Shown: positions 1 through 36,380 of the stretch, one piece after another | Position numbering within the stretch: position 1 is the first letter of the stretch | Layout: each line of letters begins with the position of its first letter | From: Acidobacteriota bacterium | GTDB taxonomy: Bacteria > Acidobacteriota > Aminicenantia > UBA2199 | Assembly: GCA_022711715.1 (NCBI GenBank) | Contig: JAKLEC010000014.1 | Location: forward strand, 1-36,380 | Reading direction: 5' to 3' | DNA: 36,380 nt | Program-made: the position numbers and the translations under genes | The notes under the pieces: generated by a model | Database searches by the model: none | What the model was told of the DNA's origin: nothing | Seen by the model: only the letters and a program-made list of their open reading frames with translations

Positions 1-687
1 CGGGTCCGCGAACGCCACGGCGGCAGGGAGGAGTACGTCCTGCAGGCCGAGCGCGAAGCGCTGTTGCGCAAGGAGAATGAGCGGGAAGAATTCCTGCGCC
101 AGGAGGAGCGGATGGCCCGGGAGGAGGAGGCCCGCATCCGGCTCGAGACGGAGAAACGGCTCAAGGAAGAGAAGGCCCGCGCCGAGATGGACTTGAAGCG
201 GATGCGCGAGGAGCAGAAACGGCTGGAGGCGGAGCAGCTGGCCCTGGCCGAGAAGGAGAAGCACTTGAGCCAGGAGGAGCAGGCCAAGGCCCGGCAGGAG
301 ATGGAGGAACTGCAGAAAAAGGAACAAGAGCTGGCCCAGGAGATGGTGAAGCTGAAGGAGCGGGAGAAACTGGAATTCGAACGGCAGCTCCAGGAGCAGA
401 AGCAGGCGGAGGAGGAGCTGCGCGCGGCGGAGCTGAAGCTGCGCGCCGAGGAGGAGCGCCTGCGCCGCGAGGAGGCGAATCTCAAGAAGTTCCTGGAGCG
501 GCTGGCCGTCGACGGCGTGATCGACCCGGCCGGGAGCTACGAGATCCGGCTGTCCGCCTCCGCGTTGACGGTCAACGGCAAGGCGCTGCCGGCCGAGGCG
601 CAGCGGAAGTACCGGCAGCTGTTTGAAAGCATCACCGGCAGGAAACTGGACAAGGACCAGCCCGTGACCATCGTGCAGGAAAAATAG
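1..687 (+). CDS. 3' part of a coiled-coil protein with an M56/BlaR1-like C-terminal tail (partial)
   Basis: The frame is open from base 1, so the true start lies upstream; 228 codons are visible. The first ~170 visible residues are an almost unbroken Glu/Lys/Arg/Gln/Leu-rich coiled coil. The last ~50 residues form a small domain (VDGVIDPAGSYEIRLSASAL, then VNGKALP and a KYRQLFE segment). From memory of the family, this tail resembles the C-terminal segment of BlaR1/M56-type membrane metallopeptidases of Bacteroidota and Acidobacteriota, which often have charged helical linkers. The HExxH domain, if present, is outside the window, so the assignment is tentative. No neighbour on the same strand follows; a hexamer/heptamer repeat begins about 20 nt after the stop. 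Confidence 0.75.
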   Translation, partial: RVRERHGGREEYVLQAEREALLRKENEREEFLRQEERMAREEEARIRLETEKRLKEEKARAEMDLKRMREEQKRLEAEQLALAEKEKHLSQEEQAKARQEMEELQKKEQELAQEMVKLKEREKLEFERQLQEQKQAEEELRAAELKLRAEEERLRREEANLKKFLERLAVDGVIDPAGSYEIRLSASALTVNGKALPAEAQRKYRQLFESITGRKLDKDQPVTIVQEK

Positions 688-708
688 GTGAAGGCAAGCG
701 AACTCTGA

Positions 709-786
709 GTGTTCGTGTTCGTGTTAGTGTTAGCAGCAGCAATAAGCAGAACTCGGCATACGGTTTACGGTATACGGTTGACGGCA
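709..786 (+). repeat. Composite repeat 1: hexamer array, 26-nt linker, heptamer array
   Basis: Four hexamers (GTGTTC x2, GTGTTA x2; 709-732) are followed by a 26-nt linker beginning GCAGCAGCAA (733-758), then four heptamers (TACGGTT, TACGGTA, TACGGTT, GACGGCA; 759-786). The same arrangement with different units occurs at 7902, 11372, 16461 and 19375. Confidence 0.85.
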
Positions 787-912
787 AAGCCATAATAAGA
801 AAGAAGACGTAAAGGGGTAAAGCAAGAAGCGGATTCAGGGAAATTTCTTTCTGGCTGCTACTTTACCTCTCTGCCACTTTATCTCTCCACCACTATGTGT
901 CCTGTCCGTACC

Positions 913-1004
913 AGTAAGAACGATCAGCCCCTGACTAGAAATCTTAAGCACCCAAGCGAGTTTGCCTTCGTTACGTCGAACGTCGAACTTCGAACGTCGA
1001 ACCT
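913..1004 (+). repeat. Dispersed ~90-bp repeat ending in a heptamer array, copy 1
   Basis: It begins AGTAAGAACGATCAG, continues with CTGACTAGAAATCTTAAGCA and ends in four heptamers (CGTCGAA, CGTCGAA, CTTCGAA, CGTCGAA; 974-1001). Related copies lie at about 9706-9797 and 11628-11698. Confidence 0.85.
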
Positions 1005-1020
1005 TATCGCCATTTAGTTC

Positions 1021-3201
1021 TTATTTGAATCTCCAGAGATAGCTGGCCTTGAAGAACAGGCTGTTCTTCATGTTGATCAGCCGCCCGTCGCGCACCTGCC
1101 ACTCGTTGTCGCGCCACTCCCGCCCCTGAAAGGACGAGCCGTAGCCCAGGTGGACGACCGTGCCCGGGATCAGGGTGAACGAGGCCAGCAGGTCGGTGAG
1201 CAGGTCATGGTCGTAGTCGTTCCAGCGCAGCGCCGCGCGCACGAAGAAGAAGCGGTTGAACTGGTAGGCGGCGGCCAGGTTGGCGATGGCCAGGGAGTAC
1301 ACCGAGGCGCCCCCTTCGGCCGGGCGCCGCCGCAGCGCGTCGTGCAGCAGCTCGAGCGACAGGCTGGCGCGGGCACCCGGCTGCAGCACGGCGGCGAAGC
1401 TCAGCGTCCGGCCGCGGGTGGGAAAGGGGACGACGGGATCGTAGTAGATGCGGTCGCCGACGTTGGCGCTGGCGCCCAGGTAGAGCCAGGTCCGCGGCTG
1501 CATCTCGGCCAGGGCGTAAAAGGCGTTGTTGCGGTAACGGCTCCACAGCCAGGCTTCGCGGCCGGCGCGGTATTCGAGGCGCAGGGCGCCGTTCCAGCGC
1601 GTGTAAAAGGTGACCCCGCCGCGCAGCACCGTGTCGTTCAGCCCGGTGGCGAAGTCGTGCAGGCGCAGGCCACGGACGAAGGGCTGAACCCGCTTCAGGA
1701 AGGCGTCGGGCCGGGGATCCTTGGGCAGCAGGTTCGGCCCCAGGAAGAACTGCAGCTGGTCGAAGTTCGTGCGCAAGAGGAACGCCGAGGCCATGGCGAA
1801 ATCCGCGCTGTAGCGCTCGTAGGCCAGCGAGGCGTCGAGCTCCGGCAAGGCGAACTGCAGCATGGCATTGAGCCCCAACCCGTTCTGGCCGGACTCGCCG
1901 GGGAGCTCCGTGCGGCTGTAGATGGCCGATGCGGTCAGGCGCAGGTTGGCAAGCAGCCGGTACTGCAGGTCGGCGCCCAGGGCGCTGTTGCGGTCGTCGC
2001 CGGCGTAGCGGCCGCTGTAGAGGAAGCCGAGCGAGTCGTCGCCGCCCAGCGCCAGCTTGAAGCGGCCGACGCCCCAGAAGGCATGGCCGCCGTCCTCGCC
2101 GGCAAGGCTTTCGTCGGCCGCCAGCACGGCGAACAGCGTCCGCCCGGCCGCGCCGCTCACCTTGGCGGCCCAGTCGGGGTCGACGATGCGCCGCGTGTAT
2201 ATCGCCGCCGACATCATGCCGCCGGAGACCAGCCCGAAGTCGATGGCGTTGGTCCCCTCCATGAAGAAGGGGCGTTTCTCGCTGTACAGGAGGGGGTAGC
2301 GGCGGTTCACCTCGACCTGGAAGGCGTCGCTCTCCACCTGGCTGAAGTCGGGGCGCAGCGTCGCCTCGGCGGTGATCGACGACGTGACGCCGTACTTCAG
2401 GGAGACGCCCAGGCGGGCGGCGGTGTCGCGCTCCCCCCAGCCGCCGCCGTCCACGCGGCCGCGGTCGCTGCTCACGGTGAAGGAGGGCAGCGCCTCGAAG
2501 GCGAACTCCTTGCGCAGTCCCCGGTACTCGACTGTAGCCATGGCGTTGAACTGCGACTCGCCCGCCTTCATCTCGGGCCAGGAGCCCATGGCGCCCAGGC
2601 GCGGGACGTTGCGCATGAAGATGATCCCCATGCGCACCCGCTCGCCGCTCTTGTAGCGCAGGCTTTCCAGGGGGATGGCGATCTCCACCGCGTAGCCTTC
2701 CGTGCCGACGCGGGCGGCGCTCTGCCACACCCAGTCGGGGGAGAGGTCGAGGTTGGAGCTGTTGACCGCCGAGGTGAGGCCGTCGGTCTGGCAGCCGCTG
2801 GGGTTGACGTAATACTCGAAGCTGGACTGGCGGTTGTCGAGGGGGTCGAGGATGACGCCGATCCAATCGTCGCGGCTGCTGGCGTCCCGCTTGGCGATGG
2901 AGGTCTTGATCCCGCCCGGCTGGTCGTCGTGGCACAGGAAGGCGAAATAGAGATGACGCGGCGAGTAGGCGACCCAGATGTCGGTGGCGACGCCCAGCCT
3001 CCTGCCGAGCATCGGGCTGAAGGTGATGAACTCGCCGGTCAGCGGCGGCCGCTGCCACGCCGCGTCGTCCAGGACGCCGTCGATCGCCACCGGCACGTCG
3101 ACCCGGAGCGCCTCGATCGTTGCCGGCGCGGCGTCCGCGGCTGTCAGAACGCCCGACAGCAGGAGCAGAGACGGCAGCAGTACCCTTGGGTTAGATCGCA
3201 T
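1021..3201 (-). CDS. DUF5916 exported protein with N-terminal CBM9-like domain, probable outer-membrane beta-barrel
   Basis: 726 residues from ATG 3201. I preferred this start to an upstream in-frame one because it begins a clean signal peptide (MRSNPRVLLPSLLLLSGVLT, then ADAAP) and sits 6 nt after a TATAAT box. Residues ~30-220 match the carbohydrate-binding family 9-like/DOMON region (IDGVLDDAAWQ; later DDWIGVILDPLDNRQSSFEY). The rest matches DUF5916 (RPDFSQVESDAFQVEVNRRY; EKRPFFMEG). The C-terminus ends in alternating aromatic residues (LFFKASYLWRFK), like a BAM-recognised beta-signal. DUF5916 proteins of 700-900 residues are common in Bacteroidota and Acidobacteriota; their substrate is unknown. 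The upstream CARDB gene is on the same strand but separated by a long hairpin-forming repeat, so they are probably separate transcripts. Confidence 0.9.
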   Translation of the reverse strand: MRSNPRVLLPSLLLLSGVLTAADAAPATIEALRVDVPVAIDGVLDDAAWQRPPLTGEFITFSPMLGRRLGVATDIWVAYSPRHLYFAFLCHDDQPGGIKTSIAKRDASSRDDWIGVILDPLDNRQSSFEYYVNPSGCQTDGLTSAVNSSNLDLSPDWVWQSAARVGTEGYAVEIAIPLESLRYKSGERVRMGIIFMRNVPRLGAMGSWPEMKAGESQFNAMATVEYRGLRKEFAFEALPSFTVSSDRGRVDGGGWGERDTAARLGVSLKYGVTSSITAEATLRPDFSQVESDAFQVEVNRRYPLLYSEKRPFFMEGTNAIDFGLVSGGMMSAAIYTRRIVDPDWAAKVSGAAGRTLFAVLAADESLAGEDGGHAFWGVGRFKLALGGDDSLGFLYSGRYAGDDRNSALGADLQYRLLANLRLTASAIYSRTELPGESGQNGLGLNAMLQFALPELDASLAYERYSADFAMASAFLLRTNFDQLQFFLGPNLLPKDPRPDAFLKRVQPFVRGLRLHDFATGLNDTVLRGGVTFYTRWNGALRLEYRAGREAWLWSRYRNNAFYALAEMQPRTWLYLGASANVGDRIYYDPVVPFPTRGRTLSFAAVLQPGARASLSLELLHDALRRRPAEGGASVYSLAIANLAAAYQFNRFFFVRAALRWNDYDHDLLTDLLASFTLIPGTVVHLGYGSSFQGREWRDNEWQVRDGRLINMKNSLFFKASYLWRFK

Positions 3202-3207
3202 GGCAAC

Positions 3208-3213
3208 ATTATA
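3208..3213 (-). promoter_or_regulatory. -10 box TATAAT, 6 nt before the DUF5916 start (leaderless type)
   Basis: On the minus strand the sequence reads TATAAT, GTTGCC, ATG. Transcription would start at or next to the A of ATG, and there is no Shine-Dalgarno. No good -35 hexamer is visible; the expected position falls at the edge of the heptamer repeat. Confidence 0.6.
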
Positions 3214-3230
3214 ACTGAAAGGCAAACAAA

Positions 3231-3316
3231 GTGATTGGTGATTAGTAATTCGTGATTTGTAGCGGCAATAATCGGCAAATGCGATTCCAATCACGAATCA
3301 CTAATCACTAATTACT
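3231..3316. repeat. Inverted pair of heptamer arrays forming a long imperfect hairpin
   Basis: Left arm: GTGATTG, GTGATTA, GTAATTC, GTGATTT (3231-3258). Right arm: AATCACG, AATCACT, AATCACT, AATTACT (3289-3316). The arms can pair over about 27 bp with few mismatches around a ~30-nt loop. The element starts right after the stop of the CARDB gene and ends just before the DUF5916 promoter, a good position for a terminator or insulator. Confidence 0.8.
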
Positions 3317-3320
3317 TGTT

Positions 3321-4235
3321 TTAATGCGCCGGGATCACTTCGCTACGGGTGAGGCTGTTGTTCGCCTCGTTCAGCTCGACGATCAGGTTGGCCGGGTCGG
3401 CCACGCCGGTGCAGCGATAGGTGGTCGATGTCGGGCTGGGCGGGAAGAGGTAGCGGGTGCTGATCACCGAGCGGCTGCGGTCGGGATCGGCCGGGTCGTA
3501 GGCGAAATGGACGTCGTGGAATCCGCTCTGCTCCACCTGGGTGCCGTCGAGGTCGACGCTGTCCACCCGCGTGCCGTTGACGAAGACATCGACGCGGCCG
3601 CCGCTGCCGCGGGGGATGGCGGCCGGGCCGCGGTTGACCACGGTAACCAGCAGCCGGCACTCGGGCGGCGCGCCGGTCGGCGAACCGGTATGGGCGAAGC
3701 CGACGATCTGCAGGTCGGGAACCACCGGCCGGGTGATGCGGATGCGGCACAGGGCGACGTTGTTCTCCTCGTTGCCCTCGCGGACCGACCGCCCCGGGTC
3801 GACGACCGCGGCCAGGTAGTAGTCGCCGGCCGGCGTGTCCTCCGGGATGCGGTTGTTGCCGTTCAGGGTCACGCTGGCCTTGGCGCCGGCAGCGAGTGAA
3901 CTGACGAACTCGCGACCCCCCTGAAGCAGGACATCCTCCTGATAGGCGGAGGAATAGAGGGCATAGTCCACCGGCACCACGGCGTCGTGCGACAGGACCA
4001 GGTCGAGGGCGAACTGTCCGGCGGGCACGCCGCTTTTATTCTCCACCCAGACGGCGATGTCACTGCCCAACTCCTGGCCGGCCGTTGCCGTGCCAGGGCA
4101 CTTGATAGTGGGCGCCAGGTCTGGAAGCGGCAACGGCATCGGCTTCTTGGCCGCGGGGATGTCGGCCGCCGCCGGCAGGGCCAGGAGCGACAGGATCGCG
4201 AAAAGCGGCAGCGCGCCGCGCCGGTGCTTTTGCAT
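3321..4235 (-). CDS. Secreted protein with two CARDB domains
   Basis: 304 residues. ATG 4235 has a strong Shine-Dalgarno (AGGAGG, 5 nt before). The N-terminus is a signal peptide (ALPLFAILSLLALPAAADIP) with cleavage probably near residue 24. Two Ig-like CARDB (cell adhesion related) domains follow. The first is residues ~38-160 (PDLAPTIKCPGTATAGQELG ... EGNEENNVALCRIRI), the second ~165-300 (PDLQIVGFAHTGSP ... VELNEANNSLTR). The 'NxxNN' strand typical of CARDB ends both. These domains mediate protein-protein or carbohydrate contacts in extracellular proteins; no catalytic domain is present. Cell-surface or periplasmic location is inferred. Confidence 0.85.
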   Translation of the reverse strand: MQKHRRGALPLFAILSLLALPAAADIPAAKKPMPLPLPDLAPTIKCPGTATAGQELGSDIAVWVENKSGVPAGQFALDLVLSHDAVVPVDYALYSSAYQEDVLLQGGREFVSSLAAGAKASVTLNGNNRIPEDTPAGDYYLAAVVDPGRSVREGNEENNVALCRIRITRPVVPDLQIVGFAHTGSPTGAPPECRLLVTVVNRGPAAIPRGSGGRVDVFVNGTRVDSVDLDGTQVEQSGFHDVHFAYDPADPDRSRSVISTRYLFPPSPTSTTYRCTGVADPANLIVELNEANNSLTRSEVIPAH

Positions 4236-4441
4236 CTTGACCTCCTGGTGCCTAGGTGTTTCCTGACAATTACATATTGAATCGGCGCGCCATATCTCAT
4301 GGATTGCAGCGGGAAAAACAGATTGACGAAGCTCAGGGAAAACAGAGGGAAGAGAGAGGGAGGAATGAGGGAAGAGAGAGTGGGAAAAGCCCGGGTCAGC
4401 GCCTCTTTCCCACTTTGTCTTCCCTCTGCCTTCCCTTTGTC

Positions 4442-4780
4442 TCAGATATGCTTCCTCATGCCGAACGATACCGCGATCCAGGCGACGGTCAGCAGCGCGA
4501 AGCCGATGATCGAGGGAACCAGCGACTCGGAGATGCCGCCCAGCAGCAGGGCCTTGTCCAGCGCCCCCGGGCTCCCCTCGAGCTCCCAGGAGATGCGGGT
4601 GAGGGTGAGGGCCAGGCCGGTGACGACGCCGACGATGCTGGCGTAGGTCGTGGCGACCGAGAGCGGCCGGATGAACGCCAGCTTGACCTCGGACGGCTTC
4701 ACCAGGAACGAGACGGAGACCCCGACGGTGAAGAGCCCCAGCGACAGAATGAACAGCGTGACCGCAATGCCGACGATCAT
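4442..4780 (-). CDS. Small three-helix membrane protein
   Basis: 112 residues from ATG 4780, chosen because AAGGAGG lies 6-7 nt upstream. A longer frame exists but its extension is not hydrophobic and lacks a ribosome site. Membrane segments are at residues ~3-25, ~42-62 and ~85-107, and the protein ends in FGMRKHI. The helix pattern and the loop FLVKPSEVKLAFIRPLSVAT recall the second half of MotA/TolQ/ExbB proton-channel subunits. The match is weak and no ExbD/TolR partner is nearby. It is divergent from the sigma factor gene at 4890, so the two may share regulation. Confidence 0.7.
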   Translation of the reverse strand: MIVGIAVTLFILSLGLFTVGVSVSFLVKPSEVKLAFIRPLSVATTYASIVGVVTGLALTLTRISWELEGSPGALDKALLLGGISESLVPSIIGFALLTVAWIAVSFGMRKHI

Positions 4781-4844
4781 GTTCGCCTCCTTGAGCTTCA
4801 TTCTCGCCATCATGACGCTTGAGGGGGCGGCGGCGTGACAGTCG

Positions 4845-4874
4845 GTCACATTATCCCGGCGATTCCGTTATAAT
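4845..4874 (+). promoter_or_regulatory. Promoter of the first ECF sigma factor
   Basis: The -10 box TATAAT (4869-4874) is perfect. The best -35 is GTCACA (4845-4850, 18-nt spacer). A short leader carries GGGGAGGAG directly before the ATG at 4890. Confidence 0.55.
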
Positions 4875-4889
4875 ATCCCAGGGGAGGAG

Positions 4890-5462
4890 ATGACCGGCGA
4901 AGACGGGCAGGAATTGCTCGGCAGGCTGCGGCGGGGCGACAAGGCCGCCCTGCATGCCCTCTACTGCGCCTGCCAGCCACGGTTGTTCTCCTATCTGCTG
5001 CGCCTGTCGGGACGGCGAGAGGTCGCACAGGACCTCTGCTCGGAGGTCTGGTGCCGGGCGGCCGCCAGGCTGGACACCCTGCGTCCCGACAGCCGGCTTC
5101 TCCCCTGGCTTTTCGTTATCGGCCGCAATCTTTTTTTCAGCCACTGCCGCTGGCGCAGCCGGGACGTGCACTACCTGAACGAGCTGCGGCTGGCCGCGGC
5201 GGACTCGCCGCCGACGCCTCCCGACGAGGCGCTGCGGACCGAGCGTAAAGCGGCGCTGGAAGTGGCGCTGGCCAGGCTGCCGGGCGTCTACCGCGAGGCG
5301 GTCGTGCTGGTCGCCGTCGAGGGGCTGACCCGCGAGGAGGCGGCCGCGGTGGCAGGGATCCGCGTCACCGCCCTGCGCCAGCGCCTGTCGCGAGGACTGA
5401 AGGCGCTGAAGGAGATCCTGGCCGAAAAGGGCAGCCTGGACCAGAGGGGGAATCATGAATGA
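4890..5462 (+). CDS. ECF-type RNA polymerase sigma factor
   Basis: 190 residues, normal for sigma-70 family group IV. Region 2 is at residues ~8-90 (GDKAALHALYCACQPRLFSY; VAQDLCSEVWCRAA; LPWLFVIGRNLFFSHCRWRS). Region 4 is at ~120-180 (LARLPGVYREAVVLVAVEGL, TREEAAAVAGIRVTALRQRL), with the expected helix-turn-helix. The start has a TATAAT promoter and GGAGGAG. The next gene overlaps the 3' end by 8 nt, so the two are co-translated; its small membrane product may act as the anti-sigma factor. Such modules usually control envelope functions, but the regulon cannot be told from the window. Confidence 0.93.
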   Translation: MTGEDGQELLGRLRRGDKAALHALYCACQPRLFSYLLRLSGRREVAQDLCSEVWCRAAARLDTLRPDSRLLPWLFVIGRNLFFSHCRWRSRDVHYLNELRLAAADSPPTPPDEALRTERKAALEVALARLPGVYREAVVLVAVEGLTREEAAAVAGIRVTALRQRLSRGLKALKEILAEKGSLDQRGNHE

Positions 5463-5685
5463 GTTGGAGGGGAACCGCAATGCCCGGCTGCTGGAAAGCC
5501 TGGCGAAGCTCGACGGCACCGCCGTGCCGCCGTCGCTGGATCCAGAGCTCGAGTCGCGCCTGCTGAGCCGGCTGTCCCGCCGCCGGCGCCGGCTGCCATT
5601 TCCCTGGGACCTGGTCCTGCTGGCGCTGCTGCTCGCGATCCTGGCCTGGGACGTGGTTCGAATAGTCAGGCTCTTGATGCAATAG
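5455..5685 (+). CDS. Small single-pass membrane protein, candidate anti-sigma partner
   Basis: 76 residues, overlapping the sigma factor gene by 8 nt. The N-terminal ~50 residues are hydrophilic (NARLLESLAKLDG; DPELESRLLSRLSRRRRR). One transmembrane helix follows (WDLVLLALLLAILAWDVVRI), then a short basic tail. The topology (cytoplasmic N-terminus after an Arg stretch, one helix) fits membrane anchors that hold an ECF sigma factor, but there is no recognisable ZAS zinc motif (HxxxCxxC). The anti-sigma role is inferred from position only. Confidence 0.75.
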   Translation: MNELEGNRNARLLESLAKLDGTAVPPSLDPELESRLLSRLSRRRRRLPFPWDLVLLALLLAILAWDVVRIVRLLMQ

Positions 5686-5698
5686 ATCCGGCGAAACA

Positions 5699-5802
5699 GT
5701 GAGTAGTAATTAGTGATTAGTGATTAGATGCAGCAAAAGGAAGAGCGCTGCCTTGTGATCCGATATCAGTAACTGGTGATTGGAACAGCATGGGGCGATC
5801 CA
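5699..5802 (+). repeat. Heptamer array plus a shared downstream tag
   Basis: Four heptamers (GTGAGTA, GTAATTA, GTGATTA, GTGATTA; 5699-5726) are followed by GATGCAGCAA. Further on, GTGATTGGAACAGCATGGGG (5777-5796) plus CGATC repeats the sequence at 19498-19522 almost exactly. It starts 14 nt after the stop of the small membrane protein gene. Confidence 0.75.
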
Positions 5803-5850
5803 TCGCTGTTTCTCATCACAAATCACTTATACTTGTCACTATGGCTCGAA

Positions 5851-5879
5851 TTGCAACTGACCCGTTTCCGTGGTAAAAT
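5851..5879 (+). promoter_or_regulatory. Promoter of the PLP-dependent lyase gene
   Basis: TTGCAA (5851-5856), 17 nt, TAAAAT (5874-5879). The predicted leader is about 36 nt, ending in CCGAGAGAAAA before the ATG, a weak Shine-Dalgarno. Confidence 0.65.
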
Positions 5880-5921
5880 TCACTCTCAGTTCGAAAATCC
5901 ACCCATCTTTCCGAGAGAAAA

Positions 5922-7106
5922 ATGAGCGAACACGAACACTTGGGCTTTAATAGTCTATTGATCCACGGCGGCGTCGAGGCCGACCCCCTGGGCAGCGCCA
6001 CGGTGCCGATCTACCAGACCTCCACCTTCGCCTTCCGCAACGCCGACGAGGGCGCGCGCCGCTTCGCCGGCGAGGACGACGGCTACATCTACACCCGGCT
6101 AGGCAACCCGACCATCGCCACCCTGGAGCGGCAGATCGCCATCCTGGAGAAGGGCTTCGGCGGCGTCGCCGTCGCCTCGGGCATGGCCGCCGTCTCGACC
6201 ATCTACGTCGCCTTCCTCAAGGCCGGCGACCACATCGTCTCCACCGCCGCCGTATACGGCCCCTCGCGCGGCATCATGGAGTCCTACTTCAAAAAGTTCG
6301 GCGTCGAGAGCACCTACCTCAGCACCGCCGACCTGGACGCCGTGCGCGCCGCCATCCGCCCCAATACGCGCATGCTGTACGTCGAGACCCCGACCAACCC
6401 CACCATGGAGCTCAGCGACATCCGCGCCCTCAGCGCCATCGCCCGCGAGCACAAGCTGGTGATGGTGGTCGACAACACCTTCTCCAGCCCCTTCCTGCAG
6501 CGGCCCATCGAGATGGGCGCCGACATCGTCTTCCACTCCATGACCAAGTTCATCAACGGCCACGCCGACATCGTTGCCGGCATGATCATCGCCCGCAACG
6601 AAGAGCTCTACAAGGCCGTGCGCCAGGCCATGATCGGCATGGGCGGCAACATGGACCCGCACCAAGCCTACCTGGTGCTGCGCGGCGTCAAGACCCTGGC
6701 GTTGCGCGTCCAGCGCGCCCAGGAGAACGCCCAGCAGGTCGCCGAATACCTGGAGCGCCACCCCAAGGTCGCCTGGGTCAAGTACCCGGGGCTGAAGTCC
6801 CATCCGCAGCACGAGCTTTCCAAGAAGCAGATGGACGGCCCGGGCGCCATGATCAGCTTCGAGCTCCAGGGCGGGCTCAAGGCGGGCAAGGTGCTGATGG
6901 ACAACGTGCGCCTGGCGCTGCTGGCCGTCTCCCTGGGCGGCATCGAGACCCTGATCCAGCACCCGGCCTCCATGACCCACTCCAAGATGGCGAGGGAGAA
7001 GCGCGAGGCCGCCGGCATCACGGACGGGCTGGTGCGCTTCTCGGTGGGCATCGAAGACCTGAAGGACATCATCGCAGACCTGGAGCAAGCGCTGGCAAAG
7101 GTCTGA
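5922..7106 (+). CDS. Methionine gamma-lyase-like, Cys/Met-metabolism PLP enzyme
   Basis: 394 residues, full length for the cystathionine gamma-synthase/methionine gamma-lyase family (fold type I). The Schiff-base lysine is K209 in HSMTKFINGH, and D184 (VVDNTFSSPFLQRP) would bind the pyridine nitrogen. Y112-G113 (AVYGPSRG) aligns with the conserved active-site Tyr. The position of the Cys that favours methionine in Pseudomonas methionine gamma-lyase (Cys116) is Pro114 here. Likely reactions are gamma-elimination of methionine to methanethiol, 2-oxobutanoate and ammonia, or a cystathionine or O-acylhomoserine reaction; sequence alone does not decide. It is a single-gene transcript, with no methionine biosynthesis genes adjacent and repeat arrays on both sides. 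Confidence 0.88.
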   Translation: MSEHEHLGFNSLLIHGGVEADPLGSATVPIYQTSTFAFRNADEGARRFAGEDDGYIYTRLGNPTIATLERQIAILEKGFGGVAVASGMAAVSTIYVAFLKAGDHIVSTAAVYGPSRGIMESYFKKFGVESTYLSTADLDAVRAAIRPNTRMLYVETPTNPTMELSDIRALSAIAREHKLVMVVDNTFSSPFLQRPIEMGADIVFHSMTKFINGHADIVAGMIIARNEELYKAVRQAMIGMGGNMDPHQAYLVLRGVKTLALRVQRAQENAQQVAEYLERHPKVAWVKYPGLKSHPQHELSKKQMDGPGAMISFELQGGLKAGKVLMDNVRLALLAVSLGGIETLIQHPASMTHSKMAREKREAAGITDGLVRFSVGIEDLKDIIADLEQALAKV

Positions 7107-7118
7107 GGCCGAGCGACC

Positions 7119-7417
7119 GTGACGCGTAACGCGTGACGCGTGACGAGTAGCAGCCATAAACGCGATCAATCGTAATTCGTGATTCGTGATTCGTGAAGGC
7201 AATCGGTAGACGGTTTACGGTATACGGTGTACGGTAAAGCCTGAACACAAAGCCCACTCGTTCAATTGCTGTTGCCGTCTACCGTCTGCCGTACACCGTC
7301 CACCAAGTTCGGAGGGTTCTCTTACAAGGAACCTTGAATGACCGTCGCCCCTTTTACCGTTGAATAGCGTCGAGTGTTTCATTCTCTAGCCCTACGCGCT
7401 GCGCCCTGCACCCTACG
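7119..7417. repeat. Cluster of five heptamer arrays between convergent genes
   Basis: Arrays in order: GTGACGC type (7119-7146); CGTAATT/CGTGATT type (7171-7198) after a 24-nt linker starting GTAGCAGCC; AATCGGT, AGACGGT, TTACGGT, ATACGGT, GTACGGT (7201-7235); CCGTCTA, CCGTCTG, CCGTACA, CCGTCCA (7275-7302), which is the inverted form of the previous array; and CCCTACG, CGCTGCG, CCCTGCA, CCCTACG (7390-7417). The last two are both followed by CCAAGTTC. They fill the 327-bp gap between the convergent genes at 5922 and 7874 and could act as a bidirectional terminator. No other feature is seen in the gap. Confidence 0.85.
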
Positions 7418-7433
7418 CCAAGTTCTGAAAGCC

Positions 7434-7874
7434 CTATCTTGAAATCCTCATCATTATTGCATTGAGCAGCGCTTCCGGCTCGTCCGTTCCGACGCGGATG
7501 CGGCTGCCGTCCTTGTTCGTGATCTCGACCGCGTCGAGGCCCGACACGTTGTACAGCGGTCCCCACGGCCCGATGCGCAGCCCCCAGCCGTAGTACCACT
7601 TGTTGCACACCCGCACCGCGTTGCGGATGGCGCCGATGCGGATTGACTTGCGCACCAGGCCGATGCCGAAGCGGATGCGGACCGCCTCGTGGTCGACCGT
7701 CACCGTCAGCCAACCGAACAGGAGGATCATCACCGCCAGCAGGCCCATGGTCAGTGAGAGGGGGAACCAGGTTTCGGGCCTGGGCTTGAAACGGATCCCC
7801 GCCGCGGCGATGAACAAAATGCCCGCGACCAGGCCGCCGATCACCATCCAGCCGGTTTGCGTGTGCTTGTACAT
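7434..7874 (-). CDS. Small membrane protein with bacterial PH-like domain
   Basis: 146 residues. Two hydrophobic helices (~9-27 and ~39-58) are followed by a C-terminal globular region. That region (VDHEAVRIRFGIGLVRKSIR; NKWYYGWGLRIGPWGPLYNV; SGLDAVEITNKDGSRIRVGT, DEPEALLNAI) has the strand pattern of the bacterial PH (bPH) domain seen in small YdbS/YuxK-like membrane proteins. Function is unknown. A TATACT box lies 9 nt before the ATG, so the mRNA leader would be only 2-4 nt. The gene is convergent with the PLP lyase. Confidence 0.8.
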   Translation of the reverse strand: MYKHTQTGWMVIGGLVAGILFIAAAGIRFKPRPETWFPLSLTMGLLAVMILLFGWLTVTVDHEAVRIRFGIGLVRKSIRIGAIRNAVRVCNKWYYGWGLRIGPWGPLYNVSGLDAVEITNKDGSRIRVGTDEPEALLNAIMMRISR

Positions 7875-7883
7875 AGTGGAACC

Positions 7884-7889
7884 AGTATA
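7884..7889 (-). promoter_or_regulatory. -10 box TATACT, 9 nt before the PH-domain gene
   Basis: On the minus strand: TATACT, GGTTCCACT, ATG. It is near-leaderless, with no Shine-Dalgarno. No convincing -35; the expected region runs into the GTGTTA repeat. Confidence 0.45.
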
Positions 7890-7901
7890 ACCGAATTCCT
7901 G

Positions 7902-8047
7902 GTGTTAGTGTTAGTGTTTGTGTTAGTAACAGCATAGGAACGAGTAATTGTGATGCGTAACGCGCGGCGAGAAACAACAATAGACTGAATGTTGAACCAT
8001 CTGGGCAATGCTTTTTCTTCCCTACACCTTACGCCCTGCGCCTTACG
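7902..8047 (+). repeat. Composite repeat 2 plus a pyrimidine-rich heptamer array
   Basis: Hexamers GTGTTA, GTGTTA, GTGTTT, GTGTTA (7902-7925), a 24-nt linker starting GTAACAGCA, then heptamers GTGATGC, GTAACGC, GCGGCGA (7950-7970), followed by GAAACAACAA and GAATGTTGA. The repeat at 16461-16560 has the same order and similar flanks. A further array CCCTACA, CCTTACG, CCCTGCG, CCTTACG lies at 8020-8047. Confidence 0.85.
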
Positions 8048-8062
8048 CCGTGTTGCTTAAGT

Positions 8063-8767
8063 TCATTGAGCCAAGTAGAACAGAGCTGCTCCTGCGATCA
8101 GCAAAACGAGCAAAAGCCCTGTCACGATCGCCGTCCGGGCCGCGGAGCGCTTGGACGCCAGCCGCAGCCGCTGCGCCGTTTCCTCGTCGAATGCGCCCAG
8201 CGCCTGCTGCAACTGCAGCAGCCAGGCTTCCAGCCGCGCCCACTGCCGCCAGGAGGCGAGCAGCCACAGCAGCGGGCCGCCAGCGACGAACATGGCCTGG
8301 TTGGCGAGACGGCTGAAGCTGGCCGGATTGAGGGCCAGGTAGGCCAGGATATAGACCTGGAAGGCCAGCGCCGGGGTCGCGCCCAGCAGCAGGGCCAGGG
8401 CCGGCCTCCGGCGGCGCCAGATTTCCATGTCGGTCGCCAAGGCCTGTACCAGGGGCAGGGGAGCGTCCTGCCGGCTCCAGCCGGCGCACCAGGCGAGCTG
8501 GATAACGCCCAGGATGGCGCACAGAAGCGAAAAGCCGGCCGCGCCCCAGGCGGCGGCATTCATTCTGCCGGCAAACACCGTCAGGGCGGCTCCCAGGAAC
8601 GGCAGGGCGCCCAGCTTCAGCCAGCCGTCGCAACGCATGCGGCGCCCCAGGCGCGCGGTCTCCGACCTGCCATCGGCCGCTTCCTGAGGCGGAGCGTCGG
8701 GAGGGCGGACAGAACCGGAACTCTCCTGCAGCCACATCTCGCGCAGTTCGTCGTGCTCGCCGTTCAT
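8063..8767 (-). CDS. Four-helix membrane protein coupled to an ECF sigma factor
   Basis: 234 residues from ATG 8767, whose ATGA overlaps the stop of the sigma factor gene, indicating translational coupling. The N-terminus (MNGEHDELREMWLQESSGSV) resembles the short helix found in membrane partners of ECF sigma factors. After a hydrophilic stretch there are hydrophobic segments at residues ~52-68, ~72-95, ~122-147 and ~213-232, with a Gln/Arg-rich amphipathic region between the last two. Role as an anti-sigma factor is inferred from coupling and topology; no zinc-binding anti-sigma motif is visible. Confidence 0.8.
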   Translation of the reverse strand: MNGEHDELREMWLQESSGSVRPPDAPPQEAADGRSETARLGRRMRCDGWLKLGALPFLGAALTVFAGRMNAAAWGAAGFSLLCAILGVIQLAWCAGWSRQDAPLPLVQALATDMEIWRRRRPALALLLGATPALAFQVYILAYLALNPASFSRLANQAMFVAGGPLLWLLASWRQWARLEAWLLQLQQALGAFDEETAQRLRLASKRSAARTAIVTGLLLVLLIAGAALFYLAQ

Positions 8768-9285
8768 CTTTCCTCCTCGCCCGTCAGCATGGCCTTCAGC
8801 CTGGCGCGGACGCGGTGCAGGCGCACGCCGGCGGCGTTGGCGCTGATGCCGGCGACCTCGGCGACCTCGTCGGCGCCGCACCCCTCCAGCATCAGGTAGG
8901 CCAGGGCGCGCTCGCCCGGCTCCAGGCGCGCCAGCGCTCCGTGCAGCGCCAGGCGTCGGCGCTGCCCGTCGTCGCCGGGACTATGTGCCGGATCGGCAAT
9001 GTTCCCGGGCTGTTCCAGAGGATCAGGTCGCGGCCGCCTCTTTCGCCGGCGCAGGAAGGTCAGCGCCGTGTGCAGCGCCACCTGGTACATCCAGGTGCTG
9101 GCCTTGGACCTGCCGGCGAAGCCGGGCAGCGAGCGCCACCACTGCAGGCGGATCTCCTGCTCCAGGTCGGCGGCGTCCTCACCGGACGGCGTGTAGAGGC
9201 GGGCCACGGCGGCGGCGATGCGGCCGTGCTCGGCCAGCAGGGCCAGGTAGGTCCCCTCCAGCCGCTTGTCCGCCCCTTGCTCCAT
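8764..9285 (-). CDS. ECF-type RNA polymerase sigma factor
   Basis: 173 residues. Region 2 is at residues ~15-85 (EDAADLEQEIRLQWWRSLPG; KASTWMYQVALHTALTFLRR) and region 4 at ~112-165 (LARLEPGERALAYLMLEGCG, ADEVAEVAGISANAAGVRLH, RVRARLKAM). The ATG lies 6 nt downstream of TAGAAT with only AGGGGC between, so the transcript is predicted to be leaderless. It heads an operon with the membrane protein at 8063. This is the second ECF sigma module in the window; it differs from the one at 4890 in sequence and in partner size. Confidence 0.9.
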   Translation of the reverse strand: MEQGADKRLEGTYLALLAEHGRIAAAVARLYTPSGEDAADLEQEIRLQWWRSLPGFAGRSKASTWMYQVALHTALTFLRRRKRRPRPDPLEQPGNIADPAHSPGDDGQRRRLALHGALARLEPGERALAYLMLEGCGADEVAEVAGISANAAGVRLHRVRARLKAMLTGEEER

Positions 9286-9291
9286 GCCCCT

Positions 9292-9320
9292 ATTCTATCT
9301 CATCGCCGCGGCGGGCAGAA
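9292..9320 (-). promoter_or_regulatory. Leaderless-type promoter of the second ECF sigma factor
   Basis: Minus strand: weak -35 TTCTGC (9320-9315), 17 nt, TAGAAT (9297-9292), then AGGGGC and the ATG at 9285. Confidence 0.5.
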
Positions 9321-9329
9321 GGCCGGCGC

Positions 9330-9596
9330 TCAGGCCATGAAATAGACGGCGCAGCCGAGCAGAACCACTGCGCCGATGGCCGCACCCAGCACCAGGCGCG
9401 CCCTTTGGCTCAGCCCTTTCCGGCCCCACAGCGCCAGCCAGACGATGACCGCCGCCAAAACCCCGCCGCCCAGGTCGTCGCCGCCGATCCCGGTTTGCTT
9501 GACGACGCCTGGGTGCAGGAAATAGATTAGGACGGCGAACGCCAGCGCCGCCGCCACTCCCGTTGCCATCAGCCATATTTTCGTCTTCTCGTTCAT
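9330..9596 (-). CDS. Small three-helix membrane protein
   Basis: 88 residues from ATG 9596, chosen over a start 42 nt upstream because CCAGGAGG lies 6 nt before it. Hydrophobic segments are at residues ~6-26, ~37-54 and ~64-86, linked by HPGVVKQTGIGGDD and a basic loop GRKGLSQRAR. I do not recognise a family. It lies 44 nt upstream of the sigma factor gene on the same strand, so it may belong to that transcription unit, although the sigma gene has its own -10 box. Confidence 0.7.
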   Translation of the reverse strand: MNEKTKIWLMATGVAAALAFAVLIYFLHPGVVKQTGIGGDDLGGGVLAAVIVWLALWGRKGLSQRARLVLGAAIGAVVLLGCAVYFMA

Positions 9597-9683
9597 TTCT
9601 TGCCTCCTGGGTTCCGTCAATGCTTTGTCCATATCCACTTAATAAGTCGCCCAGTGCCCGCTGTTTCTTACATTAATATTCTT

Positions 9684-9797
9684 AGTGCCAGTGACAGTGT
9701 CAGTATCAGCAAGAACGATCAGCACCTGACTAGAAATCTTGAGCCACCAAGCGAATTGGCTTTCGTTACGTGGAACGCTGGACATGGAACGTGGGAC
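9684..9797 (+). repeat. Hexamer array joined to copy 2 of the ~90-bp repeat
   Basis: Hexamers AGTGCC, AGTGAC, AGTGTC, AGTATC (9684-9707) run into AGCAAGAACGATCAGCACCT and TAGAAATCTTGAG, then heptamers GTGGAAC, GCTGGAC, ATGGAAC, GTGGGAC (9770-9797). In copies 1 and 3 the same slot holds GTCGAAC-type units. Confidence 0.85.
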
Positions 9798-9820
9798 CTC
9801 GATGCTCTTCTAGTGCATCT

Positions 9821-9848
9821 TTGCATGTCTTGAGCTGTCTGCTATCAT
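9821..9848 (+). promoter_or_regulatory. Promoter of the SDR-DUF2867 gene
   Basis: TTGCAT (9821-9826), 16 nt, TATCAT (9843-9848). The -10 overlaps an upstream in-frame ATG at 9847, which would then not be transcribed; this favours the ATG at 9871. Confidence 0.5.
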
Positions 9849-9870
9849 GGAACCAAACTGGGACGGGGCC

Positions 9871-11355
9871 ATGGAAGAGCAGGACTTCTTTTGTGACGAG
9901 CTGGCGACCACGCCGCATCCCGAGACCGGCCTGGTCCTGGTCACCGGCGCCACCGGCTACGTCGGCGGCCGGCTGGTCCCGGAGCTGGCCCGCCGCGGCT
10001 ACCGCGTGCGTGCCGTCGCCCGCGCCGGCGCCGCCGCCTACCGATCCAAGTGGCCCGGCGCCGAGTGGGTGGAGGCCGACGCCCTGAAGCCGGAGACCCT
10101 GGACGCCGCCCTGGCCGGTGTGGACACCGCCTACTACCTGATCCACTCGCTGACGCTCAGCGCCCGCCGCTTTGCCGCAGCCGACCTGCAGGCGGCGCGC
10201 AACTTCCGCCTGGCCGCCGCCCGCCAGGGAGTGCGGCGCATCATCTACCTGGGCGGCCTGGGCGACGTGCGCGGGCCGCTGTCGCCGCACCTGCGCAGCC
10301 GCATGCAGGTCGCCGAGGAGCTGGGGCAGGGGCCGGCGGCCCTGACCATCCTGCGCGCCGCCGTCATCATCGGCTCGGGCAGCGCCTCCTACGAGATCAT
10401 CGCCGGCCTGGTGCGCCGGCTGCGCGTGATCCCCCTGCCGCCGTGGACGCGCACGCGCTGCCAGCCGATCGGTATCCGCGACGTGGTCAAATACCTGGTC
10501 GGCGTCCTGGAGGTTGAGGATACGGCCGGCGGCTCCTTCGACATCGGCGGCCCCGACGTCCTGACTTACCGCGACATGCTGCGCGCGCAGAAGGAGATCG
10601 CCGGCCGGCGCATCGTCTGCTTCCATGTCCCCTTCGCCAACATCTCCTTTTACGCCTACATGGCCTCGCTGTTCGTGCCTGTGCCGGCGTCGGTGATCCG
10701 CAACCTGCTGCGCAGCATCGGCAGCGAGGTGGTCTGCAAGGAGTCGGAGATCCGCCGCTTCCTGCCGTTCGCCACCATTCCCTACCGCGAGGCGCTGGTG
10801 CGGGCGCTTTCGCGCGAGGAGCAGGACCGCATCCATACCCGCTGGTCGGACGCCTGGCCGCCCGCCTTCGAGCTGGCCATGAAGCTGGACCAGCTGCCCG
10901 AGGCGCCGCAGTACGGAAGAGCCTACTCGCTGGAAAGCCCCAAGCCGGCGTCGGCGCTGTTCCGCTCCGTCTGCCTGATCGGCGGCCGCCAAGGCTGGTT
11001 CCAGAGCAGCTTCCTTTGGCGCCTGCGCGGCCTCGTCGACCGCCTGCTGCTGGGCATCGGCACGGCGCGCGGCCGCCGCAGCCATGCTTCCCTGCGCGTG
11101 CACGACGTGATCGACTTCTGGCGCGTGGAGGAGCTGGTCCCGGACCGCAAGCTGCTGCTGCGGGCGGAGATGAAGCAGCCGGGCAAGGCTTGGCTGGAGT
11201 TCAACGTCGAGGACCTGGGCGACCGCCGCCGCCTTTCCGTCCGCGCCCATTATTACGCCAAGACCCGGCCGGGCAAGCTCTATTGGTATTTCTTCCTGCC
11301 GTTCCACATCTTCATATTCCGCGACTTGATCCGCGGCATAGAGAAGAGGAGCTGA
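9871..11355 (+). CDS. NAD(P)-binding SDR protein fused to DUF2867
   Basis: 494 residues from ATG 9871. An in-frame ATG at 9847 would add eight residues, but the -10 box overlaps it. The N-terminal ~300 residues form an atypical (extended-type) short-chain dehydrogenase fold with the nucleotide loop VLVTGATGYVGG, then AYYLIHS, IIYLGGLGD and an NAD(P)-binding family tail (FDIGGPDVLTYRDML). The C-terminal ~150 residues (FRSVCLIGGRQGWFQSSFLW; LRVHDVIDFWRVEELVPDRK; YWYFFLPFHIFIFRDLIRGI) match DUF2867. This fusion is widespread in bacteria with unknown substrate; the classical YxxxK pair is not evident, so dehydrogenase activity is uncertain. Monocistronic, followed by composite repeat 3. Confidence 0.88.
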   Translation: MEEQDFFCDELATTPHPETGLVLVTGATGYVGGRLVPELARRGYRVRAVARAGAAAYRSKWPGAEWVEADALKPETLDAALAGVDTAYYLIHSLTLSARRFAAADLQAARNFRLAAARQGVRRIIYLGGLGDVRGPLSPHLRSRMQVAEELGQGPAALTILRAAVIIGSGSASYEIIAGLVRRLRVIPLPPWTRTRCQPIGIRDVVKYLVGVLEVEDTAGGSFDIGGPDVLTYRDMLRAQKEIAGRRIVCFHVPFANISFYAYMASLFVPVPASVIRNLLRSIGSEVVCKESEIRRFLPFATIPYREALVRALSREEQDRIHTRWSDAWPPAFELAMKLDQLPEAPQYGRAYSLESPKPASALFRSVCLIGGRQGWFQSSFLWRLRGLVDRLLLGIGTARGRRSHASLRVHDVIDFWRVEELVPDRKLLLRAEMKQPGKAWLEFNVEDLGDRRRLSVRAHYYAKTRPGKLYWYFFLPFHIFIFRDLIRGIEKRS

Positions 11356-11371
11356 CAGGTCTTGAACACCT

Positions 11372-11462
11372 TGTGGTAGTGATCGTGGTAGTGGTAGTAG
11401 CAGCAATGAGACGAACTGTCGGGACAAGTAATGCGTGATGAGTGATAAGTGATAAGTGATGA
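11372..11462 (+). repeat. Composite repeat 3: hexamer array, 26-nt linker, heptamer array
   Basis: Hexamers TGTGGT, AGTGAT, CGTGGT, AGTGGT, AGTAGC (11372-11401), linker with AGCAATGAGACGAACTGTCG, then five heptamers GTAATGC, GTGATGA, GTGATAA, GTGATAA, GTGATGA (11428-11462), followed by GAAATAGCAATAGC. The GAACTGTCG linker motif recurs as GAACTGTC in composite repeat 5. Confidence 0.85.
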
Positions 11463-11516
11463 GAAATAGCAATAGCTCGATCATTGCAGCTATCTTTTAA
11501 CTCTTTCTTTCCCAGC

Positions 11517-11587
11517 GTGGAATCCCACTCGGAGCTGGCGCTCCTCGGGGACGCCGCCCCTGGCGGGGCCGGCAGCGTGGAACCTCG
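11517..11587 (+). repeat. GC-rich dispersed repeat, copy a
   Basis: Core CTCGGAGCTGGCGCTCCTCG followed by GGGACGCCGCCCCTGGCGGG and GCCGGCAGCGTGGAACCTCG. GGAGC-TGGC-GCTCC can form a small hairpin. Related copies are at 15158-15207 and 18764-18815. Confidence 0.75.
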
Positions 11588-11627
11588 TTACTCTGGATGC
11601 CCTCTCTTCAAAGCCCTAGCCCCTAAC

Positions 11628-11698
11628 TAGAAATCTTAAGCACCCGAGCGAATTGGCTTTCATTACGTCGAACGTCGAACTTCGAACGTCGAACCTTG
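11628..11698 (+). repeat. Dispersed ~90-bp repeat, copy 3
   Basis: CCTAACTAGAAATCTTAAGC, ACCCGAGCGAATTGGC, then heptamers CGTCGAA, CGTCGAA, CTTCGAA, CGTCGAA (11666-11693), identical in order to copy 1 at 974-1001. Confidence 0.85.
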
Positions 11699-11738
11699 AA
11701 GCTCTGTTAGTTCCTCTTCCCGTTCTATGTTCTATCGT

Positions 11739-11767
11739 TTGACTTCTCCCCCGTCTCCTTTTATAAA
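11739..11767 (+). promoter_or_regulatory. Promoter of the gene at 11792
   Basis: TTGACT (11739-11744), 17 nt, TATAAA (11762-11767); the leader then carries GGGAGGGGAGA directly before ATG 11792. Confidence 0.7.
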
Positions 11768-11791
11768 GGTATTGCTTGATGGGAGGGGAGA

Positions 11792-12172
11792 ATGAAATTC
11801 AAGACCATGGCGATCGTCACCGGCGTCGCGCTCCTGGCGCTGGGAATCGGCTACTTCTTTTTCGGGGCCATCATCGTCGGCCGCTGGCAGGTCGAGCCGA
11901 CCGCCGGCGTGCTGCTGCTGGCCCGGCGCATCGGCTGCAGCTACCTCGGGCTAGCGCTCGTCTTTTTTCTGGCCCGCAAGGCGCCGCCGTCGATCGCCCG
12001 CACGGCCCTGAGCGCCGGCGCGGTGGCCATCACCCTGCTGCTGGCCGGGACCGGGGTCTACGCGCTGGCCATGGGCCATGCCGGGAAGGGGATCCTCATC
12101 AGCGCCGCCGTCGAGCTCCTGCTCGGCCTGGGCTTCATCTGCGTGCTGCTCACGGAGAAAGCGACGGCGTAG
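11792..12172 (+). CDS. Four-helix membrane protein (DUF4345-like)
   Basis: 126 residues with a strong purine-rich ribosome site. Four hydrophobic helices are at residues ~5-27, ~38-62, ~70-94 and ~100-121. The spacing and the short polar turns (RRIGCSYLGLALVFFLARKA) resemble DUF4345-type small membrane proteins. The match is from memory and tentative, and no function is known. It has its own promoter and a 439-bp gap follows, so it is probably monocistronic. Confidence 0.75.
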   Translation: MKFKTMAIVTGVALLALGIGYFFFGAIIVGRWQVEPTAGVLLLARRIGCSYLGLALVFFLARKAPPSIARTALSAGAVAITLLLAGTGVYALAMGHAGKGILISAAVELLLGLGFICVLLTEKATA

Positions 12173-12488
12173 AACTCGTAGTGCCCCGCTTTGTGCCGGC
12201 ACGGCCTTTCCGCAACCCTTCGCGACCCGTGAAGGAACTCGGCATGCGGTTGACGGCATCCGGTCTGCGGGCAAGCCTTGAAGCCGAATAAGCCTGTCCA
12301 TTTGCCACCGCCGTCGGCCCCGGCGCCTACAGCCGAGCTGCCGCTGTCCGCCGCGTTCCGGGTTCGGGATTCCGCGAACGTCTGATTCGTTGATTTTTCG
12401 GCCTGCTGCCAAGCGCGTGGCCTGCCGTTCCCGGAACTCTTCATGGCGGCAGGAGCGTGGGATATACCCGCTGGGCAATCCGCGCGGG

Positions 12489-12514
12489 TTCCCGCAGCCG
12501 GCCGGGTGCGGGAA
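12489..12514. repeat. 8-bp perfect stem hairpin
   Basis: TTCCCGCA / TGCGGGAA with loop GCCGGCCGGG, which is itself largely palindromic. No T-tract follows on either strand, so a simple intrinsic terminator is unlikely; it may be the end of an upstream transcript or a protein-binding site. Confidence 0.55.
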
Positions 12515-12559
12515 ATCACGGCTTTTGGTGGTTGTTTTTCGCGAAAATTGGCATGGATG

Positions 12560-12589
12560 TTGCTTTCGAATCGGCATGAGGAATAGAAT
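12560..12589 (+). promoter_or_regulatory. Promoter of the lipoprotein pair
   Basis: TTGCTT (12560-12565), 18 nt, TAGAAT (12584-12589). The short leader contains GAGGAGG, 6 nt before ATG 12612. Confidence 0.65.
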
Positions 12590-12611
12590 GAAAAAAGCGA
12601 GGAGGTTCGGC

Positions 12612-13184
12612 ATGGACAAAAAAATTGGAGTGACGCGGCTGGCGCTGTCCCTGTTCGCCGCGCTGCTGATCGTATCCTGCGGCAAGCCCGCGGCGGAAAC
12701 AGGCCAGGCGCCGGCGGCTGGGTCTTCGCCGCAGGCAGCCGCAACGGGTGACGGCCTGCCTTTCGAGCTCGTGTCGATCGAGCGGGTCGACGCGCAGCAG
12801 TCGAATTCGGCCGCGGGCAACACCGTGTATTGGGATAAGGATGGCGCCGAAAGCGGCGTGCTGATCGTCCTCAAGCTGAAGAAGCCGGCGGAGCTGGAGT
12901 ATTACAGCTCCGACTTCTCGCTGGGCTATGAGGACGAGGCGGGCATCCCCCGCAGCGCCTGCGTGGGGATCTCCTCGGGCGTGGCGACCACCGACCTGGT
13001 CAAGCTGTCCTCCTGGATGCTGGCCGGGGCCATGTCGCGCTCCTGGGCCAGCCTTGGGAAGCCCTTTTTCGGCGTCCTCTTCGGCGTGCCCAGGAAGGTA
13101 ACCAGGGTCACGCTCTTCTACGCCGCGCCGCTGATGAAAGACATCGAGATCGCCGCCGCCGCGGCGAACGGGGGTGCCTCGTGA
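12612..13184 (+). CDS. Lipoprotein of unknown function
   Basis: 190 residues from ATG 12612, fixed by GAGGAGG upstream. The signal peptide has a good lipobox (LFAALLIVSC; acylated Cys near residue 21), followed by a low-complexity Ala/Gly/Pro/Gln linker. The mature domain (PFELVSIERVDAQQSNSAAG; GVLIVLKLKKPAELEYYSSD, FSLGYEDEAG; PFFGVLFGVPRKVTRVTLFY) looks like a beta-rich extracytoplasmic domain of the kind seen in DUF4352-like Ig-fold proteins, but I cannot name a family. Its stop overlaps the start of the next lipoprotein gene by 4 nt (GTGA), so the pair is translationally coupled and probably acts together at a membrane. Confidence 0.8.
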   Translation: MDKKIGVTRLALSLFAALLIVSCGKPAAETGQAPAAGSSPQAAATGDGLPFELVSIERVDAQQSNSAAGNTVYWDKDGAESGVLIVLKLKKPAELEYYSSDFSLGYEDEAGIPRSACVGISSGVATTDLVKLSSWMLAGAMSRSWASLGKPFFGVLFGVPRKVTRVTLFYAAPLMKDIEIAAAAANGGAS

Positions 13185-13672
13185 GCCGGGGAAGGAAGCT
13201 CCGTCCCTTCGCGGCGGCGCGCGGCGCGCTGCTGCTGGCCGTCATGGCAACGGCGGTTTCATGCGGCGGCGGCAAGGAGACGGTCCGGGCAACGGGCGGG
13301 GCGGAGGCGAAAAAAGCCGCCGCCGAGGCGGTTGACACCTCGACCAGCGCCGACTGGCAGGCGAACTGCGCCCAGTTCCGCAGGTACAACGGCGAGCTGA
13401 TCTTCACCGCCACCGAGACGACCGCGGCCGACGGCAAGCGCGCCGTTGCCTGGATAGCCAACGACCGCGGCGCCTTCCTGGCCGTTTTCCGCGACCTGAC
13501 CCTGGACGGCGTGCCGGAGCTGAAGCAGCGCCGCGACCGCATCGTCGCCGAGGCGGAGAAGGCGCCCGGGGACAGGACTGTCGCCATCTTTCCGGACCTG
13601 AGCGCCTTGATCGACTCGCTGTGGAGTGACATCGCGGCCGCGGCCAGGAAACACGGCGTGGACTGCAAATAA
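13181..13672 (+). CDS. Second lipoprotein of the coupled pair, unknown function
   Basis: 163 residues; GTG start at 13181 within GTGA, overlapping the preceding stop. Signal peptide with lipobox AVSC (Cys near residue 28), then GGGKETV and an Ala/Lys-rich linker. The mature domain is mainly helical and charged (DWQANCAQFRRYNGELIFTA; IANDRGAFLAVFRDLTLDGV, PELKQRRDRIVAEAEK), and the C-terminus has DIAAAARKHGVDCK, giving two Cys that could pair in the periplasm. No family recognised. Confidence 0.78.
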   Translation: MSRGRKLRPFAAARGALLLAVMATAVSCGGGKETVRATGGAEAKKAAAEAVDTSTSADWQANCAQFRRYNGELIFTATETTAADGKRAVAWIANDRGAFLAVFRDLTLDGVPELKQRRDRIVAEAEKAPGDRTVAIFPDLSALIDSLWSDIAAAARKHGVDCK

Positions 13673-13979
13673 TCCGGAGACGCCCCTCCTTCCGCCGATA
13701 AGATGGGGATGGACCCCTGCTTCTTGCGTTCGGCGGCATGGCTCCATGGCGGCGGAAACGATCGTCTTCCATATTCCTTCGGGTATCCGGCATGCCCGCT
13801 GGAGTATCACCGGATCGGGGAACTCGCCGTGCCGCGCCCGGCCCGCTAGCCGGAAATCCAGGCACATCGGTGATCACGGCATGCCGAACCGCGCCCGCAG
13901 GCGCCTGGCACTTGCCTTGCTTTCAGGTCAGGTGAAGGCCCTGCCGCCAGGCGGGCCGGGAACTCACGGAGGTGCATAA
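13673..13979. other. 307-bp gap without a supported gene
   Basis: It is GC-rich with several small dyads. Open frames crossing it lack ribosome sites and family-like sequence. The next gene has GGAGG before its GTG start, but I do not see a clear promoter. A structured leader is possible; I recognise none. Confidence 0.4.
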
Positions 13980-14411
13980 GTGAAGGCAACGGATTTTTCG
14001 GGGAAATGGGACGAGTTCATGCTGCAACTGAGCAAGGAGGAGCTGGCGGGGGCGGAGCAGCCTCCCCAGTTGCTGCTGTGCTGCCAGGACGGCGCCATGT
14101 CGGTCCGGCTGGCCGGCGGTATCCCCGACGCCGCCCGGGCGATGCTGGCCGGTGAGGTCGAGACCATCGGCTTCGATGACGGCCGCGGGGCCGTCCGTTT
14201 TCCCCTGCGCGCCGGCGGGGATATCCTCGGTTTCCTCGGCCTGCTGGGGCAGGGAAACTACGGGACGGAGCGGCTGGTCATCAAGAACGGCATCGCCCTG
14301 CGCCTGCCCGTCGCCGACCGCCAGCGGCTGCGCCAGTCGCTCGGCCTGCAGCAGATATTCGCCGTTGGCCCGGCCAGCCGATTGGGGCAGGAGACCTTCA
14401 TCTGGTGGTGA
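13980..14411 (+). CDS. Cytoplasmic protein of unknown function
   Basis: 143 residues. GTG start at 13980 preceded by GGAGGTGCATAA. No signal peptide or membrane helix. Sequence features: amphipathic N-terminus (FSGKWDEFMLQLSKEELAGA), a Cys pair (LLLCCQDG), a Gly-rich middle (LRAGGDILGFLGLLGQGNYG) and an aromatic end (GQETFIWW). Not recognised. It lies 33 nt upstream of the next gene, so the two form a likely operon; their products may interact. Confidence 0.72.
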   Translation: MKATDFSGKWDEFMLQLSKEELAGAEQPPQLLLCCQDGAMSVRLAGGIPDAARAMLAGEVETIGFDDGRGAVRFPLRAGGDILGFLGLLGQGNYGTERLVIKNGIALRLPVADRQRLRQSLGLQQIFAVGPASRLGQETFIWW

Positions 14412-14444
14412 AACTGTAACGAGTGAAAGGAGAAAGAACCAACC

Positions 14445-15047
14445 ATGAACGGACAAACATTGACGGAAGTCGAACTGCTTTCCTTTCCGCCGTCGCCGGC
14501 GGAGGCGAACCCGCGGGTGCGGCACGTCCTGGACGAGATCGCCCGCCTGGCTCCCGGCCGCGTGGTCATTGTCGGCGGCTGGGACAAGTTCCTGGCGCGG
14601 CAACTGCAGACCAGTTTTTCGGGCCAGTACCAAATCCACGTGAACGACTCCTGCAGCCTGGGTTGGCTGCGCCGGACGGTCGAGGAGATCCGCTCGGGCG
14701 GGCAGAAGGCGATCCTGATGTCCAATTTCCCCCGCGATTCCTCGCGGTTGGGCGTCTGCCCCGAGTCGGAACAGGCCACCGGCGTCGCCATCTTCTTCTG
14801 GGGGACCTATGCCCCCGGTTATTATGAGAGCGTATTCCACGGGCTGTCCAAGGGCGGGCACATCCAACTGGCCCAGCTTCTCGTGGACCCGGCGGGGGAC
14901 TCGGACCTGCTGAGCAAGGAGAGGCAGCAACTGACGGCGTGCACGGACAAGGCCCAGTGCCAGTCCCTGATCCGGGGGATCCTCCAAAGCCTCGAGGGCG
15001 ACGCCAATTGCCAGGTGGCCAACTACGGCGGTGTGCTGATGCCATAG
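14445..15047 (+). CDS. Protein of unknown function, paired with the gene at 13980
   Basis: 200 residues; ATG with GAAAGGAG 12 nt upstream. No signal peptide. Residues ~40-130 alternate strands and helices (PGRVVIVGGWDKFLARQLQT; GGQKAILMSNFPRDSS; ATGVAIFFWGTYAPGYYESV), suggesting an alpha/beta fold. A C-terminal helical region holds three of the five cysteines (LTACTDKAQCQSLIRGIL; DANCQVANYGG). I cannot assign a family. A GC palindrome (GCCCGGCCGGGC, 15048-15059) lies just after the stop. Confidence 0.72.
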   Translation: MNGQTLTEVELLSFPPSPAEANPRVRHVLDEIARLAPGRVVIVGGWDKFLARQLQTSFSGQYQIHVNDSCSLGWLRRTVEEIRSGGQKAILMSNFPRDSSRLGVCPESEQATGVAIFFWGTYAPGYYESVFHGLSKGGHIQLAQLLVDPAGDSDLLSKERQQLTACTDKAQCQSLIRGILQSLEGDANCQVANYGGVLMP

Positions 15048-15157
15048 GCCCGGCCGGGCAGCAGCAGGGCTTTCATCGCACTGCCTTCCCGGTGATGACG
15101 ATCCGCCCCTTATTCGATCTCCCCGGCGGCCAGGCGTAGGACCTGTATCTCATGTCG

Positions 15158-15207
15158 GGTTCTCCTCGGGGACGCCGCCTGTGGGGGCCGGCAGCTTTGA
15201 ACCTCGA
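15158..15207 (+). repeat. GC-rich dispersed repeat, copy b
   Basis: TTCTCCTCGGGGACGCCGCC followed by TGTGGGGGCCGGCAGC and TTTGAACCTCG, similar to 11534-11587. The hairpin half GGAGC-TGGC-GCTCC is missing in this copy. Confidence 0.7.
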
Positions 15208-15272
15208 TGGACCGTCGTGCTGGTAAGCCGCTGGCTAGATCCAATTTCCTGACAGATCAGCCCTGATCCTTC

Positions 15273-15301
15273 TTGACATAATTGGGCTGTATCTCTATAA
15301 A
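15273..15301 (+). promoter_or_regulatory. Consensus promoter of the M23 peptidase gene
   Basis: TTGACA (15273-15278), 17 nt, TATAAA (15296-15301): the best sigma-70 match in the window. GGGGAGGGG follows before ATG 15329. Confidence 0.75.
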
Positions 15302-15328
15302 CAGTTCGTCCTTGGGGAGGGGAAGCCA

Positions 15329-16447
15329 ATGAAATTCGTGGGAATGACTCTGATCATGATTCTGCTGGCGATGTGCATGCCGGTCCTGGCCGCGGATGCT
15401 CCGCTGACCGTGACGGTGGCGCCGGAGCGGGTCTGGATCGTGGAAGGCGACGGCTTCCGCAAGGTCAACTTCGACTTTCTGGTTGCCAACTCCAGCGCCA
15501 TGCCCATGGAGATCGTGGAGCTGAAACTGATGGTCCGCGGCCAACGTGGCGATTTCGAGCTCGGCCGCGAGCTCAACCGCCAGGGGATGATCCCCAGCAT
15601 CAGCAGCCTGATCACGACGGAGATTCCCGCCGGCAAGACCGTGCAACTGCTCAATCCCTTCAGCGAGTTCCCCGGGTCGGTCGACCTGGGCGTTCTCGAA
15701 TACACCCTTGTCTTCGAGATAAAAGTCGCCGAAGGAGCCCCGGAGCCAGCTCCCATGGAGGTCAAGGTCCAGGTGCGGCCGCAGGAGTTCAAGCCGCGGA
15801 CCCGGCTTTCTCTTCCCCTCAAGGGAAAGGTCTACATCATTGATGGCCACGATCTGATGGCCCATCACCGCCGCATCGACATGACCCACCCGCTGATCGT
15901 GGGGCTGGGCATGAAATACAACATCTCCCGCTTTGGCATGGACTTCGTGGTCGTGGACGGGGCCGGCAGTCATTTCAAGGGCGACGGCAAAAAAGTCGAT
16001 GACTATTACGTTTTCGGCAGGCCGGTGCTGGCGCCGGCTACGGGGGTGATTGCCGATTGCATCGACGGCCGCCCCGACAACCGCATCGGCGAGTTCAACA
16101 TGGACTACGACGCGCTGATGCGCACCAAGGACCTGCGGCTGTTCGGCGGCAATTTCGTGGTGCTGGACCACGGCGACGGCGAGTTCACCTTCTTCGCCCA
16201 CCTGCGCAACGGCAGCCAGAAGGCGAAAAAGGGCGACAGGGTGGCGGCCGGCCAGGAGATCGGCCGCGTCGGTAACTCGGGCGACTCCTTCTGGCCCCAT
16301 CTGCACTTCCAGGTAATGGCGAGCGCGAGCTTCGACTGCGAGCTCTTCCCGGCCGTGTTTTCCCGCTACACCCTCTTCCGCGGGAAACGCTCGTTCAAGG
16401 TCAAGGACGGAATGCCGGATACAGGTGATTTAATCCAGCAAAGATAA
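15329..16447 (+). CDS. Exported M23-family metallopeptidase
   Basis: 372 residues with a signal peptide (MTLIMILLAMCMPVLAADAP). Residues ~25-165 form an Ig-like beta domain (VNFDFLVANSSAMPMEIVEL). The C-terminal LytM/M23 domain spans ~175-360. Zinc and catalytic residues expected for M23 are visible: H215 (GSHFKGDGKKVDDY), H291 (FFAHLRNGS) and H324/H326 in WPHLHFQV, with the typical VLDHGDGEFTFFAHL and GDRVAAGQEIGRVGNSG segments. Members cleave peptidoglycan cross-links or act as endolysin-like regulators; the periplasmic location follows from the signal peptide. Strong promoter, followed by composite repeat 4. Confidence 0.9.
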   Translation: MKFVGMTLIMILLAMCMPVLAADAPLTVTVAPERVWIVEGDGFRKVNFDFLVANSSAMPMEIVELKLMVRGQRGDFELGRELNRQGMIPSISSLITTEIPAGKTVQLLNPFSEFPGSVDLGVLEYTLVFEIKVAEGAPEPAPMEVKVQVRPQEFKPRTRLSLPLKGKVYIIDGHDLMAHHRRIDMTHPLIVGLGMKYNISRFGMDFVVVDGAGSHFKGDGKKVDDYYVFGRPVLAPATGVIADCIDGRPDNRIGEFNMDYDALMRTKDLRLFGGNFVVLDHGDGEFTFFAHLRNGSQKAKKGDRVAAGQEIGRVGNSGDSFWPHLHFQVMASASFDCELFPAVFSRYTLFRGKRSFKVKDGMPDTGDLIQQR

Positions 16448-16460
16448 CAGACCCACTTTT

Positions 16461-16560
16461 GTGTTAGTGTTAGTGTTAGTGTTTGTGTTAGCAACAGCAT
16501 GAAAACCAGCAATCGTAACGTGTAACGCTTTACGAGCAACAGCAATGGATCGAATGTTGA
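16461..16560 (+). repeat. Composite repeat 4: hexamer array, 24-nt linker, heptamer array
   Basis: Hexamers GTGTTA x3, GTGTTT, GTGTTA (16461-16490), linker GCAACAGCATGAAAACCAGC AATC, heptamers GTAACGT, GTAACGC, TTTACGA (16515-16535), then GCAACAGCAATGG and GAATGTTGA. It is the closest relative of the element at 7902-7995. Confidence 0.85.
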
Positions 16561-16627
16561 TGCAGTTCTCAGTATGCCAATTTCCCCTGGGCGCAATGTG
16601 CAGGGAACGATGAAGCCCTTTTGCGGC

Positions 16628-18619
16628 TCAGTTCTTTCCTCCAGCGAGCTTTTTAATCCAGGCGACCAGGGCGTAAACCAGGGTAGCGATCACGGTAGTG
16701 AACGAACCAAAGTAAAACATGTAACCGAGAGCCATTCCGCCCTCACCCTTGAATCCCGAGGAGAAGGGCCAGAGGACGCCGTAGAGCAGCCCCGGGGAGC
16801 CTGATACTGCCAGCAGTGAGAGGATGATGCCGGGGCCAGGTGAAACCCGGTCCTTCAGGGTCCTGATCGCGACGAACTGCACCAGCAGCACCGCCAGGAG
16901 CGGCAAAACAAGGAGCAGGAAGAGGGGCATGACATCGCTTTCATTGCTGATGGCCGCGATCGTCATGGCCGCAAAAAAAGACAGTCCAAGCGCCGCCCCA
17001 ACGCCAGGCATGACCCTAAGCACACTGGTCCTTGGGGGCTTCAGCAGGCCGAATAAAAAAATGGCCAAAGGAGTGATTCCCATCAGAAGGATGACGTGGA
17101 TGATAAGCTCTCGGTGACGGCTCGCCCAGGAGCGGCCATGTCGCGCCCCGTGGGCACGCAGTTGTGCGACGACCTCCGCTCTTTTCTCGATCTCCGCGCG
17201 GTCGAGCAGCGACCACTCGCCGTATCCCGCGGGGTCCGGGTCAGCTCCGGATTCCAGGAGAAGTTTCATGCCCTGAAGATTGGAGCTCTCGTAGGCCAGT
17301 GCCAGCGGGGTCTTGCCCTGCATGTCCTGTTGGTTGAGAGGCACCTTGCGGGCCACGAAAAAGGCGAGCATCTCCTGCGCTTGCCTGAATTTTTCGTCGG
17401 CCAGTTCATGCAGGACGTTCTGCTTCCTGAAATTCACGGCCGCCGCGTCGGCGCCATGGCGGAGCAGCAGTTCGACGCAGGCGCGGTCACGGCAGGCGAG
17501 GAAGAGGGGCGTCTCTCCGTCCCGATCCCGGGCATCGACCGGTGATCCCTTACTGAGCAGCAGGGCCAGCAGCTCCGGGTTGTGTTGGGCGGCCGCCCAG
17601 TGCAGCGCCATGCTGCCGTTCCTGTCCCGGCGGGCGACGTCGACTCCATGCTCGACGAGATAGGCTGCCTGGAGCAGGTCCTCCTTGGCGCAGTAGACCC
17701 ATAGAGCTGTATTGCCTTTGGAGTCAACCTGTCCGATGTCCACTTGCCTGGCGAACAGTTCATCAGCCATTTGCTCCCAGCCTATGCCGCGCAGGTAGAA
17801 CCAGCGGTTTTGCCCCCGGTTGTCCACGGCGTGGGCGTTCGCGCCCTGCTGCAGCAAGTAGAGCGCGTCGGCCGGAGCTGCCTCCAGGAAGAGGGTCCTG
17901 CCCTCTCCGTTCCGGTCTTCAAGCGAGGCTCCGCGGCGAAGGAGCATCGGCAGAACCTCGTTTTTTGCCAGGAACACCGGGGTGCGGCCCTTGAGGTCGG
18001 CTTGGCGCAGGTCAGCGCCCAGACCGATGAGGAAATCGACGAAGCGAATGTGCTGGCCAGGGTCGCGATAGGGCGCGGTCCAGCCATCGACTATCTTCGC
18101 GGTCGTCGGAATCATCGTGTCGTAACGGACCGCCAGGTGAAGGGGAGCCTGGCCCTCCGCGTTGGCGCCGTTGACCGGCACCCCGCGCGCCACCAGCCTG
18201 CGAATGAGCTCCATGCGCCGTTGCAGCGAGTCGTCCGGCCCGCCGCCGGCACGGCTTTTCGGCAAGATCTTGACCGCCCTTACTGAGGAGACCGGAGGCG
18301 GAGGCATGACGACCTCATGGACAGGGAAGCGTTGGCCGTCAACCTCGATAAAACGGTCGGTAGGGCGCTGGGAAGGAGGCGGCTCAGGCGGCATGATCAG
18401 CCCCGGGGCGATCAGGGCATGGATGAGCGAGTTGCCGTTCCGGTCCCTGACGTTCAGGTCGGGAATGCGCTCCAGGTTCGTCTCCAGGTATTGGATATCG
18501 TCATCGCGCAGGGATTGGAACAGCATGCGCGTATCGGCCTCGCTCCATGGCTCCCGGCTTCCGGGCAAATTCCGGCTGACTGCGGCCGCAAGCAGAATGA
18601 TCCACAGGATTTTCCTCAT
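16628..18619 (-). CDS. Ankyrin-repeat protein with C-terminal membrane domain
   Basis: 663 residues from ATG 18619, preceded by GAGGGAGAG and a good promoter; an upstream in-frame start lacks both. A signal-like helix (RKILWIILLAAAVSRNLPG) begins it. About ten ankyrin repeats span residues ~30-470 (for example NAEGQAPLHLAVRYD, DLKGRTPVFLAKN, DRNGSMALHWAAAQHNPELL, DRDGETPLFLACRDRACVEL, DMQGKTPLALAYESSNLQGM). The C-terminal ~170 residues hold about five membrane helices (IIHVILLMGITPLAIFLFGL and onward). The ankyrin part probably faces the periplasm if the first helix is a cleaved signal. Ligand unknown. Confidence 0.88.
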   Translation of the reverse strand: MRKILWIILLAAAVSRNLPGSREPWSEADTRMLFQSLRDDDIQYLETNLERIPDLNVRDRNGNSLIHALIAPGLIMPPEPPPSQRPTDRFIEVDGQRFPVHEVVMPPPPVSSVRAVKILPKSRAGGGPDDSLQRRMELIRRLVARGVPVNGANAEGQAPLHLAVRYDTMIPTTAKIVDGWTAPYRDPGQHIRFVDFLIGLGADLRQADLKGRTPVFLAKNEVLPMLLRRGASLEDRNGEGRTLFLEAAPADALYLLQQGANAHAVDNRGQNRWFYLRGIGWEQMADELFARQVDIGQVDSKGNTALWVYCAKEDLLQAAYLVEHGVDVARRDRNGSMALHWAAAQHNPELLALLLSKGSPVDARDRDGETPLFLACRDRACVELLLRHGADAAAVNFRKQNVLHELADEKFRQAQEMLAFFVARKVPLNQQDMQGKTPLALAYESSNLQGMKLLLESGADPDPAGYGEWSLLDRAEIEKRAEVVAQLRAHGARHGRSWASRHRELIIHVILLMGITPLAIFLFGLLKPPRTSVLRVMPGVGAALGLSFFAAMTIAAISNESDVMPLFLLLVLPLLAVLLVQFVAIRTLKDRVSPGPGIILSLLAVSGSPGLLYGVLWPFSSGFKGEGGMALGYMFYFGSFTTVIATLVYALVAWIKKLAGGKN

Positions 18620-18650
18620 TTCTCTCCCTCTCGCCATGGCGGCATTCACG

Positions 18651-18679
18651 ATCTTATTGAATTCATCACGGCTTTTCAA
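18651..18679 (-). promoter_or_regulatory. Promoter of the ankyrin-repeat gene
   Basis: Minus strand: TTGAAA (18679-18674), 17 nt, TAAGAT (18656-18651). Confidence 0.6.
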
Positions 18680-18763
18680 GCGCGTCCCAACAATCTGCTG
18701 GTCTCCTGCTTAGCATGGTTATCCCGTGAATGATAATGTCCATTGTGCAGGGCCTTCGTTGCG

Positions 18764-18948
18764 TCGAATTCCGCTCGGAGCTATTGCTTCTCGGGAACGC
18801 CGCCCCTGACAGTGCTTCAGCCGTTCACCGTCGACCAAGCACCGTATTCTTCGCTTTTTCCTTTTACCTTTTACCTTTTACCTTTTTCCTTATTAATTTT
18901 TTTCTTTCTCACTCTCCCCCTTTACCCCTCTACCCCTTTACCTCTATA
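18764..18948 (+). repeat. GC-rich repeat copy c followed by heptamer and octamer arrays
   Basis: GC-rich repeat (18764-18815: CTCGGAGCTATTGCTTCTCG, GGAACGCCGCCCCTGAC), heptamers CCGTTCA, CCGTCGA, CCAAGCA, CCGTATT (18821-18848), heptamers CCTTTTA x3, CCTTTTT, CCTTATT (18860-18894), and octamers CCCCTTTA, CCCCTCTA, CCCCTTTA, CCTCTATA (18917-18948). The last octamer supplies part of the -10 box of the next gene. This fills the divergent gap 18620-18956. Confidence 0.85.
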
Positions 18949-18950
18949 AT
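18921..18950 (+). promoter_or_regulatory. Leaderless-type promoter inside an octamer array (DUF3788 gene)
   Basis: TTTACC (18921-18926), 18 nt, TATAAT (18945-18950), CATCCA, ATG 18957. Both boxes lie in or at the edge of the CCCCTTTA array. Confidence 0.6.
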
Positions 18951-18956
18951 CATCCA

Positions 18957-19379
18957 ATGAATCATCCCCTGCTGAACGATCCTTCCGAGTTCCCTGCCGA
19001 CGACGTCCTGGCCCGCTGCCTGGGCACCTGCTTTTCCTCCTGGACCGCCTTCATGAAGCTGCTGGGCGAGCACTTCCCTACGGCCAAGCCGGAATGGCGC
19101 TACTACAAGGACGGCAAGAGCTGGCTATGCAAGTTGGCCCACAAGAAAAACACCTTGTGCTGGGTTTCCGTCTGGGAACGCTACTTCAAGACGGGCTTTT
19201 ATTTCACCGCCAAGGCCGAGGATTTGATCAGGAACAGCGCCCTGGACCCCGCGCTCAAGCATTCTTTCCTCCACCCCAGCGAGAAGTCCAAGCTGCGGCC
19301 GATCACCATCTATGTGCGCCGCAAGGCGGATCTGAAGGCGGTCAGGGAATTACTGGAGATCAAGGTCAAGCTGAAGTGA
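18957..19379 (+). CDS. DUF3788 family protein
   Basis: 140 residues, close to the usual DUF3788 length. Characteristic segments are WTAFMKLLGEHFPTAKPEWR, YYKDGKSWLCKLAHKKNTLC, WVSVWERYFKTGFYFTAKAE and the basic C-terminus IYVRRKADLKAVRELLEIK. The family (related to YdhG/DUF1801-like small proteins) has no established function. It is predicted to be translated from a leaderless mRNA. The stop codon lies inside the first hexamer of composite repeat 5, so the repeat begins within the coding end. Confidence 0.88.
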   Translation: MNHPLLNDPSEFPADDVLARCLGTCFSSWTAFMKLLGEHFPTAKPEWRYYKDGKSWLCKLAHKKNTLCWVSVWERYFKTGFYFTAKAEDLIRNSALDPALKHSFLHPSEKSKLRPITIYVRRKADLKAVRELLEIKVKLK

Positions 19380-19522
19380 CAGTGACCGTGACAGCGTCAG
19401 CAAGAAACTCAGTGAACTGTCGTGATGAGTGATACGTGATGAGTGATGAGAAGCAGCAAGGGGCGAACTCTCTCTGGTGATTCGTAAGTAGTGATTAGTG
19501 ATTGGAACAGCATGGGACGATC
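19375..19522 (+). repeat. Composite repeat 5: hexamers, linker, heptamers, linker, heptamers, tag
   Basis: Hexamers AGTGAC, AGTGAC, CGTGAC, AGCGTC (19375-19398), a 23-nt linker with AGCAAGAAACTC and GAACTGTC, heptamers GTGATGA, GTGATAC, GTGATGA, GTGATGA (19422-19449), a 27-nt linker starting GAAGCAGCAA, heptamers GTGATTC, GTAAGTA, GTGATTA, GTGATTG (19477-19504), then GAACAGCATGGGACGATC as at 5783-5800. Confidence 0.85.
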
Positions 19523-19600
19523 TTCTGCAGCAATCTATCACTTGAGATCGTACCGCGTTGTTACCGCCCTCTGTCTTCCAAGTTTGGAGATATGGGAATC

Positions 19601-19704
19601 TTGGGGACGGATTGTCAAAACGCAAACAAGTGACTGTCCTGCGTGCCTTCAAATGGGTGTCCCCAAAGAGTTGTCCCCATTTGCAAAAGTAGAATAGGGG
19701 ACAA
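19601..19704. repeat. GGGGACGG/GTCCCC repeat remnants
   Basis: TTGGGGACGGATTGTCAAAA (19601-19620), TGTCCCCAA (19658-19666), and an 8-bp inverted pair TTGTCCCC (19671-19678) / GGGGACAA (19697-19704). Related to the element at 28690-28900. With composite repeat 5 it fills the 366-bp gap 19380-19745; no gene seen there. Confidence 0.6.
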
Positions 19705-19745
19705 CAGGTCGGTAAAGATCGCCTTTCCGCCGATCCCCCTGCCTT

Positions 19746-20828
19746 TTATTTCTTTCGCACCTGTTCCTTCGCCGTTTTGAGGAACTTGCCGAAGGCCTTG
19801 TCCTTCCGGCGCTTCTCCACCAGGGACATCTCGTGATGCGCCGCTTCCTTCTTCAGCCTGGCATAGCTCTCGTAGCGGTCCGCGGCCAGCTCGCCGCGCT
19901 CGATCGCCGCCCGCACGGCGCAGCCCGGTTCCCCGGCGTGGCGGCAGTCGGCGAAGCGGCAGGCGCGGGACAGGCCGCGGATCTCGCCGAAGCTGTCGTC
20001 CAGCGCCGCGCCCGCCGCCAGCATGCCCAGTTCCCTCATCCCCGGCGTGTCGACCAGCAGCGCCCCCTGCTCGAGGACGATCAGCTGGCGGCGCGAAGTG
20101 ACGTGCGTTCCCTCCCCGGTGTGGCTCGTGGCCCGGGTGGCGAACGCCTCGCGGCCGAGCAGTCGGTTGATGAGCGTCGTCTTGCCCACGCCCGACGAGC
20201 CGAGCAGGCAGTATGTCCTGCCCGGGACCAGGAAGCGCCGGAAGCCGTCCATCCCGGCATGGGTGGTGTTGCTCAACGGCAGTATCTCGGCCGTGATGCC
20301 GGCCTGGCGGATGGCGGCGACCGTTTTTCCCAGCTCCTCCGGGGCGACCAGGTCGGTCTTGGTCAGGACCAGCACCGGCTCGATGCCGCCGTCATTGACC
20401 GTCACCAGATAGCGGTCCAGCCGGTGCAGGTTGAAGTCGTAGTGGCACGACTGGACGATGAAGGCGGTGTCGATGTTCGCCGCGATCATCTGCAGGTCCA
20501 CGTCCCGGCCGGCGGTCTTGCGGCGCAGGAAGGTCCTTCGCGGCAGGATGCCGTGGATGACGGCCGTCGTCCCTCCGTTGTGGTACTGGACGCAGGCCCA
20601 ATCGCCCACGCACGGCAGGTCCGCCGCCGCCGCGGTGCTGAAGCGGAACCTGCCCGCGAGCTCGGCCGGCAGCTCGGCGACCCCGTTGTGGATGAGAACC
20701 GCGCCGCGGTCGACCGCCGAAACGCGCGTGATGGAATTTGCACCGGCCGGACTCTCTGCAATTTGCGCAGCGAACCAGTCGTCAAATCCCAGCTTATTCA
20801 GATTCAACATCGTCTCTTGTTCGTTCAA
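19746..20828 (-). CDS. rsgA: Ribosome small-subunit-dependent GTPase A (RsgA/YjeQ)
   Basis: 360 residues with the circularly permuted GTPase order typical of RsgA. An N-terminal OB-fold (~40-110) is followed by G4 TKTD (156-159), G1 GSSGVGKTT (210-218), G3 DTPGMRE (260-266) and a zinc-binding region with C290, C295, H297 and C303 (CRFADCRHAGEPGC), then a basic C-terminal helix (KRRKDKAFGKFL). It acts late in 30S subunit assembly. The start is uncertain: TTG 20828 has AAAAGGAG 8 nt upstream, while ATG 20810 has only GAGAC; I prefer TTG. It is monocistronic, and nothing around it relates to ribosomes. Confidence 0.95.
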   Translation of the reverse strand: MNEQETMLNLNKLGFDDWFAAQIAESPAGANSITRVSAVDRGAVLIHNGVAELPAELAGRFRFSTAAAADLPCVGDWACVQYHNGGTTAVIHGILPRRTFLRRKTAGRDVDLQMIAANIDTAFIVQSCHYDFNLHRLDRYLVTVNDGGIEPVLVLTKTDLVAPEELGKTVAAIRQAGITAEILPLSNTTHAGMDGFRRFLVPGRTYCLLGSSGVGKTTLINRLLGREAFATRATSHTGEGTHVTSRRQLIVLEQGALLVDTPGMRELGMLAAGAALDDSFGEIRGLSRACRFADCRHAGEPGCAVRAAIERGELAADRYESYARLKKEAAHHEMSLVEKRRKDKAFGKFLKTAKEQVRKK

Positions 20829-20861
20829 TTTCGTTGCTCCTTTTCCATTATTGCCGGTTGG

Positions 20862-21066
20862 ATGGAATGTCGCCCGTCTTTCGATCAGGCGCTGCGGGCA
20901 GACGAAAAATTAACGAACAAGGACCATGTAGCCAAATTGTACGCAGCCGTCGATGGATTTTCAAGAGGATGGGGCTTCTGGGAGGCTTTCAGGGATGCCT
21001 GCAATTATGCAAAAGGCGCCTTTGCCCTGTTCTCGCTTCTGCCTGCCGCTGGCAGATTGGGAATGG
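20862..21066 (+). other. Possible coding remnant
   Basis: From an ATG at 20862 an open frame gives a protein-like stretch (ALRADEKLTNKDHVAKLYAA, VDGFSRGWGFWEAFRDACNY, AKGAFALFSLLPAAGRLG). It then runs into a repetitive frame antisense to the small gene at 21067-21255. There is no Shine-Dalgarno. The Ala/Gly/Pro-rich helix vaguely recalls the pre-toxin region of polymorphic toxins, but the similarity is slight. It could be a decayed gene or chance. Confidence 0.25.
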
Positions 21067-21255
21067 CTAGCGGGCGGGGTCGGGGCCGGGTTCGGGTTTT
21101 CCGGCAGCAGGCGGATCCTTCTTTTCCGGTTCTGCAGAATTGTCGGGGACGGCGTCTTCCTCTTTTTCCGGGCGGTCCTCTGGATAATCCCCGTTATAAT
21201 CCGTATAGAAAGGCCCGGGAACGAACTTGTTCACCATGCTGGAAAACAACCCCAT
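21067..21255 (-). CDS. Small proline/acid-rich protein, 62 residues
   Basis: Supported by three signals in the right order: promoter TTGATT-17-TACAAT (21322-21294), Shine-Dalgarno GGAGGT 5 nt before the ATG, and an ATG at 21255. The product starts MGLFSSMVNKFVPGPFYTDY, then NGDYPEDRPEKEEDAVPDNS, and ends in a Pro/Glu/Lys-rich tail (PPAAGKPEPGPDPAR). No membrane helix; the first ~15 residues could be amphipathic. No family recognised. The leader contains a CTGTCC/GGACAG hairpin. Confidence 0.65.
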   Translation of the reverse strand: MGLFSSMVNKFVPGPFYTDYNGDYPEDRPEKEEDAVPDNSAEPEKKDPPAAGKPEPGPDPAR

Positions 21256-21293
21256 GGCCCACCTCCCCTTATGGCTGTCCCGTGGACAGGCCC

Positions 21294-21322
21294 ATTGTAT
21301 TCAACTTGCCGGCGTGAATCAA
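21294..21322 (-). promoter_or_regulatory. Promoter of the 62-residue gene
   Basis: Minus strand: TTGATT (21322-21317), 17 nt, TACAAT (21299-21294). A hairpin CTGTCC-ACG-GGACAG lies in the leader. Confidence 0.6.
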
Positions 21323-21544
21323 CTTTGTTTTGCCGCATGGCGCCAGGTCGGTCGTGAAGGAGCTGACGGAAAAACATGCCATTCCGGCGGAACGGCGGAA
21401 GGGTTACGGCGTGGGACCGTTATGCCCGGTGCAGAGCAACAGGGCGGCGCAGGGAAGGCAAAAAACCGCCGGGTGGAACTGGCGGAGGCATAACGCCGCT
21501 GTGGGTCGCTCGCGGTCAGGTCTCGATTACCGAACCGTTTGCCA

Positions 21545-22168
21545 TCACTTTTGAATGGCGGTCGCGCACTCTGTCCGGAGCTTCGCTTCGACCTTCAGCA
21601 GCTCTTCATGAAGAATCTGCAGGAATTTTTCCGGCAGCAGGCGGATGTCTTTTTTCTCCAATACTGATTTCCGGTCGAAAGAGTGGGTCAGCACGGTTTC
21701 ATTACTCTCAAAATCAGCAATCTCGATGTCCATGGCCAACCGGGCATGCCACTTTTTTGCGCTATCCGACCTCTCGATGGCGTCCAGGTGGATCCTCATC
21801 ACCCAGTCCGGATCACCGCTCGAGCCGTAGCGGATGACTTTCCTGAAAATTCCCCGTTGGTTCCAGAAAAGCGCAACGGCATCTTCCAGCAAATTATCCG
21901 GCGATTCCGCCCAGAGCGCCCGGGTATGATATTTCACCCGGAAGGGCTTGTCCCTGCAGGCGATTCGCAAATCCCTGTAGATCTCGTTGATCTCGGCTTC
22001 CTCCACCATCAGGATCTTGTTCAACCGCCAGTTCTGCCCCTCTTGCGGGAGCTCCGCCTGCAGATCGAAATAGTAGGGAGCGGCGCAAGCCCAATGAATC
22101 ATGATGATCCCTGCTGCCCAGAGACGCTTTTTCCTTTTGCTGAACAGGAAAGACGGCATTCCTTTCAT
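21545..22168 (-). CDS. PqiC-like (ABC-type transport auxiliary) lipoprotein
   Basis: 207 residues from ATG 22168, fixed by a promoter whose -10 (CAAAAT) lies 6 nt before it. Basic N-terminus and hydrophobic segment (SKRKKRLWAAGIIMIHWACA) with a possible, atypical lipobox Cys. The mature part has the pattern of the ABC_trans_aux/PqiC family: YYFDLQAELP, a strand region ending FRVKYHTRALWAESPDNLLE, then DAVALFWNQRGIFRKVI, a beta sandwich and a C-terminal helix. PqiC/MlaB-region lipoproteins work with MCE-domain proteins in lipid transport; no MCE or ABC genes are adjacent, so this copy is an orphan. The family call is moderately secure. Confidence 0.7.
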   Translation of the reverse strand: MKGMPSFLFSKRKKRLWAAGIIMIHWACAAPYYFDLQAELPQEGQNWRLNKILMVEEAEINEIYRDLRIACRDKPFRVKYHTRALWAESPDNLLEDAVALFWNQRGIFRKVIRYGSSGDPDWVMRIHLDAIERSDSAKKWHARLAMDIEIADFESNETVLTHSFDRKSVLEKKDIRLLPEKFLQILHEELLKVEAKLRTECATAIQK

Positions 22169-22174
22169 GGTTTC

Positions 22175-22203
22175 ATTTTGCGGGTTGCCGACCGGGAAGT
22201 CAA
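22175..22203 (-). promoter_or_regulatory. Leaderless-type promoter of the PqiC-like gene
   Basis: Minus strand: TTGACT (22203-22198), 17 nt, CAAAAT (22180-22175), GAAACC, ATG 22168. No Shine-Dalgarno. Confidence 0.55.
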
Positions 22204-22341
22204 CATCGGCATCCGCGTCAAGTCTCAGGCGGTCACCATTGATCTGACGATGGGGTGCCATGAAACGGCATGGTCATGATGCAGGACCCAGCATCTGACC
22301 TGACCCCCGGCGCCGGGTTTCAATCATCCTGCCTGGGGCTA

Positions 22342-22370
22342 TTGCTATTCGGGGAAAAGATCCATAAAAT
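22342..22370 (+). promoter_or_regulatory. Promoter of the slipin gene
   Basis: TTGCTA (22342-22347), 17 nt, TAAAAT (22365-22370), giving a leader of about 80 nt. Confidence 0.6.
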
Positions 22371-22458
22371 CGGCGTGGAGAAGAGCTCAGCCGCTGCCGC
22401 GGAAAGCCCCGGCTTGCGCTGCGGAGCGTTTCCGCTCGCTTATCACGAGGAGGTGCTC

Positions 22459-23208
22459 ATGCCCGATTTTCTGACCATCGCAGTGATCGTTGCCGTGTTC
22501 ATTTGCCTGCTCGGCATCCGCATTGTGTCGCAATGGCAGTGCGGCGTGGTGTTTCGCCTGGGTAAATTCGTCCGCCAGATCAAGCCCGGGTTGAACGTCA
22601 TCATCCCCGTCCTGGAATACGTGAAGCGCGTCGACATGCGCATCCGCACCATGGACGTCGTCCCCCAGGAGATCATGACCAAGGATTCGGTCCCGGTCAA
22701 GATTGACGCCGTGGTCTATTACAAGATCTTCGACGCGCCGAAATCGATCATCGCCGTCGAGAATTTCAGCCTGGCGTCCACCCTGCTGGCCCAATCCAAG
22801 CTGCGGGATCTCCTGGGCAAGAATGACCTGGACACCCTGTTGTCCAACAAGGACCAGATCGGCAGGGAGGTATTGACGGCCCTGCAGGGTCCGACGGACG
22901 AGTGGGGCATCAACATTATCAGCGTCGAGATCAAGAACATCGAGCTGCCGGACAACATGAAGCGCGCCATGGCCAAGGAATCCGAGGCCGTGCGCGAGAA
23001 GCGCGCGCGCCTGGTCAAGGCTTCGGCCGAGGATGAGGCGAGCAAGAAGTTCACCGACGCAGCGAGAACGATGGATGCGTCTCCCAATGCGCTGATGCTG
23101 CGGCAGCTGCAGACCTGGCAGGAGATCGGCGCCGAGCAGAACAGCCTGATCATCCTGGTGCCCACCGAATTCGCCGGGATGGTCAAGAAATTGCAGGACA
23201 ACAAATAG
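22459..23208 (+). CDS. Slipin (stomatin/SPFH-domain membrane protein)
   Basis: 249 residues from ATG 22459, preceded by GAGGAGG; a longer upstream frame is not supported. One N-terminal membrane helix (FLTIAVIVAVFICLLGIRIV), then an SPFH domain at ~25-190: QCGVVFRLGKFVRQIKPGLN, RIRTMDVVPQEIMTKDSVPV, AVVYYKIFDAPKSIIAVENF, LRDLLGKNDLDTLLSNKDQI and EWGINIISVEIKNIELPDNM. A coiled region rich in Glu/Arg/Ala follows and the end (LIILVPTEFAGMVKKL) is the usual slipin tail. These proteins oligomerise in membrane microdomains. They often sit beside a NfeD protease partner; none is seen here. A T-tailed hairpin follows. Confidence 0.92.
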   Translation: MPDFLTIAVIVAVFICLLGIRIVSQWQCGVVFRLGKFVRQIKPGLNVIIPVLEYVKRVDMRIRTMDVVPQEIMTKDSVPVKIDAVVYYKIFDAPKSIIAVENFSLASTLLAQSKLRDLLGKNDLDTLLSNKDQIGREVLTALQGPTDEWGINIISVEIKNIELPDNMKRAMAKESEAVREKRARLVKASAEDEASKKFTDAARTMDASPNALMLRQLQTWQEIGAEQNSLIILVPTEFAGMVKKLQDNK

Positions 23209-23217
23209 AAAAGAGCC

Positions 23218-23251
23218 GCACCGGGGACCTTGGGGCGGTGCTTGTTTTATT
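23218..23251 (+). terminator. Intrinsic terminator after the slipin gene
   Basis: GCACCG (23218-23223), 12-nt loop, CGGTGC (23236-23241), then TTGTTTTATT. The first T's also serve as the predicted -35 box (TTGTTT) of the next gene. Confidence 0.75.
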
Positions 23252-23270
23252 GCATTGAGCGTGATAGGGT
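23242..23270 (+). promoter_or_regulatory. Leaderless-type promoter of the alpha/beta hydrolase gene
   Basis: TTGTTT (23242-23247), 17 nt, TAGGGT (23265-23270), CGATCC, ATG 23277. The -35 overlaps the U-tract of the preceding terminator. Confidence 0.5.
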
Positions 23271-23276
23271 CGATCC

Positions 23277-24452
23277 ATGCGCAGGGAGAATTCCGGCTGG
23301 CTCCTGGGACTCAATCTAGTCCTGGTCTTCCTTGTCGTCGGCTTGCTGCTGGCCTGGGATGCGCTCGAGCTGGTTGAAAGGCTGTCGGCCGCCCAGGCGA
23401 AGAATGTCACCCGGGGGATCCGCATCGCCGGCCTGGCTATCATCCTCATCGGCCTGGCCGGCCTCGTCCGGGAGATCCGGCTCGGCCGCCGGCAGGGGAG
23501 TGGAAGGGCACGCCTGCGCGCGGCCGCTCATCTCGCCGCGCCCTTTCTCCTGCTCCTGGGCGTGGCCTACTCCCATGTCAAGGCCGCCGGCCCGGTCACC
23601 TATGCTCCGCCGAGCGGGGCGGCGTATGCCTATGAAGAAGTCAGGCTGCATTTACCCTTCGGCGACGTCCTGGCGGGAAGCCTGACCCTGCCCAGGGGAG
23701 CGGGCGCCGCCATCCCGTCCATGGTCCTCATCACCGGCAGCTCCCCCCATGACCGGGACAACGCCGCGCCGCGCGCCCCGCGCTCCGGATACCGGCCCTT
23801 CCGCCAGATCGCCCACCGTCTCTCCTCCCACGGCATCGCCGTGCTGAGGATGGATGACCGGGGAGTGGGGCAATCCGTCGGCGGCGATCTCGGCCAGCTG
23901 ACGACCGCGGAACGAGCCAGGGACATCGAGGCAGGCATCGCCTATCTCAGGCGGAGGCCGGAGATCGACGCGGCGAGGATCGGGTTGCTCGGGCTGAGCG
24001 AAGGGGTGTCGATCGCCAACATGATCGCAGCGCGTGACGGCCGGATCAATGCCCTCGTCCTCCTGTCCGGCATCGGTTCGCCGGGGAAGGAAGTGCTCCG
24101 TTACCAGATCCGCCAGGGCCTCCTCTCCGAGAACGATCTGGCCGCCCTCCTGAGGACCGACAAGAATACGCGGTTCCTGCATGAATACGATCCCCTGGCC
24201 TTCGCCAGGATGGTCCGGCAGCCGGTCCTGATCCTGCATGGCGACAGGGACCGGAGCGTGCCGTATGCGGACGCCTTCCGTCTGGAGCAGGCCATGAAGG
24301 AAAACGGCAACCGGGACGTGACCGTCAGGATCCTGGCGGGCTATAACCACCCCCTTCTCAAGGTAAAGGAAGACGGTACGGTCGTTTCGGCGCGGCTCTC
24401 CGATGATGTGCTGGCCTTGATCCAGAATTGGCTGCAAAGGGAGATGGAGTGA
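23277..24452 (+). CDS. Membrane-anchored alpha/beta hydrolase
   Basis: 391 residues. Three N-terminal hydrophobic helices (~8-28, ~46-62, ~82-100) precede a serine hydrolase domain at ~115-385. The catalytic triad is visible: S241 in GLSEG, D325 in HGDRDRSVP and H358 in YNHPLL. The oxyanion-loop region is VLITGSSPHDRDN, and MDDRGVGQSVGG is typical of dienelactone-hydrolase/YqiA-like esterases. Substrate unknown. The next gene starts 41 nt downstream on the same strand, so both may be one operon. The mRNA is predicted leaderless. Confidence 0.88.
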   Translation: MRRENSGWLLGLNLVLVFLVVGLLLAWDALELVERLSAAQAKNVTRGIRIAGLAIILIGLAGLVREIRLGRRQGSGRARLRAAAHLAAPFLLLLGVAYSHVKAAGPVTYAPPSGAAYAYEEVRLHLPFGDVLAGSLTLPRGAGAAIPSMVLITGSSPHDRDNAAPRAPRSGYRPFRQIAHRLSSHGIAVLRMDDRGVGQSVGGDLGQLTTAERARDIEAGIAYLRRRPEIDAARIGLLGLSEGVSIANMIAARDGRINALVLLSGIGSPGKEVLRYQIRQGLLSENDLAALLRTDKNTRFLHEYDPLAFARMVRQPVLILHGDRDRSVPYADAFRLEQAMKENGNRDVTVRILAGYNHPLLKVKEDGTVVSARLSDDVLALIQNWLQREME

Positions 24453-24493
24453 AGACTATTGTCGTTAACCGGATGGCAGCGGCGGGGGGATGA

Positions 24494-25108
24494 ATGAACC
24501 AGGCCGAGAGGCCCTGTCTGTGGGCGGTCATCGCCGCGCTCCTGCTCTGGAGCGCGTGGAGTTGCAAAACCGCGGGCCAGGACGACGATGAGGACGAGGC
24601 CGCATTGCCCCGGTTGACCTGCGTGCCCTATGTCAGCGCCGATGACGTTTACTTTTACCGCCAATTCGAGCCCGGGCACGGCGGCATCGATCTCACGGCC
24701 ACCCGGGAGATCGCCATCCGCGCCATGTGCCCGGGAACCTTCAACAAGAAGCTGTACTACCATCCCGAGTCCCTGCGCTGGCAGGTCAACTGCGAGATCC
24801 TGGTCGGCGACTACGCCGTCGACTACCTGTTCGAGCCGGGCTCCCAGGTGACCGAGGCCCAGGGCCGCCTGCAATTCGACAAGCTGGTCGCTGACGGAAG
24901 CCAGGTCAGCGCCGGAGAACTGCTCGGTAGCCTCACCCTGGCTCCGGGCAACGACGTCACCCTATTGCACTTCGGCGTGCGCTACCGCCCGGCCAATCGA
25001 ACGGAGTGCCCGCTGAAATATGCCACGGCCGAGGTGCAGGCGCAGCTGCAGGCCCTGGCCCAGCGCGACCACCCCGGCTGGCAGCCCTGCACCATCGACG
25101 CGCCATAG
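24494..25108 (+). CDS. Lipoprotein with a degenerate M23-like (LytM) fold
   Basis: 204 residues; GGGGGG lies just before the ATG. N-terminal hydrophobic segment ending in Cys24 (LLLWSAWSC), an imperfect lipobox, then an acidic linker DDDEDE. The rest follows the M23 order: H62 and D66 in GHGGIDLT (first zinc ligands), a biotinyl-like turn (VADGSQVSAGELLGSL) and LLHFGVRYR at 157-165. In active M23 enzymes this last motif is HxH; here the first His is L157, while H159 remains. Catalysis is therefore doubtful; a regulatory (EnvC/NlpD-like) or binding role is possible. The sequence is rather Cys-rich. Confidence 0.72.
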   Translation: MNQAERPCLWAVIAALLLWSAWSCKTAGQDDDEDEAALPRLTCVPYVSADDVYFYRQFEPGHGGIDLTATREIAIRAMCPGTFNKKLYYHPESLRWQVNCEILVGDYAVDYLFEPGSQVTEAQGRLQFDKLVADGSQVSAGELLGSLTLAPGNDVTLLHFGVRYRPANRTECPLKYATAEVQAQLQALAQRDHPGWQPCTIDAP

Positions 25109-25168
25109 CGTGACGCCGGCACCAGGTCTCTGGAGCGATGACTTTTGCGTTTTCATTGTTCCCGGAGT

Positions 25169-25192
25169 CCGGGCAGGTTTCCGCCTGCCCGG
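25169..25192. terminator. Strong hairpin between convergent genes
   Basis: CCGGGCAGG, loop TTTCCG, CCTGCCCGG: a perfect 9-bp GC stem. There is no T-run on either side, so it may act with Rho or simply mark the 3' ends of the genes at 24494 and 25621. Confidence 0.55.
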
Positions 25193-25234
25193 GCCGCTTG
25201 GCGCGAACCCTCTTCTCGAGGCCCCCGACGCCTT

Positions 25235-25621
25235 CTAGTTTTGCTTCTGATGCCAGTTGCCCTCGGCGTCCTGCAGCCAGTGGCCGGCGGCGGCGACCTT
25301 GGCGATCTGCACCGCCCGCCGCTTGCCCACCTCTTCGGCGCCGACATTCACCCTGGCCGCGATCTCGGCGTATATGGCCCGGCGGTCGAGGTTCTCGGCC
25401 GCGATGACGGCGTCGTTCTCCGCGCTTTTTCCCGCTTCGCCGCGGAACTGCACGAAGCCGAGGTTGTTCTCGCCGATCCAGCCCAGGTCCTTCATCTTGT
25501 CCAACAGCGGCTTGCGCTCCAGGAACCGCGCCTTCACTTCCTTGCTCTCGGCGCCGGCAAGCGGCGCCAGCAGAAACATTGCCGCCAGCAGGGCGGCGGT
25601 GGCTCTGAACCGTCCGTTCAT
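25235..25621 (-). CDS. ydbL: YdbL-like DUF1318 periplasmic protein
   Basis: 128 residues with a signal peptide (RATAALLAAMFLLAPLAGAE). The mature part matches DUF1318/YdbL: IGENNLGFVQF, ENLDRRAIYAEIAARVNVGA, EEVGKRRAVQIAKVAAAGHW and LQDAEGNWHQ. The ATGA at 25621-25618 overlaps the end of the ynbE-like gene, so the two are translationally coupled. In Escherichia coli the ydbH-ynbE-ydbL operon encodes an AsmA-like lipid transporter, its outer-membrane lipoprotein and this periplasmic modulator. The same order here supports the assignment. Confidence 0.88.
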   Translation of the reverse strand: MNGRFRATAALLAAMFLLAPLAGAESKEVKARFLERKPLLDKMKDLGWIGENNLGFVQFRGEAGKSAENDAVIAAENLDRRAIYAEIAARVNVGAEEVGKRRAVQIAKVAAAGHWLQDAEGNWHQKQN

Positions 25622-25836
25622 TTTACTTCCTCCTGTCGGGCGGCCGCGTCGTTCTTCGCCGGGGCGGTGGCCTGGTCGATGTCACCGAAGAAGTCCTGCA
25701 GCTCGCGGTCGATCTTGATGAGGACATCCACCGTGATGTGCACCGGCTGGATGACCATCTCGTGTTTCAGCTTCACGCAGGCGTCGGCGCACAACATCAA
25801 CGCCGCCGCCGCCAGCAGCCAGATCCTTTTTCTCAT
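25618..25836 (-). CDS. ynbE: YnbE-like outer-membrane lipoprotein
   Basis: 72 residues from ATG 25836 (AGGAGG 6 nt upstream; a TTG two codons earlier is rejected). Signal peptide with the acylated Cys at residue 20 (LMLCADACVKL). The core VKLKHEMVIQPVHITVDVLI, KIDRELQDFFGDI is characteristic of YnbE, which in E. coli pairs by strand augmentation with the C-terminus of YdbH. The Lys/Gln/Ala-rich C-terminal tail (~20 residues) appears longer than the E. coli protein, from memory. Twenty nt separate it from the ydbH-like gene. Confidence 0.88.
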   Translation of the reverse strand: MRKRIWLLAAAALMLCADACVKLKHEMVIQPVHITVDVLIKIDRELQDFFGDIDQATAPAKNDAAARQEEVK

Positions 25837-25856
25837 GGGCAACCTCCTAGGAGCTT

Positions 25857-28481
25857 CTATTGGCCGTTGCGGCCGGCAGCCATCCGGCTGCTGGCCTCCA
25901 GCAAGTCCTTTACGTCGACGTCATTGAAGCGGATGTCCAGCAGCAGGCCCTTCAGCTCGACGCTGGGCCGGCCTTTCGGGTCGCGGACGAAATCCTTCTT
26001 TTTCCGGTCATAGCGCAACGGCAGCTTGGCCGCCGGGGCGCCGTCGATGGAAAAGACCAGGTTCAGCCGGTCGTCGCGGCCGTCCAGCCTCACCTTAATC
26101 CAATTCCAGCGGAAATCGCGGATGGCCTCCTCCACCAGCGCCTGGCCGCCGGAGATCGCCTCGGGCCTGGACACGCGCAGCCGGCCGCTGTGGGTGGGGT
26201 CCGATTCGAGGCGTCCGTCGAGGAACACCGGGCGGCCGCCGGCCAGCTTCAGGGGGACGACGCCGCTCAGCCTGGCGTCGCCGCTGACGATCTCCTCGCC
26301 GGCCAGGGCGTTGAGCATCGCGGCCAGGTCGACGTCGCGGCAACGCAGGGTGACGACGGGCTCCGCCGCCCCCGGCTCCAGGCGCAGGGGATCGATGAGC
26401 ACCGTTCCGCCGCTCCAGCCGAAACGGCCCGACTCGATCTGCAGCGCCCCGGCGCCCAGGCCACGGAAGGCCACCTCGCCGTCGCGCAGGATGAGGCCCT
26501 GCCAGCGCAGCTCGGTGAAGCGGAGGCGCTGGTCCGGCGGGGTGACGAACTCGAGCCAATCGTCCAGTTGCACCGCTCCATGCAGTCCGCTCAGGGAGAG
26601 CCCGGCCGCCGCGAAGCCGAAGCCGGCGCCGGCGATATCCAGCCCGGCGCTTCCCTTCAGTCGCCTTCCGTCCGCCCGGATGCGAGCGTGCGCCTCGAGG
26701 CGCCCCCCGGCCGCAAGCCCCTTCAGGGCGGGATGAAGGGCCTCCAGCTGCGTCCCGGCCGGGATGGTCGCCGGCGGCACCCGCAACTCGGCTTCGACGC
26801 CCCAGGAACCGGCCCGCGGCGTCGCCTTGCCCGCGAAGGAGAACGCGAGGCCCGGCAGGGAGCTTCCTCCCTGGCCGGAGAAGGAAAGCCCCCGGCCCCG
26901 CGGCGCCACGACGCCGTGGATGTCGCGGCCGCCGGCACCGCCCGCCTCGATGCGGGCGATCGAAAAGCTGCCGCGCCATTCCGGCGCCCTGCCCGACAGG
27001 CTCCATGGCGACTCCCATTCGATCCCTTCCGCCAGGACGCCGACTTCCCCAGGGGCGGAGAAGCGGCCGCCGCGGACCTGAAGCACGCCTCGCGCCTGCC
27101 ACTCTCCGGCGAAGACATGCCGCAGGTCGGCCCGCATGTCCAGGGCCGCGGCCCGGCCGCGGGCGTCGGCCCATTGCCAGTCCGCCCCCTGCAGCCGCCC
27201 GGAAGCAGCCGCCCGGGCGCTGCGGCCGTCGCCGCTCACCAGGGCGTCGAGGATCAGTCTTCCGCTCAGCCTGTCCTTGCCCGCAGCCAGGATCGCGGTC
27301 CCATCGCCCCTTGCCTTAAGCGTCCAGTCGACCCGTCCCCCTTCACGCCGAGCATGGAAATCGACCGACAGGCCGTATGGCCGGGCAATGCGCAATGGCA
27401 TCCCCAGGGCATCCATGGCCCCCTCCTCCGCCATGATGCGGAAATCGCCGCGGACGCTGATGGCCGGCCAGGGGAGCGACGCATGGGCCGAGGCTTTCTC
27501 CAGCCGCAGCGGCACGGGGCGAACGAGCCGGACGCGGCGCAGTTCAAGATCCAGGTCCGGCCATCGGTTCCCCCGCATGTCCAGGTCGAAGGGTTCCGTC
27601 GCCTCCATGCCCATCCAGGCGAAACGGGCCACCCGGGCGGCGACCGCGATGTCCTGCGGTATGAATTCGGGTCCGAGGCGGAAATCGGCTTTCATGGCGG
27701 TCAGTGCCAGCCCGCCCTGGCCCGGGATCGCCATCTCGATCCCATCCTTGCCTTGAATGTCCACCCGCGCCCCGGCGAAGTGGCCCTGGCGCAGGCTGAC
27801 CTCGCCGCGCAGCTCGATGCGGCCTGCCAGGGAGGCATCCGCGGGCATCCAGCCGAGATCATGCAAACTCGGCAGGGATAGCTCCTCCGCGGCAAAGGTG
27901 ACGCGGCCGGACGCGAAATTCCTGTCGAGTCCGCCGCGCAAGCGGATCCGATTCCCCAGCACGGACAGCGAGGCCTTCACGTCGTGTCCGGAGCGGCCGC
28001 CGCGCGCCTGGGCCGAGAAAGGAATGTCCCAGGTGCCGTCCCGAAAGGGAAGCTGCAGCTTCCCTTTCTCCGCCTCGATGCTTCTCAGCTCGAACGGGTC
28101 GGCATTCCCCCGCGCATTCCCGGGCGGAACGCCAAGGCCAGGAAAGGCCAGCCGGCCGCTGCGTTTTTCCAGCCGGATGACGAAGTTGGCGAGCCGGACT
28201 CCGTTGATCTTCCTGCGCAGCAGCCCCAGCGGCGTGTAGGTCACGGCCGCGCGCTGGATCCGCAGCCAAGGAGAAGGCCGCGGGCCGCTGGAGATGTCGG
28301 CCAGCTCCAGGCGCCCCAGGCCGACATGGACCACGCGTAAGCGGAGGTCCTTCAGGCCGAGTTTCGCTGCCTGGGAGATCAGGGCGTCATGAACCAGCCG
28401 CGGCAGGGAAAAAAGGAAGAGGGCCATGGCCAGTACAACCAGGCCGCCGATGATCAGCCAGGCTTTATTCTTGCGTGTCAT
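25857..28481 (-). CDS. ydbH: YdbH-like AsmA-family inter-membrane lipid transport protein
   Basis: 874 residues, near the length of E. coli YdbH (~880). One N-terminal membrane helix (KAWLIIGGLVVLAMALFLFS), then a continuous beta-rich periplasmic region with AsmA-like repeats such as RIQRAAVTYTPLGLLRRKIN, GVRLANFVIRLEKRSG and later IESGRFGWSGGTVLIDPLRL. The C-terminal YdbH (formerly 'dicarboxylate transport') domain is clear: ISGGQALVEEAIRDFRWNWI, LVFSIDGAPAAKLPLRYD and LKGLLLDIRFNDVDVKDLL. Such proteins form a hydrophobic groove carrying phospholipids to the outer membrane. It is first in an operon with ynbE- and ydbL-like genes; GAGGAGC precedes the ATG. Confidence 0.88.
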   Translation of the reverse strand: MTRKNKAWLIIGGLVVLAMALFLFSLPRLVHDALISQAAKLGLKDLRLRVVHVGLGRLELADISSGPRPSPWLRIQRAAVTYTPLGLLRRKINGVRLANFVIRLEKRSGRLAFPGLGVPPGNARGNADPFELRSIEAEKGKLQLPFRDGTWDIPFSAQARGGRSGHDVKASLSVLGNRIRLRGGLDRNFASGRVTFAAEELSLPSLHDLGWMPADASLAGRIELRGEVSLRQGHFAGARVDIQGKDGIEMAIPGQGGLALTAMKADFRLGPEFIPQDIAVAARVARFAWMGMEATEPFDLDMRGNRWPDLDLELRRVRLVRPVPLRLEKASAHASLPWPAISVRGDFRIMAEEGAMDALGMPLRIARPYGLSVDFHARREGGRVDWTLKARGDGTAILAAGKDRLSGRLILDALVSGDGRSARAAASGRLQGADWQWADARGRAAALDMRADLRHVFAGEWQARGVLQVRGGRFSAPGEVGVLAEGIEWESPWSLSGRAPEWRGSFSIARIEAGGAGGRDIHGVVAPRGRGLSFSGQGGSSLPGLAFSFAGKATPRAGSWGVEAELRVPPATIPAGTQLEALHPALKGLAAGGRLEAHARIRADGRRLKGSAGLDIAGAGFGFAAAGLSLSGLHGAVQLDDWLEFVTPPDQRLRFTELRWQGLILRDGEVAFRGLGAGALQIESGRFGWSGGTVLIDPLRLEPGAAEPVVTLRCRDVDLAAMLNALAGEEIVSGDARLSGVVPLKLAGGRPVFLDGRLESDPTHSGRLRVSRPEAISGGQALVEEAIRDFRWNWIKVRLDGRDDRLNLVFSIDGAPAAKLPLRYDRKKKDFVRDPKGRPSVELKGLLLDIRFNDVDVKDLLEASSRMAAGRNGQ

Positions 28482-28537
28482 GGCCTTCGCCGCTCCTCTC
28501 GCAGCGGGAGCCTGGGCGGCGGTTCTACCCCCAGGCG

Positions 28538-28566
28538 TTTATAGCAGCAAACCCCCCGAAAGGCAA
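28538..28566 (-). promoter_or_regulatory. Promoter of the ydbH-ynbE-ydbL operon
   Basis: Minus strand: TTGCCT (28566-28561), 17 nt, TATAAA (28543-28538); leader of about 50 nt. Confidence 0.65.
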
Positions 28567-28689
28567 GGCTGGGGACGGTCCTTGACGATTGGACGATCGG
28601 CTCCAGGAACGGAAAAAATGACCGGGATGGCTTCCGACGATGGAGAGCGTCCCAATTCCATGCCGATAGCCGGGATCGAATCCCGAGTA

Positions 28690-28900
28690 TTGGGGACGGA
28701 CTATGAAAACATGAATCTGCAGCCTATGCGACCGGGGAAATATTGGAGACGGATGAAATATTCGCGGATACAACCGATATGTGTCAAAAATGGGTCAGCC
28801 GACCCTTCGATCCGCCATTCATCACGTTCAGGCTCGCGGTTTGGATCGATCGGAGATCAGGAAGCGTAAACGTTTTCATATTTTCATAGTCCGTCCCCAA
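28690..28900. mobile_element. 211-bp element with 20-bp perfect inverted ends (MITE/REPIN-like)
   Basis: The left end TTGGGGACGGACTATGAAAA (28690-28709) is the exact reverse complement of the right end (28881-28900). The match extends inward with one mismatch. Inside is a variant half-site TTGGAGACGGATGAAATATT (28743-28762) and no gene. No target-site duplication is evident. A related half-site with different inner sequence is at 19601. Paired GGGGAC-type ends recall REP doublets mobilised by REP-associated tyrosine transposases, but none is in the window. Confidence 0.7.
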
Positions 28901-28926
28901 GTTCAGGCACTGTCCTAAACTACCAG

Positions 28927-29511
28927 TCATTTCCTGCGCTTGCTGCTGAACTCCATGCCCTTGTGCTCCGAGCCGTCCGCCAGCACCATGAACTGCTCGT
29001 AGCGGAACTCGTCGTTGCTGACCCAGGTGGTCCTGGCCTTGACCTGCAGCGTCCGCCCCGACACCGGATCGGGCCAGGAACCGCTTTCGCTGATCACGTT
29101 GCCCTCGCGCGTGCCCTTGGTGATGAAAAAGCTGGTGGAGGTGTTGTCGATCCAGAGGGTGTTGTATTTCTGCTCCAGGTTGTCGAAGCCGACGAGCCAG
29201 ATCCCCTCGAAGGGCTGCCCCATCATGAAGCCGCTGAAGTCCATCATCACATAGCGGCCGCCGAGCCGGGAAGCCCCCTTGAAAGCGGCCGCGCTTTTTG
29301 TCGGCGGTGCACCGGGGGCCGTCCAATAGGTGACATCGACATCCCAGTCGCCGGCGTATTTGGCCAGGAACCGGTGGTTCTCGGTCACCGCCGCGGCCTT
29401 CATGTAGGCCTCCATCGCCTTCTGCTGCTCCTGCTGCTCCTTCATGTCCTGGGCCGGCGCCGGCGCAAGGACCGCCAGGATGATCCCCGCGATTAAAAGT
29501 GCTTTTTTCAT
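28927..29511 (-). CDS. DUF1579 exported protein
   Basis: 194 residues from ATG 29511 (GAGGAG 7 nt upstream; an earlier in-frame start is weaker). Signal peptide KKALLIAGIILAVLAPAPAQ. The mature protein has the DUF1579 pattern of a single lipocalin-like barrel: FLAKYAGDWDVDVTYWTAPG, GGRYVMMDFSGFMMGQPFEG, GIWLVGFDNLEQKYNTLWID and GNVISESGSW. DUF1579 proteins are common in Acidobacteriota and Planctomycetota and have no known function. It has its own promoter, transcribed toward the repeat element. Confidence 0.9.
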   Translation of the reverse strand: MKKALLIAGIILAVLAPAPAQDMKEQQEQQKAMEAYMKAAAVTENHRFLAKYAGDWDVDVTYWTAPGAPPTKSAAAFKGASRLGGRYVMMDFSGFMMGQPFEGIWLVGFDNLEQKYNTLWIDNTSTSFFITKGTREGNVISESGSWPDPVSGRTLQVKARTTWVSNDEFRYEQFMVLADGSEHKGMEFSSKRRK

Positions 29512-29532
29512 TTTATTTCTCCTCGGTCGAAC

Positions 29533-29562
29533 ATTATAGTTCCCCGGATCGGCGAGCGTCAA
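29533..29562 (-). promoter_or_regulatory. Promoter of the DUF1579 gene
   Basis: Minus strand: TTGACG (29562-29557), 18 nt, TATAAT (29538-29533), followed by a leader with GAGGAG. Confidence 0.7.
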
Positions 29563-29587
29563 CCGCAGATGCCCGGCCGCCCGGGGA

Positions 29588-30163
29588 TCACAGGATGAGC
29601 TTGGCCAGGACGACAGCGACGATGTTCTCGGCCATGCTCCTGGCCGGCGCCCCGAGGCCGCCCGTGCCGTAGTCGGTGGCCAGCGAGTAGGCCTGGCGGG
29701 TCACCTGCAGGCCGGAACCGGCGAGGCCCGCCAGCAGCAGTGAGACGCCCGAGTTGAGGATCGTCGCCCCGATCCAGGCGATGAACCAGATCAGCGCATA
29801 CTCTAAAAAACGGTTCACGGTCGCGGCTCCCGGGATCATGTCCAGGGTGACGTCGGCCAAGGCCAGGATCCAGAAGAGCCATAGCCAGCGCAGGAACCAG
29901 TCGCAGCGGCCATCGGCGTTCATCTTCTTTTTCACGTGGTAGGCGACGGCCAGCAGCACGATCCCGGGCGAGAGTGACGAAGCGGCCGCCACGGCGATCA
30001 CGCCGGCTTTCGACAGCGCCGGCGTTTGGTCCCGGCCTGCGCCCGCGCCGGCCAGCCCCTTTTTCAGCCCGGTCTGGAAGCCGAAATGGTAGGCCGCGGC
30101 GGCCAGCGAGACGGCCAGCGCGAACGCCAGGAAAATTGCGATCCTGCCCCTGCCTCTTTGCAT
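29588..30163 (-). CDS. Membrane protein of unknown function
   Basis: 191 residues from ATG 30163, which lies 6 nt after a TACAAT box; a longer upstream frame antisense to the next promoter is rejected. Hydrophobic helices at ~8-28, ~53-72, ~87-107 and ~116-150 (the last long enough for two). Between helices 2 and 3 is a basic loop (HVKKKMNADGRCDWFLRW), and there is a Gly-rich C-terminal stretch (DYGTGGLGAPARSMAENIVA). Not recognised. Divergent from the acyl-CoA synthetase gene with 265 bp between. Confidence 0.72.
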   Translation of the reverse strand: MQRGRGRIAIFLAFALAVSLAAAAYHFGFQTGLKKGLAGAGAGRDQTPALSKAGVIAVAAASSLSPGIVLLAVAYHVKKKMNADGRCDWFLRWLWLFWILALADVTLDMIPGAATVNRFLEYALIWFIAWIGATILNSGVSLLLAGLAGSGLQVTRQAYSLATDYGTGGLGAPARSMAENIVAVVLAKLIL

Positions 30164-30169
30164 GTGCCC

Positions 30170-30198
30170 ATTGTATAGGAAACCGACCCGTTCACCAA
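30170..30198 (-). promoter_or_regulatory. Leaderless-type promoter of the gene at 30163
   Basis: Minus strand: TTGGTG (30198-30193), 17 nt, TACAAT (30175-30170), GGGCAC, ATG. Confidence 0.6.
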
Positions 30199-30343
30199 GC
30201 CGGCCGCCGGCACGAGGTTTGCGGACGGACTGGAAAACATGGTTTGGTTGGCTGTGTGCCGGGACGAAGATTCCGGCTTCAATGGAAAGAAAGGCCGTGA
30301 ATGAATGCCTGTTCGCGCAGTTCCAGGATCGGGGAAATGATGG

Positions 30344-30372
30344 TTGCTTTTGCGATCCTGGCGGCATAGACT
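30344..30372 (+). promoter_or_regulatory. Promoter of the acyl-CoA synthetase gene
   Basis: TTGCTT (30344-30349), 17 nt, TAGACT (30367-30372); leader of about 50 nt with GGGGGG near the start codon. Confidence 0.5.
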
Positions 30373-30428
30373 TGGCGGATGCCACGGGAAAAGGCGCAAA
30401 AATTCCATGGAGACGGAATCGGGGGGTC

Positions 30429-32339
30429 ATGATGTCTCGCACGCTGAACCGCTTGTTCGCCGAGAGCGTCGAGAAATTCGCCGGCCGCGTCCTGCTGTGG
30501 GAGAAAAAGGGCCCTGCATACGAGGGGATCACCTATGCCCAGATGCGCGAGCAGGCGCAGCGCTTCGGCGCCGGGCTCATGCGCCTCGGCGTCCGCAAGG
30601 GGGACCGGATCGCCCTCATCTCCGAGGGCCGCGCCGAATGGGTGGCGAGCGAGCTCGGTATCCTGCTGGCCGGCGCGGTGAACGTCCCCATTTCCATCCG
30701 CGTCGACGAGCTGGCGGAGCTCAAGTTCCGCCTCGCCCACTCGGGCTGCAGGCTGGCGGTGGTGTCGCGCGGCCAGCTGGCCAAGATCCGCCGGATCAAG
30801 AACGACCTGCCCGAGCTGGAGAAGACCATCGCCCTCGATCCGCCGGAGGACTTGCAGAAGGACGAGCTGACCGGCGACGATGTCCGCCGCCTGGGCGCCG
30901 AGTTCCTGGCCGCGAACGAAAGGGAGTTCGCCGACCGCTGGCAGTCGGTGGGCGAGAACGACCCTGCCACCATCAGCTACACGTCGGGGACGACCGCCGA
31001 GCCCAAGGGGATCATCCTCACCCACCGCAACTACACGGCCAACATCGAGCAGGCCAACTCGCTCATCCCCTGCCCGCCGCGCTACGTGACCCTGCTCATT
31101 CTGCCCTGGGACCACGCCTTCGCCCACACCTGCGGCATCTACGCCATGATGAAGAACGGCGCCGCACTGGCCGCCGTGCAGCAGGGGAAGACCGGCCTGG
31201 AGACGCTGAAGAACATCCCGCGGAACATCCGCGAGGTGCGGCCGACCATCCTGTTGAGCGCGCCGGCGCTGGCCAGGAACTTCCGCAAGAACATCGAGAA
31301 GGGCGTCCAGGAAAAGGGCGCCCGCGTGGAGGCGCTGTTCAGGAAAGCGCTGGCCCTGGCCTATGAGTACTACGGCGAGGGATGGAACCGCGGCCGCGGC
31401 CTGAAGAAGCTCAAGAAGCCGCTCGTCCTGCTCTATGACAAGCTGATCTTCAGCAAGATCCGCCGCAATTTCGGCGGCCGGCTGGAATATTTCGTCGGCG
31501 GCGCCGCACTGCTGGACATCGAGCTGCAGCGCTTCTTCTACGCCATCGGCATCCCCATGTTCCAGGGCTATGGGCTCACCGAGGCGGCGCCGGTCATCTC
31601 CGCCAACTCCCCCCGCCGCCACAAGCTGGGCTCCTCGGGGCAGCTGGTGGCCAACCTGGACCTGCGCATCTGCGATGAGCAGGGGAAGCCGCTGCCGCCG
31701 GGCCGCCAGGGCGAAATCGTGATCCGCGGCGAGAACGTCATGGCCGGCTACTGGAGGAACGAGAAGGCGACGCGGGAGGCGCTGCGCGACGGCTGGCTCT
31801 TCACCGGTGACCTCGGCTACCTGGACCGCGACGGCTTCCTATTCGTCCTGGGGCGGAACAAAAGTCTGCTGATCGCCAACGACGGCGAGAAGTACAGCCC
31901 GGAGACGATCGAGGAGACCATCTGCAGCCGCTCGCCGTACATCGAGCAGCTCATGCTGTATAACAACCAGTCGCCCTACACGGCGGCGCTGCTGGTGGCC
32001 AACCAGGAGGCGGTCCTGCGCCGCCTCCACGAGCAGGGGCTGTCCTGCGCCGACCGCAGGGGACAGGAGGCCGCGCTGGCGCTGCTGCAGGCGGAGATCA
32101 ACGCCTTCCGCGACGGCGGCCCGTTCGCCGGCCTCTTCCCCTCGCGCTGGCTGCCGGCGGCGGTGGCCGTGCTCGGCGAGGGGTTCAGCGAGCAGAACCG
32201 CTTCCTGAACTCGACCATGAAGATGGTGCGCGGCCGCATCGAGGAGTTCTATCGCAGCCGCCTGGACTACCTCTTCAGCGCCGAGGGCAAGCCCATTGTC
32301 AACCCCCAGAACCTGACCATCGTCAGCCGCTGGGAGTGA
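30429..32339 (+). CDS. Long-chain fatty acid-CoA ligase (AMP-forming)
   Basis: 636 residues from ATG 30429; an ATG immediately follows at 30432 and either could be used. It activates a fatty acid with ATP to the acyl-AMP, then to acyl-CoA. Adenylation motifs are in order: YTSGTTAEPKG (184-194, phosphate loop), DHAFAHTCG, GYGLTE (380-385), DGWLFTGDLG (454-463) and GRNKSLLIANDGEKYSPETI (hinge). The last ~90 residues carry an insertion-rich C-terminal lobe (FAGLFPSRWLPAAVAVLGEG, NSTMKMVRGRIEEFY) as in the FACL/FAA1-like long-chain group. A potential catalytic Lys is in STMKMVRGR. Monocistronic; the adjacent genes are unrelated. Confidence 0.92.
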   Translation: MMSRTLNRLFAESVEKFAGRVLLWEKKGPAYEGITYAQMREQAQRFGAGLMRLGVRKGDRIALISEGRAEWVASELGILLAGAVNVPISIRVDELAELKFRLAHSGCRLAVVSRGQLAKIRRIKNDLPELEKTIALDPPEDLQKDELTGDDVRRLGAEFLAANEREFADRWQSVGENDPATISYTSGTTAEPKGIILTHRNYTANIEQANSLIPCPPRYVTLLILPWDHAFAHTCGIYAMMKNGAALAAVQQGKTGLETLKNIPRNIREVRPTILLSAPALARNFRKNIEKGVQEKGARVEALFRKALALAYEYYGEGWNRGRGLKKLKKPLVLLYDKLIFSKIRRNFGGRLEYFVGGAALLDIELQRFFYAIGIPMFQGYGLTEAAPVISANSPRRHKLGSSGQLVANLDLRICDEQGKPLPPGRQGEIVIRGENVMAGYWRNEKATREALRDGWLFTGDLGYLDRDGFLFVLGRNKSLLIANDGEKYSPETIEETICSRSPYIEQLMLYNNQSPYTAALLVANQEAVLRRLHEQGLSCADRRGQEAALALLQAEINAFRDGGPFAGLFPSRWLPAAVAVLGEGFSEQNRFLNSTMKMVRGRIEEFYRSRLDYLFSAEGKPIVNPQNLTIVSRWE

Positions 32340-32506
32340 CCTGGAGTCTGAAACCCGCCAGCGAAGACCGTGACTCCGGACCGTCAAAACGCAGGAACGT
32401 CCATGACCACGAAGCCGGTTTTTCCCGGGTGACGGTTTCTCCGCTCTGAAAGGGAGAGAAGACCGTGCGCTGATCCCGGGCCAGATCCGCTGGCGGGGAG
32501 GAGGAT

Positions 32507-32995
32507 CTAGGCGGTGGTGACGTGGCCGTGCAGGGTGGTTACTTTCTCGATGAACAGCCGCTGTTCGCCGGCCGGGACCATGACGACCACCTCCTCGCCG
32601 GCGGTGCGGTCCAGCAGCGCCGAGGCCACCGGCGAGTGGATGGAGATCCTGCCCTCGACCGGGTCGGCCTCGACCGGGTGGACGAGGGTATATTCGCAGC
32701 GGGTGTTGGAGTTGCGCTCGAGGAGCACCACGACCGAGCCGAGGCCGATCTTCTTCTCGTCGACGGGTGCGGCCGCCACCTCGCTGATCTGGCCCAGGTA
32801 GCGGGTCAGCTGGGCGATGCGGGCGCGGACGAACCCCTGCCGCTCGCGGGCGGCGTGGTACTCGGCGTTCTCGCTGAGATCGCCCTGGCCGCGCGCCTCG
32901 GCGATGCGCTTGGGCAGCTCGACCTGGTACTCCTCGTGAAGCTTCTCGATCTCCTGCTGGATCGCCTTTTTCTTTTGTTCGATGGATTCGGTCAT
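32507..32995 (-). CDS. greA: GreA/GreB-family transcription elongation factor
   Basis: 162 residues. The N-terminal coiled coil (~1-75) has the conserved tip GDLSENAEYHAARERQ with the acidic residues D39 and E42 that stimulate RNA polymerase transcript cleavage. The C-terminal FKBP-like domain (~80-158) has GLGSVVVLLERNSNTRCEYT, HPVEADPVEGRISIHSPVAS and ALLDRTAGEEVVVMVPAGEQ. It rescues backtracked polymerase. It has an unusually clean promoter; the leader is about 45 nt with only a weak GAGAGG upstream of the ATG. Confidence 0.93.
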   Translation of the reverse strand: MTESIEQKKKAIQQEIEKLHEEYQVELPKRIAEARGQGDLSENAEYHAARERQGFVRARIAQLTRYLGQISEVAAAPVDEKKIGLGSVVVLLERNSNTRCEYTLVHPVEADPVEGRISIHSPVASALLDRTAGEEVVVMVPAGEQRLFIEKVTTLHGHVTTA

Positions 32996-33047
32996 GCTGG
33001 GTCGCCTCTCAGGAATGTTCTGGAAATCAACGCCATCAATTTCTCAT

Positions 33048-33076
33048 AGTGTACCGCGAAGCGAAGGAAAATTCAA
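33048..33076 (-). promoter_or_regulatory. Promoter of the greA gene
   Basis: Minus strand: TTGAAT (33076-33071), 17 nt, TACACT (33053-33048). Confidence 0.65.
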
Positions 33077-33199
33077 GCCGCGCCCCGGCCCATCCGCCCT
33101 GCTCCCGAGCTCCGATCGACCGCTGCCGGACGCCTGCCGGCGGATCCTCCGCCAGGTGGAAGGCATTTTGACGCTGACCCCTTGAGCGCGCGTCTCCGC

Positions 33200-34219
33200 C
33201 TATATCTTACGCAGGATGCCTTCGCGGATGACCGCCACGCCGCCCGCCTCCGAGCGTAGCGTCACCTTGAGGCATTCCCGCCCCGAGATCTTCACCAGCG
33301 AGACCGACGCCGACCGGGTGTTGCCCTCGATCACCTGGTTCAGCGCGGCCAAGCGGCCGTTGGCGTTTCCTTCCAGGACGCTGTTGCGGAAGGTGACGCG
33401 GACGCGGCAGGGACCGGAGACAACCACCTGGAAGCAGCCGGCGGGCTTCATGAACTGCTTCTGGCCGATGGCGATGTTGCTGCTGCCGCTGACACCGGTG
33501 ACGACCAGGGTGTCGTTCTCCAGGCCATAGCGGCCGCCGAGGTCGGCGCAGTCCGTGAGCCACAGCTGGTACTTTTTCAGGTAGCTGGCGTAGCTCCAGG
33601 TGGCTACGCGGTTGATGGCCTTGAATCCGGCCTTGGTCATCTCGAAGTCGAGGCGCCCAACCTCCGGCGCCGGCTTGCAGACCCCCTGCCAGGGGTCGAT
33701 GATCCAGGCGCCCTTCCAAAAATTGATCGCGGCGATGGTGATCTCGCCGCTGAACCCCTTGGGGATGCCCCAGGCCACGTAGACGTGGTCGCCGCAGACC
33801 AGCTCGCCGAGATCCTCGCCCGATCCGCCGGCCATCATCAGGATGTGGTAGGCCAGGTGGGCGTTCTCCTGGCAGTGGCCGACCTTGTTCACCCAGGTCC
33901 AGTGGGCCGAGGCATAGGGTTCGTCCACGCCCACGCCCTCCCGGCTCCAGGCGTCGAAGGCTTCCTTGGAGACTTCGTAGGCCGAGTCATGCATGCCACC
34001 GCGCTCGTCGGACGTCTTCCGGTTCAGCGATACAAGGCGTTCATCGACCGTCCGTGTCACCCAGGCGGCGATCTCGGCCCGCGGCCGGCCCTGGGCGATC
34101 ATCGCTTGGACCGCCTGCACGGCATCGTCCAGGCTTTCCCCCCTGCCCGGAGCGGAGCGGGCGATGGCCAGCGACAGGACGAGTCCGCCGAGCAGGATGA
34201 ATCCCGGCTTTTTGCGCAT
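33200..34219 (-). CDS. Exported transglutaminase/papain-fold-like protein
   Basis: 339 residues from ATG 34219 (GGGGGGAAGG upstream and a promoter at the right distance). Signal peptide GFILLGGLVLSLAIARSAPG. A possible Cys-His-Asp triad is arranged as in transglutaminase-like proteases: C116 (VGHCQENAHLAYHILM), H145 (CGDHVYVAWG) and D175 (INFWKGAWIIDPWQG). The C-terminal ~120 residues are beta-rich (NDTLVVTGVSGSSNIAIGQK; GPCRVRVTFRNSVLEGNANG), resembling a binding module. Substrate unknown; a role in cell-envelope or protein processing is inference. Not obviously in an operon. Confidence 0.7.
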   Translation of the reverse strand: MRKKPGFILLGGLVLSLAIARSAPGRGESLDDAVQAVQAMIAQGRPRAEIAAWVTRTVDERLVSLNRKTSDERGGMHDSAYEVSKEAFDAWSREGVGVDEPYASAHWTWVNKVGHCQENAHLAYHILMMAGGSGEDLGELVCGDHVYVAWGIPKGFSGEITIAAINFWKGAWIIDPWQGVCKPAPEVGRLDFEMTKAGFKAINRVATWSYASYLKKYQLWLTDCADLGGRYGLENDTLVVTGVSGSSNIAIGQKQFMKPAGCFQVVVSGPCRVRVTFRNSVLEGNANGRLAALNQVIEGNTRSASVSLVKISGRECLKVTLRSEAGGVAVIREGILRKI

Positions 34220-34247
34220 GTTCCTTCCCCCCTTCGATCCCTGCCGG

Positions 34248-34277
34248 ATCATAAAGAATGGCGGGGACCGAAGTCAA
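34248..34277 (-). promoter_or_regulatory. Promoter of the transglutaminase-like gene
   Basis: Minus strand: TTGACT (34277-34272), 18 nt, TATGAT (34253-34248). Confidence 0.6.
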
Positions 34278-34325
34278 GAGCTGGAGCGGAGACGGGCGGC
34301 CCGCGCCCGGAAAGATCGGGTCTGC

Positions 34326-34766
34326 TCAGCGATAATCCGTGACCGAGACCAGCCGGGCCGACCAGGGGCAGAAGCGGACGACCGTGCCCAGCCATTCGTC
34401 CAGGTGGGCTTCGATGTAGGAAGGCGTGGCATCGCAAAGCTCGATCGTCGCTTCCGCCATGGCCACGTCGTCGGGATCGATGTGCCAGGACCAGGGGAGA
34501 TTGTAGTGAACCTGGCCGCGGCGCACGCGGCCGTTGGGGATGGAAGCCCGGGAAAGCCCGTCGCGCAGGGCAATGATCTGCTCACAGGTCGCCGGGTTGA
34601 CGGCGAAGACGGCGAAGCGTTCTTCCTGTACCGCGAAGACGGCCAGCACCCCGCCCTTCAGGTTGAAATCGTCGGCGGTGTGGCATGAGCCCAGCAGACT
34701 GGCGGCGGCGAGCAGGACTCCTGTGCTCAGGCGCCGGTTGCGGAGCAGGAGAGGGCTCTTTTCCAT
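34326..34766 (-). CDS. Lipoprotein with BP74-like (calmodulin-binding-type) domain
   Basis: 146 residues from ATG 34766. Lipobox LLGSC (Cys near residue 28). The mature domain has the sequence signature I associate with BP74-like proteins: FAVFAVNPATCEQIIALRDG, an arginine-rich region, then YNLPWSWHIDPDDVAMAEAT, IELCDATPSYIEAHLDEWLG and FCPWSARLVSV. BP74 was described as a calcium-dependent membrane-binding protein in Dictyostelium, and similar small exported domains occur in bacteria; calmodulin binding has no evident meaning here. Predicted leaderless, with a full promoter. Confidence 0.72.
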   Translation of the reverse strand: MEKSPLLLRNRRLSTGVLLAAASLLGSCHTADDFNLKGGVLAVFAVQEERFAVFAVNPATCEQIIALRDGLSRASIPNGRVRRGQVHYNLPWSWHIDPDDVAMAEATIELCDATPSYIEAHLDEWLGTVVRFCPWSARLVSVTDYR

Positions 34767-34772
34767 GGGCCG

Positions 34773-34801
34773 ATTATATGAACGGCGCTGGGGGAGTGCA
34801 A
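34773..34801 (-). promoter_or_regulatory. Leaderless-type promoter of the BP74-like gene
   Basis: Minus strand: TTGCAC (34801-34796), 17 nt, TATAAT (34778-34773), CGGCCC, ATG 34766. One of the best examples of the 6-nt spacing. Confidence 0.7.
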
Positions 34802-34835
34802 GCGGCCGGGCGCCTTCGGGCGGCAAGCCGCCGGC

Positions 34836-35303
34836 CTAGGCCCCCGAATCGTCCACGAACATGATCTTCTTCGGGTGCTCGGGGTCCACCAGGACCGCCA
34901 GCTTTTTCCCCTTCTGCAGCCCGGCCAGGGAAAGCGGGTTCCAGCAGCGCTTGTCGGTGATCGCATAGCGATCACGCCCCGGCGCCTCGATCTCCAGTTT
35001 CAGCTCGATCTGCGGCATGTCGTTGATCGTGGTGCCGGTCGTGCCGGCGGCGAGGATGGTGGCGGTGCCCGGGATGCCGTTCTTCTGGAAATAGGCCGCC
35101 CGCTCCTTCTGCCTCTTCATGAAGAACAGGATGGCGCCCAGGATCAGGAGCTGCAGGGCGATCCAGATGATGCCGAACGTGCGCAGCGGCATGTTGTCGT
35201 CGGTGCGGGCGCCGGGATTGAGGATGCCGATCACGAGCGCGATCACGCCCGGCGCCAGGAGCACCGCCCATATGCCCCACCACCCCTTGTTCAAGACCCA
35301 CAT
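34836..35303 (-). CDS. Two-helix membrane protein with a DUF3592-like domain
   Basis: 155 residues from ATG 35303 (AGGAGGG upstream; an earlier start is weaker). Two helices (~8-28 and ~43-61: LRTFGIIWIALQLLILGAIL, FFMKRQKERA) precede a small beta domain (GIPGTATILAAGTTGTTIND, IELKLEIEAPGRDRYAITDK, GLQKGKKLAVLVDPEHPKKI). The order (TM hairpin, then OB-like barrel ending in VDPxxPxKxxF) resembles DUF3592-type proteins. Function unknown. It lies 40 nt downstream of the next gene on the same strand and may be co-transcribed. Confidence 0.72.
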   Translation of the reverse strand: MWVLNKGWWGIWAVLLAPGVIALVIGILNPGARTDDNMPLRTFGIIWIALQLLILGAILFFMKRQKERAAYFQKNGIPGTATILAAGTTGTTINDMPQIELKLEIEAPGRDRYAITDKRCWNPLSLAGLQKGKKLAVLVDPEHPKKIMFVDDSGA

Positions 35304-35343
35304 GGTTCCCTCCTGTTGGCGCAAGCCATCCCGCGCTTCCGGC

Positions 35344-35763
35344 TCATCCATTCGGCTGCACAGCCATCGGCAGGGAGAACGCGTGCAGCCGGAACGAATT
35401 CTGGTTCATCGTCTGCATCTTGGGCAAGCTCGGGCACAGGGCGACGATGCGGATGTAGTAGCGGCCGGGACCGACTTTCCTGTTCATGAGCTGACCGACC
35501 TTCCAGAAATAGCCTCCGGCCTGGTAGTTCACCTGGGCGATCGGCCCCAGGTGGATCAGCTGGTTGGCCGCGTTATATCCCCACAGGTTGATATACGCCG
35601 TGCCGCTGTGCCCCTTGATCGTCGTCCAGGCGATCCCATGCTGGGTGCCGAGGACCCAGTTCTCGCCGCCGGTGGGCGCCAGGATCGTGATCGTCGGCGG
35701 CGCGCCGGCAAGGATTCCCCCAAGGAATGCGATCAGGATCAAGCTCCAGGTCATCTTCCTCAT
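35344..35763 (-). CDS. Secreted Ig-like (Kre9/KNH-type) domain protein
   Basis: 139 residues from ATG 35763 (AGGAGG 6 nt upstream). Signal peptide MTWSLILIAFLGGILAGAPP. The mature protein begins TITILAPTGGENWVLGTQHG, IAWTTIKGHSG, the typical start of Kre9/KNH or Ser-Thr-rich Ig-like domains found repeated in bacterial surface proteins. Here there is a single copy (~95 residues) ending in GRYYIRIVALCPS, with an extra ~30-residue tail. Likely a surface or periplasmic binding module. Probably the first gene of a small operon with the gene at 35303. Confidence 0.75.
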   Translation of the reverse strand: MRKMTWSLILIAFLGGILAGAPPTITILAPTGGENWVLGTQHGIAWTTIKGHSGTAYINLWGYNAANQLIHLGPIAQVNYQAGGYFWKVGQLMNRKVGPGRYYIRIVALCPSLPKMQTMNQNSFRLHAFSLPMAVQPNG

Positions 35764-35771
35764 GTCGTGCC

Positions 35772-35789
35772 TCCTGACTTGAGCGGCCA
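35772..35789. repeat. Dyad GACTTG / CAAGTC before the gene at 35763
   Basis: GACTTGAGCGGCCAAGTC: a 6-bp inverted repeat 8 nt upstream of the start, overlapping the leader. It may be an operator or a leader hairpin. No promoter boxes are convincing here. Confidence 0.35.
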
Positions 35790-35987
35790 AGTCATTTCCT
35801 TGCGCTTCGGCTTGCGGACGGTCCATGCCTTCCGCCATGGTACCTTCCAGGTTTCTGCCTGCAGGTTCTCCTTGTTACCTCATGAATATGGGTTTTTCTC
35901 CCTTATCTCAGCCATGGATTCCCCGAGGGTCTTGGGTACCGGCCAGGACATGACCGATGGATTGCCAAAAGGGGGCGGGGATGAAGC

Positions 35988-36016
35988 TTGCCGTTGCCGG
36001 GAGAATTCGCTAGAAT
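35988..36016 (+). promoter_or_regulatory. Leaderless-type promoter of the MFS gene
   Basis: TTGCCG (35988-35993), 17 nt, TAGAAT (36011-36016), GGCGCCC, ATG 36024 (7-nt gap). Confidence 0.6.
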
Positions 36017-36023
36017 GGCGCCC

Positions 36024-36380
36024 ATGCCCGAGGACACGCAGCCGAAATTCCTGCGGAACTTCTACCTGGCCTGTTTCTTCCTGGACTTCGTGTTCGCCTA
36101 TGCGATTTACAACGTTTTTTTCAGCATCCGCGGCCTGTCGATCCTGAAGATTTCCCTGCTCCTGGGCTGGTGGGCCTTCGCCGTCCTGGTCTTCGAGATA
36201 CCCACCGGCGCCCTGGCCGACCGCTGGAGCCGCAGAAACATGCTCGTGCTCGCTCCCCTGATCAAGGCCGGATGCTTCGTCACCTGGTTTTTCGCGCGCG
36301 GCGATTTCGTTCTCTACGGCCTGGGATTCCTGCTCTGGGGGCTGAGCGAAGCGTTCGCCTCGGGCACGACCCAGGCGCTC
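36024..36380 (+). CDS. MFS transporter, N-terminal part (partial)
   Basis: 119 codons to the window edge. Start ATG 36024 lies 7 nt after a TAGAAT box. Three to four membrane helices are visible (FYLACFFLDFVFAYAIYNVF, LLLGWWAFAVLVFEIPTGAL, LAPLIKAGCFVTWFFARGDF, LYGLGFLLWGLSEAFASGTT). The loop EIPTGALADRWSRRNML is the MFS motif A region ('PTGxxADrxGRR') between helices 2 and 3. Substrate cannot be told; such MFS proteins are often annotated as multidrug or tetracycline-type exporters. Confidence 0.88.
   Translation, partial: MPEDTQPKFLRNFYLACFFLDFVFAYAIYNVFFSIRGLSILKISLLLGWWAFAVLVFEIPTGALADRWSRRNMLVLAPLIKAGCFVTWFFARGDFVLYGLGFLLWGLSEAFASGTTQAL

Follow-up and report, generated by a model that had tools for sequence, protein, structure and literature searches.

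A 211-bp element was identified in the window, which here denotes the whole 36,380-nucleotide stretch of DNA that was analysed. It lies between two minus-strand open reading frames, 25857-28481 and 28927-29562. Its arms (28690-28715 and 28875-28900) are complementary at 25 of 26 nucleotides (96%) and the outer 20 are perfect, in agreement with the exact 20-bp inverted ends claimed by the first-pass annotation; arithmetically, about 3e-5 perfect inverted pairs of 20-mers within 1 kb would be expected in 36 kb. As single-stranded DNA the element folds with -40.8 kcal/mol (z -3.82), a value equalled by none of 200 shuffles. Inspection by eye showed no target-site duplication at 28690/28900. The features at the locus and its related half-sites are as follows.

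28690..28900, plus strand: whole 211-bp non-autonomous element, with left end at 28690 and right end at 28900
28690..28715, plus strand: left end, LE type, TTGGGGACGGACTATGAAAACATGAA; its continuation TGAATCTG is like TGAATTTG of the full-element LE
28692..28699, plus strand: left-end core GGGGACGG
28702..28717, plus strand: left-end tandem 8-bp boxes TATGAAAA CATGAATC, 5/8 alike in fixed register
28743..28753, plus strand: inner half-site of left-end type, decayed, TTGGAGACGGA; GACGG lies 42 nt upstream of an ATG
28790..28858, plus strand: probable 5' remnant of a Y1 transposase gene, non-working, MGQPTLRSAIHHVQARGLDRSEI, judged by profile score and spacing
28873..28888, minus strand: right-end tandem 8-bp boxes TATGAAAA TATGAAAA, 8/8 alike
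28875..28900, minus strand: right end, RE type; its continuation TATGAAAACGTT is like GTGAAAATGTT of the full-element RE
28891..28898, minus strand: right-end core GGGGACGG
28570..28596, plus strand: solo half-site of another end type, consisting of core, TC and CTTGACGA TTGGACGA, boxes 6/8 alike
19601..19628, plus strand: possible solo half-site, weak, GGGGACGGATTGT, boxes only 4/8 alike

The element is present once in its own genome (G000), a MAG of 2,090,247 bases in 138 contigs and 81.74% complete, and the 20-bp end with up to two mismatches forms one pair only in that MAG, namely that of the element itself. Two Y1_Tnp matches were found in the MAG, both with ends unlike those of the 211-bp element, and a transposase bearing the element's own ends was not found in this 81.74% complete assembly. 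One of these own-genome Y1 genes (L018) is accompanied on both sides by inverted doublets with the GGGGACGG core (744-812 and 1894-1963) of REPIN-like appearance. The half-sites that the first-pass annotation had pointed out at 28570 and 19601 are indeed present, though the core GGGGACGG taken by itself shows no excess: the window has 6 occurrences where 2.96 would be expected, 9 of 100 shuffles attaining that number, and the own genome holds 114+118 against 119+123 for a reversed control. The half-site at 28570 resembles, as judged by eye, the GGGGACGGTGCTTGACTTTGTGACTT ends of the genus, and the GGGGACGGATTGT of the one at 19601 is shared with two further end types in the genus.

The window carries further repeats of its own. 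A long near-palindrome with iterated ACGGT tracts (7203-7310 and 753-791; -48 kcal/mol as RNA) matches in part (query 310-420) an interspersed repeat of many genus genomes, among the matches listed. Stretches 903-1005, 9698-9821 and 11618-11718 belong to a dispersed family of about 100 bp, 79-93% alike, with tracts such as ACGTCGAACGTCGAAC, and the dispersed pairs 7902-7995/16467-16560 and 5699-5800/19422-19522 are 75-80% alike and lie near GTTAGTGTTAGTG and GATTAGTGATTAG iterations. A perfect 26-bp palindrome, GAAAGGGAAGCTGCAGCTTCCCTTTC, is located at 28043-28068 within the YdbH-like gene 25857-28481.

Relatives of the element were sought by its end pattern (up to two mismatches), which was found in 5 of 100 genomes, the own genome included, all belonging to the same genus. 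In the sister species G005 two end pairs span 983 bp each (C206:6602-7584 and C255:19869-20851), each enclosing an ORF of 299 aa with a Y1_Tnp Pfam match above the cut-off. The NCBIfam RAYT model, with which one of these two ORFs (L009) was compared, was matched below its cut-off of 80 by L009 (62.8 bits), L017 (70.1) and L018 (69.5). Five short two-ended copies of about 100 bp occur in G006 (two) and G008 (three), i.e. in 2 of 16 genus genomes, where a copy is an alignment over most of a 114-bp query and one of the five is the query itself; G002 has a further copy with both ends, about 129 bp long and more diverged. Single ends, with no partner in the sequence inspected, were found in G005, G006, G007, G012 and G014. 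The exact 20-bp end had no match in genome_contigs (a collection that may omit near records of the host), a 16-bp end had none in viral_contigs, and the 211-bp element had none in plasmids. In view of the short and full copies together, the first-pass interpretation holds largely, though not wholly: the annotated claim of a non-autonomous member of a family is borne out. Full copies, for which the first-pass annotation had proposed a genome search, do exist as the two 983-bp elements of G005, and the element is single in its own MAG. The proposed REP-associated tyrosine transposase likewise fares in two ways, a RAYT-like Y1 gene lying between the same ends in G005 and the two Y1 genes of the own MAG having other ends.

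The two ends of the full elements can be told apart, the LE by its continuation GTGAATTTG and the RE by GTGAAAATG. The 5' end of the window element is LE-like (TGAATCTG) and its 3' end is RE-like (TGAAAACG), so that the two ends of the window element correspond, in order and orientation, to those of a full TIRtron; the comparison comprised 15 rows, with the G002 left-end row disregarded on account of wrong coordinates.

The interior of the element was compared with the gene-bearing relatives. As annotated, an internal variant half-site (TTGGAGACGG) begins at 28743. The distance from GACGG to ATG, which is 42 nt in the window copy, is 42 in 7 of 28 related elements and 42-43 in 14 of 28, these being the two commonest spacings among related full elements; the 28 rows are GACGG-core elements (44 elements with other cores were left out), three have no assigned start, one starts behind a masked stretch, and the inclusion of near relatives such as L091-L093 means that the rows are not independent. 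A profile of 16 genus transposases scored 9.4 bits on the plus-strand frame reading MGQPTLRSAIHHVQARGLDRSEI. None of 1000 dinucleotide shuffles scored as high (995 were scored; best 9.3, next 3.2), although this frame is one of six, albeit on the expected strand, and the best shuffle came within 0.1 bit. In pairwise comparison with each of three transposases, the remnant was equalled by 1-2 of 100 shuffles. The peptide alone had no Pfam or NCBIfam family match, and the best of eight comparisons of the interior DNA with full elements was equalled by 9 of 300 shuffles, which is not clearly beyond chance; the remnant therefore rests on the protein comparison together with the spacing. A plus-strand frame over 28743-28770 was also considered as the remnant and rejected (score 27 against a shuffle mean of 28.5), the remnant frame starting at 28790.

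These comparisons support a remnant of the transposase start inside the window copy, in which about 23 first codons of the gene are seemingly left. An intact Y1 (HUH, tyrosine) transposase gene is absent, and the window copy is thus not itself a full TIRtron. In its probable layout, as read from the sequence, an outer LE is followed by an inner LE that has decayed and carries the gene start, then by a large deletion and an RE. Doubled ends are also seen in other elements (L009/L035 and L038).

The transposase family was characterized from its proteins. The structure model of a relative (L090; mean pLDDT 86.3, pTM 0.66) shows a Y1 fold, with the RAYT-REP complex 4er8 as its best PDB match (E 5.2e-6, TM 0.71 by target) and IS200/IS605-type transposases next. 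A low-confidence stretch is followed by a helical C-terminal part with four helices at 225-298, and no DnaA or HTH Pfam match was found in this part among the 22 relatives scanned. In a 22-row alignment N58, H59, H61 and Y118 are invariant and Y60 is nearly so; these residues are presumably the HUH motif and the catalytic tyrosine of the family. A scan of genome_contigs with a 7-row transposase alignment returned 73 loci; those closest to the query came from MAGs with the labels Acidobacteria, Chrysiogenales, Candidatus Aminicenantes and Stahlbacteria. Four of these loci share their protein with genus loci (L089=L039, L090=L030, L096=L036, L107=L044), and because these proteins are identical, genomes of the genus are evidently labelled variously as Acidobacteria, Chrysiogenales or Candidatus Aminicenantes.

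The link between protein and end sequence was then quantified from 103 loci, of which 80 had an ORF and flanks, 44 were full-length with a clear end pair, and 42 remained once identical proteins were removed. Protein identity and end similarity showed a rank correlation of 0.63 over the 42 elements, reached by none of 2000 permutations, and of 0.585 for the 832 pairs below 60% protein identity. No transposase segment stood out as tracking the end sequence (partial correlations -0.31 to 0.20).

Taken together, the 211-bp element is, with high probability in our judgement, a non-autonomous deletion derivative of a TIRtron-type element, i.e. of a Y1/TIRYT gene between terminal inverted repeats (TIRs). 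The kind of element is already known as TIRtron/TIRYT (PMC3733652), and its transposase may belong to TnpA-Y1 subclass 2.1 (PMC6006769). TIRtrons were described as a RAYT-like Y1 transposase gene between long TIRs (Di Nocera, De Gregorio and Rocco 2013, PMC3733652); several of their TIRs share a GGGG-led motif, GGGGWSAS, the end repeats are also found singly, as dimers or clustered, and Acidobacteria are among the hosts. The elements studied here resemble them in the Y1 gene between TIRs, the GGGG-led motif, the solo end repeats and the acidobacterial hosts (PMC3733652). They differ in that the window core GGGGACGG fails GGGGWSAS, its seventh base being G and not A (PMC3733652), and in that the window copy has lost the gene. 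The motif is fitted by other genus elements with GGGGTCAG (L038, L041), and a second TIRtron clade with such GGGGTCAG ends fitting GGGGWSAS is present in the genus (L025, L038 and L041, in G006 and G015). The ends of L022, L023 and L033 read GGTGTCAG or GTGTCAG.

Most published TIRYTs fall into subclass 2.1, whose Y1 proteins are long, carry an extra domain at the C terminus and lack REPs in their vicinity (Quentin et al. 2018, PMC6006769). Protein length and flanking TIRs are similar here; however, the published C-terminal domain has similarity to Bac_DnaA_C, HTH_23 or HTH_28 (PMC6006769), Pfam matches to which are absent in the 22 relatives scanned here.

The REPIN-like character suggested by the first-pass annotation, by which the element would be a doublet of GTAG-type palindromic REPs replicated by a host-domesticated RAYT, is in our estimation improbable. 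It is compatible with the inverted pair of half-sites flanking a short spacer, with the RAYT-like transposase of the family and with the core doublets on both sides of the own-genome transposase L018. Against it, the ends are TIRtron-type terminal inverted repeats without a GTAG foot or hairpin, they also flank complete elements of 983 bp, the host genome shows no abundance of the core, and the LE and RE differ in a regular manner. The Pseudomonas REPINs of Bertels and Rainey (2011) are reportedly inverted doublets, non-autonomous, whose movement is attributed to RAYTs; the likeness lies in the non-autonomous inverted doublet, and the difference in their GTAG hairpin ends, where TIRs with tandem boxes are found here.

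An immobile intergenic feature, either a transcription terminator or the hairpin of a regulatory RNA, would account for the long stem, for the single-stranded DNA fold that beats 200 of 200 shuffles and for the position between the minus-strand ORFs 25857-28481 and 28927-29562, yet it is very unlikely, as the window has no Rfam match at gathering scores and similar ends occur elsewhere in other genomes, both with and without a transposase gene. Least likely of all is a MITE of a DDE transposon sharing the end sequence by chance: MITEs of DDE elements are alike in size and inverted ends, but the gene-bearing elements found by the end-pattern search carry a Y1 gene, and a target-site duplication is lacking to the eye.

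With regard to movement of the TIRtron-type family, the annotation had proposed looking for empty sites in relatives, and a presence/absence difference was found for a full G005 copy and none for the window copy. The G005 C206 element sits in an insert of about 1.39 kb. Each of the six aligned genomes (G012, G007, G006, G011, G015 and the own genome G000) has the corresponding flanks and lacks the insert, and a flank search found the flank pair side by side in further genomes too. The insert does not fix the borders of the element because about 400 bp besides the element lie inside it. No empty site was found for the window copy, and in G004 the right-hand DUF1579 gene is kept at 89% identity with other DNA to the left. 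A short G006 copy (C17) was considered as a clean empty-site case and set aside, its right-hand stretch being copy-free in G007 and G005 and its left flank lying elsewhere. Since no transposase of matching address was found in the host MAG, the window copy is probably immobile now.

A regularity was observed in the sequence next to the core. Among 26 elements kept as distinct (L028 and L035 in fact share an end type), self-matches of 7/8 or better at lag 8 occurred in 10 LE and 9 RE, against at most one element at each other lag from 3 to 14 and about 0.7-0.8% in shuffles. For 23 elements hand-picked for a clear core, with the box register (2 nt after the core) fixed after inspection, agreement of box 1 with box 2 within an element was 4.85/8 for LE (13 kept) and 5.08/8 for RE (12 kept), against 3.09 and 2.96 between elements; 4 and 0 of 10000 permutations, respectively, were as high.

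A fresh sample of 396 genomes and 20 more regions yielded 48 loci (47 with an ORF, two without flanks), of which 32 had clear end pairs and 19 were kept as new ends. At 7/8 or better, lag 7 was found in 5 LE and 3 RE and lag 8 in 3 LE and 2 RE. Lag 8 as the sole rule was consequently abandoned, lag 7 being in larger excess in the fresh set, and the rule was split by core type, a post hoc division. In a loose split that placed six elements in neither class, 23 ACGG-type elements matched at lag 8 (at least 6/7) in 10 LE and 13 RE, with at most 2 at other lags, and 17 TCAG-type elements matched more at lag 7 (5 LE, 4 RE) than at lag 8 (3 and 3).

A strict recount, which left the result standing, employed automatic cores and stricter removal of similar ends, and 71 of 125 were candidates: 32 GGACGG, 17 GGTCAG/TGTCAG and 6 GGGACAC, with 16 of other cores left out. 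Of 12 GGACGG ends, 5 reached at least 6/7 at lag 8 and none did at other lags from 3 to 9; their box agreement was 4.83 against 3.56 of 8, a difference reached by 4 of 10000 permutations. Seven of the 12 miss 6/7, and the rule is thus not universal. Among 11 TCAG ends lag 7 was found in 3 and lag 8 in 1, and box agreement exceeded permutation at lag 7, where 32 to 188 of 10000 permutations were as high depending on the offset; at lag 8 it did not (3080 to 3706). Three of 4 GGGACAC ends showed lag 8. These counts suggest that ends of the GGGGACGG clade are built of the core, 2 nt and two tandem element-specific 8-bp boxes, and that the box spacing in the GGTCAG-core clade is 7.

Half-sites read in the fixed register gave box agreements of 4/8 at 19601, 4/8 at 21145 and 3/8 at 27340. 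Without the fixed register the half-site at 27340 also reaches 6/8, for which reason 6/8 alone is weak.

A text term search found no tandem boxes in PMC3733652, where Figure 9 prints TIR sequences, nor in PMC6006769, and they are not announced in the titles and abstract openings of the open-licence TIRtron, TIRYT, RAYT and Y1 literature among the matches listed. Within that literature, the ACGG-core clade, the gutted two-ended copies and the tandem-box regularity are apparently undescribed.

On this basis we tentatively propose, with a confidence that stops a little short of even, that TIRtron ends are modular addresses, in which a clade-wide core (GGGGACGG here) would mark the cut and the tandem boxes would name the element. 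As both boxes change together, a single surface of the protein is expected to read each of them, possibly that of the added C-terminal domain, and Y1 transposases without hairpin substrates would find their ends as double-stranded DNA. In the TIRtron reading of the window element, the transposase would bind the ends in trans, reading the element-specific address of two tandem 8-bp boxes beside the fixed core GGGGACGG; its tyrosine may cut at or near the core, and DNA bearing two proper ends would be moved.

Overall, the window element is itself an ordinary relic. The wider meaning lies with the TIRYTs, a large Y1 group without REP hairpins, whose end recognition is left open in the text consulted of PMC3733652 and PMC6006769. 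The tandem-box rule predicts which bases name an element and which half-sites may belong to which transposase, and some of the scattered GGGGACGG half-sites may be explicable as ends of different element types. If the proposal is true, ends in this group would be found on double-stranded DNA, unlike those of the IS200/IS605 and REP enzymes.
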